Part shown: piece after piece, positions 1 through 64,000 of the stretch
How positions within the stretch are numbered: the first letter of the stretch is position 1
Layout: each line of letters starts with the position of its first letter
NCBI RefSeq assembly: GCF_024228315.1
Contig: NZ_CP100454.1
Coordinates: 868,001 to 932,000, forward strand
Source: Halomarina pelagica
GTDB taxonomy: Archaea > Halobacteriota > Halobacteria > Halobacteriales > Haloarculaceae
Direction: 5' to 3'
Length of the DNA stretch: 64,000 nucleotides
Notes under the pieces: generated by a model
The model's database searches: none
Told to the model about the DNA's origin: nothing
The model's input: only the letters and a program-made list of their open reading frames with translations
Made by a program: the position numbers and the translations under genes

Positions 1-325
1 CGTCCGTCTCGCGCTCGTGCAGGAGGTGCAGGTCGTGGCGCGCGCGCACGAGCGTCTCGCCGTCGACGCCGACGCTGTCGGCGAGCTGAGCGTCGTCCTC
101 GCCGTCGAAGAACCCCCGGACGATCCGCCTGAGGTCGTCGGTCGAGAGGTCCGTCTCGAACGTGAACTGCTCGCGCATGCGCGCGATGAGTTCGCGCAGG
201 CGGTCGTCGATTCGCTCCTCGTCCTCCGTCAGCGACCCGCGCGCCGCCTCCTGTTTCTCGGTCACCGTCTCCCCGTCGGTGACGTCGATGAAGATGTCGC
301 GCAGTTCTGCGGTCTTCTCGTTCAT
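1..325 (-). CDS. Conditioned medium-induced protein 4-like, 3' end missing
   Basis: The frame starts at ATG 325 and runs off the window, so only the N-terminal 108 residues are visible. The protein opens MNEKTAELRDIFIDVTDGET and is highly acidic and soluble. Residues about 60-100 (DLSTDDLRRIVRGFF...LADSVGVDGETLVRARHDL) look like a helix-turn-helix-like helical repeat. It resembles the haloarchaeal family annotated as conditioned medium-induced protein 4, whose biochemical role is not known to me. It is divergent from bioY, with a 103-base gap. The family call rests on recollection of the N-terminus. Confidence 0.6.
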   Translation of the reverse strand, partial: MNEKTAELRDIFIDVTDGETVTEKQEAARGSLTEDEERIDDRLRELIARMREQFTFETDLSTDDLRRIVRGFFDGEDDAQLADSVGVDGETLVRARHDLHLLHERETD

Positions 326-379
326 TAGTGGCTAAAACGGAATGCTTGTGTGGTACTTGAATCTACTGCCTACCCGAGG

Positions 380-400
380 TCGGTAAACCGACGAGTTAAA
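380..400 (+). promoter_or_regulatory. bioYMN promoter with a small inverted repeat
   Basis: TCGGTAAACCGA (380-391) has 5-base arms around AA and lies directly upstream of a TATA-like GTTAAAT (394-400). Initiation about 25 bases later would give only a few bases of leader before bioY ATG 429. The palindrome is placed where a biotin-responsive repressor could act. This is inferred from position only. Confidence 0.35.
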
Positions 401-428
401 TGCCGTTGACGGAGACGTGGGGGACGAC

Positions 429-1010
429 ATGGACACGAGAGACGAAACGGTGGACCTCGTCCCGGACGCGACCGTCGAGAACGTCGCGCGGGCGGCGCTG
501 CTGGCGGCGCTCACGGGCGCGTTCGCCTACGTCGCGTTTCCGAACCCGGTGTCGCCGACCGACATCACGCTCCAGGTGCTCGGCGTGTTCCTCGCGGGGA
601 TCCTCCTCGGTCCCGTCTGGGGCGGTATCTCGATGACGCTGTACCTCGTCGCGGGGTTACTCGGCGCGCCCGTCTTCCTCGGCGGGTCGTCGGGCCTCGG
701 GGCGTTCGTCGGCCCGACCGGCGGCTACCTCCTGTCGTACCCGATCGCCGCCGCCGCGATCGGGGCGATCGTCCACGGGGGGAGGGCGGCGCGCGACCCG
801 AGTGCGGTCGGTCTGGCTCGCCTCGTGGGCGCGATGGTCGTCGGCACGGCGATCATCTACGCGCTCGGGACCATCGGGTTCGCCGTCGCGGCGAACGTCG
901 GCCTCTACGAGGCGTTTCTCGTCTCGGCGGTGGCGTTCATCCCGGCGGAGGCGCTGAAGATGGCCGCCGCGGTCGGCGTGGTCAGGAGCGACGCCATCGC
1001 GGCGTCGTGA
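429..1010 (+). CDS. bioY: Biotin ECF transporter S component BioY
   Basis: 193-residue integral membrane protein that binds biotin and delivers it through the ECF energising module. Several hydrophobic segments and the family-typical stretches FPNPVSPTDITLQVLGVFLAGILLG and GGSSGLGAFVGPTGGYLLSYP are visible; the second is the conserved GPTGGYLxxFP-type motif. ATG 429 is preferred to the in-frame GTG at 417 because it fits the TATA element upstream. It is followed after 4 bases by the ATPase and then by the EcfT subunit, so this is a dedicated BioMNY-type operon. Confidence 0.93.
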   Translation: MDTRDETVDLVPDATVENVARAALLAALTGAFAYVAFPNPVSPTDITLQVLGVFLAGILLGPVWGGISMTLYLVAGLLGAPVFLGGSSGLGAFVGPTGGYLLSYPIAAAAIGAIVHGGRAARDPSAVGLARLVGAMVVGTAIIYALGTIGFAVAANVGLYEAFLVSAVAFIPAEALKMAAAVGVVRSDAIAAS

Positions 1011-1014
1011 GCGC

Positions 1015-1737
1015 GTGATCCGAACCCGCGACCTCGTCCACCGCTACGGCGAGGCGCGCGCGCTCGACGGCGTCTCGCTCGCGATCGACGACGGCGAGTT
1101 CGTCGTCCTCGCGGGGGCCAACGGCTCCGGCAAGACGACGCTCGTCCGGCACTTCAACGGCCTGCTCGAACCCGATTCCGGGACGGTGTCAGTGAACGGT
1201 CGCGCCGTCGCGTCGGACGTGGTCGCCGCCCGCACCGCCGTGGCGATGGTCTTCCAGGACCCCCGCGAGTCGTTCGTCGCGGCGACGGTCGGCGCGGACG
1301 TTGCCTTCGGCCCGGAGAACCTCGGCCTGCCGCGCGAGGAGGTCGACCGCCGCGTTCGCGAAGCCCTCTCGGCGGTGCGGATGGACGGTCGGGACGACGA
1401 GCGCATCGACGCCCTCTCGGGTGGGGAGCAGGCCCGGGTCGCCATCGCCGGCGCGCTCGCCATGGAGCCGGACCACCTCGTGCTCGACGAACCGTTCGCG
1501 GGGCTAGACTGGCCGGCGCGCGAGGCCGTCCTCGACCGACTCGTCGCCCTCCACGCGGACGGGACGAGCGTCGTCGTCGTCACCCACGACCTCCGGGACG
1601 TGGCCGCGCACGCGGACCGCGTGGTGGCGCTCTCGGCGGGCCGCGTCGCGCTCGACGGGCCGCTCGACGCGGTCCGCGACCGCCTCGCCGACGTCGGCGT
1701 CAGACCGCCCTCGCGCCGGTCGCCCGCGGAGCCGTGA
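1015..1737 (+). CDS. bioM: Biotin ECF transporter ATPase BioM (EcfA-like)
   Basis: ABC ATPase of 240 residues that powers biotin uptake. The Walker A motif is GANGSGKTT near residue 35, the Q-loop is VFQDPRES, the signature is LSGGEQARVAIAGAL, and Walker B is HLVLDEPFAGLD followed by the switch VVVVTHD. The start is GTG 1015, 4 bases after bioY. The last codons overlap the GTG of bioN (GTGA), which suggests translational coupling. Confidence 0.93.
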   Translation: MIRTRDLVHRYGEARALDGVSLAIDDGEFVVLAGANGSGKTTLVRHFNGLLEPDSGTVSVNGRAVASDVVAARTAVAMVFQDPRESFVAATVGADVAFGPENLGLPREEVDRRVREALSAVRMDGRDDERIDALSGGEQARVAIAGALAMEPDHLVLDEPFAGLDWPAREAVLDRLVALHADGTSVVVVTHDLRDVAAHADRVVALSAGRVALDGPLDAVRDRLADVGVRPPSRRSPAEP

Positions 1738-2438
1738 CGACGTACGCGCCGGGCGCGTCGCTCGCCCACCGCCTCGATCCCCGGACGAAACTCGTCGTCC
1801 AGGCGGGCTTCGCCGCCGCCGCGGTCGCGCACACGACGCCGCGCGGGCTGGCGATCTGTACGGCGATCGCCGCGGTCGCCCTGGCGGCCGCGCGGCTCTC
1901 GCCGCTGGCCGCGCTTTCGGATCTCCGGGCGCTCCTCCCGCTCCTCGTCCTCGCGCCGCTGGTGCAGGCGCTCGCGCTCGGCCCGCCGTGGTTCGTCCCG
2001 GCGGACGCCTACGCCCCGGCGCTTGCGAGCTATCGCGTCCTGCTCGTCGTGCTCGTCAGCGCCGCCTACGTGCGGACGACGCCCGTGCGCGAGTCGCAGG
2101 CCGCGGTCCAGTGGCTGGTGCCCGGCAACCCCGGCCGCGTGCTCGCGCTGGGGGTCGGCCTCGTCTTCCGCCACGTCGCCGTCCTGCGGGGCGACCTCCG
2201 GCGGTCGCGGCGGGCGATGGCGGCCCGTCTCGGGAGCGAGCGACCGCTGTCGGATCGCATGCGCCTGCTGGCGACGGCCGGCCTCGCCCGGTCGCTGGAT
2301 CGAACCGACGCGCTCTCGCTCGCGATGCGGGCGCGCTGTCTCTCGTGGAACCCCACGCTCCCCCCACTCGGCCTCGGCCCGCGCGACGTCCCCGCGCTCG
2401 TCCTCGCGTGTGGACTGTTCACCTGGGCGATCGTCTGA
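1734..2438 (+). CDS. bioN: Biotin ECF transporter transmembrane subunit BioN (EcfT-like)
   Basis: 234-residue membrane subunit that links the ATPase to BioY. Four to five hydrophobic segments are seen. The cytoplasmic coupling helices show EcfT-like motifs, SRRAMAARLGSE near residue 160 and AMRARCLSWN near residue 200. The start is GTG 1734, overlapping the bioM stop. It is the last gene of the operon; 78 bases separate it from the next gene. Confidence 0.9.
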   Translation: MTTYAPGASLAHRLDPRTKLVVQAGFAAAAVAHTTPRGLAICTAIAAVALAAARLSPLAALSDLRALLPLLVLAPLVQALALGPPWFVPADAYAPALASYRVLLVVLVSAAYVRTTPVRESQAAVQWLVPGNPGRVLALGVGLVFRHVAVLRGDLRRSRRAMAARLGSERPLSDRMRLLATAGLARSLDRTDALSLAMRARCLSWNPTLPPLGLGPRDVPALVLACGLFTWAIV

Positions 2439-2516
2439 GGTAACGTCGGAAAAAAACTCGACGCGACGCGAATACCGTTGGTAAGACTTAACCCCGTGCT
2501 TCGTTGCTGATAGGGT

Positions 2517-4700
2517 ATGACACACCCGTTACAGGCGGGGACGGAGGTGACGCGCGAGACCTTCTGGCTCATCGGGCCGGTCGGGGAGCTGCTGTTCTAC
2601 TATCTCGCCGTCCTCACCATCGTCGTGTTCCTCTGGGGCGTCTACCGGCGCTTCGACCGCTACTCGCGGGGGAGCGCGGACGCCGTCGACCGCCTGAACG
2701 ACCTGCCGGGGCGCGTCGCGCGCGCCGCGAAGGTCGTCGCGTCGAACGAGAAGCAGTTCAACCGCGACTTCGTCGGCGGGGTGATGCACGCGTTCGTCCT
2801 CTGGGGCTTCCTGACGCTGCTCATCGGGACGACCATCCTCGCCGTCGACATGGACCTCTGGACGAAGCTCCTCGGGCAGGAGTCGTTCTTCGTCGGTGAC
2901 TTCTACCTGTCGTACTCGCTGGTGATGGACGCCATGGGCTTCCTGTTCGTCGTCGGCCTCGGGGTCGCCCTCTACCGCCGCTACGTGGTCACCATGGACC
3001 GCCTCTGGGGCAAACACACGAGCTGGGAGGACGACTTCCTCGTCTGGACGCTGTTCCTCCTCGGCGTCGGCGGCTACGTCGTCGAGGGGATCCGCATCCT
3101 GGGAACTGGCTTCCCGTCGTTCGAGACGGTGAGCTTCGTCGGCTGGTTCGTCGCGCTCTCCTTCCAGGGCGTCGGCGTGGACGGTGCGCTGGCGCGGGCG
3201 GTCTACCCCGTCGCCTGGTGGTCGCACGCGCTGCTGGCGTTCGTCTTCATCGCCGCGATCCCGTACGCGAAGCCGTTCCACATGATCTCGAGCTTCGCCA
3301 ACGTGGTGACGCACGACGAGCGGGCGGGGAAGCGCCTGCCCGGCATCCCCGTGGACCTGGAGCACACGAACGCGGAGGACATCGACGACTTCAGCTGGAA
3401 GGAACTGCTCGACCAGGACGCCTGCACGAAGTGCGGTCGCTGTTCGTCGGTCTGCCCGGCGAAGGCGTCCGGCCGCCACCTCGACCCGCGCGACGTGATC
3501 CTCGACCTCAAGAGCTACCGCGAGTCCCTCGACGCGGGCGGCGAGGAGAAGCCGATCATCGCGGACGGCGGCGGCGTCATCGAGACGGAGACGATGGAGT
3601 CCTGCATGGCCTGCATGGCCTGCATGGACGCCTGCCCGGTGGACATCGAGCACCTCAACTCCTTCACCCGGCTGAACCGCCAGATGACCGACGAGGGGGC
3701 GATCAAGCCGAGCATGCAGGACGTCTTCCAGAACGTGATGCAGAAGGGCAACACGTTCGGCGACCCCGCACGCAAGCGCGCCGACTGGACCGAGGACCTC
3801 GACTTCGAGATCGCCGACGCCCGCGAGGAGGCCGTCGAGTACCTCTGGTACGTCGGCGACTACCCGAGCTTCGACGAGCGCAACAGGCGGGTCGCCCGGT
3901 CGCTCGCGACCCTCTTCGAGCACGCGGACGCCTCCGTCGGCATCCTCTACGACGACGAGGTGTACGACGGCAACGACATCCGGCGGGTCGGCGAGGAGTT
4001 CCTCTTTCTCGAACAGGCCGGGACGCTCGTCGAGTCCTTCGAGGCCTGCGAGTTCGAGACGCTCGTCTGCACCGACCCCCACTCCTACAACACGTTCAAG
4101 AACGAGTATCCGGACGTCGACTTCGAGGAGTTCGCGGACGACCCCATGATGGACTTCGACGTCGACGGGCGCTGGAACGCTGACGGCGAGGTCGAGGTCT
4201 ATCACTACACGCAGGTCGTGGCGGAACTCGTCGCCGAGGGGCGGCTCCCCCTCGACGGGACGGAACTCGACTACACCGTCACCTACCACGACCCGTGTCA
4301 CCTCGGCCGGTTCAACGACGTCTACGAGACCCCGCGAAACCTCGTCCGGGCGACCGGCTGCGACCTCCACGAGATGCCGCGCAACCGCGCCAACTCCTTC
4401 TGCTGTGGCGGCGGCGGCGGCGGCCTCTGGATGGACTTAGAGGAGGACTCGAAGCCGAGCGAGGAGCGCCTGCGCGAGGCGCTCTCGGACACCGACGCCG
4501 GCGCGGCCGTCGAGAAGTTCGTCGTCGCCTGTCCGATGTGCATGACGATGTACGAGGACGGACGCAAGACCGGCGGCTTCGAGGACGAGATCGAGATCGT
4601 CGGCCTCTCGGAACTGCTCGCGGAGGCCGTCTCGACGCACGACGGGGCGACCGCCGCCGACACGGAGGCGGACCGGTCGGCCGCGCCCGCCGACGACTGA
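2517..4700 (+). CDS. Heterodisulfide-reductase-related Fe-S oxidoreductase with membrane domain
   Basis: 727 residues. The first ~260 residues carry several membrane segments resembling the cytochrome b/NarI gamma domain of HdrE. Two 4Fe-4S motifs follow: CTKCGRCSSVC near 302 and CMACMACMDACP near 363. The C-terminal half has a CCG-type cluster-binding domain (CHLGRF near 594, FCCGGGGGG near 628, CPMCM near 672); the N-terminal CCG repeat is degenerate. Such HdrD-like proteins pass electrons between the quinone pool and soluble carriers, in haloarchaea probably electron-transfer flavoproteins. The partner is inferred, as no etf gene is nearby. Confidence 0.87.
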   Translation: MTHPLQAGTEVTRETFWLIGPVGELLFYYLAVLTIVVFLWGVYRRFDRYSRGSADAVDRLNDLPGRVARAAKVVASNEKQFNRDFVGGVMHAFVLWGFLTLLIGTTILAVDMDLWTKLLGQESFFVGDFYLSYSLVMDAMGFLFVVGLGVALYRRYVVTMDRLWGKHTSWEDDFLVWTLFLLGVGGYVVEGIRILGTGFPSFETVSFVGWFVALSFQGVGVDGALARAVYPVAWWSHALLAFVFIAAIPYAKPFHMISSFANVVTHDERAGKRLPGIPVDLEHTNAEDIDDFSWKELLDQDACTKCGRCSSVCPAKASGRHLDPRDVILDLKSYRESLDAGGEEKPIIADGGGVIETETMESCMACMACMDACPVDIEHLNSFTRLNRQMTDEGAIKPSMQDVFQNVMQKGNTFGDPARKRADWTEDLDFEIADAREEAVEYLWYVGDYPSFDERNRRVARSLATLFEHADASVGILYDDEVYDGNDIRRVGEEFLFLEQAGTLVESFEACEFETLVCTDPHSYNTFKNEYPDVDFEEFADDPMMDFDVDGRWNADGEVEVYHYTQVVAELVAEGRLPLDGTELDYTVTYHDPCHLGRFNDVYETPRNLVRATGCDLHEMPRNRANSFCCGGGGGGLWMDLEEDSKPSEERLREALSDTDAGAAVEKFVVACPMCMTMYEDGRKTGGFEDEIEIVGLSELLAEAVSTHDGATAADTEADRSAAPADD

Positions 4701-4729
4701 TCTCCCCGCCGTCGTTCGTCGCTCGGCCG

Positions 4730-5173
4730 CTACGACCGTCGGCGTCGGAGCACAGCGCCCGCGAGGACGCCGAGCAGGAACGCGCCCGCGAGACGCCGAC
4801 GGTCCGCGAAGCGCACGAACCGCACCCCCTCGTCGGTCACCTCCACGACGCCCAGCGGTGTCACGCTGACGCCCCCGCCGCCGCCCCACCCCTCGACGGG
4901 AGTGCCCGCCGCGTCGCCTGCCGTCCCGCCCTCGCCGTGGTCCTCCCTCTCCCTCTCTCCCTCGCTACCGTCCCGTCCGCGCGTCGGCCCGTAGCCGCCG
5001 CCGAAGCCGAATACGACGCGGGCCACGGGGATGACCGTCCGGTCGCCGACCTCCACGGGGTCGGCGTAGACGGCCCTCGCGGTCGCCGAGTCGCTCAACC
5101 GTTCGACGAACCCGTCCAGGCGTTCGCGCAGGTCGGTCGCGCTGTCGCCCGCCGCGCTCCCCCTCTCTCCCAT
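4730..5173 (-). CDS. GerW/YtfJ-family protein
   Basis: 147 residues. It matches the GerW (spore protein YtfJ) family pattern: an N-terminal helix, the strand ARAVYADPVEVGDRTVIPVARV, a glycine-rich FGFGGGYG stretch, an acidic low-complexity linker, GGGGGVSVTPLGVVEV, and a C-terminal hydrophobic segment ending in RRRR. The archaeal function is unknown, and the name carries no implication of sporulation. It converges with the upstream Fe-S protein with a 29-base gap. Confidence 0.82.
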   Translation of the reverse strand: MGERGSAAGDSATDLRERLDGFVERLSDSATARAVYADPVEVGDRTVIPVARVVFGFGGGYGPTRGRDGSEGEREREDHGEGGTAGDAAGTPVEGWGGGGGVSVTPLGVVEVTDEGVRFVRFADRRRLAGAFLLGVLAGAVLRRRRS

Positions 5174-5460
5174 TCGTCATCTCACCGACGTGAATTGGCG
5201 GAGCCGACGGAAAACCGTTGCTCGACGGTGCCGATTCCCGTTCGGTCGCCTGTACCACCGGTCGAACGTACTGACGTACCCGACTTCGACACGTATCGTT
5301 CGTCGGTAACGTTTTGCCCGGACGAATCTATCGCTCTACCGATGACTGCCCTCCCGAGCGGTGATCGCGGACTACTCCTCCGGTTCGCGTCGTCCATCGC
5401 GATCGATCGACGTTCCCTCACACCGCCTCGACGAGCGACCGCACGCGCGAGGCGACCCTG

Positions 5461-6270
5461 ATGCTGTCGTTCGTCGACCGCCTCGCGGCCGGCTGGGAGG
5501 ACGCCCGAGCACACCTGCCGCTCGCGCTCGTGCCGTTGCTCACGGCGCTGCTTCACACGGACAAGATCGCCGCCGTACTCGCCGCCGACGGCACGCACTT
5601 CGGCGTCCGGCTCGGATTGCCCGCCACGGTCGTCGATCTCTGGGGGTTCGTGAGCGTCCCGAACGAAGGGGTGAACGTCGACCTCGGCGGGCCGGTGGGA
5701 TTCCCGCTCGCGCTTATCGTCCTGCCGCTCGCCCTCGCGATCCGCGCCGGACTGGCCGCCGGCTACTTCGGGAGCGTTCGTGACGCGCTCGCGACCGGGT
5801 CGTACGACTTCGCCGCGAACGCCCGCCGGTACTTCGTCCCGTTCCTGGTGTACACGTTCGTTCCGGTGTTGCTCCTGCTCCCGCTGGTCCTGCTGGGGCT
5901 GAGCGGGGCGCGGGGGGTGCTCCTGCCGCTGGTCGTCGTTCTGGTCCCGGTCGTCGCCGTCGTCACGTACCTCTTCTACGCGACGCCGTACATCCTCGTC
6001 CTCCGGGAGACGGACCTCGTGTCCGCCGCCCGCGCCTCCTACGCGCTCGCGCTCGCCGGCGGCCCCTACCTGTACTTCGCGGTGGGATTCGCGGCGTTCG
6101 TCCTCCTCGTCTCGGCGGTCGCGACTGCCGTCGTGGTGAACCTCGGTGCCGTCGGAGTCGCGCTCGGCGCGATCGTCGCGGCCCCCGTCGGACTCGCGGC
6201 GAACGCGACCGCGATGCGGTTCGTCGCCGACGTCGATCCCGAATCGCCGCCGTTCGGAGCCGAGGCGTGA
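5461..6270 (+). CDS. Hypothetical multi-pass membrane protein
   Basis: 269 residues with about six hydrophobic segments; FLVYTFVPVLLLLPLVLLGL and the paired helices near 190-250 are the clearest. It looks like the haloarchaeal polytopic proteins related to DUF4013/DUF7544, which contain small-residue-rich helices and an amphipathic FAANARRYFVPF segment. No catalytic or transport signature is visible. It starts at ATG 5461 and lies 65 bases before hemB in the same direction, so co-transcription is possible. Confidence 0.7.
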   Translation: MLSFVDRLAAGWEDARAHLPLALVPLLTALLHTDKIAAVLAADGTHFGVRLGLPATVVDLWGFVSVPNEGVNVDLGGPVGFPLALIVLPLALAIRAGLAAGYFGSVRDALATGSYDFAANARRYFVPFLVYTFVPVLLLLPLVLLGLSGARGVLLPLVVVLVPVVAVVTYLFYATPYILVLRETDLVSAARASYALALAGGPYLYFAVGFAAFVLLVSAVATAVVVNLGAVGVALGAIVAAPVGLAANATAMRFVADVDPESPPFGAEA

Positions 6271-6335
6271 GGCAGGGCTAGCCCAACGCGCGACGCATGC
6301 GATAACGGCATGTTCCGGGAGCGTCGAGTTCCCTC

Positions 6336-7334
6336 ATGGACCTCACCCGCCGGCCGCGCCGACTTCGCACAGACGGCGTCCGATCGCTGGTGCGCGAGAC
6401 GACCCTCTCGCCGAGCGACCTGATCGCGCCCGTCTTCGTGGACGCGACGACCGACGAGCGCGTCCCGATCGACTCGATGCCCGGCCACGAGCGCGTCCCG
6501 GTCGAGGAGGCGGTCGCGCGCGTTCAGGAGATCCGGGAGACTGGCGTCGAGGCGGTCGTCCTGTTCGGCATCCCGGAGTCGAAGGACGCCCGGGGGTCGC
6601 GCGCGTGGGCCGAGGACGGCGTCGTCCAGCGTGCGGTCCGCGCGATCGGGGAGGAGACCGACGCCTACGTCATCACGGACGTCTGTCTCTGTGAGTACAC
6701 GGACCACGGGCACTGCGGCGTCGTGGAGGCGTCCGCACGGGAGGACCCCACCCTCACCGTGCGGAACGACGAGACGCTCGATCTGCTCTCGCGGATCGCC
6801 GTCTCCCACGCCGAGGCGGGCGCGGACATGGTCGCGCCCTCTAGCATGACCGACGGGATGGTCGGGGCCAGCCGCGAGGGCTTGGACGGGGCGGGATTCG
6901 AGCGCGTGCCGATCATGAGCTACGCCGCGAAGTTCGAGTCGGCGTTCTACGGCCCGTTCCGCGACGCGGCGGACGGCGCACCCGCGTTCGGCGACCGTCG
7001 GCACTACCAGGTGGATCCCGCGAACGCCCGCGAGGCGATGCGCGAAGTGCGCCTCGACGTCGACCAGGGCGCGGACGTGCTGATGGTGAAACCCGCGCTC
7101 CCCTACCTCGACGTGGTGAGCGCGGTCCGACGGGAGTTCGACCACCCCGTCGCGGCCTACAACGTCAGCGGGGAGTACGCGATGCTCCACGCCGCCGCGG
7201 AGCGGGGCTGGCTCGACCTCGACGAGGTCGCCCGCGAGTCGCTGCTGTCGATCAAGCGCGCCGGTGCGGACCTGATCCTGACGTACTTCGCCGAGCGGAT
7301 CGCGGAACGACTCCCCGCCGACCGCCGGCGGTAA
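6336..7334 (+). CDS. hemB: Porphobilinogen synthase (5-aminolevulinate dehydratase)
   Basis: 332 residues. It condenses two 5-aminolevulinate molecules to porphobilinogen in tetrapyrrole synthesis. The cysteine cluster DVCLCEYTDHGHCG (about 115-128) marks the zinc-dependent type. The Schiff-base lysines lie in SYAAKFESAFYGPFRDA and MVKPALPYLD. The length matches the family. hemL, hemC, SUMT and hemD follow within 9 kb. Confidence 0.97.
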   Translation: MDLTRRPRRLRTDGVRSLVRETTLSPSDLIAPVFVDATTDERVPIDSMPGHERVPVEEAVARVQEIRETGVEAVVLFGIPESKDARGSRAWAEDGVVQRAVRAIGEETDAYVITDVCLCEYTDHGHCGVVEASAREDPTLTVRNDETLDLLSRIAVSHAEAGADMVAPSSMTDGMVGASREGLDGAGFERVPIMSYAAKFESAFYGPFRDAADGAPAFGDRRHYQVDPANAREAMREVRLDVDQGADVLMVKPALPYLDVVSAVRREFDHPVAAYNVSGEYAMLHAAAERGWLDLDEVARESLLSIKRAGADLILTYFAERIAERLPADRRR

Positions 7335-7649
7335 CGCGCGGCCGAGGCGAGCGGGGTAATCCCGGCGCGCGCGACCGCGAACCGACCGTCTGGCAATATT
7401 TGCGTTCGACGTTCGTTCGGAATTCTGGCCGACGAACGACTACTTTCTGAACGAAAGACAGCCTATTATCGATAATATTATTGGTAATTTTGGACGATCG
7501 TCCTCGACAACGGGGATAATTTTCCATATATCAAGCAAGCGTTTATGTATCGTGATTCCGTGTCACTTCAACGTGAATTCGAATCACGTATTCGCGGAAT
7601 ACGCGGCAAAGTTGGACGAAAGTCAACTCGGTAGTGCGGGGGTGATCGA
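7335..7649 (+). promoter_or_regulatory. AT-rich regulatory region upstream of the Amt-PII gene
   Basis: A 315-base gap that is far more AT-rich than its surroundings. It holds CTATTATCGATAATATTATT near 7471, a TATA-like CATATAT near 7525, TTTATG near 7542, and an exact inverted repeat CGTGATTC (7551-7558) / GAATCACG (7581-7588). The arrangement suggests tight nitrogen-dependent control of the transporter, but the regulator cannot be named from sequence. Confidence 0.5.
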
Positions 7650-9320
7650 ATGACGCTCCTCCTCCAGGCCGACCTGGCGACGATCGCCGAGAGCGTCAAC
7701 GGGATCTGGGTGCTGACGGTGACCTTCCTCATCTTCTTCATGCACGCGGGCTTCGCGATGCTGGAGGCGGGGCAGGTCCGCTCGAAGAACGTCGCCAACC
7801 AGTTGACGAAGAACATGCTCACGTGGTCGGTCGGCGTCACGGTGTTCTTCCTCGTCGGCCAGGGCGTCGCGAACGTCGTCGGCGCGGCGGGCGGCTTCGA
7901 GTACGTCAACGACCCGAACGCGTGGGTCGGCTGGCTGTTCGGCGCGGTGTTCGCCATGACGGCCGCCACCATCGTCTCGGGGGCGGTCGCGGGCCGCATG
8001 AAGCTCCGCGCGTACGTCACCTACACCGTCGTACTGGCGGCGGTCATCTACCCGGTCGTCCTCGGCTTCACGTGGGCCGGCGACGGCCTCCTCTCGGCGA
8101 CCGGGGCGCTCGGCTTCGGTGTCGGCTTCTCCGACTTCGCCGGCGGCATGATCGTCCACGGCATGGGCGGCGTCGCCGGGCTCACCGCCGCGTGGATCCT
8201 CGGTCCCCGGATCGACCGCTACAACGCCGACGGAAGCGCGAACGTCATCCCCGGTCACTCGATCACGTTCGCGGTGCTGGGGACGCTCATCCTCTGCTTC
8301 GGCTGGTACGGGTTCAACGTCGGCACCCAGGCGACCGTCCTCGACGCCGCCAGCGGCGAGTACCTGGGCGCGGCGCTCGGTCGCGTCGCTCTCACGACCA
8401 CCCTCGGGATGGCCGCCGGTGCCATCGGCGCGAGCGCCGTGTCGCTCGTCCGGACCCGGAAGGTCGACACGCTGTACGTCGCCAACGGGATGCTGGCGGG
8501 GCTCGTCGGCATCACGAGCAACACCGACGCCATCGTCTGGTGGGCCGCGCCCCTCATCGGGCTGCTCGCCGGGGCGCAGCTCCCCCTCGTCTTCGAGTTC
8601 GTCGAGAAGCGCCTGAAGATCGACGACGTGTGCGCCGTCTTCCCGGTCCACGGGAGTTCCGGCATCCTCGGCGCGCTCCTCCTGCCGTTCTTCACGGTGG
8701 GCGAGGCCGGCGGCTGGGTCGTCAGCACCGAACTCATCGTCCCGCAGGTCGTCGGCGTGGCCGTCATCGCCGGGTGGACGTTCCTCGCGACGGCGCTTGT
8801 CTTCGGCGGGCTGAAGGCGATCGATCAGCTCCGGGTCACCCGCGAGCACGAGATCGACGGCCTCGACATCTCCGAGCACGGCGTCGAGACCTACCCCGAG
8901 TTCAGTCTGGGCGACGAACCCGTCGTGGCCGACGGCGGACGGATCCGCACCGACGGCGGCGCGCTCCCGAACGACGGCGGCATCAAGCTCGTCATGGCGT
9001 ACATCCGGCCGGACAAACTCGCCGACGTGAAGCGCGCGCTCGCCGAGGTGGCGGCCCCATCGCTCACCGTCACCAACGTGAGCGGGCGCGGCTCCCAGCC
9101 GGCGCGAAAGAGCCAGTGGCGCGGCGAGGAGTACGTCGTCGACCTCCACCAGAAGGTGAAGGTGGAGTGCGTCGTCGCGGAGATCCCCGCGGAGACGGTC
9201 GCGGAGGCGATCCGCGACGCGGCCCGCACCGGCGAACCCGGCGACGGCAAGGTCTTCGTCCTGCCCGTCGAGGACGCCTACCAGATCCGGACGGGCGAGA
9301 CGGGCGTCGACGCAGTCTAA
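7650..9320 (+). CDS. amt: Ammonium transporter fused to a C-terminal PII domain
   Basis: 556 residues. Residues 1-~405 are an Amt/Mep/Rh channel with 11 membrane segments ([50 protein letters not shown]). After a DGG-rich linker, residues ~446-550 form a PII signal domain: [12 protein letters not shown], the T-loop [17 protein letters not shown] and the B-loop [18 protein letters not shown] covalently attached PII would gate the channel according to ATP/ADP/2-oxoglutarate. No separate glnK lies beside it. ATG 7650 precedes the first membrane helix. Confidence 0.95.
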
Positions 9321-9353
9321 AGACCCACCGCTCACCACCCACCTTTTGAACTG

Positions 9354-10078
9354 CCACCTTTTGCTGCGCTCGTTCGCTTCGCTCACTCGCTGGCAAAATC
9401 TGGACCAAAACCCTCGTCACTCCCACCGCCGGACTCGCGGTGCTCGTCCGGCGTGCTCCCGCTCGCCGCCGGCTCGCGGGAACTCCGGTCGCTCCTCGGT
9501 CCGCTCCCTCGCTCACTGCGTTCGCTCGGTCGCGGCGGGGAATCGGAGTGCGACGGTGGAAATCGGGTCCGTCATCGCCGGACTGAATTTTTCGGTGTCG
9601 CCAGCGCGCTCATCGCGAGCGACCAGAGCGAGCGGACACACCGACCCCCCGGCGCTCCCACGAGCCGAATCCGAGCGGGAACACGTCTGATTTGTAGTCC
9701 TCGTCCGGCGGAGAACGTGAAACGCGATCCCCGTGCAGTGTTGCAACGCGCCGCCACTGACCGCGAAGCGTGTCGCTGACAAGCGCGCAGCAATACGGCC
9801 TAGCGAACAGGCGACGCCGCGCCGATGCTCGCGGGGCGTGGCGTCGCACAACCGCGAAGCGCCCCGTGACAAGCGTCAGGTCACGGGGGCCTCTGGTCCC
9901 GCTCTCGGATATAAAGGTACGCGACGGCAGACTATTTTTACCACCGCCGACGCCAGTGCGCTGTCCCGCGAGCGAACGTAGTGAGCGAGCGGACCGACGA
10001 ACCCCCGAAGGGGGTGAGGAGGGTTTTGGTCCAGATTTTGCCAGCGGGCGGCGAAGCCGCCCGCGCAGCAAAAGGTGG
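9354..10078. repeat. 725-base island bounded by ~60-base inverted repeats
   Basis: The left arm (9354-9415) runs from CCACCTTTTGCTGCGC to TGGCAAAATCTGGACC. The right arm (10019-10078) is its near-exact reverse complement. No credible protein is encoded between them. The interior holds GC-rich palindromic tracts of the CTCGTTCGCTTCGCTCAC type, a CCCCCGAAGGGGG hairpin (10002-10014) and, next to the right arm, the promoter-hairpin unit listed separately. The left 130 bases match the 45 kb island in inverted orientation. It looks like a non-autonomous mobile element or a nested pair of them. Confidence 0.75.
9799..9935 (-). ncRNA. Candidate structured RNA unit, copy 1
   Basis: Read on the minus strand, CTTTATATC (near 9909-9916) is a haloarchaeal TATA-like box, followed by a conserved stretch shared with 45.1-45.2 kb. 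Stem 1 is CCCCGTGAC (9862-9870) pairing with GTCACGGGG (9880-9888). Stem 2 is GCGACGCC (9811-9818) pairing with GGCGTCGC (9840-9847). No open frame is conserved. Transcription is inferred only. Confidence 0.4.
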
Positions 10079-10118
10079 TGGGGCAACGTCTTTCCCACCC
10101 CCGTCCGAATCCCCAGCT

Positions 10119-11459
10119 ATGAACCGTGAGACGTCTCGTGACCTCTACGACCGGGCGCTGTCGGTCATGCCCGGCGGCGTCAACTCCTCCGTGCGAGCGA
10201 TCCAGCCGTACCCGGCGTTCGTCCGGCGCGGCGACGGCGCACACGTCATCGACGTGGACGGCAACCGCTACGTCGACTACGTGATGGGCTACGGCCCGCT
10301 GCTGCTCGGCCACGACCTGCCCCAGCCCGTGGAGGCGGCGATCCAGCGCGCCGCGAGCGAGGGACCGATGTACGGCGCGCCGACCGAGGTCGAGGTCGAC
10401 CTCGCGGAGTTCGTCGTCCGGCACGTCCCGAGCGTCGAGATGATCCGCTTTGTCAACTCCGGCACCGAGGCGACCGTCTCGGCCGTGCGCCTCGCGCGCG
10501 GGTACACCGGGCGGGACAAGATCGTCGTCATGCAGGGGGGCTACCACGGCGCACAGGAGTCGACGCTCGTCGAGGGCGACGCCGAGCACCCGCGACCGTC
10601 CACCAGCGGGGTGCCGGCGGCGTTCGCCCGCGAGACGATCCCCGTGCCGTTCAACGACGAGGAGGCCGCCCGGGAGGTGTTCGAGCGCCACGGCGAGGAG
10701 ATCGCAGCGGTGCTCGTCGAGCCGATCCTCTGTAACACCGGCATCGTGATGCCCGTCGACGGCTACCACGCGACGCTGCGGGACCTCTGTGACGAGTACG
10801 GCTCGCTGCTGGTCTTCGACGAGGTGATCACCGGCTTCCGCGTCGGCGGCCTCGGGTGCGCCCAGGGGACGTTCGGCGTCACGCCCGACCTGACCACGTT
10901 CGGGAAGATCGTCGGCGGCGGGTTCCCCGTCGGCGCGATCGGCGGCCGCGCGGAGGTCGTCGAGCACTTCTCGCCGGCGGGTGACGTCTTCCAGTCCGGC
11001 ACCTTCTCGGGGCACCCGGTCACCATGGCCGCCGGCCTGGAGACGCTGAAGTACGCCGCCGCCCACGACGTGTACGATCACGTGAACGCGCTCGGCGAGC
11101 GGCTGCGCGAGGGGCTGACCGAGATCGTCGCCGATCACGCGCCCGAGTACACCGTCGTCGGCACCGACAGCCTGTTCAAGGTGATCTTCACGCGCGCGAG
11201 CACGCCCGCCCAGGACCAGGCGTGCACCGCGGGTTGCGCGCAGGATCCCGACTGCGCCCGCTACGAGCAGTGCCCCAAGACCGGCGGCGACGTGCGCCGC
11301 GCCGAGACCGAGCGGTGGGAGCGCCTCTTCCGCCCGTTCATGGCGGAGCGCGGGATCATGCTGACGGCCAACCAGTTCGAGTCCCAGTTCGTGAGCTACG
11401 CCCACACCGAGGAGGACGTGGAGGAGACGCTCGCGGCGTACAGGGCGTTCTTCGAGTAG
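10119..11459 (+). CDS. hemL: Glutamate-1-semialdehyde 2,1-aminomutase
   Basis: 446 residues. This PLP enzyme makes 5-aminolevulinate from glutamate-1-semialdehyde. Landmarks are [16 protein letters not shown] at the N-terminus, [32 protein letters not shown] and the PLP lysine in [19 protein letters not shown] (about residue 264). A cysteine-bearing segment [18 protein letters not shown] sits near 370. ATG 10119 is chosen because the family begins [12 protein letters not shown]; the frame stays open upstream through repeat DNA. Confidence 0.96.
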
Positions 11460-12146
11460 TCAGGCGAACAGCCTGAAGGGACGGGCGGCTCGACGGGCCG
11501 CGCGCACCGGCAGGCGTGCCAGTCCCCGACCGCCATCGCGGACGAACGCCCACGCTCCGAGCTTCGCCTCGTCGACGACGTAGCGATCGCCGCGGCGGTG
11601 GACGATACCGCCCGCCGCCGCCTCGAGCGCCTCTTCGACGCGCGACTCGGTGAGATCGCACGCCGCGGCGAGTTCCTCGATCGTTCTCGGCCCCCGCCGC
11701 AACTCCTGCACGACGAGGTTCGCGTGCGTCGCGTAGAGCATGAACTCGGACTGATCCACGTCGTCCAACGCGGACCGCCGCGAGCGGTCACGCGGACCGT
11801 AACGACGGTCGCACGCGGCGTCGAGGAGCAGCCAGAGCCCTCCCAGCGTCGTCAGGACGGGGAACCACGCTGCGCCGTCGCCGCCGCGCGCGACGTCGTA
11901 CCCCATCACGGCGCTCCCGGCGAGGACGAGGACCCCGACGCCGACTTTCTCCTTCCACGGCGTCGGGTCCACGGTATCCCGGACGAGGAACCACAGTTCG
12001 ATGCCGACGATCGAGATACCCAGCGTCGCGAGCCTGTCGATCGAGAAGTCGAACGCGAGGCGACAGACGCCGAGGACGGCGACGTAGCCCGCGAGATGGC
12101 GGAGCGTGTAGCGCTCGCGGACGGTGCGGAGGAGGGCGGCGAGCAT
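11460..12146 (-). CDS. Membrane protein with C-terminal winged-helix domain
   Basis: 228 residues. The first half holds about three hydrophobic segments (LAGYVAVLGVCRLAFDFS, ISIVGIELWFLV, VGVLVLAGSAVMGYD). Residues ~135-200 look like a winged helix (QSEFMLYATHANLVVQELRRGPRTIEELAAACDLTESRVEEAL). That combination suggests a membrane-tethered regulator, but no ligand or target is visible. It starts at ATG 12146 and converges exactly on hemL. Confidence 0.65.
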   Translation of the reverse strand: MLAALLRTVRERYTLRHLAGYVAVLGVCRLAFDFSIDRLATLGISIVGIELWFLVRDTVDPTPWKEKVGVGVLVLAGSAVMGYDVARGGDGAAWFPVLTTLGGLWLLLDAACDRRYGPRDRSRRSALDDVDQSEFMLYATHANLVVQELRRGPRTIEELAAACDLTESRVEEALEAAAGGIVHRRGDRYVVDEAKLGAWAFVRDGGRGLARLPVRAARRAARPFRLFA

Positions 12147-12230
12147 ACGGAAACGTACTTGCTGTGGAATAAGTAGGTTCGGATGGTCGAGTCACCAACA
12201 CTTATCGCCTCGGAAGCGAGTGCTACCGAT

Positions 12231-12659
12231 ATGGAGCATCCCGTCAGGACCGCCGAACGCGCGACCGTTGAGTCGCGCTGGTGGCTCGTCGTCGCCGCGG
12301 CCGCCGTGTTCTGGGTACTCGCGTTCGTCGTCGGCGTGCTCGCCTTCCTCGTCGGCATGGCGGCGTTCGTCGGCGGGTTCTTCCTCGACCCGTCGTTCTT
12401 CCTGCCCGGCGCGTTCGGCCTCGCGTTCCTCGTCGTCGTCCCCCTCGTCCTCCTCGGTCTCGTCCTGGCGGTGGCGCTGCCCGTCGCGCTGTACTTCGAC
12501 GCGAAGGCCGTCCGCGAGGCGGCGATCGGCTGGGAGCCGGATCCCGTGCTCTACGCGCTCGTCGCCGTCGTCGGGCTGTTCGCGCAGGGGGTGCCGATCC
12601 AGCCCGCGGTCGCGCTCTACTACCTCTACCGCCGACACCAGCACGTCGGCGAGCCGTAG
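12231..12659 (+). CDS. Small hypothetical membrane protein
   Basis: 142 residues from ATG 12231; an in-frame ATG at 12183 would add 16 residues. Three to four hydrophobic segments are dominated by Val, Ala and Phe (WWLVVAAAAVFWVLAFVVGVLAFLVG; LPGAFGLAFLVVVPLVLLGLVLAVALPVALYF). The short tail YYLYRRHQHVGEP is characteristic of haloarchaeal four-helix proteins of unknown role. It is divergent from the winged-helix membrane protein and 68 bases before hemC. Confidence 0.65.
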   Translation: MEHPVRTAERATVESRWWLVVAAAAVFWVLAFVVGVLAFLVGMAAFVGGFFLDPSFFLPGAFGLAFLVVVPLVLLGLVLAVALPVALYFDAKAVREAAIGWEPDPVLYALVAVVGLFAQGVPIQPAVALYYLYRRHQHVGEP

Positions 12660-12727
12660 GCGAGCGAGGACCGCGCCCCGAGGCGGTCATAGAACCGCTT
12701 TTCCCTCCCGACGGCCGAGAGACGGGT

Positions 12728-13828
12728 ATGACTACACGCGGCCAGACGCTCCGCCTCGCCACGCGCGGGTCGACGCTCGCGCTCCGACAGGCGGGGGAGG
12801 TACGGGCCGCCCTCGAATCCCCTCGACGGACGGTCGAACTCGTCGAGGTGGAGACGCGGGGCGACCAGATCCGGGACGAACTCATCCACCGCCTCGGAAA
12901 GACCGGCGCGTTCGTCCGCAGCCTCGACGAGGAGGTGCTCGCGGGCGAGGTCGACGCCGCCGTCCACTCGATGAAGGACATGCCGACCGAGTTCCCCGAG
13001 GACCTCGTCGTCGCGGGCGTCCCTGCCCGGGCGAGCGCGCGCGACGTGCTCGTGACGCCGGACGGCACCGCGCTCGCGGACCTCCCCGACGGGGCGACCG
13101 TCGGGACGGGGAGCCTCCGTCGGAAGGCGCAACTGCTCGCCGCCCGACCGGACCTCGACGTGCGACCGCTCCGGGGCAACGTCGACACGCGCGCCGAGAA
13201 GTTGCTCGCGCCGTCGCTCCAGCGCGAACACGAGGCGCGCCTCGAAGCCGAGGAGGCGGAGGAGGGAGAAGAGGCGGACGGCACCGACGAGCGAACCACC
13301 GAGGAGTGGTTCGACGGTCTCTCCGAGCTGGAGCGGCGGGCGCTCGGCCGCGAGGTCGAGACGGCGTTCGACGCCGTCGTCCTGGCCGAGGCGGGGCTGT
13401 ACCGCTCGGGGCTGACGAACCACCTCTCGTTCCAGCAGCTCTCGCCCACGACGTTCGTTCCGGCGGCGGGGCAGGGCGCGCTCGCCGTGACGGCCAGCGA
13501 TCCGGACGTGATCGGACGCCTCCACGACGCGCTCGACCACCCGCCGACGCGCGTGACGACGACCGTCGAGCGCACGGTGCTGAAACACCTCGGCGGCGGC
13601 TGCATCGCCCCTATCGGCGTCCACGCGCGCCTACAGGGCGAGCACGTCGCCGTCGTCGTGCGCGTGCTCGCCCCCGACGGGAGCGAGGAGGTGCGCGAGA
13701 CGCGATCGCTCTCCGTGGAGAAACACCCCGAGGAGGCCCGCCGCTTCGCCGAGGCGCTCCGCGAGCGCGGCGCGGCCGACCTGATCGAGGACGCCCGCCG
13801 GACGACGGCGGGCACCCGCGAGGAGTGA
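12728..13828 (+). CDS. hemC: Hydroxymethylbilane synthase (porphobilinogen deaminase)
   Basis: 366 residues. It polymerises four porphobilinogens to hydroxymethylbilane. Landmarks are LRLATRGSTLALRQA, VHSMKDMPTEFPEDL, GSLRRKAQLLAARPDLDVRPLRGNVDTR and the dipyrromethane cysteine in LGGGCIAPIGVHA (about residue 292). An acidic Glu-rich insertion lies around residues 160-195 after the NVDTR helix. A TATA-like CTTTTCC lies near 12697. The next gene starts one base after the stop. Confidence 0.96.
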   Translation: MTTRGQTLRLATRGSTLALRQAGEVRAALESPRRTVELVEVETRGDQIRDELIHRLGKTGAFVRSLDEEVLAGEVDAAVHSMKDMPTEFPEDLVVAGVPARASARDVLVTPDGTALADLPDGATVGTGSLRRKAQLLAARPDLDVRPLRGNVDTRAEKLLAPSLQREHEARLEAEEAEEGEEADGTDERTTEEWFDGLSELERRALGREVETAFDAVVLAEAGLYRSGLTNHLSFQQLSPTTFVPAAGQGALAVTASDPDVIGRLHDALDHPPTRVTTTVERTVLKHLGGGCIAPIGVHARLQGEHVAVVVRVLAPDGSEEVRETRSLSVEKHPEEARRFAEALRERGAADLIEDARRTTAGTREE

Positions 13829-13829
13829 G

Positions 13830-14618
13830 ATGAGCGACGATCCCCACGAACCCGACGCAGTCGGCCGCGTCTACCTCGTCGGCAGCGGTCCCGGCGACCC
13901 CGACCTGCTCACGGTGAAGGCCCGCCGACTACTGGAGGAGGCCGACGTCGTCCTCCACGACAAGCTACCGGGACCCGACGTGATCGACCTGATCCCCGAG
14001 GGACGGGACGAGGACGTCGGCAAGCGCGCCGGCGGCGAGCGCACCGCACAGGAGTACACCAACGAGCGACTGGTCGAACTCGCCCGCGAGGGGAAGACCG
14101 TCGTCCGGCTGAAGGGCGGCGACCCGTTCGTCTTCGGGCGCGGCGGCGAGGAGGCAGAGCACCTCGCGGCCAGCGGAATCCCCTTCGAGGTCGTCCCGGG
14201 GGTCACCAGCGCCGTCGCCGGGCCGGGGGTCGCGGGTATCCCCGTCACCCACCGCGATCACGCCTCGTCGGTGACGTTCGTGACGGGCCACGAGGACCCG
14301 ACCAAGGCGGAGTCCGCGGTGAACTGGGAGGCGCTCGCGGCGACCGGCGGGACGCTCGTCGTGCTGATGGGCGTCGGGAGGCTCCCCGACTACGTCGGCG
14401 CGCTCCGAGCGGCCGGGATGGCCCCCGAGACGCCCGTCGCGCTGATCGAGCGGGCGACGTGGCCCGACCAGCGCGTCGCCGTCGGCACGCTCGCGACGAT
14501 CGTCGAGGTGCGCGATCGCGAGGGGATCGAACCGCCCGCCATCACCGTCGTCGGCGAGGTCGCGGCGACCCGCGAGCGCGTTGCCGACTTCCTCGAAAAC
14601 GAGGTGAACGATCGATGA
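13830..14618 (+). CDS. cobA: Uroporphyrinogen-III C-methyltransferase (SUMT)
   Basis: 262 residues. It methylates uroporphyrinogen III at C2 and C7 to give precorrin-2 for siroheme and cobalamin. The SAM-binding GSGPGDPDLLTVKA motif, VVRLKGGDPFVFGRGGEEAE, and VVPGVTSAVAGPGVAGIPVTHR are present. It is a single methylase domain with no fused HemD. It directly follows hemC, so it is probably translated from the same mRNA. Confidence 0.95.
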   Translation: MSDDPHEPDAVGRVYLVGSGPGDPDLLTVKARRLLEEADVVLHDKLPGPDVIDLIPEGRDEDVGKRAGGERTAQEYTNERLVELAREGKTVVRLKGGDPFVFGRGGEEAEHLAASGIPFEVVPGVTSAVAGPGVAGIPVTHRDHASSVTFVTGHEDPTKAESAVNWEALAATGGTLVVLMGVGRLPDYVGALRAAGMAPETPVALIERATWPDQRVAVGTLATIVEVRDREGIEPPAITVVGEVAATRERVADFLENEVNDR

Positions 14619-14665
14619 ACGCGCCGCTTGAACGAGTGAAGGAGCCGGGAGAGAGATCGAGAACG

Positions 14666-14786
14666 CCTTCGAAGCCCTCGCACTCTCGACTCGTGCGCCT
14701 CGCTGCGCGCGCTCGCTCGCTACGCTCGTTCGCGTGCTTGCGTCGGCGTACTTCGCCGAGAGCGCTCGCCCTTCGAGTCCGCCAGG
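14666..14786 (+). repeat. Dispersed repeat, single arm, between cobA and hemD
   Basis: It begins CCTTCGAAGCCCTCG, passes through GCTGCGC / GTGCTTGCGT tracts, and ends CGCCCTTCGAGTCCGCCAGG. The same start, middle and end recur as both arms of the inverted repeat at 32697-33236. It lies in a 222-base gap inside an otherwise tightly packed tetrapyrrole operon, so it was probably inserted there. Confidence 0.65.
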
Positions 14787-14840
14787 GGTGCCGGACGCGG
14801 GGGATCGTACTGGCGGATGGCACGCCCGAGGTGATGTCCC

Positions 14841-15608
14841 GTGCATAGGGTAGCTGTCTTCCGACCCAACGACGAGCGTCTCGCGCGGGCGTGCGACCTC
14901 CTGTGCGACCTCGACGCCGTGCCCGTGGCCGATCCGATGCTCGCGGTCGAACCGACGGGCGCGACCCCCCGCGAGGACGCCGACTACGTCGTCCTCACGA
15001 GCAAGACCGGCGCGGAACTGGTCGCCGAGGCGGGGTGGCGTCCGGCCGACGACGCGACGGTCTGCGCCATCGGCGAGCGGACCGCCGACGCGCTCCGGCG
15101 GGCGGGCTACCGCGTCGACCTGGTCCCCGAGGAGTTCTCCTCCTCGGGCCTGGTGGCGGCGCTGCGCGACCGCGCGGCGGGGGCGCGCGTCGAGGTCGCC
15201 CGGAGCGACCACGGCTCGCCGGTGCTCACCGACGGCCTGAACGACGCCGGGGCGTACGTCCACGAGACGGTCCTCTACCGCCTCGTCCGACCCCCCGGAT
15301 CGGGCGACTCGGCGGAACTCGCCGCCGCGGGCGACCTCGACGCGGCGCTCTTCACCTCCTCGCTCACCGTCGCGCACTTCCTCGACGCCGCCGCGGAGCG
15401 CGGCGTGCGCGAGGCGGCCGTGGCGGGCCTGAACGAAGCCGTCGTGGGGGCGATCGGGGAACCGACCCGCGACCGGGCCGCGGCGGCGGGCGTCGAGGTC
15501 GACGTGGTGCCGGAGACGGCGACGTTCGCCGCCCTCGCGCGCGCGGCGGTGGAGCGCCTCGACGGAGACGGGAACGCGGACGCGGACGCGGACGCGGGCG
15601 GCGCGTGA
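14841..15608 (+). CDS. hemD: Uroporphyrinogen-III synthase
   Basis: 255 residues, start GTG 14841. It closes the linear hydroxymethylbilane to uroporphyrinogen III. This poorly conserved family shows two lobes: DYVVLTSKTGAELVAEAGW and CAIGERTADALRRAGYRVDLVPEEFSSSGLVAAL in the first; ALFTSSLTVAHFLDAA and GAIGEPTRDRAAAAGVEVDVVPETATF in the second. It ends in an (A/D)-rich tail encoded by a short GCGGAC repeat. The position after hemC and SUMT supports the call. Confidence 0.92.
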   Translation: MHRVAVFRPNDERLARACDLLCDLDAVPVADPMLAVEPTGATPREDADYVVLTSKTGAELVAEAGWRPADDATVCAIGERTADALRRAGYRVDLVPEEFSSSGLVAALRDRAAGARVEVARSDHGSPVLTDGLNDAGAYVHETVLYRLVRPPGSGDSAELAAAGDLDAALFTSSLTVAHFLDAAAERGVREAAVAGLNEAVVGAIGEPTRDRAAAAGVEVDVVPETATFAALARAAVERLDGDGNADADADAGGA

Positions 15609-15695
15609 GGAACCCGCTACCGGGCGACCGCCGGAACTCGCCAGGGTTATCGGGCGGCGCTCTGTATCGGCGAGACGAGGTGTTTCTGGACTCCC

Positions 15696-16862
15696 GTGTC
15701 GGGTGAGGGTAGCTGGCGTTCGGTCGCGGCCGTGGCGGGGTGGCAGACCGCCGCGAGCCTCTGTTACTACAGCATATTCGCCGCGACGGGGTTCGTCCGC
15801 GAGGCGTTCGACCTCTCGGCGGCGCTCGTGGGCGTCTTCCTGACGGCGGCGCTGGTCGGGTACACGGTCGCGCTCTTCCCCAGCGGCGCGGCCGTCGACG
15901 CGCTGGGCGAGAAGCGCGTGATGCTCGTCGGGCTCGCGGGACTGGCGGTCGCCGCCGTCGGCGTGTCGTTCGCGCCCTCCTACGCGCTGTTGCTCCTCGC
16001 GGGCGCGGCGCTCGGCTCGGCCTACTCGACGGCGATGCCCGCCTCGAACCGAGGGGTCGTCGCCAGCGCGCCCGCGGGCCGCGAGAACCTCGCCATGGGG
16101 CTGAAGCAGGTCGGCGTCACCGCCGGGAGCGGGGCGGCCTCGCTGGTCGTCACCGGCGTCGCGGCGGTCGCGGCGTGGCAGGCGGGCTTCTGGGTGATCG
16201 CGGCGCTCGCGGGCGGCTACGCGCTCGGCTTCCTCGTCCTCTACGACGGAAGCGACGGGTCGGGTACCGTCGCGCCGCCCGACCTCTCGGGGCTGGGCGC
16301 GAACCGCGCGTACGTCCTGCTCGTCCTCGCGGGGTTCTTCGTCGGCGCGTCGATCTTCACCACCCTGGGGTACGTCATCCTCTACGTGGAGGACGTAGTC
16401 GGCGGGAGCGTCGCCGCGGGCGGGGTCGTCCTCGCGCTCGCGCAGGTGACCGGAAGCCTGGGCCGCGTCGGCGCGGGGGGCCTCGCCGACCGACTCGGCG
16501 GCGCGCGCGGGGCGGCCACCGTCGCGCTCGCCCAGGTCGGAGTCGCCGTCGGCCTGTTCACCCTTCTCGCGCTCGGGGTTGACTCGCTCCCCGTCGCGGT
16601 CGCGCTGTTCGCGGGTATCGGCGTCTCCGTCCTCGGGGCGACGGGCGTCTTCTACTCCTGCATGAGCGACCTCGTCGAGATCGACGACATCGGCGCGGCG
16701 ACCGCGGGCGGCCAGACGGCCGTCAACGTCGGCGGCATCGTCGCGCCCCCGGCGTTCGGACTGCTCGCCGACTCCGCGGGCTACGCGGCGGGGTGGAGCC
16801 TGCTCGCCGGGTGCGCCCTGCTCGCGGCGCTGCTGCTCGCGGGCGTCCGACGGCGGACGTGA
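15696..16862 (+). CDS. MFS transporter
   Basis: 388 residues from GTG 15696, with about 12 hydrophobic segments. The MFS loop 2-3 region reads PSGAAVDALGEKRVMLVG, and LADRLGGARGAA appears in the second half at the equivalent loop. The substrate cannot be read. It follows hemD by 87 bases in the same direction, so a link to tetrapyrrole metabolism is possible but unsupported. Confidence 0.85.
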   Translation: MSGEGSWRSVAAVAGWQTAASLCYYSIFAATGFVREAFDLSAALVGVFLTAALVGYTVALFPSGAAVDALGEKRVMLVGLAGLAVAAVGVSFAPSYALLLLAGAALGSAYSTAMPASNRGVVASAPAGRENLAMGLKQVGVTAGSGAASLVVTGVAAVAAWQAGFWVIAALAGGYALGFLVLYDGSDGSGTVAPPDLSGLGANRAYVLLVLAGFFVGASIFTTLGYVILYVEDVVGGSVAAGGVVLALAQVTGSLGRVGAGGLADRLGGARGAATVALAQVGVAVGLFTLLALGVDSLPVAVALFAGIGVSVLGATGVFYSCMSDLVEIDDIGAATAGGQTAVNVGGIVAPPAFGLLADSAGYAAGWSLLAGCALLAALLLAGVRRRT

Positions 16863-16950
16863 GACGCCCTGATCCCCCCGCTCGACGCGTGCGGGCGCAT
16901 CGACCCACTCGCCGACTCCACCCGCGCGGACACGGTCGTCGGAACGAGAG

Positions 16951-16957
16951 TTTAAAT
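16951..16957 (+). promoter_or_regulatory. TATA element of the RecJ-like gene
   Basis: TTTAAAT ends 24 bases before GTG 16982, which fits a leaderless transcript and supports the GTG start over upstream in-frame codons. Confidence 0.5.
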
Positions 16958-16981
16958 CGGAGACGGGTCGTACCTCCTACC

Positions 16982-18439
16982 GTGACCGGTCCCGTCCCCG
17001 AACTCGCAGACCGCGCCGCCGCGTGCGCCGACCGACTGCGCGAGGCCGACTCGGTCCTGCTGGCCTCCCACATCGACGCCGACGGACTCACGAGCGCCGC
17101 GATCGCGAGCACCGCGCTCGCGCGGGCGGGCATCGACTTCGAGGCGGTGTTCAAGAAGCAACTCGACGCCCACGAGATCGCCACCATCGCGGCGGCCGAC
17201 TACGACACCGTCCTGTTCACCGACTTCGGGAGCGGACAGCTCGACGACGTCGTCCGCCACGAGGAGCGCGGGGACTTCACCCCCGTCGTCGCGGACCACC
17301 ACCAGCCCGCGGACGCGGACACCGAGTTCCACCTCAACCCGCTGCTCTTCGGCATCGACGGCGCGAGCGAACTCTCCGGGGCGGGCGCGGCGTACGTGCT
17401 CGCGCGGGCGCTGGGCGCATCGTCGTCCGGCGCAGGCTCGCCGACCGCCGCGCACCCGCCGACCGCCGCGCACCCGCCGAACGCTGACCTCGCCGCCCTC
17501 GCCGTCGTCGGCGCGGTCGGCGACATGCAGGCCGCGGACGGCGCGCTCTCCGGTGCGAACGAGGCAATCGTCCGCGAGGGCGTCGAGGCGGGCGTGCTGG
17601 GTGAGGCGACCGACCTCGCGCTCTACGGTCGGCAGACCCGTCCCCTCCCGAAGTTACTCGAGTACGCCGACGTTCCCATCCCCGGCATCGCCAACAGCCA
17701 GTCGGGCAGCGTCGCCTTCCTCTCGGATCTCGGGTTGGACCTGAAGGAGGACGGCGAGTGGCGGACGTGGGCCTCGCTCGACGACGAGGAGCGACGGACG
17801 GTCGTGAGCGCGCTGGTTCGCCGCGCCGTCACGCGCGGCGTCCCCGCCCACCGGATCGACGGACTCGTCGGCACCTCCTACACGCTCCTCGACGAACCGA
17901 CGGGGACGGAACTCCGCGACGCGAGCGAGTTCTCCACGCTCCTCAACGCCACCGCGCGCTACGAACGCGCCGACGTGGGCCTCGCGGTCTGCCTCGGCAA
18001 CCGGGACGGCGCGCTCGACCGCGCGCGCGACCTGCTTCGCAACCACCGGCGCAACCTCTCGGAGGGCCTGCGCTGGGTGCAGAACGAGGGCGTCACGCGC
18101 GAGGAGCACGTCCAGTGGTTCGACGCGGGCACGCGGATCCGCGAGACGATCGTCGGCATCGTCGCCGGGATGGCCGTCGGCACGGACGGCGTCGACCGGG
18201 ACGTCCCTATCGTCGCCTTCGCCGAGAAGAGCGACGAGGAGACCAAGGTCTCCGCCCGCGGCACGCACGCGCTCGTCCGCCGGGGACTCGACCTCTCGCG
18301 CGCCATGAGCGAGGCGAGCGCGTCCGTCGGCGGCAAGGGCGGCGGACACGACGTCGCGGCGGGCGCGACGATCCCCGCAGGGAGCGAGCGGGCGTTCGTC
18401 GAGTGTGTGGACCGCGTCGTCGGCCAGCAACTCGAGTAA
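16982..18439 (+). CDS. RecJ-like DHH-family single-strand exonuclease
   Basis: 485 residues. DHH phosphoesterase motifs appear in order: SHIDADGLTSA (near 30), TDFGSG (near 80), VADHHQP (near 103) and VGAVGDMQA (near 179). A DHHA1 RNA/DNA-binding module with GGKGGGHDVAAGA lies near 450. This matches archaeal RecJ/GAN-type nucleases that act with replication or repair proteins. A duplicated 15-base unit at 17446-17477 encodes an AAHPP repeat in a surface loop. The start is GTG 16982. Confidence 0.88.
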   Translation: MTGPVPELADRAAACADRLREADSVLLASHIDADGLTSAAIASTALARAGIDFEAVFKKQLDAHEIATIAAADYDTVLFTDFGSGQLDDVVRHEERGDFTPVVADHHQPADADTEFHLNPLLFGIDGASELSGAGAAYVLARALGASSSGAGSPTAAHPPTAAHPPNADLAALAVVGAVGDMQAADGALSGANEAIVREGVEAGVLGEATDLALYGRQTRPLPKLLEYADVPIPGIANSQSGSVAFLSDLGLDLKEDGEWRTWASLDDEERRTVVSALVRRAVTRGVPAHRIDGLVGTSYTLLDEPTGTELRDASEFSTLLNATARYERADVGLAVCLGNRDGALDRARDLLRNHRRNLSEGLRWVQNEGVTREEHVQWFDAGTRIRETIVGIVAGMAVGTDGVDRDVPIVAFAEKSDEETKVSARGTHALVRRGLDLSRAMSEASASVGGKGGGHDVAAGATIPAGSERAFVECVDRVVGQQLE

Positions 18440-18710
18440 CGACGCAGAGCGCCGATTCGAGCGATCCGTTTTCCGTGACCTCTCGAGAGGCGGTAGAACG
18501 ATATAAATTACATTACGCTATATGGAATCGGAATTGTACCGGGTCAATCGAGCTAACTCGACAGTACCGTCGAAACGTACGCGGTATTTCTGAATACGTT
18601 ACACCGGGACCGACGTTCGATGGACAACGTATCGGTGATGGCACGGATTACGCGCCGATACTTGCATATTCGGGGCGAGGCTTACCCGCGCCAGGGGCCA
18701 ACCTACGTCC
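18440..18710. other. AT-rich intergenic stretch before the small membrane protein
   Basis: 271 bases with GATATAAATTAC near 18500 and GCATATTC near 18665 as possible TATA boxes. A 23-codon open frame (18522-18593, MESELYRVNRANS...) follows the first box but has no recognisable relative. I see no gene that can be supported. Confidence 0.4.
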
Positions 18711-18932
18711 ATGGCAACGAACGACTTCGGCACGCTCGGATGGTTCTCGGTCGCGGGAGCGATCATCATGGGTACGCTGTACGTCCTCGACGTGACGAAC
18801 GTCGCCGACTCGATCCTGGCCCCGACGCTGACGCTCATCGTCGCGATCGTCGCGGCGCTCGGAGCGTTCCTGTTCTGGGTCGGCAACGATCCCTCCGCCG
18901 ACTCGGACGCGGACTCCACGGAGACGATGTAA
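18711..18932 (+). CDS. Small two-helix membrane protein
   Basis: 73 residues: MATNDFGTLGWFSVAG, a first membrane helix up to TLYVLDV, a second from LAPTLTLIVAIVAALGAFLFWVG, and an acidic Ser/Asp/Glu tail (DPSADSDADSTETM) expected on the cytoplasmic side or outside. It is a typical haloarchaeal small membrane protein of unknown function. Start ATG 18711. Confidence 0.65.
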   Translation: MATNDFGTLGWFSVAGAIIMGTLYVLDVTNVADSILAPTLTLIVAIVAALGAFLFWVGNDPSADSDADSTETM

Positions 18933-18992
18933 CGACCGGGCAGAAACGATCGAACCGCCGATTCTCGGCCGAGACGTCTTCCCGTCGGAGAG

Positions 18993-19352
18993 CTACGCGT
19001 CCGGGTCGACGACCGACTCGCCGAGCCACTGCTGGGCCCACGCCTCGATTTCGTCGAAGACGGGACAGAGCGACCGTCCCTTCTCGGTGAGGCTGTAGTA
19101 GGTCGCGATCGGCGCGTCCTCCTCGATTCGGCGGTTGACGAACCCGAGTTCCTGGAGGTCGTCGAGCACGCGCGAGAGCGTCCGCGAACTCGCGCCCGTC
19201 GAACGTTTCAGTTCGTTGAACCGCTTCTCGTCCTCCTGGAGGTCGTGAAGGACGATCAGACGCCACTGCGAACCGATCTGCTGGAGCGAGTCGATCACGA
19301 AGCACGCCTCCTCGCTGTATCGTTCCTCTCTACCCGATGGCACGGACGTCAC
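18993..19352 (-). CDS. HxlR-family transcriptional regulator
   Basis: 119 residues. The single MarR-like winged helix shows CFVIDSLQQIGSQWRLIVLHDL, then KRFNELKRSTGASSRTLSRVLDDLQELGFV as the recognition region, and YYSLTEKGRSLCPVFDEIEAW. Cys17 sits at the start of the first helix, where HxlR/YodB-type redox and quinone sensors keep their reactive cysteine. It is divergent from the dioxygenase-esterase pair, which it probably represses. The start is GTG 19352, with GTG 19343 also possible. Confidence 0.9.
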   Translation of the reverse strand: MTSVPSGREERYSEEACFVIDSLQQIGSQWRLIVLHDLQEDEKRFNELKRSTGASSRTLSRVLDDLQELGFVNRRIEEDAPIATYYSLTEKGRSLCPVFDEIEAWAQQWLGESVVDPDA

Positions 19353-19470
19353 CTGGTGACGGCTACGTCCGCGAACGCATATAGCGGTTCGGATACGTAT
19401 CTGGTAACGTCGTGAAACTACTCGCCGGCGCTACGCCGGCGAACGACGCATTAGATCCATCAGATCCATC
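19353..19470. promoter_or_regulatory. Divergent control region, HxlR regulator / dioxygenase
   Basis: 118 bases with three palindromic signals: CGAAC...GTTCG (19372-19390), the exact palindrome GATACGTATC (19392-19401) and CGCCGGCG-CTA-CGCCGGCG (19423-19441). A direct repeat AGATCCATC AGATCCATC ends just before the dioxygenase ATG. The palindromes are candidate operators for the HxlR protein. Confidence 0.45.
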
Positions 19471-20409
19471 ATGACCGATACGATCCCTGGAATCCATCAC
19501 GTGACGTCCATCGCGAGCGACCCGCAGGCGAACGTGGACTTCTACACCGAGGTCCTCGGCCTCCGACTCGTGAAGCGGACTGTCAACTTCGACGATAAGT
19601 TCACCTACCACCTGTACTACGGCGACGAGACGGGGACGCCGGGGACGATCCTGACGTTCTTCCCGTTCGTCGGGGCGACGAAGGGGAGCGTGGGGGCGGG
19701 ACAGACGACCGCGACCGCGTTCGTCGTTCCGCCCGACGCGATCGACTACTGGCTCGATCGACTCGACGACCTCGGCGTCGACCGCGACGACCCCGAGGAG
19801 CGGTTCGGCGAGACGGTGCTCCCGTTCCGTGATCACGACGGCCAGCCGCTCGAACTGGTCGCCGGTGAGTCGCCCGTCGAACCGTGGGCCGAGGGCCCCG
19901 TCCCGGCTGAGTACGCGATCCGGGGATTCCACGGCGTGACGCTCCACACGACCGACCCCGAGTCGACCGCCGCCGTCCTCGAGACGATGGGGTTCGAGCG
20001 CGAGGCGGCCGACGGCGATCGAGTGCGGTACCGCGCGTCCGGCGACCGGGCGAGCGTCGTCGACCTGCTCGCGCGGGAGGGACCGCGCGGCCGCCAGGGC
20101 GTCGGTACCGTCCACCACGTCGCTTTCCGCACCCCCGACGACGAGCGTCAGCGGGCGTGGCGCGAGCGGCTGACCGACGCCGGGCTGTCCGTCACGCCGG
20201 TGAAGGACCGTCAGTACTTCCGGTCGATCTACTTCCGCGAACCCGGCGGCGTCCTCTTCGAGATCGCCACCGACCCGCCGGGGTTCACCCGCGACGAGGA
20301 CGCGGCGGAACTGGGCTCCGCCCTGAAGCTCCCGCCGTGGCTGGAGGAGGAGCGCGAGATGATAGCGGAACAACTCCCGCCGATCTCGACGCCGGGTGAG
20401 ACGGCGTGA
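19471..20409 (+). CDS. Ring-cleaving dioxygenase (VOC superfamily, MhqO/MhqA type)
   Basis: 312 residues with two vicinal-oxygen-chelate modules. Metal-ligand positions appear as GIHHVTSIASDPQ (residues ~5-17), GTVHHVAFRTPDDE (~210) and GGVLFEIATDPPG (~258). Relatives in bacteria (MhqO/MhqA) act on hydroquinone- and catechol-like compounds. It shares a 4-base overlap (GTGA) with the following esterase and faces an HxlR regulator, the same composition as bacterial quinone-response loci. Confidence 0.9.
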   Translation: MTDTIPGIHHVTSIASDPQANVDFYTEVLGLRLVKRTVNFDDKFTYHLYYGDETGTPGTILTFFPFVGATKGSVGAGQTTATAFVVPPDAIDYWLDRLDDLGVDRDDPEERFGETVLPFRDHDGQPLELVAGESPVEPWAEGPVPAEYAIRGFHGVTLHTTDPESTAAVLETMGFEREAADGDRVRYRASGDRASVVDLLAREGPRGRQGVGTVHHVAFRTPDDERQRAWRERLTDAGLSVTPVKDRQYFRSIYFREPGGVLFEIATDPPGFTRDEDAAELGSALKLPPWLEEEREMIAEQLPPISTPGETA

Positions 20410-21056
20410 GCGACCCGCCCGGTCCCCACCAGCGCCAGCCGCTCGCCAGCGGGGGCGCGCCGCTCGACGCCGCGGACGCCGCGGTCGTGCTCGTCCACGG
20501 CCGCGGGGCCACGGCCGAGAGCATCCTGGAGATGGCGGGGGAGTTCCAGGCTCGCGGCGTCGCCTACCTCGCGCCGCAGGCGGCGGGCAACAGCTGGTAC
20601 CCCTACTCCTTCCTCGCGCCCACGGAGGAGAACGAGCCCGGCCTCTCGTCGGGACTGCGGGCGGTCGGGGACGCGGTAGAGACGGCGGCGGACGCCGGAA
20701 TCCCGGCGGGGCGCGTCGTCCTCGTCGGGTTCTCCCAGGGGGCCTGCCTCGCCTCGGAGTTCGTCGCCCGAAACGCCCGGCGGTACGGCGGTCTCGCGGT
20801 CCTGAGCGGCGGGCTCATCGGTCCGGAGGGCACGCCGAGGGACTACGACGGCTCGCTCGACGGCACGCCCGTCTTCCTCGGTTGCAGCGACGCCGACCCG
20901 CACATCCCCCTCGAACGGGTGAAGGAGACGACGCGCGTCCTCGAGAGCCTGAACGGGGACGTGACGGAGCGCATCTACCCCGGAATGGGCCACGGGGTAA
21001 ACCGGGAGGAACTCGACGCCGTGGGCGAGTTGGTCGCAGGCGTCGCCCCGGACTGA
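20406..21056 (+). CDS. Phospholipase/carboxylesterase-type alpha/beta hydrolase (MhqD-like)
   Basis: 216 residues, start GTG 20406 overlapping the dioxygenase stop. Seen: the oxyanion-region VVLVHGRGATAESIL, the nucleophile elbow VGFSQGACLASEF (Ser about 114), Asp in GCSDADPHIP and His in GMGHGVNREEL. This is the carboxylesterase 2 family. Pairing with the dioxygenase suggests joint processing of aromatic ring products, which is an inference. Confidence 0.9.
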   Translation: MSDPPGPHQRQPLASGGAPLDAADAAVVLVHGRGATAESILEMAGEFQARGVAYLAPQAAGNSWYPYSFLAPTEENEPGLSSGLRAVGDAVETAADAGIPAGRVVLVGFSQGACLASEFVARNARRYGGLAVLSGGLIGPEGTPRDYDGSLDGTPVFLGCSDADPHIPLERVKETTRVLESLNGDVTERIYPGMGHGVNREELDAVGELVAGVAPD

Positions 21057-21091
21057 GTCCCTCCCTCACGAACTGGGAACGAGATGTACGA

Positions 21092-21431
21092 TCACTTCCG
21101 CGAGAAGTCGTCTGCTTTCAACACTACCAGGGAATCTCCCTCACACGTTCCATCTTCGCCATCGCTATCGCCGGACTGGACATACCATTCATAATAATTG
21201 CCGTGATATTTAATATACGGCTTCTTGTCTGTCTCCTCGAGGAGAGCGACATCTGAGTCACAGTAGCCTACCTGTTCGATAGCTGATCTCACCTCTCGCT
21301 GGGCTTCCGGTGAGAGTTCGTCGAAGCGTAATCACTTTGTCCGGTTGTGGGGTCGCTTCACTCGGCGAGGTACCGATACAGCCACTCAGGAGGATAGACG
21401 TGATGACAAACATAAATACACTATCACGCAT
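21092..21431 (-). pseudogene. Small lipoprotein gene broken by a frameshift
   Basis: From ATG 21431 the frame reads MRDSVFMFVITSILLSGCIG: a signal peptide with lipobox LSGC (Cys18) followed by a Ser/Thr/Pro-rich mature start. It continues to ...DKVITL and then leaves frame. The sensible continuation (FDELSPEAQREVRSAIEQVGYC...ADDFSRK) is in the +1 frame and ends at 21092. The 340-base span is one base over a multiple of three. Codon use is AT-richer than neighbours. It could be a real pseudogene or a sequencing error. Function unknown. Confidence 0.65.
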
Positions 21432-21784
21432 AGATTTGAATTGTTCCTCGTTCTAAATAGATCTCTGGGATGATCGTTGTAGACGATCGACCCCTCGCTT
21501 AGCGGCAGGTCAGGGTCGTGCACGGATTCACCGGCGTTCACGACTCCACGACCTCGGCGTTTGGCCGGGTAATGCGCGCCTTCTTTTCACGCTGTTCACG
21601 ATGAATTAGGTCACGTCTGTCCTTTCTCCCGTCGAACAATCCCCCACATATCTCGCCGGTAGGCGCGCATCAGGGCCTTACCCTCCGAAACTGTGGGACT
21701 CCGACTGGGGGATTTCCTATAGCGACATACGATACACAGCGGGCGACCGCCCGGTTTTTATCCCTCTCCGGACGACCATCCGCC
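21432..21784. other. AT-rich intergenic stretch, no intact gene
   Basis: 353 bases of lower GC than the flanks. Both strands are broken by frequent stops. The last part carries GTTTTTATCC, a TATA element (21755-21760) whose spacing to ATG 21785 fits a leaderless mRNA for the next gene. The rest may be decayed foreign DNA together with the broken lipoprotein gene. Confidence 0.45.
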
Positions 21785-22105
21785 ATGACCGAGTTCGACC
21801 CGGAGCGGTTCGAGGACAAGTACGTCCACTACATGACGGAGTTGCAGGAGGCGTACAAGCGGGCGTTCGACGTGATGAACGAGGAGTACGACTCGACGCT
21901 CGTCCACGCGATCGACCAGCAGATCCTGAACGAGTCCGAACCGTTCTACCGGGACGGCGAGTTCCGCATCGAACTCCCGCCGAACCCTCACGATCGCGTG
22001 CACGGGGTCGTCGTCGAGCCCGACCGCCTCGACGCCGTCCTCGACCGCTACGTCGAGGAACTGCGTGCGCAGCTCCGGCGGGTGTTCGGACTCGAGGAGC
22101 GATAG
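21785..22105 (+). CDS. DUF5783 family protein
   Basis: 106 residues, acidic and soluble. It opens MTEFDPERFEDKYVHYMTEL and contains AYKRAFDVMNEEYDSTLVHAIDQQILNESEPFY and RIELPPNPHDRVHGVVVEPDRLDAVLDRYVEELR. It matches the haloarchaeal DUF5783 pattern, mostly helical with one strand pair. No catalytic residues are evident. It precedes nifU by 57 bases in the same direction. Confidence 0.8.
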   Translation: MTEFDPERFEDKYVHYMTELQEAYKRAFDVMNEEYDSTLVHAIDQQILNESEPFYRDGEFRIELPPNPHDRVHGVVVEPDRLDAVLDRYVEELRAQLRRVFGLEER

Positions 22106-22162
22106 CGCGGGACGGCCGTCGCGGTCCAAAGCCCTAAGGCGATAGACCCGATACGGAGAGGT

Positions 22163-22528
22163 ATGAGCACGGAATCCGCCAAGACCGAGGACGACCTGCG
22201 CGAGGAGGTAACGAACTTCCTGCGGCGCAACTTCCCGCAGATTCAGATGCACGGGGGGAGCGCGGCCATCACGAACCTCGACGTGGAGTCGGGGTCGGTC
22301 TCCCTCCAGCTCGGCGGGGCCTGCAGCGGTTGTGGCATCTCGCCCATGACGATCCAGGCGATCAAGACCCGCATGACGAAGGAGATCCCCGAGATCACCC
22401 AGGTCCACGCCGACACCGGGATGGGCGGCGGAGGCGGCATGGGCGGCACGTCCCCGTCGTTCCCCGGCGAGTCGCGGGGGGGCGACCTCGACAGCGACGA
22501 CGACGAGGGACCAAAGGCCCCGTTCTAA
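22163..22528 (+). CDS. NifU C-terminal-domain Fe-S scaffold protein
   Basis: 121 residues. The NifU-like domain spans 10-80: FLRRNFPQIQMHGGSAAITNLD, then the cluster-binding CSGCGISPMTIQAIKTRM with the CxxC pair near 54-57. A flexible Gly/Met/Ser tail follows. Such proteins carry and transfer 4Fe-4S clusters to apo-proteins. The window contains at least one obvious client, the Fe-S oxidoreductase at 2.5 kb. Confidence 0.9.
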   Translation: MSTESAKTEDDLREEVTNFLRRNFPQIQMHGGSAAITNLDVESGSVSLQLGGACSGCGISPMTIQAIKTRMTKEIPEITQVHADTGMGGGGGMGGTSPSFPGESRGGDLDSDDDEGPKAPF

Positions 22529-22575
22529 ACGACCGGTTCTCACCTTCTCGCGTTTTTCTCGCCGGTAAGCTCCGG

Positions 22576-23454
22576 CTACCGCAGTCCGCGCTCCCGCTCC
22601 CACGCCCGCACGAGCGCCGCGAGCGTCGCGTTCACGGGCGCGTCGACCCCGGCGACGACCCCGTTGATGTGATCGACCTCCGTCCGTCGTCCGCGCTCGA
22701 CGTCCTGGAGCATCGAGGAGGCGTTTCCCGCGGTGTCCGCCGCGACGCGCTCGACGCTCGCGACGGCCGTCTCGTCCGCGAGGTCGACGCCCCGCCGACG
22801 GGCCGCCCGGGCGACCTCGCGGGCGGCCGTTCGCATCGCCTCGCGGGCGGGACCGTCCAGCAGCGCGCCGTTGGGAATCCGGGCGAGCGCGGTCGGGGCG
22901 TTGATGCCGGCGTTCACCGCGAGCTTTTCCCACTGACGTCGCGGCATGTCGTCGGCGACGACCGTGACGAGTCCCGCCCGCTCGAACGCCTTCCCGACCC
23001 GATCGGCGAGCGCGGAGCGCCCCCCCTCGCGAGGGCCGAGGACGATCTCGCCGACCCCGGTGCACTCGACCCGGCCGGATTCGAGGAGGCGCGCGCCGTA
23101 GGTGCACGTCCCGGCGAGGACGGGCGCGTCGAGGTGCTCGGCGAGCGTCTCCTCGTTGCCGAGGCCGTTCTGGAGTGAGAGCGCGCCGCCGAGGTCGCAG
23201 GCGGCGAGCGCACGTCCGGCGTCGTCGGTGTCGAACGCCTTCACCGTCACGACGGCGAGGTCGGCCCGCCGGGGCGGACTCGTGTCGGCCGCGGGGGAGA
23301 CGCTCGCCTCGACGGCCCCCTCGATCCGGAGGCCGGCGTCCCTGACCCGTTGGACGTGCGGGTCGCGTCCGACCAGCGTCACGCGGTGCTCGCGTGCGAG
23401 TAGCCCGCCGACGAGGCTCCCGAGGCTCCCCGCGCCGAACACGACCACGTCCAT
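22576..23454 (-). CDS. 2-dehydropantoate 2-reductase-like protein (KPR family)
   Basis: 292 residues from ATG 23454; GGGGGA stands just upstream, so the in-frame ATG at 23478 is less likely. The N-terminal dinucleotide motif is VVVFGAGSLGSLVGGLLA. The ketopantoate reductase core shows VTVKAFDTDDAGRAL, LSLQNGLGNEETLAEHL, WEKLAVNAGINAPTAL (the usual KxxxN motif), and DVERGRRTEVDHINGVV. In archaea this activity supplies pantoate for coenzyme A. Substrate is assumed from family. Confidence 0.88.
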   Translation of the reverse strand: MDVVVFGAGSLGSLVGGLLAREHRVTLVGRDPHVQRVRDAGLRIEGAVEASVSPAADTSPPRRADLAVVTVKAFDTDDAGRALAACDLGGALSLQNGLGNEETLAEHLDAPVLAGTCTYGARLLESGRVECTGVGEIVLGPREGGRSALADRVGKAFERAGLVTVVADDMPRRQWEKLAVNAGINAPTALARIPNGALLDGPAREAMRTAAREVARAARRRGVDLADETAVASVERVAADTAGNASSMLQDVERGRRTEVDHINGVVAGVDAPVNATLAALVRAWERERGLR

Positions 23455-23686
23455 GCTCCCCCTTTCCGAGGTGGACACATCAGTACTCCGTCCTTGCGCC
23501 CACCGTCCTTACGTCCGCCGCCCTCGCGTCCGACGTGCACCGCGTGCGACGTGCGAGGACGCCACCGACCACCGGTCACCGGGCGTTCGCGGTGCCCCGC
23601 TTCTCCGCCGGGCGTGGAGGTCTCGGGCGACGATCGCGTTGCGGGAACACCCCATCGTTATAGTGGAGGCGTTCGTACCTGTACGT

Positions 23687-23845
23687 ATGCCGGAATGCCA
23701 GAACTGCGGTTCCTTCGTGACGACTGCGTACGCGCGAGTCTTCACCCCGGACGGTGTCGAGAACCCGCGGGTCTGCCCCAACTGCGAGGACAAGATCCGC
23801 GAGGGTGCGGGCGTCCGCGAGGCCCGGTCCACCCGTCGCGCCTGA
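23687..23845 (+). CDS. Small zinc-ribbon protein (DUF7563-like), copy A
   Basis: 52 residues: MPECQNCGSFVTTAYARVFTP...PRVCPNCEDKIREGAG plus a basic tail. Two CxxC knuckles (C4/C7 and C32/C35) should bind one zinc. A paralogue with the same CxxC-FARVF-CPxC plan lies at 27446. It stands 8 bases before the convergent phosphomannomutase stop. Function unknown; nucleic-acid binding or an adaptor role is possible. Confidence 0.75.
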   Translation: MPECQNCGSFVTTAYARVFTPDGVENPRVCPNCEDKIREGAGVREARSTRRA

Positions 23846-23852
23846 CGTCCCG

Positions 23853-25145
23853 TTAGAGCAGTTCCCTCGCCTCCTCGAAGACCTCCTCCGTCCGTTCCTC
23901 GTCGCGGGCCTCGGCAGTGACGCGCACCAGCGGCTGGGTCCCGCTGGCCCGGAGGAGGAACCAGGCGTCCCCGAGGTCGACGCGCACGCCGTCGAGCGTC
24001 GTCACGTCGTCGTAGCGGGCCGTCACCCGCTCGCGGACGTCGTCCATCGTCGCCCGCTTGTCCGCGACCTCGACGCTCGCCCGGCGGATCGGGTAGCTGG
24101 GGACGTCCGCGACGCGCTCGCTCAGGGGGCGCTCGGCGGCCAGTTCCGCGAGGCGGAGGGCGGCGAGCGGACCGTCGGGACAGAGCGTCTGCTCCGCCCA
24201 GATCCACGCCCCGCTGGGCTCGCCGCCGAAGGTCACGTCGCCGCCGAGGGCCTCGGCGACGTAGACGTCGCCCACGGGCGTACGCTCCACGCCCACGTCG
24301 TGCTCGGCGAGGTAGTCCTCGACCGCCAGGCTGGTGTCGACGGGGAAGGCCACGCGCTCGCCCGGCGCGGCGCTCTCGACCGCCAGCAGCGCGAGCAGGG
24401 CGTCCTTCGGGACGAAGGTCCCCGTCTCGTCAACCGCGACCATGCGGTCTGCGTCCCCGTCGTGGGCGACGCCGAGGTCGGCGTCGGTCGCCCCCACGAG
24501 CGCGCACAGCGAGGTGAGCGTCTCCTCGTTGGGTTCGCTCGGCCGACCGGGGAAGCGCCCGTCCGGCTGGGCGTTGAGCGTCTCGACGGAACAGCCCTGC
24601 TCGAGCAGCGCGTCGATCGTGACGCCGCCCGCGCCGTTGCCGAGGTCGACGACGACCGACAGCGGCGTCTCGATCGAGACCGCGTCGGAGAGCGCCTCGA
24701 CGTGTCGTGCGTCGGCGTCGGACACGGCGGTTCGCGTTCCCTGTCCGTCCCACGCCCGGAGGTCGACCTCGTCGGCGCGGACGCGCTCCTCGACGGTCGC
24801 GCGCATGTCCTCGTCGAACGCCTGCCCGCTCGGTTGCCAGAGCTTAAGCCCGTTGTCCTCCGCGGGGTTGTGGCTCGCGGTGACCGCGACGCCCGCGTCG
24901 GCGTCGTACCACCCGACGCCCCGGGCGACCGTCGGCGTCGCCGCGCCGCCGAGGTCGATCACGTCCGTCCCCACCTCGCGCAGGCCCGCGGAGAGGGCGT
25001 CGACGAGCAGGCGGCCGCTCTCCCGTGGATCGCGACCGACGACGACGCGCTCCGCGTCGACGCCCACCGCGCGCCCGACGGTGAGCGCGAGTTCCGCCGT
25101 CACGACGTCACCGACCGGTCCTCGAATACCGCTGGTGCCGAACAT
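23853..25145 (-). CDS. Phosphoglucosamine/phosphomannomutase family protein (GlmM-like)
   Basis: 430 residues, alpha-D-phosphohexomutase. It opens MFGTSGIRGPVGDVVTAELA. The active-site serine is in VTASHNPAEDNG (about 93), the metal loop is VAHDGDADRM (about 225), sugar recognition is in GGEPSGAWIW, and the phosphate loop is RASGTQPLVRVTAEA. It interconverts hexose 6- and 1-phosphates for glycosylation precursors. A second paralogue is at 27974; which one handles glucosamine cannot be told. Confidence 0.92.
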   Translation of the reverse strand: MFGTSGIRGPVGDVVTAELALTVGRAVGVDAERVVVGRDPRESGRLLVDALSAGLREVGTDVIDLGGAATPTVARGVGWYDADAGVAVTASHNPAEDNGLKLWQPSGQAFDEDMRATVEERVRADEVDLRAWDGQGTRTAVSDADARHVEALSDAVSIETPLSVVVDLGNGAGGVTIDALLEQGCSVETLNAQPDGRFPGRPSEPNEETLTSLCALVGATDADLGVAHDGDADRMVAVDETGTFVPKDALLALLAVESAAPGERVAFPVDTSLAVEDYLAEHDVGVERTPVGDVYVAEALGGDVTFGGEPSGAWIWAEQTLCPDGPLAALRLAELAAERPLSERVADVPSYPIRRASVEVADKRATMDDVRERVTARYDDVTTLDGVRVDLGDAWFLLRASGTQPLVRVTAEARDEERTEEVFEEARELL

Positions 25146-25466
25146 ATCTCAGCAGAGAGCGACCTGGATAATAGCTACTGCGACCGCGCCGGCTCCCGAC
25201 CTGCTCCGACCCGACCCGAGCCGACCCGACACAAACGGAGACACACCGATCCGGCTCGGTCTGATTCGACTCGTCCTACCTGGGCTGGATCGATTCGATT
25301 CGATTCGATTCGATTCGATCGTTCCCGTCCGACCGACTCGACTTGCCCCGGTCGGATTCCGGTCCGGACCGCCCGGATCGGACTGCTCCGCCGATCTTCC
25401 CCGGACACCGGATCGCCCGGGGATCGGAGGAACGCGCTTTTGTCCCCCCTCGCTGAACCCCCGCGC
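25146..25466. repeat. Divergent intergenic region with a CGATT microsatellite
   Basis: 321 bases between the divergent phosphohexomutase and rpiA. At 25291-25320 there are five exact CGATT units and a final CGATC. The surroundings are rich in CCGACCCGA and CCGGATCGG words. CTTTT at 25437-25441 lies 25 bases before rpiA ATG and is the likely TATA core for a leaderless rpiA message. No gene is seen. Confidence 0.7.
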
Positions 25467-26150
25467 ATGAAGGCAACGGACGGGAGCGACGAGGCGAAGC
25501 GTCGGGCCGGCGAGTCCGCCGCCGAACTCGTCGAGGACGGCGCAGTCGTCGGACTCGGGACCGGGAGCACGACCGCCCACGCGATCCGCGCACTGGGTGA
25601 GGCCGTCGCCGAGGGCCTGGACGTTCGGGGCGTCCCCACGTCCTACCAGTCGGGCGCGCTCGCCCGCGAGGTCGGCGTCCCGGTCGTCGCCCTGGCGGAC
25701 GCGACGCCGGATCTCGCCATCGACGGGGCGGACCAGTTCGCGGGCGGCGACCTCGTGAAGGGAGGCGGGGCCGCCCACGCGCGCGAGAAGGTGATCGACG
25801 CGAGCGCCGCCCGGTTCGTCGTCGTCGCCGACGAGACGAAGCGCGCCGACGCGCTCGACCGCCCCGTCCCCGTGGAGGTGCTCCCCGACGCCGTCCCCGT
25901 CGCCGAGGCGCGGGTTCGCGACCTCGGCGGCGATCCGACGCTCCGCGACGCCAACCGCAAGGACGGGCCCGTCGTCACGGAGAACGGCAACCTCGTGCTC
26001 GACTGCGCGTTCGGGCGGATCGACGCGCCCGCCGACCTCGCGGCGACGCTCTCCGCGGTGCCCGGCGTCGTCGAACACGGGCTGTTCGTCGGTCTCGCGG
26101 ACGAGGTGCACGTCGGGAGCGAGACGGGCGTCTCGGTCGAGCGGTTCTGA
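25467..26150 (+). CDS. rpiA: Ribose-5-phosphate isomerase A
   Basis: 227 residues. It interconverts ribose 5-phosphate and ribulose 5-phosphate. Landmarks are VGLGTGSTTAHAIRAL, VRGVPTSYQSGALA, DLAIDGADQFAGGDLVKGGGAAHAREK, and NRKDGPVVTENGNLVLDCAF. The catalytic acid region GADQ is intact. The length is normal. The start ATG 25467 follows a TATA core at leaderless spacing. Confidence 0.95.
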   Translation: MKATDGSDEAKRRAGESAAELVEDGAVVGLGTGSTTAHAIRALGEAVAEGLDVRGVPTSYQSGALAREVGVPVVALADATPDLAIDGADQFAGGDLVKGGGAAHAREKVIDASAARFVVVADETKRADALDRPVPVEVLPDAVPVAEARVRDLGGDPTLRDANRKDGPVVTENGNLVLDCAFGRIDAPADLAATLSAVPGVVEHGLFVGLADEVHVGSETGVSVERF

Positions 26151-26231
26151 GCCGCGGCGAGCGGCGCACGCCGGCGTAATCACTCGCGAGCGAAAAACAA
26201 AGAGGAACGTGAAGCCGTCAGCCCGTCTGCC

Positions 26232-26399
26232 TTACAGGTCGCGGGGCTGGACGGTCTTTCGGTCGTTCTCGGATGCACGACGTGCAGCGTCGTCGAGCAG
26301 TTCCTGGACTTCCTGATCGAGCGCGTCGTAGAAGTCCGAGGCGACGTTCATGTCCTGCAGCGAGTCCTTAACGGCCGCTTTGACGATTAGGTCTGCCAT
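26232..26399 (-). CDS. DUF1931 histone-fold protein
   Basis: 55 residues from ATG 26399: MADLIVKAAVKDSLQDMNVA, then YDALDQEVQELLDDAARRAS and NDRKTVQPRDL. The helix-long helix-RKTVQPRDL ending is the histone-fold pattern of the DUF1931 family. It is shorter than classical archaeal histones and acidic. DNA binding cannot be assumed. Its promoter is one of the clearest in the window. Confidence 0.85.
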   Translation of the reverse strand: MADLIVKAAVKDSLQDMNVASDFYDALDQEVQELLDDAARRASENDRKTVQPRDL

Positions 26400-26424
26400 G
26401 CAAGAGGCCCGTTCTCGGACATAC

Positions 26425-26432
26425 TTTATAAA
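26425..26432 (-). promoter_or_regulatory. Strong TATA box of the DUF1931 gene
   Basis: TTTATAAA lies in an AT-rich patch (26420-26452) with CAATATTGAGAAAG on its upstream side, read on the minus strand. Initiation about 25 bases downstream falls within a few bases of ATG 26399, giving an almost leaderless message. Confidence 0.65.
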
Positions 26433-26576
26433 CTTTCTCAATATTGGCCCCTCTCGGCGGGGTTCTCGGGCTTTTCAGGCCGATAGATTCATGAGAGAAA
26501 GTCGCGAGGTGCGGTGACGTGAGGTAAATGGTGCCGATTCGATGGGTACGTGAGGCTCGGGCGCGGAGGCGGCCGT

Positions 26577-27353
26577 ATGCGCGAACTACTGGAAGCGGTC
26601 GCGGCCGGGGACCTCTCGGTCGACGCCGCCGAGGCCGAAGCCGTCGGGTACGTGACCGGTGAAGCGGGGCGCTTCGACGCCGCCCGTACCGACCGCGTCG
26701 GCGTTCCCGAGGGCATCCTCGCCGCTGGAAAGACGCCGGAGGAGGTGGCGGAACTCGTCTCGCTCGCCGTGGAGACGACGGGTCACGCGCTCGTCACACG
26801 GTCCGACGAGCGGACCGTCGACGCTGTCCGCTCCCGCGTCGACGAGGCGTTCCCCGAGGCGACCGTCACCGCAGACGACCGCGCGCGCACCGTCGTGGTC
26901 CACGGATCGGCGTACGAACCGCCGTCGCTCGACGCGCGCGTGGGCGTCGTCACCGCCGGCACCTCCGATGCGATGCCGGCGGGGGAGGCGGCGGTCGTTC
27001 TCCGGGAGTCCGGGGTGTCGGTGACGCGGATCGACGACGTGGGAGTCGCGGGACTCGCTCGACTGGTCGATCAACTGGAGACGCTGCGCGCGCAGGACGC
27101 GCTCGTCGTCGCGGCGGGGCGCGAGGGCGCGCTCCCGACGGTGCTCGCCGGACTGGTCGACGTCCCCCTCATCGGCGTCCCCGTGTCGACGGGGTACGGC
27201 TACGGCGGCGAGGGCGAGGCGGCGCTCGCGGGGATGCTCCAGTCCTGCGCGCCGATCGCGGTGGTCAACATCGACGCCGGGTTCGCCGCCGGCGTACAGG
27301 CGACGCTCGTCGCCCGGGGGATCGACGCGGCCCGAACCGGGGAGGGCAGTTAA
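26577..27353 (+). CDS. larB: LarB-type pyridinium-3,5-biscarboxylate mononucleotide synthase
   Basis: 258 residues. LarB carboxylates and hydrolyses nicotinic acid adenine dinucleotide in the first step of nickel-pincer nucleotide synthesis. The AIR-carboxylase-like C-terminal domain shows VGVVTAGTSDAMPAGEAAV, ALVVAAGREGALPTVLAGL, and PVSTGYGYGGEGEAALAGMLQSC. The N-terminal helices include GRFDAARTDRVGVPEGILAAGKTPEE. larC and larE are not adjacent. Start ATG 26577 is favoured over GTG 26550. Confidence 0.92.
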   Translation: MRELLEAVAAGDLSVDAAEAEAVGYVTGEAGRFDAARTDRVGVPEGILAAGKTPEEVAELVSLAVETTGHALVTRSDERTVDAVRSRVDEAFPEATVTADDRARTVVVHGSAYEPPSLDARVGVVTAGTSDAMPAGEAAVVLRESGVSVTRIDDVGVAGLARLVDQLETLRAQDALVVAAGREGALPTVLAGLVDVPLIGVPVSTGYGYGGEGEAALAGMLQSCAPIAVVNIDAGFAAGVQATLVARGIDAARTGEGS

Positions 27354-27445
27354 TTTCTCTCCCCAACCCGATGGTCTAATGACGAGAGTATATTATCGCC
27401 GAGTGAGTACCGACCCGTGCCGACACGTCGCTTGTCGGTAGAGCA

Positions 27446-27595
27446 ATGGCCAAGTGCGACCACTGTAAGGCGCACGTCTCGGAGCGCTTCGCGCGCGTCT
27501 TCGCCGACGAATACGACCGGATCCTCGCGTGTCCGAGTTGTTCGGCGAACGCCGGCATCGCGGAGGCCTCTCGAGACCGCGCCCGTGACCCGTGA
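27446..27595 (+). CDS. Small zinc-ribbon protein (DUF7563-like), copy B
   Basis: 49 residues: MAKCDHCKAHVSERFARVFADEYDR followed by CPSCSANAGIAEASRD. Two CxxC pairs are spaced as in the copy at 23687, and FARVF/YARVF is shared. The two lie 3.7 kb apart in the same orientation and look like diverged paralogues. Function unknown. Confidence 0.72.
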   Translation: MAKCDHCKAHVSERFARVFADEYDRILACPSCSANAGIAEASRDRARDP

Positions 27596-27651
27596 TGGCG
27601 ATGGACCATCGGACCGTGGCGTAACCACCACGCGAAGCCCACTTTCGCCCC

Positions 27652-27897
27652 ATGACCGACTGCCACTACGTCTACGTGCTGCGCTGCGGCGACGGGACGC
27701 TCTACACCGGCTACACGACCGACGTCGAGCGCCGCCTGCGCGAGCACCGGGCGGGGCGGGGCGCGAAGTACACCCGCGGTCGGGGACCGCTCGAGGTCGT
27801 CCACGTGGAGACGCACGGGAGTAAATCCGCGGCGATGTCCCGCGAGTACGAGATCAAACGGTTCTCTCGCGCCCGCAAGGAGCGCCTCGTCGGGTGA
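27652..27897 (+). CDS. GIY-YIG domain nuclease-family protein (UPF0213/YhbQ-like)
   Basis: 81 residues consisting of one GIY-YIG fold: [20 protein letters not shown] (Y and Y-x-G positions kept), then [56 protein letters not shown] with the conserved Arg and Glu. Stand-alone proteins of this size are presumed structure-specific endonucleases. Confidence 0.9.
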
Positions 27898-27973
27898 CCC
27901 GTTCCCGTCGCCTCTCGTCCCCTCGAGGCACGGGGCCTGTTGGTTTTTTACTCTCCGCCGTCGCGCCTCACGT

Positions 27974-29350
27974 ATGGAGCACATCTCGTTCGGCACCGAC
28001 GGCTGGCGGGCGACCCTCGAGACGTTCACCGAGCCCCGCGTCCGGATGGTCGGGCAGGCGGTCGCAGATCACCTCCACGCCGATGGGCGGGAGGGGACCG
28101 TCGCCGTCGGCTACGACGCCCGCGACACGTCGCGCGGGTTCGCCGACGCGGTCGCCGAGGTGCTCGCGGACAACGGGTTCGACGTCCTCGTGAGCGAGCG
28201 GGACTGCCCGACGCCGGTGCTCGCGTGGACCGTCCGCGACCGCGGTCTCGACGGCGGCCTCGTGATCACCGCGAGCCACAACCCGCCGGAGTACAACGGC
28301 GTGAAGTTCCTCCCGAGCGCGGGCGCGCCTGCACTCCCGGACGTGACCGGCGACCTCGAAGCGCGCCTCGCGGAGCCGACGGCACGCCCCGCAGCCGAGC
28401 GCGGCACCGTGCGCGAGGACACGTTCACGACCGCCTACTGTCAGCACGCGCTCGCGTTCACCGACAACCCGGACGTCTCGGGTATCCGGATCGCCTACGA
28501 CGCGATGCACGGGAGCGGCCGCGGCGTCACCGACGACCTCCTCGAAGCCGCCGGCGCGACGGTCGAGTCCCTCCGGACGGAGCGCGACCCGGAGTTCGGC
28601 GGCACCCCCCCGGAGCCGACGGCCGAACGGCTCCAGTCGCTCGTCGAGCGGGTCACCGAGGGCGGCGCGGACCTAGGGTTCGCCAACGACGGCGACGCGG
28701 ACCGCCTGGCGGTCGTCACGCCGGGGCGGGGGTACCTCGATCCGAACCTCCTCTACGCGGTGCTCTACGACTACCTCCTCGAATCCGGCGAGGGACCCGC
28801 CGTGCGCACCGTCTCGACGACGTTCGTCGTCGACAAGCTCGCGGCCGCCCACGGCGAGGCGGCCGTGGAGGTGCCCGTCGGATTCAAGTGGGTCGCCGAG
28901 GCGATGCGCGAGCACGACGCGCTCGTCGGCGGGGAGGAGTCGGGCGGCTTCGGCATCACCGAGCACCTCCGCAACAAGGACGGCGTCCTCCTGGCGCTCG
29001 TGCTCGCCGCCGCGCACGCGGAGCGGCCGCTCGACGAGCGCGCCGACGCAATCGAGGCCGAGTACGGCGAGATCCACCAGGGGCGCACGAGCCTCGACTG
29101 TCCCGAAGACCGGAAAGCGGCCGTCCTCGACTCGCTCGACGGGGATCTCCCGGAGACGGTGGCGGGCGTCGACGTCGTCGACGTCGGTACCGAGGACGGG
29201 TTCAAGGTCTTCCTGGAGGACGGGACGTGGCTCCTCGTCCGTCCGAGCGGCACGGAGCCGAAGCTCCGCGTCTACGCGGAGGCCACCAGCGCCGAGCGGG
29301 TGGAGGAGTTGCTCGCGGCCGGACGCGACCTCGTCGACCCCCGGATCTGA
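27974..29350 (+). CDS. Phosphoglucomutase/phosphomannomutase family protein
   Basis: 458 residues. Opening ISFGTDGWRATL, active serine in VITASHNPPEYNGVKF (about 102), metal loop FANDGDADRL (about 240), sugar loop GGEESGGFGI and phosphate loop VRPSGTEPKLRVYAEA. GTDGWR and GGEESGG are closer to phosphoglucomutase-like members than to the paralogue at 23853. A TATA core TTTTTTA at 27944-27950 fits leaderless spacing. Confidence 0.92.
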   Translation: MEHISFGTDGWRATLETFTEPRVRMVGQAVADHLHADGREGTVAVGYDARDTSRGFADAVAEVLADNGFDVLVSERDCPTPVLAWTVRDRGLDGGLVITASHNPPEYNGVKFLPSAGAPALPDVTGDLEARLAEPTARPAAERGTVREDTFTTAYCQHALAFTDNPDVSGIRIAYDAMHGSGRGVTDDLLEAAGATVESLRTERDPEFGGTPPEPTAERLQSLVERVTEGGADLGFANDGDADRLAVVTPGRGYLDPNLLYAVLYDYLLESGEGPAVRTVSTTFVVDKLAAAHGEAAVEVPVGFKWVAEAMREHDALVGGEESGGFGITEHLRNKDGVLLALVLAAAHAERPLDERADAIEAEYGEIHQGRTSLDCPEDRKAAVLDSLDGDLPETVAGVDVVDVGTEDGFKVFLEDGTWLLVRPSGTEPKLRVYAEATSAERVEELLAAGRDLVDPRI

Positions 29351-29392
29351 GCACCGTCTCTCCCCTCCCTCTCCGCCCCCCAACTCTGCGAA

Positions 29393-29494
29393 CCTTTTTA
29401 TCGGAGGGCGGGACCAGCGTCCCCGTGCGCTGACTCCCGCCACGGGTCGTCCTGCGGTTGCGCGGCACAGCGGCCCGTGGAGCGACCGTGCCGC
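29393..29494 (+). other. T-run followed by pseudoknot-capable sequence
   Basis: CCTTTTTA (29393-29400) can be the oligo-T terminator of the upstream gene or a TATA core. Downstream, CCACGGG (29440-29446) can pair with CCCGTGG (29474-29480), and GCGGCAC (29462-29468) with GTGCCGC (29488-29494). The two stems interlock as an H-type pseudoknot. No open frame fits. Chance is possible in such GC-rich DNA. Confidence 0.3.
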
Positions 29495-29505
29495 CTGTTC
29501 GCCCT

Positions 29506-29937
29506 TCACGCTTCGCGTTCGCTTTCGCCCGCCTCGTCCTCGCCGCGGACGCCCCACAGCCGGCCGTCGCGCTCCTCGACGGCGAAGCCGAGCGTCTCGT
29601 AGAACGGTCGCACCTCCGCTCGGAAGTCGGCGGTCAGCCGCCCGCGGCGCTCGCTCGCCGCCTCGACCAGCGCCGTTCCGATCCCCCGTCCGCGCCGCCG
29701 TCGCCGTACGGCCACCGCCTCGACGCGGTCGCCGTCGAGCACGAGCGCGCCGAGCACCCGCTCCGTCTCGGTCGCCCGGCACTCTCGCCCCGCCTCGACG
29801 GCGACCAGCACCTCGCCGCGGTCGATCGCCGTCGCCACGTCGCCGACCTCCAGGAGCGCCGCGTCGAGCACGCGCCGCACGGCGAGGTGATCGTCGGGTC
29901 GCGCCGTCCGTACCCCCACGTTCACCACGGCGCTCAC
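29506..29937 (-). CDS. GNAT-family N-acetyltransferase
   Basis: 143 residues from GTG 29937. The acetyl-CoA pyrophosphate loop is VRRRRRGRGIGTALVEAA (about 92-109), and the C-terminal FYETLGFAVEERDGRLWGV is standard GNAT. Substrate unknown. The start codon overlaps the stop of samp2 (GTGA), so the two are translationally coupled; a lysine or N-terminal acetylation role near the SAMP system is only a guess. Confidence 0.88.
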   Translation of the reverse strand: MSAVVNVGVRTARPDDHLAVRRVLDAALLEVGDVATAIDRGEVLVAVEAGRECRATETERVLGALVLDGDRVEAVAVRRRRRGRGIGTALVEAASERRGRLTADFRAEVRPFYETLGFAVEERDGRLWGVRGEDEAGESEREA

Positions 29938-30140
29938 CCGCCCTTGATGAGCCGCAGCACCCGCACCGACTCGGCCTCGACGGGGGCGTCCTCGGGCACG
30001 GGTCGACCGTCGACCAGCACTGACGCCTCGTGGTGGTTCAGTCCGACCTCGCACAGGAGGTCGCCGTAGGTGGATTCCGTGGGATCGTCCAGTTCGACGG
30101 CGTGGGTCCCCTCCCCGACGACCTCGACGGTAACGCGCAT
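29934..30140 (-). CDS. samp2: Ubiquitin-like small archaeal modifier protein SAMP2
   Basis: 68 residues: MRVTVEVVGEGTHAVELDD, then NHHEASVLVDGRPVPEDAPV and the terminal VRVLRLIKGG. The beta-grasp fold and exposed di-glycine end are those of SAMP2, which in Haloferax is adenylated by the E1-like UbaA, used for protein conjugation and as sulfur donor for tRNA thiolation. The C-terminus VLRLIKGG is nearly diagnostic. Confidence 0.92.
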   Translation of the reverse strand: MRVTVEVVGEGTHAVELDDPTESTYGDLLCEVGLNHHEASVLVDGRPVPEDAPVEAESVRVLRLIKGG

Positions 30141-30204
30141 ATCCGAGGGAGGGGAGAACGGGCTTTCAGCCTGTCGAGGTCCTCTCGCCGTTCGGCGCTC
30201 GGTT

Positions 30205-31248
30205 TCAGACTGCGCCGGGGCGCTCCTCGCCCTCCGGCTCCGCCGGTGGGCCGGTCGCCTCGCGTTCCTCGCCGCGACCGCGGTAGGCGGCGTAGGCGAC
30301 GAGCGCGAGCGCGCCCAGCCCGAGCAGCGCGACGACCGCCCGAACGATGCCGCCGAGGACGGGCACGAGCGTCAGCAGGCCGACGACGACGAACCCGACG
30401 AGCAGCGCCGCCCAGCGGTTCTCCACGTCGGCGTACCGCAGCAGCCACGCGCCGACGGCCACGCGACCGTAGACGCTTCCGATCCAGACGGCGAACGCGA
30501 ACAGCAGCGCCCCCAGGATCGTGATCGGGATGCCGACGACGGTGACGGCGAACAGGACGAGGACGACGGGAACCGCGATAAGCGCGAGCAGCCCCGTACC
30601 GCCCGATCGGAGGGGTTCGGCCACGGCGGTCGCCGCGACTCGATCGGAGATTCCGGGCAGGACGAGCAGCAGGACCGCACCGAGCAGCAGCGACGCGAAG
30701 AACGCGTAGACCGCGCCGGCCGTACCGAATGCCCGCGGATCGACGGGCCCCGCGTCGACGTTCGGCTCGTCGGTCTGCGTGACGGTCCCACCGACGCTCG
30801 CACCCTCTGCGCGTTCGAGCGTGCCGTCGTACTCCAGGTTGCCGCCGATGACCGCGCCCTCTGTCAGGCGGATCGTCTCCGCGCCGACGGTCGCGTCGCC
30901 GGCGACTCGCCCGGCGACGGTCACCTCCCCGCCGGCCGCGTCGAGGTTCCCGCCGACGACCGCGTTCGGGCCGAGGTCGACGGTACCCGCGAAGGCGTTC
31001 ACGTCGCCGCCGACCTCGCCGTCGATCAGGACCGACCCGGCGAAGGCGTTCACGTCACCGGTGACGGTGCCGCGGACGACCGCCGACCCGGCGAAGACGT
31101 CGAGGTCGCCCCGGACGACCTCGCCCTCTGCGACGACGACGGAGCCGCCGGTCCGGGTTTCGGCCGCGGCGAGGCCGGGGAGCCCCGCCAGCAGGACGAC
31201 GAGCGCGAGGAGCACCGCCGCTGTCCGTCTCTGTGAGAGGTGGTGCAT
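30205..31248 (-). CDS. Polymer-forming (bactofilin-like) membrane protein
   Basis: 347 residues from ATG 31248. A signal peptide (TAAVLLALVVLLAGLPGLAAA) is followed by residues ~28-145 of right-handed beta-helix repeats: VVVAEGEVVRGDLDVFAGSAVVRGTV, DVNAFAGSVLIDGEVGGDVNAFAG and similar. This part is bactofilin/polymer-forming-like. About four membrane helices follow (from GAVYAFFASLLLGAVLLLVL), with an acidic Pro-rich tail. The repeat domain should lie outside the cell. It may form an envelope scaffold; function is inferred. Confidence 0.82.
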   Translation of the reverse strand: MHHLSQRRTAAVLLALVVLLAGLPGLAAAETRTGGSVVVAEGEVVRGDLDVFAGSAVVRGTVTGDVNAFAGSVLIDGEVGGDVNAFAGTVDLGPNAVVGGNLDAAGGEVTVAGRVAGDATVGAETIRLTEGAVIGGNLEYDGTLERAEGASVGGTVTQTDEPNVDAGPVDPRAFGTAGAVYAFFASLLLGAVLLLVLPGISDRVAATAVAEPLRSGGTGLLALIAVPVVLVLFAVTVVGIPITILGALLFAFAVWIGSVYGRVAVGAWLLRYADVENRWAALLVGFVVVGLLTLVPVLGGIVRAVVALLGLGALALVAYAAYRGRGEEREATGPPAEPEGEERPGAV

Positions 31249-31423
31249 GACGGTAGCTCTAAGAGTGTCAACGGTATTAAACGTGGACACGGGTCCCGCG
31301 AGGAGAGAGTCGGGTCGGGGGACGCTCGATCCGGGCGGATCGGGGGTAGGACGGATCGCAGCGAACCGCCGTCGGTCGCACTGCTCTCGCGGTAGTTAAG
31401 TGACGAGGGGGACTGGTGTCGGT

Positions 31424-32398
31424 ATGAGCGAGGCCGAACCGCAGGAGCGCGGGCGCGAGGTCTGGATCGAGAAGTATCGGCCGCAGTCGCTCGACGAGGT
31501 CTTCGGCCAGGAGGAGATCGTCAGCCGACTGCAGAGCTACATCGCGAAGGACGACCTGCCGCACCTTCTTTTCTCTGGCCCGGCGGGTGTAGGGAAGACG
31601 ACGTCGGCCACGGCCATCGCCAAGGAGATCTACGGCGACGACTGGCGGGAGAACTTCCTCGAACTGAACGCCTCCGACGAGCGCGGCATCGACGTGGTGC
31701 GCGACCGAATCAAGAACTTCGCGCGCTCGTCGTTCGGCGGGCACGACTACCGCGTTATCTTCCTCGACGAGGCGGACGCGCTCACGAGCGACGCCCAGTC
31801 CGCGCTCCGGCGCACGATGGAGCAGTTCTCCAACAACACGCGTTTCATCCTCTCGTGTAACTACTCGAGTCGGATCATCGACCCGATCCAGTCCCGGTGT
31901 GCGGTCTTCCGGTTCGCGCCGCTGGCCGACGAGGCGATCGCGGGTCAGCTCCGCGTCATCGCCGAGAACGAGGGCATCGAGGTGACCGAGGACGGCCTCG
32001 ACGCGCTCGTCTACGCCGCCGCGGGCGACATGCGAAAGGCCATAAACGGGTTGCAGGCGGCGAGCGTGCTCGGCGGGACGGTCGACGAGGAGGCCGTCTT
32101 CGCCATCACCTCCACCGCCCGCCCGGAGGTGATCGAGGAGATGGTCCGCACGGCCCTCGACGGCGACTTCATCGCCGCCCGCTCGAAGCTCGACACCCTG
32201 CTCACCGAGGAGGGGATCGCCGGGGGCGACGTCATCGACCAGCTCCACCGCTCGGTGTGGGAGTTCGGCCTGTCCGATCGCGAGGCCGTGCGCCTGATGG
32301 ACCGCATCGGGGAGGCCGACTACCGCATCACGGTGGGCGCGAACGAGCAGGTGCAACTGGAGGCGTTGCTCGCCTCGTTGGCGTTAGAGAACGAGTAA
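31424..32398 (+). CDS. rfcS: Replication factor C small subunit
   Basis: 324 residues, an AAA+ clamp loader subunit that loads PCNA. Landmarks are [17 protein letters not shown], Walker [17 protein letters not shown], Walker [25 protein letters not shown], the SRC motif in [11 protein letters not shown], and sensor 2 in [16 protein letters not shown] 31424 gives the usual N-terminus. Its last 46 bases are duplicated 195 bases downstream. Confidence 0.97.
32345..32390 (+). repeat. Direct repeat unit 1: 3' end of rfcS
   Basis: The final codons of rfcS ([15 protein letters not shown]). The same 46 bases recur at 32540-32585 with only a few mismatches. Confidence 0.8.
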
Positions 32399-32469
32399 CG
32401 ACGCTTCGTAGGACCGGCAACGCCGCGCTTCGAGCGGCGTTCGGACGTGACTCCGTCGCGTCTCTTTTT

Positions 32470-32538
32470 CGTGGAGGGTTTTACCGCGAGTGGCGGCCGC
32501 AGCGAAGCGAGGACACCCGAGCGGTAAAACGGTCCACG
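32470..32538. repeat. 69-base imperfect palindrome next to the duplicated rfcS tail
   Basis: CGTGGAGGGTTTTACCGC (32470-32487) and GCGGTAAAACGGTCCACG (32521-32538) pair at 16 of 18 positions. The right end abuts the duplicated rfcS fragment with one base between. It resembles the terminal inverted repeats of a very small mobile element. Confidence 0.6.
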
Positions 32539-32539
32539 T

Positions 32540-32585
32540 CAGCAGGTGCAGCTGGAGGCGTTGCTCGCCTCGTCGGCGTTAGAGG
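32540..32585 (+). pseudogene. Duplicated fragment of the rfcS 3' end
   Basis: Same reading as the rfcS tail ([15 protein letters not shown] then GED and a stop), differing at about four positions from 32345-32390. It has no start or upstream domain, so it is a relic of a local duplication. Confidence 0.75.
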
Positions 32586-32696
32586 GTGAGGACTGAGATC
32601 GAGTTCTGGCTTTCGGTTATCTTGGTGGAGTACGAGGGATTTGGTTTCGTATAGACGTCTGGAATTTTTTTCGTGTACAATCGGAGAGACAGTGAC

Positions 32697-33236
32697 CACC
32701 TCGAAAGCCCTCGGGCGGACGACTCGCGCGAACCACGCTGCGCTCCTCGGCTCGCTCCCACCGCTGGACTCGCTGCGCTCGTCCAGCGTGCTCCCGCTCA
32801 CTTCACTCGCGGGAACTCCGGTCGCTCGCCTGCGGTGCTTACGGGTTCGTGCCTCGCGAGACTCGCGTCGCTCGTCTCGCTGGCCTCCGCCCTCGCCCTT
32901 TCAGTCCACCAGGAGACTCATCCTACTCGGTTCCTGAGCCCCCGCTCGCTCGCCTGACGGCTCGCTCACGGAGACGCCAGGCGACCGCACCTCGCCGTCC
33001 CGCACAGTACGCCTGCCGTCCCCCGGATCGGGCGACGAGACGCCCTCTCGGCCACGCGGCTGGGCGCGCTTCTATGCGCGCCCGACGGAGTCGGGTAGGC
33101 AGCCTGGCGGACTGAAAGGGCGAGCGGTCTCGGGGAAGTCCGACACCGCAAGCACCGGAGCCGAGCGAGCGGCGCGAGCGAGGTGAGGAGCGCAGCGTGT
33201 GGCGCACGACCCGAGACCGCGAGGGCTTTCGAGGTG
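32697..33236. repeat. 540-base imperfect inverted repeat, non-coding
   Basis: The left arm (32697-32913) begins CACCTCGAAAGCCCTCG and ends CGCCCTTTCAGTCCACCAGG. The right arm (33103-33236) is the inverse, from CCTGGCGGACTGAAAGGGC to CGAGGGCTTTCGAGGTG. The centre holds a GGGCGCGC-TTCTAT-GCGCGCCC hairpin (33062-33083). A third related arm is at 14666-14786. No protein is encoded. A further 139 bases up to tspO contain two rough direct copies of a GCGTTCG...TTCGTAGCGC unit. Confidence 0.7.
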
Positions 33237-33375
33237 CTCTCGATACCGTTCACAGCGTGTTGAGGGCGTTCGGGGGAGTCTTGAAGGATTTCGTAGCGCC
33301 CGAGGGCGTTCGAGCTATCCTCAGTGGTGTTCGTAGCGCACGAGTGTTGTCGAGACGATCACGCCCCTCCTAGCG

Positions 33376-33876
33376 TCAGTTCAGCACCCAGAACCCGTAG
33401 TTCAGGTACGTGGCGAACGCGACCCACGCGAGGTAGGGGACCATGAGGTAGGTCGCGCGGCGGTCGATGCGCCAGAACGCGCCCATCGTGGCGACGATGG
33501 CGAGCAGCAGGGCGACGATGACGGCGAGCGCGCCGAGGATCTCCCCCGCGCCGAAGAAGACGAACGACCAGGCGAAGTTGAGCGCGAGCTGGAGGGCGAA
33601 CAGGCCGACCGCGACGGTCCGCGCGCGACCGCGCCCGTTGCGCCAGGCGAGCCAGACGGCCGCGCCCATCAGCGCGTACAGCGTCGTCCAGACCGGCCCG
33701 AACACCCAGTTCGGCGGGGCGAGGTCGGGGCGGACGAGCGACTGGTACCACGTACTGAGGCCGGTCTGCGTGAACACCGCGGCGGTGATGCCGACGAGTT
33801 CGCAGACGAGGACGGCGACGAGGAGGCCCACGATCGACCGGAGGTCGGGCAGCCGACGGGAGGAGATCGCTTCCAT
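33376..33876 (-). CDS. tspO: TspO/MBR family membrane protein
   Basis: 166 residues from ATG 33876 (ATG 33897 is an alternative). Five membrane helices with the family motifs WYQSLVRPDLAPPNWVFGPVWTTLY in the first loop, NFAWSFVFFGAG in helix 3, and PYLAWVAFATYLNYGFWVLN at the end. TspO proteins bind porphyrins and other tetrapyrroles and degrade or signal through them, which is interesting given the hem genes in this window. Confidence 0.93.
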   Translation of the reverse strand: MEAISSRRLPDLRSIVGLLVAVLVCELVGITAAVFTQTGLSTWYQSLVRPDLAPPNWVFGPVWTTLYALMGAAVWLAWRNGRGRARTVAVGLFALQLALNFAWSFVFFGAGEILGALAVIVALLLAIVATMGAFWRIDRRATYLMVPYLAWVAFATYLNYGFWVLN

Positions 33877-34016
33877 ATCGGTGGGAAGGAGTCGCATCCG
33901 GATAACGCTAGTCCACGACCTCCATCGGGGATAAACGGCGATCGTGACTGTCCGCTCGGAGTTCGAACCCGTTCGTTCGGAAGGGTTTTAGGCGCACGTT
34001 GGCCAAAGTGAAGGCA

Positions 34017-36791
34017 ATGAGCGAACTCGACGAGGAGTACCGACTTGCGTACTTCGAGGAGGAGGGATTCACGCGACGGGAGTGCCCCTCCTGCGGGGCG
34101 CACTTCTGGAGTCGCGACCCCGACCGCGAGACCTGCGGCGAACCCCCCTGCGCGGAGTACGACTTCATCGACGCGCCGGGCTTCGACGGGGAGTACACGC
34201 TGGAGGAGATGCGCGAGGCCTTCCTCTCGTTCTTCGAGGAGCACGGCCACGAGCGCATCGACCCCTACCCCGTCGCGGCGAACCGCTGGCGCGACGACGT
34301 GCTGCTCACGCAGGCGTCGATCTACGACTTCCAGCCGCTGGTGACCTCGGGGCAGGCCCCGCCGCCGGCGAACCCGCTGTGCATCAGCCAGCCGTGCATC
34401 CGCATGCAGGACATCGACAACGTCGGCAAGACGGGCCGGCACACGATGGCCTTCGAGATGATGGCCCACCACGCGTTCAACACCCGGGAGGACGCCGAGG
34501 GCTACGCCTACCACGGCGAGGTCTACTGGAAGGACCAGACGGTGCGCTACTGCGATCAGTTCTTCGACTCGCTGGGCGCGAACGTCGAGGAGATCACCTA
34601 CATCGAGGACCCGTGGGTCGGCGGCGGCAACGCCGGGCCCGCCATCGAGGTCATCTACCGCGGCGTCGAACTGGCGACGCTCGTCTTCATGTCGATGGAG
34701 CAGGACCCCGACGGCGAGTACCTGATGAAGGACGGCAACCGGTACTCGAAGATGGACACGTACATCGTCGACACCGGCTACGGCCTGGAGCGCTGGACGT
34801 GGGTCAGCCAGGGGACGCCGACGGTGTACGAGGCGGTCTACCCCGACACCATCGCGTTCCTCAAGCGCAACGCCGGGATCGAACTGACCGACGACGAGGA
34901 GCGCCTCGTCCACGACGCCGCCAAGCTGGCGGGCAACCTCGACATCGACGAGGCCGAGGACATGGAAACTGCGCGCGCGGACATCGCGGCGCAGCTCGGC
35001 GTCGATTCCGACGAACTCGAGGCGCTGATGGAGCCCCTGGAGACGATCTACGCCGTCGCGGACCACTGCCGGACGCTCGCGTACATGCTCGGCGACGGCA
35101 TCGTCCCCTCCAGCGTCGGCTCGGGCTACCTCGTGCGGATGGTCCTGCGCCGGACCAAGCGCCTCGTGGACGAGGTGGGCGTGGACGCGCCGCTCGACGA
35201 GCTGGTCGACATGCAGGCCGAGCGACTGGGCTACCGCAACCGCGACACCATCCGCGACATGGTGCGCACCGAGGTGGGGAAGTACCGCGAGACGCTCGAG
35301 CGCGGCGGCCGCCGGGTGCGGCAACTGGCCGACGAGTACGCCGACCGCGACGAGCCGATCCCGCTCTCCGCGGTCATCGAGCTGTACGACTCCCACGGCA
35401 TCCAGCCGGACATGGTCGAGGAGATCGCCGCGGAGCGGGGCGCGCGAGTCGACATCCCGGACGACTTCCACGCGCAGGTGGCCGCGCGCCACGGCAGCGA
35501 GGACGCGGGCGCGCCCGAGCGCACGGAGGCGGACGAGCGCATCGCCGGCCTGCCGGAGACCGACCGGCTCTACTACGACGACCAGGATCGCACCGAGTTC
35601 GAGGCGGTCGTCCTCGACGTCATCGAGCGCGAGGGGGGCGAGGCCTACGACGTCGTCCTCGATCAGACGATGTTCTACCCCGAGGGCGGGGGTCAACCCG
35701 CCGACTACGGGACGCTCTCGACGGACGACCGGACGGCCGAGGTCGAGGACGTCCAGCGACAGGACGGGGTGATCCTCCACCGCACGGACGAACCGCTCGG
35801 GAAGGGCGAGTTCGTCCGCGGCCGGATCGACGCGACGCGACGCCGACGCCTGATGGCCCACCACACCGCGACCCACATCGTCGTCCACGCCGCCCGGCAG
35901 GTGCTCGGCGAGCACATCCGCCAGGCCGGCGCGCAGAAGGGCGTCGACAGCTCCCGCATCGACGTCCAGCACTACGAGCGCATCTCCCGCGAGCAGGTGC
36001 GACGCATCGAACTCGTCGCGAACTCGATCGTGACCGACAACACGCCGGTCCTCCAGGAGTGGCCCGACCGCCACGAGGCCGAGGAGAAGTACGGCTTCGA
36101 CCTCTACCAGGGCGGCATCCCGCCGGGGACGAACATCCGGCTGATCCACGTCGACGAGGACGTCCAGGCCTGCGGAGGGACCCACGTCGGGCGGACCGGC
36201 GACGTGGGCGCGATCAAGATCCTCTCGACCGAGCGTGTCCAGGACGGCGTCGAGCGCATCGTCTTCGCCGCGGGCGACGCGGCCATCGAGGCCACCCAGC
36301 GCACCGAGGACGCCCTCCGCGAGGCGGCAGAGGTGCTCGACGTTTCACCGATGGAGGTACCTGACACCGCCGCGCGCTTCTTCGAGGAGTGGAAGGACCG
36401 CGGCAAGCGGATCGAGGACCTGAAGGAGGAACTCGCCGAGGCCCGCGCCGAAGCCGGCGGCGGCGAGGAGGTCGAGGTCGGTGACAGCGTCGCCGTCGTC
36501 CGGCGGCTCGACGCCGACATGGACGAACTCCGCGCGACGGCCAACGCCATCGCCGAGGAGGGCAAGATCGCCGTGCTCGGAAGCGGTCGCGGGAGCGCGC
36601 AGTTCGTCGTCGCGGTCCCCGACGGCGTCGCCGTCAACGCGGGCGAAGTCGTCGGCGAACTCGCGGGCCGCGTCGGCGGCGGCGGCGGCGGCCCCGCCGA
36701 CTTCGCGCAGGGCGGCGGCCCCGACGTGGACGCGCTCGACGACGCGCTCGACGACGCCCCCGAGGTCCTCCGGCACGTGCTGAACGCCTGA
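34017..36791 (+). CDS. alaS: Alanyl-tRNA synthetase, archaeal type
   Basis: 924 residues from ATG 34017; the frame is open to a TTG at 33999. The archaeal N-terminal zinc-like segment [23 protein letters not shown] is present. The class II core shows [25 protein letters not shown] and [13 protein letters not shown]. The editing domain metal site is [19 protein letters not shown] with [14 protein letters not shown] (His, His, Cys, His). A C-Ala domain ends with a Gly-rich loop [20 protein letters not shown]-like TTTTA lies at 33986-33990. Confidence 0.97.
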
Positions 36792-36915
36792 GGACCGACG
36801 TCCGTTTCACCGACCGGCTGTCGTTCGCAACGGGCAACGGGCAACGACGAGCCGCGTCGAGGCGTCTCGACGCGGCTACCGACAGTTCTATGAGGTCCGT
36901 CCGTGGCCCACGACC

Positions 36916-37239
36916 GTGAGCCGCGACTACGACAAGCTCGTGCGCGACCGGATCCCCTCGATCGTCGAGGAGAACGGCGAACGGCCGGTCACGCACGTCG
37001 CCGATCGAGCGGAGTACCGACGACGGCTACACGCCAAGCTCGACGAGGAGGTCCGCGAGTTCCACGAGGACGAATCGCCCGAGGAACTCGCGGACGTGCT
37101 GGAGGTCGTCTTCGCGCTCGCCGCGACGCTCGACGTGGACGAGTCGGATCTGCGGCGACTGCGGGAGGCGAAGGCCGCCGACCGCGGGCGGTTCGCGGAG
37201 CGTATCGTCCTCGACCGCGTCGAGGACGGGTCGGAGTAG
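36916..37239 (+). CDS. MazG-like nucleoside triphosphate pyrophosphohydrolase
   Basis: 107 residues from GTG 36916: YDKLVRDRIPSIVEENGERP, then LHAKLDEEVREFHEDESPEELADVLEVVFALAATLD. The ExxE...ExxD metal pattern (EEVREF, EELADVLEV) is that of the all-alpha NTP pyrophosphatase superfamily. It probably removes non-canonical nucleotides. An operon partner is not apparent. Confidence 0.87.
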   Translation: MSRDYDKLVRDRIPSIVEENGERPVTHVADRAEYRRRLHAKLDEEVREFHEDESPEELADVLEVVFALAATLDVDESDLRRLREAKAADRGRFAERIVLDRVEDGSE

Positions 37240-37482
37240 CTACCCGCCGATCCGCCGAGGCGTACGCCCCCGCCGGGATCGAGCGAACGCTTCGGATTCG
37301 CGGGGGGCGGCGTCGCCAGCGGAGCGGTTTCGCCCTTCGGCATCGAACTGGGGATACCGGCGTCTCACCGACCGACAGGGATCTCGTGACGTGAGAGGGG
37401 TCGAACGGGGAGAGCGCGATCCTACGCGCGGACCGTCGTGTCACGAGATAACTACAATCGGTCGTGGATCCAACGGCCGTTC

Positions 37483-38478
37483 ATGTCCCACCGGAACACC
37501 TCCAACCGGACCGAAACCGACGTAGAAGTCACGACGACCGCAACCCCTCACCCGGACGTGCAGGCGATACTCGATGGGCGGGCGGAACTGGGGATACCGC
37601 GCCTGAGTTCGCTGTCGGTCGGCGGGATGCGACAGCTCCTCGAGGAGCTGTGGGCTCCGCCCGCGGATCCCGAACCCGTCGCGGCGGTGCGGGACGTCTC
37701 GATCGACGGTCCCGCCGGCGACGTTCCGATCCGGATCTACACGCCCGACGGCTCCGGACCGTTTCCGGTCCTCGTCTACTTCCACGGCGGGGGCTGGGTA
37801 GCGGGCGGCATCGAACTCGACGACGGGATCTGCCGCGCGCTGACGAACGCGGCCGGGTGCGCGGTCGCCTCGATCGGGTATCGCCACGCGCCCGAACACC
37901 CGTTCCCGGCACCCCTGGAGGACTGCTACGCGGCGACGGAGTGGGTCGTCGAGCACTCCGAAGTCGCTCACGGCGATCCCGATCGGATCGCGGTCGTCGG
38001 CGAGAGCGCGGGCGGGAACCTGGCCGCCGCGGTCGCGCAGGTCGCCCGGGATCGCGGCGGCCCGGCCCTGGCCCATCAGGTGCTCGTCACCCCCGTCCTC
38101 GATCGCTCGTTCGACAGGCCGTCGTACGACATCGATCCGTCGCAACTCGTGATAACGAGAGCGGACGTGGAGTGGGTCTGGGATCGCTACCTCGAGAGCG
38201 ACCTCGACGCCAACAACCCGTACGCGTCGCCGCTGCGGGCGCGCGACCTGAGCGGGCTTCCGTCCGCGACGATTGTGACCGCCGGCTTCGACGTGCTGCG
38301 CGACGAGGGACTCGCGTACGCGGAACGGCTCGAGGACGCCGGCGTTCGGGTCACGTACCGCGAGTACGACGACGTGATCCACGGCTTCCTCGGCATGCTC
38401 GACGATCCGGCGCTCGAACGGGCGCGCGAGGTGATCGACGCCGTCGCCCGGGACCTGCGAGACTCGTTCGGGGGGTAG
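37483..38478 (+). CDS. Alpha/beta hydrolase, hormone-sensitive-lipase family
   Basis: 331 residues from ATG 37483 (GTG 37438 is an alternative). Oxyanion motif VYFHGGGWVAGG near 100, nucleophile elbow VVGESAGGNLAAA (Ser about 172), Asp in ATIVTAGFDVLRDEG and His in DDVIHGFLGM. All triad residues are intact. Likely an esterase on short acyl chains. The preceding 243 bases show no gene. Confidence 0.92.
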   Translation: MSHRNTSNRTETDVEVTTTATPHPDVQAILDGRAELGIPRLSSLSVGGMRQLLEELWAPPADPEPVAAVRDVSIDGPAGDVPIRIYTPDGSGPFPVLVYFHGGGWVAGGIELDDGICRALTNAAGCAVASIGYRHAPEHPFPAPLEDCYAATEWVVEHSEVAHGDPDRIAVVGESAGGNLAAAVAQVARDRGGPALAHQVLVTPVLDRSFDRPSYDIDPSQLVITRADVEWVWDRYLESDLDANNPYASPLRARDLSGLPSATIVTAGFDVLRDEGLAYAERLEDAGVRVTYREYDDVIHGFLGMLDDPALERAREVIDAVARDLRDSFGG

Positions 38479-38594
38479 TCGTTCGATCACATTCGTCGCG
38501 GACGACCCGCCGTCCCGTCGCGCGACACCGGTCGATTCGCCGAGTGCCATCCCCGGTCGAAGTAGCTAACCGCTCCCCGACCCGACCGACGGGT

Positions 38595-39353
38595 ATGCCC
38601 TTCGCCGAGAACGACGGCGTCGCGCTCCACTACGAGGCGGTCGGTTCGGGTCCGACCGTCGCGTTCCTGAACGAGGTCGGGTACGGCGCGTGGCTCTGGG
38701 GGTGGCAGCACGCCGCCCTCGCGGGGCCGTTCGAGGCGCTCGTGCTCGATCCGCGAGGCACGGGCCGGTCCGACGCCCCGCCGGGGCCGTACGCCGTCGA
38801 GACGCTGGCGGACGACCTCGAGGCCGTCCTCCGCGAGCACGGGGCGCGCCGCGCCCACCTCGTCGGGGCCGGCCTCGGGGGGATGGTCGCGCTCGACTAC
38901 GCCCGGCGGTACGGTCGCGCCCGCTCGCTCGTCCTCCTCGGGACGGCCCTCGACGGCGGGTCGGTGGACGCGGAGGCGCTCGACGCGATGGGAGGACGAG
39001 GCCCCCGGTCGCTGTCGCCGTGTCTCTCGCCGGACTTCGTCGAGCGTCAGCGCGAGGTCGTCGAGGGGATCCGGTCGTGGAGAGAGACCGACGACGCCGC
39101 TCCCGAGGCGCGGGCGGCGCAGGCGGCGGCGATGCTGGCCTTCGAGTGCGACGCCCCCTACGAGGTGACGGCCCCGGCGCTCGTGTTGCACGGCGCGGAC
39201 GACCCGGTCGTTCCCCCCGCGGCGGGCGAGGCGCTCGCCGAGGCGCTCCCCCGGGGGCGGTTCCAGGCGCTCCCCGGCCGCCACCTCGCGTTCGTCGAGG
39301 CGTCCCGTCCGGCGAACGACGCCATCGTCGGCTTCCTCGAGTCGGTCGAGTGA
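38595..39353 (+). CDS. Alpha/beta-fold hydrolase lacking the serine nucleophile
   Basis: 252 residues. The fold is clear: GPTVAFLNEVGYGAWLWGWQ, LDPRGTGRSDAPPGPY, an Asp in LVLHGADDPVVPP and a His in LPGRHLAFVEA. The nucleophile elbow, usually G-x-S-x-G, is VGAGLGGMVAL, with Gly93 in place of Ser. It is either inactive as an esterase, a binding protein, or uses another mechanism as in cofactor-free dioxygenases of the fold. It follows the active hydrolase by 116 bases. Confidence 0.82.
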   Translation: MPFAENDGVALHYEAVGSGPTVAFLNEVGYGAWLWGWQHAALAGPFEALVLDPRGTGRSDAPPGPYAVETLADDLEAVLREHGARRAHLVGAGLGGMVALDYARRYGRARSLVLLGTALDGGSVDAEALDAMGGRGPRSLSPCLSPDFVERQREVVEGIRSWRETDDAAPEARAAQAAAMLAFECDAPYEVTAPALVLHGADDPVVPPAAGEALAEALPRGRFQALPGRHLAFVEASRPANDAIVGFLESVE

Positions 39354-39659
39354 AGGGTTCGGGTTCGGATGACCATCTGCGATCGCCCACCCTCACGAGA
39401 CCGGAAGTACCCCACCCGTCTTACTGTACGTATCTCGATGTTTTCAGCTCGTCCTTACACTAATAGTCTCCGAATAACCCGGCTCCGTCCGCTGGTTTCG
39501 ATTGTCATCCCGGACGGACGGTTTCGGCCGACTGACCCTCTCGAATATGATTCATAACTAACACCCTTCGTTCTGATTACAGAATCGTATGGTCTTGAGA
39601 AAACTATCGTCGAAAGACGATGCGCAATTCACAGCACAGCTGTATCGCACGGAAAAGCC
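39354..39659. promoter_or_regulatory. AT-rich region upstream of the sequon-rich secreted protein
   Basis: 306 bases without a full gene. AATATGATTCATAACTAAC (39544-39562) is the best promoter candidate. The short leader frame described next occupies the end. Confidence 0.45.
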
Positions 39660-39663
39660 ATGA
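39589..39663 (+). CDS. Possible 24-residue leader peptide
   Basis: ATG 39589 opens MVLRKLSSKDDAQFTAQLYR and ends at a TGA that overlaps the next gene's ATG (ATGA). It follows a promoter-like AT patch by about 30 bases. Overlap suggests translational coupling or control of the secreted protein. It is basic rather than acidic, unusual for this organism, so it may be only a chance frame. Confidence 0.3.
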   Translation: MVLRKLSSKDDAQFTAQLYRTEKP

Positions 39664-40997
39664 GACGGGGACTCCTCGCGGTGTTCGCCGTCTTCCTGGT
39701 GCTCACCTCCTCGGTCGCCGTCGCGGGCGTCACGCTCGCGCCGTCGGGCGTGGCGAACGCCCAGGAGGGGGTCGCCCCCGAGACGGCGTCCGGTCTGACG
39801 CTCACGGCGGTCTGCACCGACCAGGCGAACGGTACCGCCACCTACCGTATCGATAGCGAGCGGGAGAACGACACGGTCGTCGCCTTCCTCGCGCTCGAAA
39901 CCAACGAAAACGGTGCCGTCACCGTCCCGGCCGGCGGTAGCGCGACGTTCACCGTCGACCTGAACCCCGACGGGTCCACCACGGTCGTCGCGGCCCTGCA
40001 GTCCGAGGCGGTCGTCGGAATCGCACCCGCGGCCGACGAACCGTGCGCGGACGACGGTGACGGGGCTGACGAGGGCGACGAGAACGAGACGGACGAGAAC
40101 GGTACCGACGAGAACGAGACGGACGAGAACGGTACCGACGAGAACGAGACGGACGAGAACGGTACCGAGGGCGATCTCCCCGGCGACCTCCCCGACCTCC
40201 CGGTCAACGAGGAGGTGACGATCTGTGAGGAGACGAAGAACAGCGCAGAGCAGCTGTTCGTTCCCGGTCAGTACTCCGTCGACGGGTTCACGCTCAACGT
40301 CAGCGGGACCCTCGACGACGGCACCGTCGAGGTCGTACAGGACGGCACCGTCGTCGCGGTTCTGACCACCTCGTTCGACGAGGACTCCGGTACCGTCACG
40401 CTCGAGTACCAGGGTAGCACCGTCGCGACCGTCGACGTCACGCTCGTCGACTGTGACGAGGGCGACAACGGTGACGGCGACGATGGCGACGAAGGAGACG
40501 AAGGCGATGAAGGAGACGAGGGAGACGACGGTACCGACAACGGTGACAACGGTGCCGAACAGCCGATGGACGCCTACCAGGTCGACCTCGTCTTCGGCGA
40601 ACCCATCGAGAACCTGGGCGACTCCGAGGACGCCTTCTACGGAACCCAGGGTCGGCTCATCGCGGCCGCCTCGATGACCGAGGACGGCGAACTCACTCGC
40701 ACGTTCAAGACGGCTCACGGCGAGCACCGTACGGTCGAACACGGCGAGTGTTCGGTCTCCTACGGCGAGTACGAGTACGACCCGGAGACGGGCGTCCTCA
40801 CCGTGGACGTCTCGGTCGCCGAGGACTGCGGTTGCGGCTGTGACGGCGTGACGCTCTCGCTCGCGGGCTACGAACTGCCCGACGGGACGCAGGAGTTCGT
40901 CCGCGACCGCGCGGACGAACAGCAGCTCGTCGACAGTCGGACGGTCGAACTCGACGCGGGCGAGAACGCCACGCTCGAGATCGATCTCGACGGCTAG
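39660..40997 (+). CDS. Secreted acidic protein with N-glycosylation sequon repeats
   Basis: 445 residues. A Sec-type signal peptide (RRGLLAVFAVFLVLTSSVAVAG) is followed by a domain, then three exact DENETDENGT repeats (140-169). A second domain holds TICEETKNSAEQLF, and a GDEGDEGDEGD linker near 280 leads to a C-terminal domain with CGCGCDG and a final ENATLEIDLDG. Each decapeptide has two N-x-T sequons, six in 30 residues. No PGF anchor, lipobox or membrane helix is visible at the end. Probably an extracellular glycoprotein; role unknown. Confidence 0.8.
   Translation: MRRGLLAVFAVFLVLTSSVAVAGVTLAPSGVANAQEGVAPETASGLTLTAVCTDQANGTATYRIDSERENDTVVAFLALETNENGAVTVPAGGSATFTVDLNPDGSTTVVAALQSEAVVGIAPAADEPCADDGDGADEGDENETDENGTDENETDENGTDENETDENGTEGDLPGDLPDLPVNEEVTICEETKNSAEQLFVPGQYSVDGFTLNVSGTLDDGTVEVVQDGTVVAVLTTSFDEDSGTVTLEYQGSTVATVDVTLVDCDEGDNGDGDDGDEGDEGDEGDEGDDGTDNGDNGAEQPMDAYQVDLVFGEPIENLGDSEDAFYGTQGRLIAAASMTEDGELTRTFKTAHGEHRTVEHGECSVSYGEYEYDPETGVLTVDVSVAEDCGCGCDGVTLSLAGYELPDGTQEFVRDRADEQQLVDSRTVELDAGENATLEIDLDG
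40077..40166 (+). repeat. Three exact 30-base tandem repeats inside the secreted-protein gene
   Basis: Units at 40077-40106, 40107-40136 and 40137-40166, each encoding DENETDENGT. Identical DNA implies recent expansion or active homogenisation. Confidence 0.9.
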
Positions 40998-41107
40998 ACG
41001 TCGACATCGACCGCTCGACGAACGACGTTTTCCGCTTTTTCTTCGCCGTGCCGGCAGGGATCTCGCCGAACGTAATCCACAAAGGGTCGACCCGCGTAGG
41101 TCGAGCA

Positions 41108-41812
41108 ATGGCACGGTTGCGGCTCGCGTTACTGAACGCGTCGCTCGATGGCACGCGAGCGGACACCAGCAGGAACTTCCGACGGGAACTGAACGCCGAC
41201 CTCGCCGAGTTCACGGTCAGCGACGGGCGGTTCCCGCCGCCGGTCGGCGTCGAGGGCTTCGATGGCGTCGTCGTCACGGGGTCGGGCGCGTCGACCTACT
41301 GGGACGCCCCGTGGATCGACGAGGTTCGCGAGTGGCTCCGGGAGGCGTACGAGCGGGGCCTCCCGATCCTCGGCGTCTGTTTCGGACACCAGTTGCTCGC
41401 GAGCGCCCTCGGCGGCACTGTCGAGGCGATGGGCGACTTCGAGATCGGCTACCGGGAAGTACGGCACGTCGGGGAGACGCCGCTGTTCGAGGGGATCGAC
41501 GAGCGGTTCACCGTCTTCACGACCCACGGCGACACCGTGACCGCGCTCCCCGAGGGCGCGACGGTCATCGCGGAGAACGACTACGGACTCCACGGCTTCC
41601 GTATCGGGCACGCCTTCGGCGTGCAGTTCCACCCCGAGTACGACGCGGAGACCGCCAGTACGGTGACGCGCTCCAAGGAGTTCCTCGGCGAGGAACGCAT
41701 CGAGCGGGTGCTCGCCGGGATCACCGATGAGAACTACGCCCGCGCCTGCGAGGCCAAGCGGCTGTTCGAGAACTTCACCGAGCACGTCCGGCGGGTGCGC
41801 CCGCGGGCGTAG
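41108..41812 (+). CDS. Type 1 glutamine amidotransferase
   Basis: 234 residues from ATG 41108. Triad: Cys in LPILGVCFGHQLLASALGG (about 93), His and Glu in FGVQFHPEYDAET (about 176-178). Also FDGVVVTGSGASTYW. It is a stand-alone GuaA-like class I amidotransferase domain without synthetase partner nearby. The acceptor is unknown; related proteins hydrolyse gamma-glutamyl compounds. Confidence 0.9.
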   Translation: MARLRLALLNASLDGTRADTSRNFRRELNADLAEFTVSDGRFPPPVGVEGFDGVVVTGSGASTYWDAPWIDEVREWLREAYERGLPILGVCFGHQLLASALGGTVEAMGDFEIGYREVRHVGETPLFEGIDERFTVFTTHGDTVTALPEGATVIAENDYGLHGFRIGHAFGVQFHPEYDAETASTVTRSKEFLGEERIERVLAGITDENYARACEAKRLFENFTEHVRRVRPRA

Positions 41813-41877
41813 CGGGACGGGGAACGCGGACGTTCGCCCCGAGTTTGAAGTGGGGTTACGTGGTATCGATACGCGTG

Positions 41878-42321
41878 GTGTACGAGACGATCCTCGTTCC
41901 GACGGACGGGTCCGGAGGGGTCGCGCCGGCGATCGAGCACGCCCTCCAGCTCGCGACCACGTACGGTGCGACCGTCCACGCGCTGTACGTCGTCGACGAG
42001 ACCGAGAGCGGCGCGGCCATCATCGGATCGGACGCCGGCGGAGGGACCCGTCGTCAGCGGGAGTCGATCGGCACGGAGGCGACGGAGGCGATCGCCGACG
42101 CCGCAGACGACGCAGGCGTCGAGTGCACGCAGGCGGTCCGCGAGGGGACGCCGTACCGGGTCATCACGCAGTACGCCGACGAACACGACGCGGACGTCGT
42201 CGTCATGAGCACGCGCGGGCGAACCGGCGTCAGCCGAGTGCTCCTCGGGAGCGTCACGGAGCAGGTTGTCCGGACGACCGACCGTCCCGTGCTCGCGGTC
42301 AGCCGCGGTACGGAAACGTAA
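41878..42321 (+). CDS. Universal stress protein (UspA family)
   Basis: 147 residues from GTG 41878: ETILVPTDGSGGVAPAIEHAL at the start, AVREGTPYRVITQYADEHDADVVVMSTRGRTGVSRVLLGSVTEQVVRTTDRPVLAV at the end. The ATP-binding G-2x-G-9x-G(S) pattern is complete, so this is the nucleotide-binding type. It lies 33 bases before a ClC channel gene; USP domains often accompany transporters. Confidence 0.93.
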   Translation: MYETILVPTDGSGGVAPAIEHALQLATTYGATVHALYVVDETESGAAIIGSDAGGGTRRQRESIGTEATEAIADAADDAGVECTQAVREGTPYRVITQYADEHDADVVVMSTRGRTGVSRVLLGSVTEQVVRTTDRPVLAVSRGTET

Positions 42322-42354
42322 GTCAGTACTGCCCGCCCCTCCGACCCGGCGGTA

Positions 42355-43593
42355 ATGAACCGTCGGCAGTACTATCGACTCCTCGTCGTCGCCGCCGTCC
42401 TCGGCGTCCTCGTCGGTCTCTTCGCGACGGTCTTCCGCCTGACGTGGAACGCGGCCGACCACTTCCTCTGGTCGACGCTCGACGAGCGGTACTGGCGCGT
42501 CGTCGTCAGCACCGTCGCGGGGGTCCTCATCGGCGGCATCATCTACGCGACGTTCTACCCGGGTACGCTCTCGACGCTCGTCCGACAGTTCCACCTCGAC
42601 GGGGCGGTCCCCGCGGACGACAACATCCCGGTCATCCCGTCGGGACTCGTCGGTCTCGTGGCCGGGCAGAGCGCCGGACCGGAGGGAGTGATGAGCGTCG
42701 TCGGTGGCTCGGCCGGCACGAAGATCGCGTCACTCCTCGGCGTGGAGGACGCGACGCGGTTGCTCACCCTGGCCGGGATGGGTGCCGGGTTCGGGTCGAT
42801 ACTCGGCGCGCCGATCGGCGGGGCATTGCTCTGGCTGGAACTCCCGCACGACCGGGGGATCGAGTACTACGAGGCGATCATCCCGACGCTCGTGGCGAGC
42901 TTCGCGGGCTACCTCACGATGGTCTCGATCGGCGGACTCTCGCTGTTTCCCATCTGGAAGGCTTCCCCCACCTTCCCGCTGACGACGACCCACCTGCTCG
43001 TCGCCATCGGCGTCGGGTTACTCTGTATCCCGTTCGCGCTCCTCTACACGCAAGTGTTCGGTCTCGTCGGCGCGCTGTTCAACCGCTACTCGCCCCGTCC
43101 GTTCGTCCGGACGACCGTCGCGGGACTCGGTATCGGCCTGCTCGGGTTCTACCTCCCGCTGACGTACTTCTACGGCGGAAAGCAGATAAACGAGGTGCTC
43201 GCGGGCGAGTTCACGCTCGCGGCGCTCCTCGCGCTCGTCGTCGGGGAGATGCTCGCCGCCGCGCTCACGATCAACGGGAACTGGCAGGGCGGGCTCATCA
43301 TCCCGCACATGTTCATGGGGGCGGCGATCGGCCGCGCGGCCGCGCTGGTCGTCCCCGGGGTCGATCCGGTACTCGCCATGCTCGGCGGGATGGCGGCGTT
43401 CAATTCCACCGTCACGGGGACGCCGCTCTCGTCGGCGCTCATCGCCATCGCGCTCACCGACGGCGCGAGCGTCGTACCGGTCTTCCTCGCCAGCCTCTGT
43501 GCGTTCGTCGCAAGCCCGGTCGTCCGCTTCGTCGAGACGACCGCCTCGCGGACGGAGCCTGCGGGGTTCTACCTCGGTGAGAGCGACGACTGA
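42355..43593 (+). CDS. ClC-family chloride channel/antiporter
   Basis: 412 residues with about 10-12 membrane helices. The ClC filter region GQSAGPEGVMSVVGGSAGTKIA near 102 replaces the usual GREGP, a variation seen in some archaeal members. GAGFGSILGAPIGGALLWLE and NWQGGLIIPHMFMGAAIGRAAALVVPG follow. No CBS domains. Transport of chloride is family-based; whether it is a channel or a proton-coupled exchanger is not decided. Confidence 0.9.
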   Translation: MNRRQYYRLLVVAAVLGVLVGLFATVFRLTWNAADHFLWSTLDERYWRVVVSTVAGVLIGGIIYATFYPGTLSTLVRQFHLDGAVPADDNIPVIPSGLVGLVAGQSAGPEGVMSVVGGSAGTKIASLLGVEDATRLLTLAGMGAGFGSILGAPIGGALLWLELPHDRGIEYYEAIIPTLVASFAGYLTMVSIGGLSLFPIWKASPTFPLTTTHLLVAIGVGLLCIPFALLYTQVFGLVGALFNRYSPRPFVRTTVAGLGIGLLGFYLPLTYFYGGKQINEVLAGEFTLAALLALVVGEMLAAALTINGNWQGGLIIPHMFMGAAIGRAAALVVPGVDPVLAMLGGMAAFNSTVTGTPLSSALIAIALTDGASVVPVFLASLCAFVASPVVRFVETTASRTEPAGFYLGESDD

Positions 43594-43645
43594 CCACGAC
43601 GCGGTGGCGTTCGAATCTCGGGCGTGCCGTCGTCGAGGGGAGTGC

Positions 43646-43650
43646 TTTTA
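43646..43650 (+). promoter_or_regulatory. TATA core of the acyl-CoA dehydrogenase gene
   Basis: TTTTA in GTGCTTTTACCC ends 23 bases before ATG 43674, the spacing of a leaderless haloarchaeal promoter. Confidence 0.45.
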
Positions 43651-43673
43651 CCCTCACACTCCGGAACACTATC

Positions 43674-44837
43674 ATGCTCGATTACGTAGAACTCGAAGCC
43701 GACCTCGCGGGGGAGGAGCGGATGATCCGGGACACGGCGCGGGAGTTCGTCGAGGAACAGGTGCGCCCCGGCATCGGCGAGCACTGGATCGAGGGGACGT
43801 TCCCCACCGACCTGATCCCCGAACTGGGCGAGATGGGTTTCTATGCGCCGAATCTGGAGGGCTACGGCCTGCCCGGCGTGAGCGAGACCGCCTACGGCCT
43901 CCTCATGCAGGAACTCGAGGCCTGCGACTCGGGGCTGCGCTCGATGGCCAGCGTCCAGGGCGCGCTCGTGATGTACCCGATCCACGCCTTCGGCTCAGAA
44001 GCGCAGAAGGAGGAGTGGTTGCCGGCGCTCGGTGCGGGCGAGGCGGTGGGCTGTTTCGGCCTCACGGAACCCCAGCACGGCTCGAACCCCACCGCGATGG
44101 AGACGCGCGCCGAGCGCGACGGCGACGGGTACGTGCTGAACGGCTCGAAGACTTGGATCACCAACTCGCCGATCGCGGACGTGGCGATCGTCTGGGCCAG
44201 GGACCGCTCGACCGACGAGACGCCCGTCCGGGGCTTCCTCGTCGAGACGGACCGCGACGGCGTCAGCACGAACGAGATCGAGGAGAAGCTGTCGCTCAGG
44301 GCGTCGATCACGGGGGAGATCGGCCTGAACGACGTCCGCGTCCCCGAGGAGAACGTCCTGCCAGGCGTGAGTGGGATGAAGGGGCCGCTGTCGTGTCTCA
44401 CCCAGGCGCGCTACGGCATCGCCTGGGGGGCGATCGGCGCGGCGCGCGACTGCTTCGAGACGGCGCGGCAGTACGCGCTCGATCGCGACCAGTTCGGCGG
44501 TCCCATCGCCCGCTTCCAGCTCCAGCAGGCGAAGCTCGCGGAGATGGCGACCCAGATCACGACCGCCCAGCTGCTCGCCCACCGCCTCGCCGAGCTGAAG
44601 GAGCGCGGCGACCTCCGCCCGCAGCACGTCTCGATGGCCAAGCGCAACAACGTGCGGATGGCGCGCGACCAGTCGCGGATCGCCCGCGAGATGCTCGGCG
44701 GTAACGGGATCACCGCCGACTACTCGCCGATGCGCCACATGGCCAACCTGGAGACGGTCTACACCTACGAGGGCACCCACGACATTCACACCCTCATCCT
44801 CGGGCAGGATCTGACGGGGATCCCCGCCTTCGAGTGA
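43674..44837 (+). CDS. Acyl-CoA dehydrogenase, glutaryl-CoA dehydrogenase-like
   Basis: 387 residues. FAD-binding GCFGLTEPQHGSNPTAMETRA and the late catalytic Glu in VYTYEGTHDIHTLILGQDLTGIPAF (about 365). LRSMASVQGALVMYPIHAFGSEAQK closely follows the glutaryl-CoA dehydrogenase pattern, including the Arg before SM(A/S)VQ that binds the distal carboxylate. That would make crotonyl-CoA and CO2 from glutaryl-CoA. Electron acceptors (ETF) are not adjacent. Confidence 0.88.
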   Translation: MLDYVELEADLAGEERMIRDTAREFVEEQVRPGIGEHWIEGTFPTDLIPELGEMGFYAPNLEGYGLPGVSETAYGLLMQELEACDSGLRSMASVQGALVMYPIHAFGSEAQKEEWLPALGAGEAVGCFGLTEPQHGSNPTAMETRAERDGDGYVLNGSKTWITNSPIADVAIVWARDRSTDETPVRGFLVETDRDGVSTNEIEEKLSLRASITGEIGLNDVRVPEENVLPGVSGMKGPLSCLTQARYGIAWGAIGAARDCFETARQYALDRDQFGGPIARFQLQQAKLAEMATQITTAQLLAHRLAELKERGDLRPQHVSMAKRNNVRMARDQSRIAREMLGGNGITADYSPMRHMANLETVYTYEGTHDIHTLILGQDLTGIPAFE

Positions 44838-45104
44838 CCGTGACCGTCCGAGGCCGTATGTGTCGGTTTCGTCGGCGTTCCCCGCCGCCGCTCGATAGGC
44901 TCCGCTCGCGTGCGTCACGGAGGACGGCACGAGTCGGCGAGACCCCCCCCGCCGGCGACGAGACGTTCCGCCGCTCTCCTCCTCGTTCGCACCGCTCCGG
45001 GGAACGCTCGCGTCCACCTGCCGGAACACCGAACACCGAACGCACGGCTCGCGGACGTTTTCACCGCCACCGTCGGCGGAGCGACGGCGCGACGTTCGTG
45101 GCGT
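44838..45104. other. Non-coding stretch after the acyl-CoA dehydrogenase
   Basis: 267 GC-rich bases with no supported gene. Open frames on both strands have Arg/Pro/Ser-rich translations. It leads into the repeat unit that starts at 45105. Confidence 0.5.
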
Positions 45105-45235
45105 GCAGGCGACGCCGCGGCGGGATCTGGTTCGCGGGGTGTGGCGTCGCACACTCGCTGAGCGCCCCGCGACGGCTCTCACGTCACACGGACGCTGGTC
45201 CCGTTCTCCGGTATAAACGTACGGACGGTAGACCC
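45105..45235 (-). ncRNA. Candidate structured RNA unit, copy 2
   Basis: On the minus strand, GTTTATACC (TTTATA at 45212-45217) precedes a stretch homologous to the 9.8 kb unit. Stem 1 is GTGACG/CGTCGC, with different pairs from copy 1. Stem 2, GCGACGCC (45109-45116) with GGCGTCGC (45143-45150), is identical in position. An alternative CGCGGGG/CCCCGCG pairing is kept as GGGGCG/CGCCCC in copy 1. Expression is inferred. Confidence 0.4.
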
Positions 45236-45556
45236 GACAGCCACCGCCGGCACCAAGTGCGGCACCCGCGAGTAGCGCGGACAACGCGAACGGCCGGCGT
45301 TACCGGCCGTGAGCGAGTGTAACGAGCGAGCGGAGCGAGCGCGCCGGCATTCCCGCGAGCCGGAGGCGGGCGAGAGCACGCCGGACTCGCGGTGCTCGTC
45401 CGGCAGTGGGAGCGACGAGGGTGGTAGTCCTTCCAGACCCGCGCGGCGGTTCTGGAAGCCTGCGAGACGCGAAGCGTCTCGCAGTGCAGGTTTTGCCAGG
45501 GAGCCGCCGGCGACCGCGAAGCGTGTCGTCGCCATGCGACTGCGGCAAAACGTGGT
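45105..45556 (-). repeat. Dispersed composite element, 45 kb copy
   Basis: Read on the minus strand from 45556, it begins CCACCACGTTTTGCCGCAG, contains CTGGCAAAACCTGCA, then CTCGTCGCTCCCACTGCCGG and GTCCGGCGTGCTC shared with 9416-9470. It ends with the promoter-hairpin unit at 45105-45235. The order of parts equals that of 10078 to 9799 on the minus strand. Inside, CGAGACGCTTCGCGTCTCG is a strong hairpin. It starts 19 bases after the rpl40e stop. Confidence 0.72.
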
Positions 45557-45574
45557 GGTCCAAAAAGTGAGTCG

Positions 45575-45724
45575 TTAGACCGCGCGGCGCTCCTTCGCCT
45601 TCGGGCGGAGGTGCTTGTAGCCGCACTTGCGACAGCGCTTCGCGCGCGGCGAGTTGCGGGCGTTACAGCGCATACAGATCTGCTTCTGGAGGAGCCGCTT
45701 CTCTGCTTCCGGGAAACTGGCCAT
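45575..45724 (-). CDS. rpl40e: 50S ribosomal protein L40e
   Basis: 49 residues: [20 protein letters not shown], then [29 protein letters not shown]. Two CxxC knuckles form a zinc finger typical of archaeal L40e. The protein is basic, as expected for rRNA binding. Start ATG 45724 on the minus strand. Confidence 0.97.
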
Positions 45725-45816
45725 GTGCGAACGTCTCGATACTCGCGGTTAAGGATTGCGAGTCGCCCCACCGACCGGACGTGGCCAGCTAAGGGGCTGG
45801 ACGCCGTCCCCACGGT

Positions 45817-46863
45817 ATGGCGCTGTTCGACCGTCTCGCCGACCTTTCGCTGGTGATCGAGGACCACGACCGCTCGACGCGGACCCGGGCGACCTCGTCG
45901 GGGTTCGACCGCACGACGACCACGTTCGCGCTCCGCGGCGGCGGCGAGACGGGGATGGGCGAGGACGTGACCTACGACGCCGAGGACCACGAACGCCTCT
46001 CCGAGCGAGGCCTCGACGCGGACTTCACGGGCGAGTACACGTTCGCGGAGTTCTCCGCCTCGCTCGACGACGAGGCGCTCTTTCCCGAGCCGCCGGAGCG
46101 GGAGACGGGCTATCACTACCGCCGGTGGGCGGTCGAGAGCGCGGCGCTCGACCTGGCGCTCCGGCAGGCCGACACCGACCTGGCGAGCGCGCTCGACCGG
46201 ACGTACGCCCCGGTCCGGTTCGTCGTGAGCACCCGCCTCGGCGAACCGCCCTCCGCCGCCCGCGTCGAGGCCCTCCTCGACGCGTATCCCGACACGGAGT
46301 TCAAACTCGACCCGACGAGCGACTGGGGCGACGACCTCGTGGACGCGCTGGCGGCCACGGGGCGGGTTCGCATCGTCGACCTGAAGGGGCAGTACCACGG
46401 GACGGAGGTCGATCAGACGCCGGACCCGGCGCTCTACCGGCGGGTGGTCGAGGGGTTCCCCGAGGCGGTCGTCGAGGACCCGGCGCTCGTCGAGGGGACG
46501 GAGCCCATCGTGCGGGACGCCGCGGACCGCGTCTCGTGGGACGCGCCGATCACGGGCGTCGAGAGCGTCCGCGACCTCCCGTTCGAACCCTCGTGGCTCA
46601 ACGTCAAGCCCTCCCGGTTCGGTACCGTCGAGTCGCTGCTCGACACCGTCGAGTACGCCCTCGACCGGGAGATGGCGCTCTACGGCGGCGGGCAGTTCGA
46701 ACTCGGCGTGGGGCGCGGGCAGGTGCAGGCGCTCGCGTCGATCCTCTACCCCGACGGGCCGAACGACGTCGCCCCCGGCGCGTACAACGACCCCGACGTT
46801 CCCGGGGGCCTGCCGACCAGCCCCCTCGCGCCGCCCGACGAGCCGAGCGGCTTCCGGTGGTAG
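45817..46863 (+). CDS. Enolase-superfamily protein (mandelate racemase / OSBS-like)
   Basis: 348 residues. The TIM-barrel metal-ligand strands appear as RIVDLKGQYHG, AVVEDPAL and SWDAPITGV, followed by WLNVKPSRFGTVESLLDTVEYA, the Lys-x-Ser/Lys position of muconate-lactonising and o-succinylbenzoate synthase relatives. The N-terminal capping domain is short and divergent. Substrate unknown; no menaquinone genes are nearby. Confidence 0.78.
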   Translation: MALFDRLADLSLVIEDHDRSTRTRATSSGFDRTTTTFALRGGGETGMGEDVTYDAEDHERLSERGLDADFTGEYTFAEFSASLDDEALFPEPPERETGYHYRRWAVESAALDLALRQADTDLASALDRTYAPVRFVVSTRLGEPPSAARVEALLDAYPDTEFKLDPTSDWGDDLVDALAATGRVRIVDLKGQYHGTEVDQTPDPALYRRVVEGFPEAVVEDPALVEGTEPIVRDAADRVSWDAPITGVESVRDLPFEPSWLNVKPSRFGTVESLLDTVEYALDREMALYGGGQFELGVGRGQVQALASILYPDGPNDVAPGAYNDPDVPGGLPTSPLAPPDEPSGFRW

Positions 46864-46952
46864 CCCGGCACTCCCCGAAATCGCCGCCGATTGGCGGCCT
46901 ATCGGCGGTATGCCGGCGGTGCGTTCATATCCGCGAGCGCCGTATCTCTGGT

Positions 46953-47414
46953 ATGAGTATCGACGCCAATCTAGATTCTTCCTCGCGCATCGAGGAGGTC
47001 ATCGGCGAGGTCTCCCGCTGGCCGGGGATCGCCGTCGCCGACCACCGCTACGGCGGCCGCGAGTTCCGCCTCGGCGCGCGCGAGGTCGGACACGTCCACT
47101 ACACGGGGATCGTCGACATCGCCTTCCCGAAGCTCGTCCACGACGCCCTCGTGGACGCGGGCTGGACCGAGCCCCACCACGTCGTCCCGCACTCGACGTG
47201 GACCACGTTCCGCGTTCGGTCCGACGCCGACGTCGAGCGCGCGCTCCACCTCCTCCGTCTGTCGTACCTCTACCACGCGCTGAGCAGGATCGATACGCCC
47301 GAGGGTGCGGCGGCGCTCGAGGCCGTCGACTTCGACGCGGAACTCGACCGCATCGCCCCACCGAAGGCCGTCCGCGGGCGCTTCGCCGCCCTTCGCGAGC
47401 GGGCGGGGTACTGA
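46953..47414 (+). CDS. Luciferase-domain (DUF5519) family protein
   Basis: 153 residues from ATG 46953: SSRIEEVIGEVSRWPGIAVADHRYGGREFRLGAREVGHVHYTGIVDIAFPKLVHDALV, then HHVVPHSTWTTFRVRSDADVERALHLLRLSYLYHAL. This matches the small luciferase-like/DUF5519 family, in which the HxH and HSTW segments are conserved. Despite the name no light production is implied. Function unknown. Confidence 0.82.
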   Translation: MSIDANLDSSSRIEEVIGEVSRWPGIAVADHRYGGREFRLGAREVGHVHYTGIVDIAFPKLVHDALVDAGWTEPHHVVPHSTWTTFRVRSDADVERALHLLRLSYLYHALSRIDTPEGAAALEAVDFDAELDRIAPPKAVRGRFAALRERAGY

Positions 47415-47437
47415 TCCCGGCCCCCTTCCGCGGTTCG

Positions 47438-47938
47438 CTATCGCTCCTCGCCCGCCGCCAGGTACTCCCCTTGCACCGCCACCACCTCCGAGGAGTCCGC
47501 ACAGTCGGCGTAGCGTCGGAGGGGTTCGTCGTTGAGTTCGAGGAAGGTGTGCCCCCATCGGAACTTCGAGAGGATCCGCTCTGCGTGCTCGCGCTCGCCC
47601 AGGATACACAGCGCGCCGGCGAACGCCTCGACGGTGTTGAGGCGGAAGGGCGTCCCGTAGCTGACGGGGTTCGCCGCGACGAGGAAGGGGAGCGCGCGGT
47701 GGTCGCCGCGCAGTCGGAACGCCTCCGCCTCGGCCGTCTCCCAGGAGCAGTCGAGCGCGACGAGGGTCGGACCCTCGTCGGCGGGCGAGAGCGCCCGCTC
47801 CGCGAACGGGTTCAGGACGACGCCCGGGGGCGTGTCGCGCGAGGAGCGGTGTAACTCGGCGAGGTCGAAGCGCGCGAGCTTCCGCGCGCTGCACTTGTCC
47901 GGGTCGTCGTCGCCCTCGTAGCGGACGTGGAGCTGCAC
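47438..47938 (-). CDS. tsr3: Tsr3/DUF367 rRNA aminocarboxypropyltransferase
   Basis: 166 residues from GTG 47938; homologues begin near [23 protein letters not shown], so the further upstream GTG 47971 is less likely. Also [61 protein letters not shown] and [18 protein letters not shown]. Eukaryotic Tsr3 transfers an aminocarboxypropyl group from SAM to a hypermodified U in small-subunit rRNA; archaeal members are expected to do the same. Confidence 0.93.
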
Positions 47939-48068
47939 GTCCCGAGGTAGCGAACGGGGGGAGAAAAGCACCCCGTCCGGGCGTCGGGCCGGCTCGCGTT
48001 CGACGAGTCGGGCCCCCCTCGCCCCGACGAGCCCCCGGATTCATCACTCGGGGGGTCCTTCCGCGACC

Positions 48069-48476
48069 ATGGACGCCGCCGACCTCGCCCGCGAATACTA
48101 CCGCGCCATCGACGAGGCCGACTACGACGCGCTCGCGACCGTCCTCGCCCCAGATTTCGTCCACGACCGCCCCGACCGGACCATCGAGGGGCGCGACGCG
48201 TTCGTCCGGTTCATGCGCGAGGAGCGTCCCGACCCGGACACGACGCACGAACTCGACGCGGTCTTTCTCGACGGGGAACGGGACGAACGTGAGGAGGGAC
48301 GCGACGCGCGCGGGGAGGGACGCGACGGGCGAGAGAAGAGACACGACGGGCGCGGGGCGGGCGTCGCCTGCGAGGGGCGCGTCCTCCGCGCCGACGGCGG
48401 GGAGTGGTTCCGCTTCGTGGACGTGTTCGCGGTCGAGGACGGTGCGCTCGCGGGGCTGACGACGTACGCGCGGTAG
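48069..48476 (+). CDS. NTF2/SnoaL-like protein with a charged low-complexity insert
   Basis: 135 residues. MDAADLAREYYRAIDEADYDALATVLAPDFVHDRPDRTIEGRDAFVRFMREE is a typical SnoaL-like start, and GEWFRFVDVFAVEDGALAGLTTYAR the end. Between them a GRDGRE/DGRG-rich segment of about 30 residues (residues 70-100) is encoded by GGGACGCGACG-type repeats and probably forms an exposed loop. Function unknown. Confidence 0.8.
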   Translation: MDAADLAREYYRAIDEADYDALATVLAPDFVHDRPDRTIEGRDAFVRFMREERPDPDTTHELDAVFLDGERDEREEGRDARGEGRDGREKRHDGRGAGVACEGRVLRADGGEWFRFVDVFAVEDGALAGLTTYAR

Positions 48477-48480
48477 CGCG

Positions 48481-49188
48481 TCACGCCGTCCACGGGCAGC
48501 GCGGGAGGTCGGCGACGGCGACGTCCGCCTCCAGTCCGCCTCCGGTGACGAACACGTTCGGATCGCCCCACCGCTCCCCGACGTGCCACCGGAACGTCCC
48601 CTCGAAGCCGTCCTCGCCGCGCACGCGGAGCGTGTAGGTCCCGATGGCGCTCTCCTGAAACGACGTGATCGCCCCGGGTTCGACGGCCGTCGGGCCGGCG
48701 ACGACGCGGCCGTCCTCGAGGAGGGAGACGGTGATCGGCTCCTCGCGGCCGTTGTTGACGGTGAGCGTCCGGCCGGTGGGGAGCGTCGGGCGCTCCTCGA
48801 CGACGACGCGCAGGATCGCCTTCCCGGACTCCTGGCGCACCACCGGGCGGTAGTAGGTGCCGTCGCGTTCGACGTACGAGACGGAGGGATCGAGCGCCTG
48901 GACGAGCAGGAGCGGCCCGTCGGTCACGTACGGTCCGTTCCGTAGCGCGGCGTCGAACTCCGCGCGAACGTCGGCCGGGAGGGATTCGTACGCGACGGCG
49001 ACCCGGTCGCACCGCTCGTACCGTCGCGTCGGGCTGACGCCGCTCGCGTTGGCGGTGTCGTTCGATCCCCCCGTCGACCCGCTCGACTCCGGCGTCGCGT
49101 CCTCGCCACCCGCCCCGTCGAACAGCCCGTCGAGACACCCGGCGGTCGCGCCGGCGACGAACGTAGCGAGAAAAGTGCGGCGGCGCAT
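48481..49188 (-). CDS. Tat-exported lipoprotein, hypothetical
   Basis: 235 residues. The N-terminus MRRRTFLATFVAGATAGCLD has a twin-arginine motif and a lipobox (AGC, Cys18), so it should be exported folded and anchored by a lipid. A Ser/Gly/Thr linker follows, then a beta-rich domain (TLTVNNGREEPITVSLLEDG, TYTLRVRGEDGFEGTFRWHVG). Extracellular; ligand unknown. Promoter side contains short tandem repeats further upstream. Confidence 0.85.
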   Translation of the reverse strand: MRRRTFLATFVAGATAGCLDGLFDGAGGEDATPESSGSTGGSNDTANASGVSPTRRYERCDRVAVAYESLPADVRAEFDAALRNGPYVTDGPLLLVQALDPSVSYVERDGTYYRPVVRQESGKAILRVVVEERPTLPTGRTLTVNNGREEPITVSLLEDGRVVAGPTAVEPGAITSFQESAIGTYTLRVRGEDGFEGTFRWHVGERWGDPNVFVTGGGLEADVAVADLPRCPWTA

Positions 49189-49258
49189 ACCCCGGACCTC
49201 TCCGTCGACCGGTAAGTACTTTCTACCCGGACGGCCCGCGCGAGGACCGTCGAATCGG

Positions 49259-49347
49259 TCCGGGTCGGGAATCGATCCGGGTCGGGAATCGATCCGGGGC
49301 CGGGAATCAGTCCGGGCCGGCCGGATCAACCGGGCCGGTCCGGGTCG
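49259..49347. repeat. 17-20 base tandem repeats between two minus-strand genes
   Basis: Two exact TCCGGGTCGGGAATCGA units (49259-49275, 49276-49292) are followed by degenerate units TCCGGGGCCGGGAATCAG and TCCGGGCCGG... up to the stop of the SHOCT gene. Such arrays expand by slippage. Confidence 0.75.
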
Positions 49348-49348
49348 G

Positions 49349-49735
49349 CTACGCGCCGCCGAGGCGTTCCCGGCGGCGCTCGTACTCCTCGTCGGTGAGG
49401 TCGCCGCGCGCGTACGCGCGCCGGAGTTCGACGAGCGCCGAATCCTCGCCCTCCCCGCCCGCGCCGCGGAGCACGCCGGACGCCAGGGCGACGACGGCGA
49501 TCAGGCCGAGCAGCCAGAGGAGGCCGCCGAGCCACCACCACGCACCGCCACCGCCGGTGCCCATCATCCACCCGCCGGGGCCGCCCCAGCCACCGCCGGG
49601 ACCCATCATCCATCCACCCGTCGTCGGCCAGCCGCCGAGCAGCATCGCGAGCAGCATCACGACCAGCGGCGCGAGCAGGAGCACCGCGAGCGCGACGAGC
49701 GCGAGGCGGACGAGCCTGTCTGTCGTCTCGTTCAT
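49349..49735 (-). CDS. SHOCT-domain small membrane protein
   Basis: 128 residues. Two membrane helices (LALVALAVLLLAPLVVMLLAMLL and WWWLGGLLWLLGLIAVVALA) flank a Gly/Trp/Met-rich loop with a WMMGxGGG duplication. The C-terminal SHOCT motif ALVELRRAYARGDLTDEEYERRRERL is clear. Such proteins are common in haloarchaea; function unknown. Confidence 0.9.
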   Translation of the reverse strand: MNETTDRLVRLALVALAVLLLAPLVVMLLAMLLGGWPTTGGWMMGPGGGWGGPGGWMMGTGGGGAWWWLGGLLWLLGLIAVVALASGVLRGAGGEGEDSALVELRRAYARGDLTDEEYERRRERLGGA

Positions 49736-49817
49736 GTGTGAAGATAGCCCGCGCCCGGCTATCTCCCTGTCGGCGATTCCCCCGCGGCGGGGACGGCTCG
49801 TTGGCTCGCCGACTCGT

Positions 49818-51176
49818 CTACTCGCCGTTCGCGCCGAGCGCGCTCTCGCCGACCGGCTCGTGGCCCTCGATGACCGCCCGGCCGCCTATGTACGGGCGCA
49901 GCGCCTCGGGCACCGTGACCGTGCCGTCGTCGTTCTGGTAGTACTCGAGGACGGCGACCATCACCCGCGGGAGGGCGAGCCCCGAGGCGTTGAGGGTGTG
50001 GAGGTACGCCGCCGACTCGTGGCGCTCGGGGCGGTAGCGCAGGCCGGCGCGTCGGGCCTGGTAGTCCTCGAAGTTCGAGACCGACGACACCTCGAGCCAG
50101 CGGCCGCCCTCCTCCGGACCGTCGGCCATGTCGTCGCCGGGTGCCCACACCTCCAGGTCGACCTGCTTCGACTGCTTGTCGCCGATGTCGCCCGCGCAGA
50201 TCTCGAGGACGCGGTAGGGGAGGCCGAGCCGTCTGAGGGTCTCCTCGGCCTCGTCGAGGAGGCCGTCGAAGCGGTCGTAGCTCTCCTCCGGTTCGACGAA
50301 GTTGACGAGTTCGACCTTGTTGAACTGGTGGACGCGGACGATCCCCCTGGTCTCGGTACCGTGCTCGCCCGCCTCGCGGCGGAAGTTCGGCGTGTACGCC
50401 TGGTGCTTGAGCGGGAGGTCCTCGCGCAGGAGGATCTCGTCCGCGTACATGTTCGTGACGGGCACCTCCGCCGTCGGGCAGAGCCAGAGGTCCTCGCCCT
50501 CGAGCCGGTAGGCGTCCTCCGCGAACTTCGGCAGTTGCCCCGTACCCGTCATCGACTTCGAGTTGATCGGGATCGGCGGGAAGACGTCGACGTAGCCCTG
50601 CTCGCGGTGGAGGTCGAGCATGAACTGGATCAGCGCGTGCTCGAGGCGCGCGCCGTCGCCCGTCAGGAAGTAGAAGCCGCTCCCGCTCACCTTCGCGCCG
50701 CGCGCCTCGTCGATGATCCGGAGGCGCTCGCCGAGTTCGTAGTGCGGCACGACGGGGTCGGGGAGGTCGCGCAGGTCGTCGAACCCCTCTCGACGGAGTT
50801 CGACGTTGTCCGCCTCGCTCTCCCCCGGCGGCACGCTCTCGTGGAGTACCTGTGGCAGTTCGAGGAGGGCGGCCTCCAGGTCGGCCTCGAGTTCGTCGGA
50901 GCGCGCCTCCACCTCCTCCAGTTCCGCCTTGAGCTCCTGCGAGCGGTCGATGGCCTCTTGCGCCGCCTCCTCGTCACCCTCGCGCTTGAGGTCGCCGATG
51001 CGCTGGCTGACCTCGTTGCGCTCGTGGCGGAGGTCGTCGCCGCGCGCCTTCAGCGAGCGCCACTCCTCGTCGATCGCGAGGATCGCGTCGAGGTCCACCT
51101 CGTCTTCCATCCCTCGCTTCTCGAGGGTCTCGCGGACGACGTCCGGGTGGTCCCGGACGAACTGCCTGCTCAACAT
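49818..51176 (-). CDS. serS: Seryl-tRNA synthetase
   Basis: 452 residues, the bacterial/haloarchaeal class II type. An N-terminal coiled-coil tRNA arm (RDHPDVVRETLEKRGMEDEVDLD through ELEADLEAALLEL) is followed by GSGFYFLTGDGARLEHALIQFMLD, LCPTAEVPVTNMYADEIL, YTPNFRREAGEHGTETRGIVRVHQFNKVEL (motif 2) and TLNASGLALPRVMVAVLE (motif 3). It charges tRNA-Ser and tRNA-Sec-type acceptors. Confidence 0.97.
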   Translation of the reverse strand: MLSRQFVRDHPDVVRETLEKRGMEDEVDLDAILAIDEEWRSLKARGDDLRHERNEVSQRIGDLKREGDEEAAQEAIDRSQELKAELEEVEARSDELEADLEAALLELPQVLHESVPPGESEADNVELRREGFDDLRDLPDPVVPHYELGERLRIIDEARGAKVSGSGFYFLTGDGARLEHALIQFMLDLHREQGYVDVFPPIPINSKSMTGTGQLPKFAEDAYRLEGEDLWLCPTAEVPVTNMYADEILLREDLPLKHQAYTPNFRREAGEHGTETRGIVRVHQFNKVELVNFVEPEESYDRFDGLLDEAEETLRRLGLPYRVLEICAGDIGDKQSKQVDLEVWAPGDDMADGPEEGGRWLEVSSVSNFEDYQARRAGLRYRPERHESAAYLHTLNASGLALPRVMVAVLEYYQNDDGTVTVPEALRPYIGGRAVIEGHEPVGESALGANGE

Positions 51177-51290
51177 GCCCCTCGATTCCCCCGGACGCGA
51201 CTAAGGCGTGTCGCATCCCCGCCTCCCTCTCGCACGGCGCGCCTCGCAGCGGCGCGTTTCTTGTCGCTGGGGAACCAAGTCCGGGCGACC

Positions 51291-52076
51291 ATGACGGCAC
51301 TCCCCGACCTGTTCGATCTGACGGGCAAGACGGCGTTCGTGACCGGTGCGGGCAGCGGCATCGGCCGCGCGTACGCGGAGGGACTCGCGGAGGCGGGCGC
51401 GTCGGTCGCGTGCGTCGACGTCGACGGGAACGCGGCGACCGAGACCGCCGACTCACTCCCGACCGACGCCGTCGCCGTCCCGGCGGACGTCACGAGCGAG
51501 GAGGACGTCGCCGCCGCCGTCGAGCAGACGGCGAACGAACTCGGCGGTCTCGACGCGGTCTTCCCCAACGCGGGGGTCGGCGGCGCGATCGCGCCCCTCG
51601 CGGAGCACGACCTCGACGACTGGCGGCGGGTCGTCGAGGTGAACCTCACGGGCGTGTTCCTCACGGCGCGCGCGGCGGCCCAGCATTTCGTCGAATCGGA
51701 AGAGGGCGGCACCATCACGAGCACGGCCTCGATCTACGGGCTGGTCGGGAGCTTCAACGGCGCGTCGCCGGCGTACACCGCGGCCAAGGGCGGCGTGGTC
51801 AACCTCACGCGCGACATGGCCGTCTCGCTCGCACCTCACGGCGTCCGCGTGAACGCCATCGCCCCCGGCTTCGTCGAGACGGCGCTGTTCGCCAACGCCG
51901 ACGTCTCGGAGGAGGAGATGGCCGCGTTCACGGAGGAGATCGAGCGTCGGACCCTCCTCGGGCGGCTCGCCCGGTCGGCGGAGCTGAAGGGGATCGCGGT
52001 GTTCCTCGCCTCGGACGCCGCGAGCTACGTCACCGGGCAGACGTACCCCGTCGACGGCGGCTGGCTCTCGGTCTGA
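51291..52076 (+). CDS. Short-chain dehydrogenase/reductase
   Basis: 261 residues. Cofactor loop FVTGAGSGIGRAYAEGL, Asp in VACVDVDGNAA pointing to NAD preference, NAG in FPNAGVGG, and the catalytic Ser/Tyr/Lys in SIYGLVGSFNGASPAYTAAKGG. The ending ASYVTGQTYPVDGGWLSV is the classical FabG-like finish. Substrate unknown. Confidence 0.93.
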   Translation: MTALPDLFDLTGKTAFVTGAGSGIGRAYAEGLAEAGASVACVDVDGNAATETADSLPTDAVAVPADVTSEEDVAAAVEQTANELGGLDAVFPNAGVGGAIAPLAEHDLDDWRRVVEVNLTGVFLTARAAAQHFVESEEGGTITSTASIYGLVGSFNGASPAYTAAKGGVVNLTRDMAVSLAPHGVRVNAIAPGFVETALFANADVSEEEMAAFTEEIERRTLLGRLARSAELKGIAVFLASDAASYVTGQTYPVDGGWLSV

Positions 52077-52120
52077 GCCCCGCCGAACCGCTTTTGCCCC
52101 GCCGGGACGCCCCCTCACGT

Positions 52121-53038
52121 ATGGCGATCGGCGACCTGCACGAAGTCGGAGCGGCGGGGTGCGAGGACTGCTATTACGTCGACGTGGGAATGTACGACAC
52201 GCCGGAGTACGGCGCGGTCTACCTCGTCGACGCGGAGCGCCCCGCGGTCGTCGACACCGGCATGGGGACGCGCTACGGGGACGTCCTCGCCGCGTTGGAG
52301 CGCGTCGGTATCGCGCCCGAGGACCTCGCGGTCGTCGCGCCGACGCACGTCCACCTCGACCACGCGGGCGGCGCGGGCTACCTCGCCCGCGAGTGCCCGA
52401 ACGCGACGGTCTACGTCCACGAGATCGGCGCGCCGCACCTGATCGACCCGGAACGACTCGTCGAGGGGACGAAGCGTGCCGTCGGCGACCAGTGGGAGTT
52501 CTACGCCGAACCGGTGCCCGTCCCCGAGGAGCGCGTCGCGACGCTCGCCGACGGCGACGCGATCGACCTCGGCGACCGCGAACTGCGCGTCCACCACGCG
52601 CCGGGACACGCCCCCCATCAGGCGGTGTTCGAACTCCCCGACGCGAGCGCCGTCTTCACGGCCGACGCCGCCGGTATCTACGTCCCGGCGATCGACGCGG
52701 TCGAGCCGACCACCCCGCCGCCGAACTTCGACCTGGAGCGGAGCCTCGCCGACGTGGCGACGATCGAATCGCTCGACCCCGATACGCTGCTCTACGCCCA
52801 CTACGGTCCCGCCCCGGCCGACGACCGCCTCGCGGCGTACGCCGACCTGCTGGCCGAGTGGGCGGCGGAGGTCGAGGCGGTCCGCGCGGACCTCGGCGAC
52901 GACGCGGCCGTCGTCGAGCACTTCGCCGACGCGACCGCGGCGCGCATGGGCGACGTCTGGGGCGAGCGCAAGGCCCGGGCGGAGGGGAAGCTGAACGCGC
53001 GCGGCGTCCTCCGGTACCTCAACGTTCGCGACCGGTGA
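52121..53038 (+). CDS. MBL-fold metallo-hydrolase
   Basis: 305 residues. Metal motif APTHVHLDHAGGAGYLA (HxHxDH near 79-84), His in HHAPGHAPHQAVFEL, Asp in VFTADAAGIYVP, and a C-terminal His in LLYAHYGPAP. This is the dinuclear-metal pattern of glyoxalase II-like hydrolases. The tail (about 230-305) is helical and acidic. Substrate not evident. TATA-like CTTTTG near 52091 gives leaderless spacing to ATG. Confidence 0.9.
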   Translation: MAIGDLHEVGAAGCEDCYYVDVGMYDTPEYGAVYLVDAERPAVVDTGMGTRYGDVLAALERVGIAPEDLAVVAPTHVHLDHAGGAGYLARECPNATVYVHEIGAPHLIDPERLVEGTKRAVGDQWEFYAEPVPVPEERVATLADGDAIDLGDRELRVHHAPGHAPHQAVFELPDASAVFTADAAGIYVPAIDAVEPTTPPPNFDLERSLADVATIESLDPDTLLYAHYGPAPADDRLAAYADLLAEWAAEVEAVRADLGDDAAVVEHFADATAARMGDVWGERKARAEGKLNARGVLRYLNVRDR

Positions 53039-53215
53039 ACCGCCGGTCCGATCGACGCGCCCCCTCGAACCGACCGCGACCGGCCGTCGCGCGCCATGAC
53101 GGTCAGCGGCGATCCGTGACGATGACCGACCGTACTCGGGCTCGACTGGCATAGTGTTTGTGAATGTAATCGTTTTACGCGCTATTGTGGCGACGGATCG
53201 GTGTTCTTTAAGCGT

Positions 53216-55108
53216 ATGGGAACATCAGCCGCTCGTAGAGAGGACACCGTGTCGAGCGAGCTAATCCCACTTGTAGCGGTCATCATCACCGTCGGCGTGG
53301 TCGCCCAGATACTCGGCGATCGGTTCCGAATACCCAGCATCATCTTCCTCATCCTCGCCGGTATCCTCCTCGGGCCCGAGGGGATCGGGTTCATCTCCCG
53401 GGGGGCGTTCGGCGACGCGCTCCCGGCCATCGTCGGCCTCTCGGTCGCGATCATCGTCTTCGAGGGGGCGTTCCACCTCCGCGTCGAGAAGCTTCGCGAG
53501 GCCCCGCGGGAGACGATACGGCTCGTGACCGTCGGTGCCGTGATCGCCCTGGTCGGGACGGCGCTCGTCGTCCGCTACGCGCTCGCGGCACCCTGGGACG
53601 TCTCCTTTCTCATCGGGGCGCTGCTGGTCGCGACGGGACCGACGGTCATCACGCCGATCCTGGAGGTGGTGCCCGCGCGCGACCGGGTCGAGGCGGCGCT
53701 CGAGACGGAAGGGATCGTCAACGACGTGACGGCGGCCATCGTCGCCGTCGTCGTCTTCGAGGCGGTCGTCCTGGAGGACGTCACGCGAACGGCGCTGCTC
53801 GAGGACTTCGTCGTCCGCCTCGGGGTGGGCGTGCTCGTCGGCATCGCCGTGGCCGGGTTGCTCTGGGTCGGCCTCCGGTACGTCGACCTCTCGCCGGGGA
53901 ACGCCCCGCAGAACGCCCGACTGCTCGTGCTCTCGGGGGCGCTGGTCGCCTTCGGCGTGGCCGACGCCGTCCGCAGCGAGGCGGGCATCGCGGCGGTCGC
54001 GACCGCCGGCATCATCCTCGGGAACCTCGACGTCCCCTACGAGGAGGACATCGCCGCGTTCAAGGGCGACATCACCCTCCTGGTCCTGTCGTTCGTGTTC
54101 ATCGCGCTCGCGGCGCTGCTGCGGTTCGACGACATCGCCCAGCTCGGGCTGGGCGGGATCGCCGTCGTCGCGGCGGTCGCGCTCGTCATCCGACCGGCGC
54201 TCGTGTTCCTGTCGACGATCGGCGGCCGCTTCACCACGAACGAACGGGTGTTCATGAGCCTCGTCGGGCCGCGGGGCATCATCCCGGCGTCGGTCGCCAC
54301 GCTGTTCGCGGTGCAGTTGCAGGCGGAGGGGCAGGCCGGCGTGGCGACGCTCATCGCCGGCACGGTCTTTCTCGTCATCCTCGCGACGGTCCTCTTCGAG
54401 GGGGGACTCTCGCGGTACATCGCGGAATACCTCGACATCATACCCATGCGCGTACTCATCATCGGCGGCGGGACCGTGGGCCGTGCGCTCGCGGACCGCC
54501 TCGAAGACAGGGGAGAGAACGTCATCGTCATCGAACAGGACGAGGAGATGGTCGAACGCGCCCGAAACGCGGGCCACACCGTCCACATCGGCGACGGCAC
54601 CGACACCGACGTCCTGCAGGCCGCGGGTGCCGGAAACGCGAAGACGCTCGTGGCCGCGACCGGCGACGACGACGTGAACCTCCTCGTGGCACAGCTCGCC
54701 AACTCCCGCTTCGAGATCGAGACGGTCATCGCCCGGGTGAACAACCCGAACAACGTCGAGGCGTTCGAGGACCTCGGGGTGAAGACGATCTCCCCGACCA
54801 TGGCGACGGCGCAGGCGCTCGACGACCTCATCGAGCGGCCCGCGCTCGCCAACTGGATCTCCGGCATCGGCGACACGGGTGACGTCCAGGAGATCGAGGT
54901 GACCGCGGACGAACTCGTCGGCCGGACCGTCCGCGAGGTCGGCCCCGAACTCCCCGGCGGCTGTCTCATCGCACTGGTCAGCCGCGACGGCGACGCCCAG
55001 GTGCCGGACGCCGACTTCGAACTCGAGTACGGCGACCGGATCACGCTCCTCGGCGGACACGACGCCGTCCGCGAGGCGATGACGTTCTGCCACCCGGACG
55101 AGCGCTGA
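53216..55108 (+). CDS. Cation:proton antiporter with TrkA-N and TrkA-C domains
   Basis: 630 residues from ATG 53216 (GTG 53201 and 53249 are alternatives). Residues ~15-400 are a CPA1/NhaP-like exchanger: ILLGPEGIGFISRG, VEAALETEGIVNDVTAAIVAVVV (membrane Asp) and SLVGPRGIIPASVATLFAV. Residues ~411-530 form an RCK/TrkA-N domain opening MRVLIIGGGTVGRALADRLEDRG, and ~560-625 TrkA-C. NAD(H) or nucleotide binding to RCK should gate Na+/H+ or K+/H+ exchange, central to salt balance. Confidence 0.92.
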   Translation: MGTSAARREDTVSSELIPLVAVIITVGVVAQILGDRFRIPSIIFLILAGILLGPEGIGFISRGAFGDALPAIVGLSVAIIVFEGAFHLRVEKLREAPRETIRLVTVGAVIALVGTALVVRYALAAPWDVSFLIGALLVATGPTVITPILEVVPARDRVEAALETEGIVNDVTAAIVAVVVFEAVVLEDVTRTALLEDFVVRLGVGVLVGIAVAGLLWVGLRYVDLSPGNAPQNARLLVLSGALVAFGVADAVRSEAGIAAVATAGIILGNLDVPYEEDIAAFKGDITLLVLSFVFIALAALLRFDDIAQLGLGGIAVVAAVALVIRPALVFLSTIGGRFTTNERVFMSLVGPRGIIPASVATLFAVQLQAEGQAGVATLIAGTVFLVILATVLFEGGLSRYIAEYLDIIPMRVLIIGGGTVGRALADRLEDRGENVIVIEQDEEMVERARNAGHTVHIGDGTDTDVLQAAGAGNAKTLVAATGDDDVNLLVAQLANSRFEIETVIARVNNPNNVEAFEDLGVKTISPTMATAQALDDLIERPALANWISGIGDTGDVQEIEVTADELVGRTVREVGPELPGGCLIALVSRDGDAQVPDADFELEYGDRITLLGGHDAVREAMTFCHPDER

Positions 55109-55109
55109 G

Positions 55110-55333
55110 ATCGGCGTCGCCTACGCCCTCGCGGACACCGTCGCCGGAGCGGCCGTCGTGGAACTCACGGAGTCGGTGACGCCGACCATCGACATGCGCT
55201 CGACTACCTCACATCCGCCACGGGCGAGCGACTGGTCGCCGAGGTCCGCGGCGTCTACGAGACCGGCGACGTGACCGACGAGACGCCGTGGACCGCCGGC
55301 GTCGAGGAGGCTCAGTCGAGGATCGACCGGTAG
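55110..55333 (+). pseudogene. Truncated, frameshifted PaaI-type thioesterase remnant
   Basis: Immediately after the antiporter stop, IGVAYALADTVAGAAVVELT and ESVTPTIDMR match the middle of hotdog-fold PaaI thioesterases. After ATGCGC (55194-55199) the matching frame shifts, continuing LDYLTSATGERLVAEVRGVYE; restoring one C would repair it. The N-terminal third is absent, and the end is unlike the family. It runs into the 3' end of the convergent BtrH gene. Confidence 0.7.
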
Positions 55334-56421
55334 AGGGCTTCCTCCCGGTCCGCGAGCGCCTCGATGGCCTCGCCCGCCGCCGCGAGCCCCCTCGATAGCT
55401 CCGCCTCGTCCGCCTCGCTCGCCTCCCGAAGCGTCAGGGCCGCGTCGGTCCAGGCGTCCGCGATCGCGGCCGTCTCCTCGGTCACGTGCTCGCCGTATGG
55501 GTGCCCGACGGTCCGGAGGAAGTCGCGCTGGAGGCCGCGGAACGCCCCGCCGCCCGTGCCGCGCCGCTCGACGTTCTGGTAGGCGAAGCGCGTCGTCCAG
55601 GCGGGATCGGGGAGCGCGGTCCACCCCGGGAGGTCGGCGGCGAGCGCCCGGACGCCGTCGAGTCCGTGGACGCCGAACGCGCCCACGTCGTGGACCGCGT
55701 CGCGCGGGTCGAGCATGTAGCGCGCCGTCGCCTCCGTGGCGGTCGCGACGGCCTCCTCGACGGGCACCCGGATCTCGGGGTCAGTCACGACGAGATAACG
55801 GTTGCGAGTCGGGTAACTCAGGTCGGGCGGGACGGTCATCGCCGCCCGCAGGGACTCGACGGGCACGCGCTGCGGTTCCGGAAATTCGCTGTCGGAGAGG
55901 ACGACGTACTCCGTCCCGCTCCCGTGGCTCCCTCCGTCACCCTCCTCGCTCCCGTGGCCCCCTCCGTCTCCCTCGCTCCCGTCACCCTCGTCTTCCGCCC
56001 CCTCCTCCTCTCTCTCGCGCTCGTACTCACGCCCGTATCCCACGACGAGCAGCGCGTGCGGCGAGAAGTGCGTGTCCGTCCCGAAGTAGTCGAGGTGGTA
56101 GATGTCGGCGAAGACCAGCGCGGGGTCGCCCGCATCCACGCGCGCCCGGATCTCGCCCCACGCCGTCGCCCAGTCCTCGCCCGACCGCTCCTCGTACCCG
56201 ATCCCGAGGTTCTCGAAGAACGCGCGTTCGAGGTACGGCGGTCGGCCGAAGAACGCGCGGTGCGGCGGGTTCGGCAGTTCGAAGTAGGTGAACCCGAGCC
56301 CCGAGGCGAGGCCGAAGCAGGTCGGCTCGTCGAACCCCCAGCCGTAGTAGGTAGCGAGGTTGCGCAGGGACGTAGAGCCGCAGTGGCGTCCCGGCGCGTG
56401 CTCGTAGTCGGGGATGTGCAT
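55312..56421 (-). CDS. BtrH-N domain protein (butirosin acyltransferase H-like)
   Basis: 369 residues. It begins MHIPDYEHAPGRHCGSTSLRNLATYYG, the BtrH N-terminal pattern with the likely nucleophile Cys14. Also FGLASGLGFTYFELP, DPALVFADIYHLDYFGTDTHFSPHALLVVGYG, and a DUF4872-like C-terminal half. A Glu/Gly/Ser/His-rich insertion lies at about 130-170. BtrH-type proteins transfer acyl groups from carrier proteins in aminoglycoside synthesis. Here no biosynthetic cluster surrounds it. Confidence 0.82.
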   Translation of the reverse strand: MHIPDYEHAPGRHCGSTSLRNLATYYGWGFDEPTCFGLASGLGFTYFELPNPPHRAFFGRPPYLERAFFENLGIGYEERSGEDWATAWGEIRARVDAGDPALVFADIYHLDYFGTDTHFSPHALLVVGYGREYEREREEEGAEDEGDGSEGDGGGHGSEEGDGGSHGSGTEYVVLSDSEFPEPQRVPVESLRAAMTVPPDLSYPTRNRYLVVTDPEIRVPVEEAVATATEATARYMLDPRDAVHDVGAFGVHGLDGVRALAADLPGWTALPDPAWTTRFAYQNVERRGTGGGAFRGLQRDFLRTVGHPYGEHVTEETAAIADAWTDAALTLREASEADEAELSRGLAAAGEAIEALADREEALYRSILD

Positions 56422-56515
56422 GGCCGTCCATGCGGCGTCGTCGGAGTAAGTCGTTCCGTCCGGGCGACGGACGCGGCGAGCATTCGGGCGTTCCCGGCGA
56501 CCGCTCGCCCGTACG

Positions 56516-57334
56516 CTACGCCCCCTCGCCGTCCTCGATCTCCTTCAGCTGCTCGGCCTCGGTGAAGACGTACTTCCCGATCAGGAGGCTGCTGGTCATG
56601 CTCGTCAGGCCGCCCGCGCCGAAGATCATCGCCATGATGACGAACTGGTAGAGGGCGGCGTAGATCGGGTTCTCCCCGCCGAGGATCATCCCGGCCATGA
56701 TCCCCGGGATCCACACCCATCCCAGGCTCTTCAGCGAGTCGACGACGGGGATGAGCGACGCCCGGACGCCCGTCTCGACGTGCCGGGAGATTACGGCGGC
56801 GGGCGGCGCGCCGAGGGCGAGGCCCGCCTCGATCTCGGCGCGGTTGGACGCGATCTCGCCCTTGAACCGATCGAGCGCGAGCGAGTTGATCTGCATCGCG
56901 TTCGCGATGATCATGCTCCCGACGGGCACGAGGTTGCGGACCGTCGCCTCGATCGCGCCCGCGAGCGTCATCGTCACGATCACCAGCCCCGAGCCGAGGG
57001 CGATCGCGACGAAGGAGACGCGGACCACGCCGGGGAGCCCCTCGCCGCGCTCCTTCGAGATCCACGTCGCCCCGCCCATCATGAACAGCAGGACGAGGCC
57101 GCTCCAGACGAGGTCGACGGTCAGCAGGATCCCGACGATCGACCCCATCGCGACGATCTGCACCAGTCCCCGGGCCAGCGCGACGCCGAGTTCGCGCTCC
57201 AGCGCGAGCCCGCGGAATCGCGAGATCCCGACGACGATCGCCGCGAGCGCGCCCGCGGCGGCGACCTGCGCCACCCCGGTGAGGAGCACGGGATCGGAGA
57301 GCTGTTCGAGGAGCCGCTCGACGACCGCCTGCAT
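56516..57334 (-). CDS. fetB: FetB/UPF0014-family ABC transporter permease
   Basis: 272 residues from ATG 57334, which shares TGATG with the ATPase stop. Seven hydrophobic segments and the family hallmarks ELGVALARGLVQIVAMGSIVG, LVPVGSMIIANAMQINSLALDRFK, EAGLALGAPPAAVISRHV and LPVVDSLKSLGWVWIPGIMAGMILGG-like (here IPVVDSLKSL). In E. coli FetAB helps iron homeostasis, probably by export. It forms a two-gene unit with the ATPase. Confidence 0.9.
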   Translation of the reverse strand: MQAVVERLLEQLSDPVLLTGVAQVAAAGALAAIVVGISRFRGLALERELGVALARGLVQIVAMGSIVGILLTVDLVWSGLVLLFMMGGATWISKERGEGLPGVVRVSFVAIALGSGLVIVTMTLAGAIEATVRNLVPVGSMIIANAMQINSLALDRFKGEIASNRAEIEAGLALGAPPAAVISRHVETGVRASLIPVVDSLKSLGWVWIPGIMAGMILGGENPIYAALYQFVIMAMIFGAGGLTSMTSSLLIGKYVFTEAEQLKEIEDGEGA

Positions 57335-58005
57335 CACGGGAGCACCTCCTCGACCGGGCCGACCCGCTCGAGGCGTCCCGCCCGCAGCACCATGGCGTGG
57401 TCGCCCATCCGTCGCGCCTGGTCCTCGTCGTGGGTGACCATCACGACGGTGAGGTCGAGGTCGGCGATCAGCTCCGAGAGGAGCGATTCGACGCGCGCTT
57501 CGGCCGCCGAGTCGAGGTGGGAGGTCGGCTCGTCGAGCAACAGGACGTCCGGGTCGTTCAGCAGGGTGCGGGCGATCGCGACCCGCTGTTTCTCGCCGCC
57601 CGAGAGGTCCTCGACGTCGCGGTCGCAGTACCCGGCGAGGCCGAGGCGCTCGAGGAGTTCCTCGACGTGCGCTTCGTCTATCGGGTCGCCTCGAAGCCGC
57701 GGGCCGCGGGCGACGTTCTCGAACACCGTGCCGGGGACGAGCGCGGGGTCCTGCGGGACGAGGCCGACCCGCCTGCGGAGGTCCCGTGGCGGGATCGCCC
57801 GGTAGTCCTCGCCCTCGATCAGCACCGTCCCCTCGGTCGGCTCGTCGAGCCGGTCGAGCAGGCGGAGGAACGACGACTTCCCGGACCCCGACGGCCCGAC
57901 GACGACGAGCACCGTCGACTCGGGGATCGCGACGGAGACGTCGTCGACGATGCGCTCGCCGTCGACGGTCCGCGAGAGGTTTCGCGTCTCGAGTATCGGC
58001 GTCAT
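57334..58005 (-). CDS. fetA: FetA-like ABC transporter ATP-binding protein
   Basis: 223 residues from ATG 58005. Walker A VVGPSGSGKSSFLRLLDRL, Q-loop LVPQDPALVPG, signature DLSGGEKQRVAIARTLLNDP, Walker B VLLLDEPTSHLD and switch VVMVTHDEDQARR. It precedes the UPF0014 permease with overlapping codons, so it is its motor subunit. A palindrome lies directly before the start. Confidence 0.9.
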   Translation of the reverse strand: MTPILETRNLSRTVDGERIVDDVSVAIPESTVLVVVGPSGSGKSSFLRLLDRLDEPTEGTVLIEGEDYRAIPPRDLRRRVGLVPQDPALVPGTVFENVARGPRLRGDPIDEAHVEELLERLGLAGYCDRDVEDLSGGEKQRVAIARTLLNDPDVLLLDEPTSHLDSAAEARVESLLSELIADLDLTVVMVTHDEDQARRMGDHAMVLRAGRLERVGPVEEVLP

Positions 58006-58012
58006 CTTACTA

Positions 58013-58027
58013 CAGGTAGGACACCTG
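58013..58027 (-). promoter_or_regulatory. Possible operator upstream of fetA
   Basis: CAGGT-AGGAC-ACCTG is an inverted repeat 8-22 bases before the fetA start. Other palindromes follow: AAGTACTT (58050-58057) and GAACACTGTTC (58111-58121). A metal-dependent DtxR/MntR-type repressor would suit the gene, but no consensus could be checked. Confidence 0.3.
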
Positions 58028-58124
58028 CACTGTTCACTCCGACTATCGAAAGTACTTCTCATCAAGAAACGGGCAGCCGAGGACGGTTCGAATCGAACTG
58101 TGCGTATTCGGAACACTGTTCACG

Positions 58125-58243
58125 TTAGGAAACGCGCGTCGTCGCTCCCGTCGGAGCGCTCACTCCGTTCGCGCTCCGGTGGTCGCTCCTCGGCCCGCTC
58201 GCTCCGCTCGCGGTACGACGAAAAGATAGAGGAGTGAGGGTGT
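58125..58243. other. Palindromic tract at the 3' end of the thiolase gene
   Basis: Short mirror words such as GGAGCGCTCACTCCGTTCGCGCTCC form GC hairpins right after the thiolase stop on the minus strand. Likely a read-out hairpin or a fragment of the haloarchaeal GCTCG-type intergenic repeats. Confidence 0.4.
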
Positions 58244-59380
58244 CTATCGGAAGAACTCGATCGCCGCACCCTGCCCGAAGCCGACGCACTCGGTGGCGAT
58301 GCCCGCGTTCGCGTCCCGCTGCCCCATCTCGTGGACGAGCGCGACGGGGAGGCGCGCGCCGCTCGCGCCGAGCGGGTGGCCGATGGCGATCGCGCCGCCG
58401 TTGACGTTGTACCTCTCGTCGTCGATGCCGAGTTCGCGCTGGCAGTAGAGCGTCTGGGAGGCGAACGCCTCGTTGAGTTCGACGAGGTCGTAGTCGTCGA
58501 TCGTGCGGTCGGTGCGTTCGAGCAGCTTCCGGACGGCGGGGACCGGGCCGATCCCCATGACCGTCGGATCGACGCCCGCGACGCTGTTGTTGCCCACCTC
58601 GGCCATGATCTCGAGGCCGCGCTCCTCGGCGAAGGCCTCGCTCGTGACGAGCAGGCCCGCCGCGCCGTCGGAGATCTGCGAGGCGTTGCCGGGCGTGACC
58701 GTGCCGTTCGACTTGAACACCGTCGGGAGTTTCCCGAGGGCCTCGAGCGAGGTGTCGCGTCGGATTCCCTCGTCCTCCGTGACCAGTTCCTCGCCGTTGT
58801 CGATCGGGACGATCTGGTCCTCGAAGCGCCCGGAGTCGGTCGCCTCGGCGGCGCGCCGCTGGCTGCGCAGGGCGTACTCGTCCTGCGCCTCGCGGGAGAT
58901 GTCGAACTCCTCTGCGACCTTCTCCGCGGTCATCCCCATCGAGAGTTCGGCGACGTTGTAGTACTCGTTCATCCGGGGGTGGACGCTCCCCGTGTTCTCG
59001 CCCATCTTCACGCGGGACATGTTCTCGACGCCGCCCGCGATGATCGCGTCGCGCTGGCCGGCGCGGATGGCGTCGGACGCGCTGATGACCGCCTGCGCGG
59101 AGGACGCACACCAGCGGTTGATCGTCGTGGCCGGGACGGACTCGCCGAGGTCCGACAGGAGCGCGATGACCCGCGCCAGGTTGTTGCCCTGCTCGCCGCG
59201 CTGCTGGGCGCACCCCCACATCAGGTCGTCCACGTCCTCGCCGGAGAGGCCCGTCTCGGCGAGTATCTCGTCGACGAGCGGGATCGAGAGGTCCTCGCTG
59301 CGGACGTCGGCGAAGACGCCGTCTTCCTTCCCCTGCGGGGTGCGGTACGCGCGGACGACGACCGGTGTCGAATCTGCCAT
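58244..59380 (-). CDS. Thiolase (acetyl-CoA C-acyltransferase) family protein
   Basis: 378 residues. Nucleophile Cys91 in [16 protein letters not shown], His in [19 protein letters not shown] (about 332) and a second Cys in [14 protein letters not shown] (about 361). These are complete for a thiolase, though WCASS and CVGFGQG vary from the usual FCxSG and CxGGGQG. It may act in beta-oxidation or acetoacetyl-CoA metabolism. It is divergent from the AAA ATPase operon. Confidence 0.93.
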
Positions 59381-59535
59381 ACTCGAACGAGTGGCTTCAC
59401 AGTGTTAAACTTCACCGTACGAATTGCTAACAACTGCTGACCACCGGCGAGGCGTTTGTGTCCCTCGAATCGGAACGTGGACGCTCAGACGGTCTTCGAC
59501 GGTCTTATACCCCTCGCAGATCAAATAATCGGGAA

Positions 59536-60960
59536 ATGACCGGCCCGGCGCTCGACATTGTCGAATTCATGCTCACCGCGCGTGTCTACTCCGACAACCG
59601 TGAGCTCGACCCCGGTGACCTGCCCCCGCCCTATCGGCGCGCCTTCTGGAACGCCGACGCCGAGCCAGACGAGTCGACGGGCCGGCCAGCGCCCGGCGGC
59701 ATCGAACGGCCGCTCACGGTCACGGCGACGACCATCACGGAGGCGACGGGCTACGGCCACCCGTGGGACGCCATCTCCGGACTGATGTTCACCGGGAAGA
59801 AGGACTTCTCCGGGGCGATCGAGTTCACGGACCTCGGGATGGCCGAGAAGTGGTACCGCGAGCGGACCTCCGCCGAGCGGTTGCTCGACAACCCGACGCT
59901 CGCGCTCTACTTCGAGGAGGACTTCGAGGGCGTCGACTACGAGACGGCCCGCGCGCGCAACCGCCCGATCCACGCCGACCGCGTCTGGATCGACAGCCTG
60001 CTCGAACAGATGTTCGACGAGGAGGACGAGGAGATGCTCGACCTCGTCGAGGTGCGCGCGCCCGAGGAGGTCGAGATGACCCTCGACGACCTCGTGCTCA
60101 CCGCCGACCAGGAGGGGGAGATCCTGAAGATCGTGAAGGCCATCGAGCACCGCGACTACCTCGCCAGCATCGGCCTGCGCGAGATCGGGAAGCTGCTGTT
60201 CGTCGGCCCGCCGGGGACCGGGAAGACGACCAGCGCCCGCGCGCTCGCCCACGACCTCGACCTGCCGTTCGTCGAGGTGAAGCTGTCGATGATCACGAGC
60301 CAGTACCTCGGCGAGACGGCGAAGAACGTCGACAAGGCCTTCGAGGTGGCCAAACGGCTCGCCCCCTGCATCTTCTTCATGGACGAGTTCGACTTCGTGG
60401 CGAAGACGCGCGCCTCTGACGAGCACGCGGCGATCAAGCGCGCCGTCAACACGCTGCTCAAGAGCATCGACGAGATCTCGCTCATCCAGGACGAGGTGCT
60501 CCTCATCGGCGCGACGAACCACCCCGACCAGCTCGACGCGGCCGCCTGGCGGCGCTTCGACGAGATCGTCAACTTCCCGAAGCCGGACCACCAGATGCGC
60601 GCCGACATCCTCCGGGTCATCACCCGGCAGATGGAGATCGTGGACTTCGACCCCGAGGCGCTGGCCGACGAGACGGAGGGGCTCACCGGCAGCGACCTCC
60701 GGCTCGTCCTCAGGGAGGCGGTCCTCGACGCGCTCACCGAGGAGCGCACGACGCTCACCCAGGGGGACCTGGAGGACGCCGTCGCCGGGTTCGAGGAGCG
60801 CGACAACCTGAAGAACATGGACATGATGAACGGCGACCCCGACGCGCTCATCGCGGGTAACGGCCACGACGCCGGCGGACGCTCCCACGATCACGATCAC
60901 GATCACGATCACGACCACGACCACGACCACGCGCACGATCGCCCCGCGGACGGGGTCTGA
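59536..60960 (+). CDS. AAA ATPase with C-terminal His/Asp tail
   Basis: 474 residues from ATG 59536. The N-terminal ~195 residues are a haloarchaeal-specific domain (YSDNRELDPGDLPPPYRRAFW, TGKKDFSGAIEFTDLGMAEKWY). The AAA core has Walker A FVGPPGTGKTTSARALA (~225), Walker B CIFFMDEFDFVAKTR (~279), sensor 1 LIGATNHPDQLD and arginine finger region AAWRRFDEIV. Residues ~451-470 alternate His and Asp (HDHDHDHDHDHDHDHAHD), a metal-binding pattern. It is followed after 3 bases by a zinc-type MBL hydrolase. Confidence 0.9.
   Translation: MTGPALDIVEFMLTARVYSDNRELDPGDLPPPYRRAFWNADAEPDESTGRPAPGGIERPLTVTATTITEATGYGHPWDAISGLMFTGKKDFSGAIEFTDLGMAEKWYRERTSAERLLDNPTLALYFEEDFEGVDYETARARNRPIHADRVWIDSLLEQMFDEEDEEMLDLVEVRAPEEVEMTLDDLVLTADQEGEILKIVKAIEHRDYLASIGLREIGKLLFVGPPGTGKTTSARALAHDLDLPFVEVKLSMITSQYLGETAKNVDKAFEVAKRLAPCIFFMDEFDFVAKTRASDEHAAIKRAVNTLLKSIDEISLIQDEVLLIGATNHPDQLDAAAWRRFDEIVNFPKPDHQMRADILRVITRQMEIVDFDPEALADETEGLTGSDLRLVLREAVLDALTEERTTLTQGDLEDAVAGFEERDNLKNMDMMNGDPDALIAGNGHDAGGRSHDHDHDHDHDHDHDHAHDRPADGV
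60886..60933 (+). repeat. CACGAT/CACGAC hexamer repeats coding the His-Asp tail
   Basis: Four CACGAT then three CACGAC units and a final CAC encode alternating His-Asp. Slippage here would change tail length without shifting frame. Confidence 0.85.
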
Positions 60961-60963
60961 CGG

Positions 60964-61788
60964 ATGCGCGTCACCCTCCTCGGGACGGGCGACACCACCG
61001 GCACCCCGACGGTCGGCTGCGCGTGCGATACCTGCGAGGCGGCCCGCGAGCGCGGCGTCGAGCGCTCGCGCTTCTCCGTCCACGTCGAGAACGAACGGCG
61101 CGGCGAGTCGCTGCTCGTCGACGCGAGCCCAGACTTCCGACACCAGTTTCTCACCCAGGAGACGCCGCTTCCGGACGCGGTCGTCGTCACGCACGTCCAC
61201 TTCGACCACCTCGACGGCCTCGGCAACGCCTACCGCCTGCTCGGCGACCTCCCGGTCCACGCCGCGGACGAGACGGACCCGGAGACCGGCGAGAGCGTCG
61301 CCGAGACGGTCGCCTCGAAGTTCGACTACCTCGACCAGCTCGACGTGCACCCCGAGACGCCGTTCGAGCCGTTCGAGGCGTGCGGGCTCCGGGTGACGCT
61401 CGTCCCGGTTGACCACCCGCCGCTGCTGTGCTACGGCCTGGCGATCGAGGACCCCGAGACGGGCGCGAAGCTCTCGCTGTCGGGGGACACGAGCTACGGG
61501 ATCCCCGACGACTCCCGCGCGGTGCTCGCCGACCCCGACCTCCTGCTCGCGGACGCGATCGTCCCCGCCCGCCTCTGCGAGTACCACCCTATCGGCGGGA
61601 GACACGAAGACGAGGAGGGGGTGTCGCGCACGTTCGGCACGAAGCACATGACCACCGAGGGGGCGCTCGCGCTCGCCGACGACCTCCGGGCGGACGAGGT
61701 GCGCCTCGTCCACGTCTCGCACTTCCCGACCCCGGAGGAGGCGTTCGGCGACCCCGCGGCGGTCGACGGCGAGCGGTACGTGCTGTAG
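60964..61788 (+). CDS. PhnP-like MBL-fold phosphodiesterase
   Basis: 274 residues. It starts MRVTLLGTGDTTGTPTVGCACDTCEAARE, where the PhnP family carries an extra zinc-binding cysteine set. HxHxDH is in VVTHVHFDHLDGLGNAYRL (~77-82), with His in VPVDHPPLLCYGL, Asp in LSGDTSYGIPD, and HVSHFPT at the end. PhnP cleaves cyclic ribose phosphates, which fits the neighbouring phosphoribosyltransferase. ATG 60964 is 3 bases after the ATPase stop. Confidence 0.9.
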   Translation: MRVTLLGTGDTTGTPTVGCACDTCEAARERGVERSRFSVHVENERRGESLLVDASPDFRHQFLTQETPLPDAVVVTHVHFDHLDGLGNAYRLLGDLPVHAADETDPETGESVAETVASKFDYLDQLDVHPETPFEPFEACGLRVTLVPVDHPPLLCYGLAIEDPETGAKLSLSGDTSYGIPDDSRAVLADPDLLLADAIVPARLCEYHPIGGRHEDEEGVSRTFGTKHMTTEGALALADDLRADEVRLVHVSHFPTPEEAFGDPAAVDGERYVL

Positions 61789-61791
61789 ACG

Positions 61792-62298
61792 ATGGACTAC
61801 GCGTACTACTACGAGCGTATGAACACCGAGGCCGTCGGCCGCTACGACGTGAGCCCGCTGCTCGCCGACGGGGACGTGTTCGCGAATCTCGTCGCGGACC
61901 TGCTCGACCCGCTCGCCGACGACTACACCCGCGTCGTCGGTATCGAGGCGCTCGGATTCGTCCTCGGCGGTGCCGCCGCCCGCGAGGCCGGCGTCGGCTT
62001 CGTCCCCGTTCGGAAGGGCGGGAAGCTACCGCTCCGCGACGACGAGGTGCTCCGGCGCGAGGTGACGGACTACTCCGGGGAGGGGAAGACGCTCGAACTC
62101 GCCGTGGGCGCGCTCAACGGCGATGATCGGGTGCTCGTCGTCGACGACTGGATAGAGACCGGCGCGCAGATGCGCGCAGCGTGCGATCTCGTGGAGTCGG
62201 CGGACGGCGAGATCGCGGGAGTCAGCGTCCTCCGCGCGCACCGCGACGAGCGGACGCGCGACCTCTTCGAACGGTACGACGTGTACTCGCTCGGCTGA
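61792..62298 (+). CDS. Phosphoribosyltransferase (adenine/hypoxanthine type)
   Basis: 168 residues starting 3 bases after the PhnP-like gene. The PRPP loop is DRVLVVDDWIETGAQMRAA (~107-125). Also VVGIEALGFVLGGAAAREAGVGFVPVRKGGKLP, as in archaeal APRT/HGPRT-like proteins. The base accepted is not certain. With the MBL gene it may handle ribose-phosphate or nucleobase salvage. Confidence 0.9.
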   Translation: MDYAYYYERMNTEAVGRYDVSPLLADGDVFANLVADLLDPLADDYTRVVGIEALGFVLGGAAAREAGVGFVPVRKGGKLPLRDDEVLRREVTDYSGEGKTLELAVGALNGDDRVLVVDDWIETGAQMRAACDLVESADGEIAGVSVLRAHRDERTRDLFERYDVYSLG

Positions 62299-62302
62299 AC
62301 GG

Positions 62303-63283
62303 CTACGAGAACCGATCCAGCCCCGCCTGCTCGCGCCGCGCGCCAGCCGGGTCGCGCACCCACGGCGAGTGTTCGTCGCGGTGGGCGTCGAGGTCGACGT
62401 TGGGGACCGCGACGCTCCCGGCCTCGCCGCTCCCGCCTTCGCCCTCGCCCTCCGCGCAGTCGCAGGGGTTCGACGGGCCGACGACGCGCCCCTCGCGGGC
62501 GCAGTACGGGATCCCACCGACGCCCGCGATCGGTCGGTCCTCGACGTGCGGGCAATCGGGGAAGGTGACGCGCCAGCCCTTGCCGTAGGCGCGCTCGGCG
62601 AGGCGGCGGCGCAGGCGAGCCTTCTCGGCGGCGCTGACGACGCGCACCCGCGTCCGGCTCGGGCGCTCTTCCAGCACGTCGATCCCGTCCTCGGAGGCGG
62701 CGAGCGGCGTCGGCTCGCGCACCACCTCGTACGCGCCGGTCTCCCCATGGACCCGCCAGACGCCCACCGCCTCGGGGATGCGGTTGAGGTGCGCCCGCGT
62801 CACGTAGGACTCGGTGGCGAGGACGATCTCGTCCACGACGGCGAGGCTCACGTCCTTCCGGAGTTGCGTCTCCAGGTCGCCGGGTCGCCCGAGGTCTGGC
62901 TTGTTCTCGATCCCGACGAGGCGCGAGAACCAGTCGGGGTAGCGCGCGGTCTGTCTGACGTACGTGCGCCCCGAGCGCCGCTCGCGCTCGAAGAAGCCGA
63001 CCTCGCAGGCGCGCTCGACGGCGCTCCGCGCGCGGTCGGGGTGACAGTCGAAGCAGTCCTTCCAGTAGCGGGCGCGCCCGGTGCCGACGTCGGCCTCGAT
63101 GGCCGCGTCGGGGATGCGATCGGGCGTGATGCGCGTCCGGGCGTCGAACTCGGGGCCGGGTTCGACGAGCAGCGCGTCGAGCACGCGCCGGCCGCGCGTG
63201 CTCGTCCCGAGCTGTCGGCTGACGAGGTGCCCCCCGCTCTCCAGGCGGGCGCACAGCGCCATCTCGAACGCGAACTCGCGCAC
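62303..63283 (-). CDS. DUF5787 family protein
   Basis: 326 residues from GTG 63283 (GTG 63316 would add 11). It opens VREFAFEMALCARLESGGH. Pairs of cysteines recur: KDCFDCHPDRA, FPDCPHVE, GIPYCAREG and NPCDCAEG, suggesting metal binding. The central part (GIENKPDLGRPGDLETQLRKDVSLAVVDEIVLATESY) looks like a restriction-endonuclease-like E-x-K core. Haloarchaeal family of unknown function; nuclease activity is speculation. It ends 4 bases from the convergent phosphoribosyltransferase. Confidence 0.8.
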   Translation of the reverse strand: MREFAFEMALCARLESGGHLVSRQLGTSTRGRRVLDALLVEPGPEFDARTRITPDRIPDAAIEADVGTGRARYWKDCFDCHPDRARSAVERACEVGFFERERRSGRTYVRQTARYPDWFSRLVGIENKPDLGRPGDLETQLRKDVSLAVVDEIVLATESYVTRAHLNRIPEAVGVWRVHGETGAYEVVREPTPLAASEDGIDVLEERPSRTRVRVVSAAEKARLRRRLAERAYGKGWRVTFPDCPHVEDRPIAGVGGIPYCAREGRVVGPSNPCDCAEGEGEGGSGEAGSVAVPNVDLDAHRDEHSPWVRDPAGARREQAGLDRFS

Positions 63284-63418
63284 GGTCGTCGTTGGACGAG
63301 CGACGAGAAAAGTCACGCGGGCGCGGTGCTCGCGGTCGCTCTACCTACCGTCGGCGGTCGTCGCGACCGAACGTCGACGCTCGGGCCCCCCTCGACCGGG
63401 GGCGGCCGGCCGGCGGCG

Positions 63419-63541
63419 TCACTCCTCTCGCTCCTCCGTGACGGGGATCTCCCGGCCGTCGAGGTCGTCGCGCGACGAGCGACGGGTCAGCCCGGCCAGG
63501 TTCGTGACGAGCAGGTCGGGGAGGTGTCGCCAGCGTAGCAT
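63419..63541 (-). CDS. Small basic hypothetical protein
   Basis: 40 residues from ATG 63541: MLRWRHLPDLLVTNLAGLTR, then RSSRDDLDGREIPVTEEREE. It is in the same direction as DUF5787, 136 bases upstream. Sensible codon use and amphipathic start favour a gene, but there is no recognised family. Confidence 0.4.
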   Translation of the reverse strand: MLRWRHLPDLLVTNLAGLTRRSSRDDLDGREIPVTEEREE

Positions 63542-63698
63542 GGCGCGAACGTCGGGGAGCGCCGGTAAAGGCGTTTCGTAGCCGTCTGACGGTCGTTCGA
63601 CGCGCGTCAGCCGTCGACTCGCCCGCGGCGCGCTACCGTGAGCGGTGCGCGCGGGAGACCCGCGCGCAGGGCGGTCGTCCGCACGTGGGCCCCCTATC

Positions 63699-64000
63699 CT
63701 ACGCGGGGGGTTTCCTGCTCGCGGGTGCCTCCGAGGAGGCGTCGCCCGCGACCACGGTCTGGACGTACTCGATCCCCGTGCCGTACGCCCCGCTGTGCTC
63801 CTTGACGACGTCGAGCGTCGCGGCGTACGTCTCCTCGCGCGCCCAGTCGCGCTGGAACTCGAGGAGGACCTGCTGCCAGGTGACCGGGACGACGCCCGCC
63901 TGGATCATGCGTTCGACCGCCATCTCGTGGGCCTCTTTCGTGGTTCCGCCACACGCGTCGGTGACGACGTACACGTCGTAGCCGTCCGCCAGCGCGTCGA
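63699..64000 (-). CDS. Isochorismatase-family (YcaC-like) hydrolase, N-terminus outside window
   Basis: Only the C-terminal ~100 residues are present. DALADGYDVYVVTDACGGTT is the YcaC-like segment that follows the catalytic Cys strand, followed by KEAHEMAVERMIQAGVVPVTWQQVLLEFQRDWA and YGTGIEYVQTVV. The acidic/Pro tail SSEAPASRKPPA closes it. The catalytic Asp, Lys and Cys would lie mostly beyond 64000. Substrate unknown. Confidence 0.85.
   Translation of the reverse strand, partial: DALADGYDVYVVTDACGGTTKEAHEMAVERMIQAGVVPVTWQQVLLEFQRDWAREETYAATLDVVKEHSGAYGTGIEYVQTVVAGDASSEAPASRKPPA

What the first reader, a model, noticed from the sequence alone, without database searches (positions are those of the whole stretch)
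9799..10078. Dispersed element with a conserved promoter-like box and stems (copies at 9.8 and 45.1 kb)
Seen: two non-coding islands 35 kb apart share, on the minus strand, the same order of parts. These are a CCACC-TTTTGC arm, a TTTATA box, GGGACCAG, and two stems ending GGCGTCGCCTG. Stem 2 (GCGACGCC/GGCGTCGC) is identical. Stem 1 is GTGAC/GTCAC in one copy and GTGACG/CGTCGC in the other, which keeps pairing with different bases. An alternative pairing (GGGGCG/CGCCCC versus CGCGGGG/CCCCGCG) competes with stem 1. Inference: a structured small RNA, possibly with two conformations, carried by a mobile repeat.
Basis: partly seen in the sequence, partly recalled or inferred. Interest (0 to 1): 0.62.

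Follow-up and report, generated by a model that had tools for sequence, protein, structure and literature searches.

The report
Two-codon minigene with RNA pseudoknot
The two look-alike islands are copies of an unrecognised small-RNA gene found in about half of the salt-loving archaea sampled, 55 times in this genome, whose transcript seems to begin with the shortest possible protein-coding message (start, one codon, stop) followed at once by a tightly knotted RNA fold, as if built to catch a ribosome.

Summary
The 9.8 and 45.1 kb islands (and a third at 29389-29502 +) belong to an RNA family absent from Rfam 15: 55 copies in this genome, all on the main chromosome, and hits in 207 of 391 sampled Halobacteria genomes but none outside the order. 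Its conserved fold is an H-type pseudoknot. The GTG...TGA next to it reads as a leaderless two-codon ORF in 136 of 145 distinct members: start (GTG/ATG, rarely ATC), exactly one variable codon, stop (TGA 121, TAA 13, TAG 2). S1 begins 16-17 nt from the start codon, about where the leading edge of an initiating ribosome would lie. The TATA plus CGnGRCCA promoter also drives leaderless protein genes (pilins, secretion ATPase, HerA, Cas4-like, NucS, DinG-like, MinD, TFB) at identical spacing. Best mechanism: a ribosome-engaging minigene RNA, expressed with a pilus/DNA-processing regulon, that holds ribosomes at its 5' end. The architecture is well supported; transcription, translation and ribosome trapping are inferred.

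The parts
9803..9921 (-). RNA gene copy A (promoter to conserved tail), in the intergenic region between amtB (ends 9320, +) and hemL (starts 10121, +)
9910..9921 (-). copy A: BRE/TATA-like promoter CGTACCTTTATA
   Evidence: same spacing as leaderless protein genes
9893..9901 (-). copy A: CGGGACCAG box, about 14 to 10 nt before the start codon
9876..9884 (-). copy A: two-codon minigene GTG ACC TGA
9860..9869 (-). copy A: S1 5' strand TCACGGGGCG
9840..9847 (-). copy A: S2 5' strand GCGACGCC
9829..9838 (-). copy A: S1 3' strand CGCCCCGCGA
9811..9818 (-). copy A: S2 3' strand GGCGTCGC
9803..9810 (-). copy A: conserved tail CTGTTCGC
29389..29502 (+).
45101..45223 (-). RNA gene copy C, tail-to-tail with an acyl-CoA dehydrogenase gene that ends at 44837 (+)
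45212..45223 (-). copy C: BRE/TATA-like promoter CGTACGTTTATA
45195..45203 (-). copy C: CGGGACCAG box
45179..45187 (-). copy C: two-codon minigene GTG ACG TGA
45163..45172 (-). copy C: S1 5' strand TCGCGGGGCG
45143..45150 (-). copy C: S2 5' strand GCGACGCC
45132..45141 (-). copy C: S1 3' strand CACCCCGCGA
45109..45116 (-). copy C: S2 3' strand GGCGTCGC
45101..45108 (-). copy C: tail CTGCACGC

Best explanation
Each copy is a stand-alone gene for a roughly 80-nt RNA. A TATA promoter with a CGnGRCCA box starts the transcript at or next to a GTG/ATG. The RNA therefore opens with a leaderless two-codon ORF (start, one variable codon, stop) and continues, 6-8 nt after the stop, into an H-type pseudoknot (S1 8-12 bp, S2 7-8 bp) and a conserved CUGUUCGC tail. 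The pseudoknot begins 16-17 nt from the start codon, about where the leading edge of a ribosome paused on that codon should lie. Most likely the RNA acts in trans by engaging ribosomes: a ribosome loads on the leaderless start, forms at most a dipeptide, meets the pseudoknot when it tries to translocate, and is held or aborted there. The RNA would thus lower translation, or be protected by the bound ribosome, in cells where the CGnGRCCA regulon (pilus, HerA, nuclease and helicase genes) is on. Shown by sequence: the family, pseudoknot, minigene reading, shared promoter class, and chromosomal, gene-end placement. Inferred: transcription, exact 5' end, translation of the minigene, ribosome holding, and any physiological role. 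Component confidences: architecture 0.95; independent transcription 0.85; minigene translated 0.75; ribosome holding in trans 0.35-0.4.
For: Pseudoknot: close copies (6 double-change pairs against 1.2, 0/500); a structure-blind alignment of 52 diverse members (15 of 18 pairs with double changes, 137 cells against 44 in shuffles, score 0.412 against 0.163, 0/500); the top 12 covarying column pairs of the whole alignment are S1/S2 pairs (APC 41-139 against a null maximum of 26). Minigene: 136 of 145 distinct members read RTG (or ATC)-NNN-stop; codon 2 takes 18 forms; all three stops are used; two further members insert exactly one extra codon and stay in frame. Geometry: TATA to start codon 30-31 nt; S1 starts at +16/+17 in 102 of 127 (range +14 to +19). 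Leaderless start: seven protein genes of this genome with the same box have ATG/GTG at 30-32 nt, as do most genes found with the box in Haloferax and others. Box enrichment over the reversed pattern: 49 to 1 here, 20 to 0 and 19 to 2 in two Haloferax genomes. Regulon content. Distribution. Not a 5' leader: the next gene is convergent in 73 of 92 cases elsewhere and 34 of 46 here. Literature: two-codon minigenes pause ribosomes on the last sense codon and drop peptidyl-tRNA (PMC8708949); spacers of 5-9 nt place stimulator structures at the ribosome's unwinding site (PMC5009743).
Against: No transcript, start-site or ribosome data could be examined, so translation is a reading of the sequence. 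Six members have ATC instead of a start codon yet keep the stop, and four others lack an in-frame stop. Trapping would have to be strong enough to matter, which is unknown. Model searches favour members resembling CGUG..CUGA, which inflates minigene conservation somewhat. S2 and the tail of the 80 named loci were part of the search pattern. The parsed alignment was built on complementarity, so only searches are free of that bias.
Confidence: 0.42

Rival explanations
1. A non-coding structured RNA that acts through a protein partner. The RTG is imposed by the leaderless promoter class, and the immediate stop is a guard that keeps ribosomes from running into and melting the pseudoknot.
For: The promoter class fixes an RTG near +1 in protein genes too. 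An in-frame stop is kept even in six members whose start codon became ATC. L1 GCGGKNGY and the tail CUGUUCGC are unpaired but highly conserved, as for a protein-binding RNA.
Against: A start codon is easily lost by one mutation, yet 130 of 145 keep GTG/ATG. A guard stop need not be exactly the third codon, yet only two members have one more codon.
Confidence: 0.28
2. A cis-acting gene-end element: it is transcribed towards the 3' end of the convergent neighbour and limits read-through or shapes its 3' end.
For: The downstream gene is convergent in 79% of cases elsewhere and 74% here, often 10-60 nt away. Long-lived neighbours include rtcB, TFB, EF-2 and DP1 genes.
Against: The same bias follows if an RNA without a visible terminator must simply avoid reading into promoters. 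Neighbours mostly differ between copies. A cis role does not explain the minigene or the regulon promoter.
Confidence: 0.12
3. A recoding site: the pseudoknot 6-8 nt after the stop drives stop readthrough or frameshifting.
For: Spacer and fold look like recoding stimulators.
Against: L1 and L3 lengths vary freely (10-18 and 5-31 nt), so no downstream reading frame can be conserved; the downstream gene is usually on the other strand.
Confidence: 0.04
4. A mobile repeat (MITE/REP-like) whose structure is a by-product of insertion-sequence ends.
For: 36 close copies in this genome lie among repeat modules.
Against: Chromosome-only, partly syntenic across genera, 1-3 copies in every Haloferax genome examined, no plasmid, phage or virus match, compensatory evolution within copies.
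Confidence: 0.03
5. One reading: an RNA with two alternative conformations (stem 1 against GGGGCG/CGCCCC).
For: In many close copies the 5' strand can pair with the S1 5' strand, with a few compensatory changes.
Against: Divergent members keep the 5' strand constant as a start-codon-stop unit while S1 changes freely.
Confidence: 0.06
6. A trans-encoded guide (omega) RNA for TnpB.
For: 23 TnpB genes over the cut-off in the genome; one lies within 1 kb of a copy.
Against: The other copies are not adjacent to tnpB; omega RNAs overlap the tnpB 3' end and carry a variable guide after the scaffold, whereas here the 3' tail is constant; several TnpB genes are on other contigs where the RNA is absent.
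Confidence: 0.01

Closest known systems
Two-codon minigenes of bacteria and phage (lambda bar minigenes, from memory; mini-ORF mg2 of axe-txe, PMC8708949)
   Same: Start, one sense codon, stop; the last sense codon and stop matter; predicted ribosome pause
   Different: Those are leadered by a Shine-Dalgarno site or lie inside other mRNAs. Here the minigene is leaderless, stands alone, is followed by a conserved pseudoknot, and occurs as 1 to 55 chromosomal genes per genome where present
rancRNA_s194 and other ribosome-associated sRNAs of Haloferax volcanii (PMC6104027, PMC12482152)
   Same: Haloarchaeal small RNAs of about 100 nt found on ribosomes, several without a protein product
   Different: s194 was reported without homologues in other haloarchaea (PMC3956466); none of the published H. 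volcanii sRNAs could be matched to this family here because that genome was not held
H-type pseudoknots that stimulate recoding (PMC5009743)
   Same: Pseudoknot a few nucleotides after the codon in question, at the ribosome's unwinding site
   Different: No conserved downstream reading frame
Ups/Ced DNA-exchange systems of Sulfolobales (PMC11868833, abstract)
   Same: Analogue of the co-promoted gene set: pilus genes together with HerA-like and DNA-processing proteins
   Different: Homology of the whole system was not tested; no minigene RNA is known there
omega RNA of TnpB in haloarchaea (PMC12558985)
   Same: Pseudoknotted RNA, many copies in haloarchaea
   Different: Different position, no variable guide, not at the end of tnpB

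Membership tests
Any Rfam 15 family | Covariance-model score at or above the gathering cut-off | tested here: not met
   no hit at gathering; only chance hits (E 1.7) in the relaxed scan
H-type pseudoknot RNA | Two interlocked helices supported by compensatory changes | tested here: met
   (65 with the stated bias)
Two-codon minigene | Start codon, one sense codon, stop codon conserved as codons | tested here: met
   136/145; TGA/TAA/TAG used; two members with one added codon in frame
Two-codon minigene | Translated; ribosome pausing or peptidyl-tRNA drop-off | not testable with these tools
   needs Ribo-seq or toeprinting
Recoding pseudoknot | Conserved downstream reading frame | tested here: not met
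   L1 and L3 lengths vary in all frames
Haloarchaeal ribosome-associated sRNA (rancRNA) | Physical association with ribosomes | not testable with these tools
   no RNA data
rancRNA_s194 | Same locus or sequence | tested here: inconclusive
   H. volcanii genome not held; s194 reported as not conserved, unlike this family
MITE / mobile repeat | Spread over all replicons, no positional conservation | tested here: not met
MITE / mobile repeat | Terminal inverted repeats and target-site duplications | not tested
   no clear element ends beyond the RNA core; not examined systematically
TnpB omega RNA | Lies at the 3' end of tnpB | tested here: not met
   against positions: one copy within 1 kb, none overlapping
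5' leader / riboswitch | Lies upstream of a co-directional gene | tested here: not met
   the downstream gene is convergent in most cases

The most novel reading that the evidence does not exclude
A new class of stand-alone regulatory genes: leaderless dipeptide messages that use a pseudoknot to clamp the initiating ribosome, present in up to 55 copies so that gene dosage sets the strength of a translational brake, and switched on together with a haloarchaeal pilus/DNA-exchange regulon through a previously unnamed promoter element (CGnGRCCA).
Probability: 0.3. Interest if true: 0.95.

Novelty: categorically new. Interest (0 to 1): 0.84.

Why it matters
Small RNAs of haloarchaea are numerous but reported to be poorly conserved and mechanistically obscure. 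Here is one found in about half of the genera sampled, with a defined fold, an inferred 5' end and a defined promoter class, ready for genetics in Haloferax, where there are only one to three copies. If the minigene is translated, it would be the first conserved gene family known to me whose coding part is a start, one codon and a stop, and would give a clean test of how leaderless initiation by 70S ribosomes deals with a structure at its leading edge. The promoter box by itself defines a regulon of pilus, HerA, nuclease and helicase genes, a concrete lead on how haloarchaea control DNA exchange.

Tried and rejected
Rfam at gathering and relaxed thresholds: nothing. Viral contigs, plasmids, phages: nothing. 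TnpB guide RNA: rejected by position. Base pairing of the conserved unpaired motifs with the genome's own rRNA region: only 6-8 nt matches, as expected by chance. Stem 1 as a conserved helix: rejected. HDV-like ribozyme (topology from memory): rejected, no P3 hairpin between the S2 and S1 strands. A covarying pairing of the GTG region with L1: looked for, none. Published H. volcanii sRNAs (s194, H225.2R, hts10, sRNA_61): could not be mapped because that genome is not among the 15 Haloferax genomes held; kept as leads. A pattern hit in a Rhodobacteraceae MAG (L126) was not confirmed by the model. MFE folding without pseudoknots was uninformative for copy C (z +0.76), as expected for a pseudoknot. 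G-U against A-C counts in the diverse structure-blind alignment were not decisive (41 to 33), because misaligned S1 cells dilute them.

Full report
What is there. The two islands were read directly. One of them, searched against the whole genome from which the window comes (4.6 Mb, 7 contigs; its closest named match is Halomarina halobia), gave 41 matches including itself. Aligning them showed a core of 116-125 nt. A covariance model built from 29 copies (R1) and a second from 80 diverse members (R2) find 55 copies in the genome at E below 1e-4, one of them a third copy in this window at 29389-29502 (+). All 55 lie on the 3.54 Mb contig and none on the remaining 1.06 Mb (P about 6e-7 for random placement).

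The fold. In 29 copies aligned by sequence alone, the alternative pairing (TCGCGGGGCG with CGCCCCGCGA, here S1) and stem 2 (GCGACGCC with GGCGTCGC, here S2) are both nearly perfect: 99.6% of cells paired, six pairs with changes on both sides against 1.2 in shuffles. The order is S1, S2, S1', S2', an H-type pseudoknot. In divergent members the sequence of its 5' strand stays the same while S1 takes many different sequences, so stem 1 is not a conserved helix. In a structure-blind alignment of 52 diverse members, 15 of 18 pseudoknot pairs show changes on both sides, with 137 such cells against 44 in shuffles and a covariation score of 0.412 against 0.163 (0 of 500 shuffles). In a weighted scan of all column pairs, the twelve best are pseudoknot pairs; that alignment was parsed by complementarity, so carry the argument. 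In the close copies G-U pairs outnumber A-C 17 to 2, which favours the strand of the TATA box.

Spread. Sampling 391 genomes of the class gives hits in 207, in 47 of 86 genera. In a sample of 393 genomes of the phylum the 42 genomes with hits are all in the same order. Copy numbers range from 1-3 in all 15 Haloferax genomes to 18 and 55 elsewhere. The main Haloferax copy sits in one gene neighbourhood (archease, rtcB, two small genes, RNA, HAD hydrolase, acyl-CoA dehydrogenase, alaS) in the genomes examined. Other loci are shared across genera: next to or near rtcB in Haloferax, Halobellus, Haloarchaeobius, Halegenticoccus and Halobaculum; next to TFB and RNase HI in Halostella and this genome; next to EF-2 in the four congeners and this genome. 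The family is thus partly inherited in place. Nothing was found in plasmid, phage or viral collections, and the family is not in Rfam 15.

Place in the genome. The RNA is not a 5' leader. The next gene downstream is convergent in 73 of 92 informative cases outside this genome and 34 of 46 in it (p 1e-8 and 0.002). Orthologous Haloferax loci are counted more than once in the first figure, and genes were called with a simple codon-bias rule, so the p-values are indicative.

The minigene. The conserved block next to the promoter reads yGTGmnsTGA. Searching this genome for the promoter box TTYAW-N9-CGNGRCCA gave 49 hits against 1 for the reversed pattern. Most are RNA copies, but several precede protein genes. 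In seven of these the start codon ATG or GTG lies 30-32 nt after the first T of the TATA box, exactly where the GTG of the RNA family lies (30-31 nt). This is the geometry of leaderless transcripts. Read as codons, 136 of 145 distinct family members have a start-like codon (GTG 111, ATG 19, ATC 6), exactly one further codon (18 kinds, mostly CGN or ACN) and a stop (TGA 121, TAA 13, TAG 2). Of the others, two contain one extra in-frame codon (GTG ATC GAG TGA, which the script scored from its ATC; GTG GAG GAG TGA), three are truncated matches, and most of the rest lack the stop. Alternative stops occur in several genera (Haloarcula, Halolamina, Haloprofundus, Halobellus, Halospeciosus, this genus). 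A random third codon would be a stop in about 5% of cases.

Geometry. Counting the start codon as +1, S1 begins at +16 or +17 in 102 of 127 members and between +14 and +19 in all. An initiating ribosome protects roughly to this point (toeprint positions from general knowledge; PMC5009743, gives 5-9 nt as the usual spacer that puts a structure at the unwinding site). A ribosome could therefore sit on the start codon without touching the knot but could not translocate without opening it.

The regulon. The same box precedes protein genes in other haloarchaea: 20 hits against 0 controls in Haloferax marinum and 19 against 2 in a second Haloferax genome, of which only 2-3 are the RNA. Most have a start codon at 30-32 nt. 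The genes include type IV pilin-like proteins (Pilin_N, DUF7283, DUF7382), a type II/IV secretion ATPase, HerA/DUF87, a Cas4-like nuclease, NucS, a DEAD_2/DinG-like helicase, MinD/ParA, a TFB, DUF7310, DUF7857 and DUF3006. This resembles a pilus plus DNA-processing set, as in the damage-induced Ups/Ced systems of Sulfolobales (PMC11868833, abstract). That reading is an inference from gene content; induction conditions are unknown.

Mechanism. The simplest reading that uses every conserved part is a ribosome-engaging RNA: leaderless start, at most one peptide bond, an immediate stop, and a roadblock at the leading edge. Two-codon minigenes in bacteria pause ribosomes on the last sense codon, release peptidyl-tRNA and can be toxic, depending on the second codon; ribosome occupancy also protects the RNA (PMC8708949). 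Haloferax volcanii has abundant small RNAs on ribosomes without detectable products (PMC12482152, PMC6104027), but none could be matched to this family here. The main rival is that the ORF is a guard that stops ribosomes from entering a protein-binding RNA. The strong retention of the start codon speaks for function rather than guarding, but only mutants can decide.

Limits. No expression or ribosome data were available. The start site is inferred from spacing. The 80 named loci were found with a pattern covering S2 and the tail, so their conservation there is partly by selection. Model searches favour members that keep the minigene letters. The literature search covered only open-access papers without supplements, so an earlier mention in a table cannot be excluded.

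Noticed in passing
window 9400-9560 (+), 10000-10078 (-), 45400-45570 (-): A separate dispersed module of this genome, often directly after a stop codon: CCACC-TTTTGC, a variable hairpin, GCAAAA-nCTGGACCAAAACCCTCCTCACC and GC-rich palindromes, flanking many of the recent RNA copies.
   Followed up: partly
L254-L259, L264-L312 (promoter-box loci): A promoter element TTYAW-N9-CGNGRCCA defines a conserved regulon of leaderless genes (pilins, secretion ATPase, HerA, Cas4-like nuclease, NucS, DinG-like helicase, MinD/ParA, TFB) in several haloarchaeal genera.
   Followed up: partly
L257 1000-1060: HerA-like and DUF7382 genes are divergently transcribed from back-to-back copies of this box; the same arrangement occurs in a second Haloferax genome (L304).
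   Followed up: partly
L007/L027 (genome C1:1994381 and 1994665): Two RNA copies lie 284 bp apart; the first lost its 3' half to a repeat module, a possible snapshot of turnover.
   Followed up: no
genome C1:1-434000: No RNA copy in the first 0.43 Mb of the main contig, where several TnpB genes lie; possibly an integrated or low-conservation region.
   Followed up: no
L019, L074, L131, L169 (loop L3): Loop L3 of the pseudoknot sometimes holds an extra hairpin; L093 and L092 carry extra sequence in loop L1.
   Followed up: no
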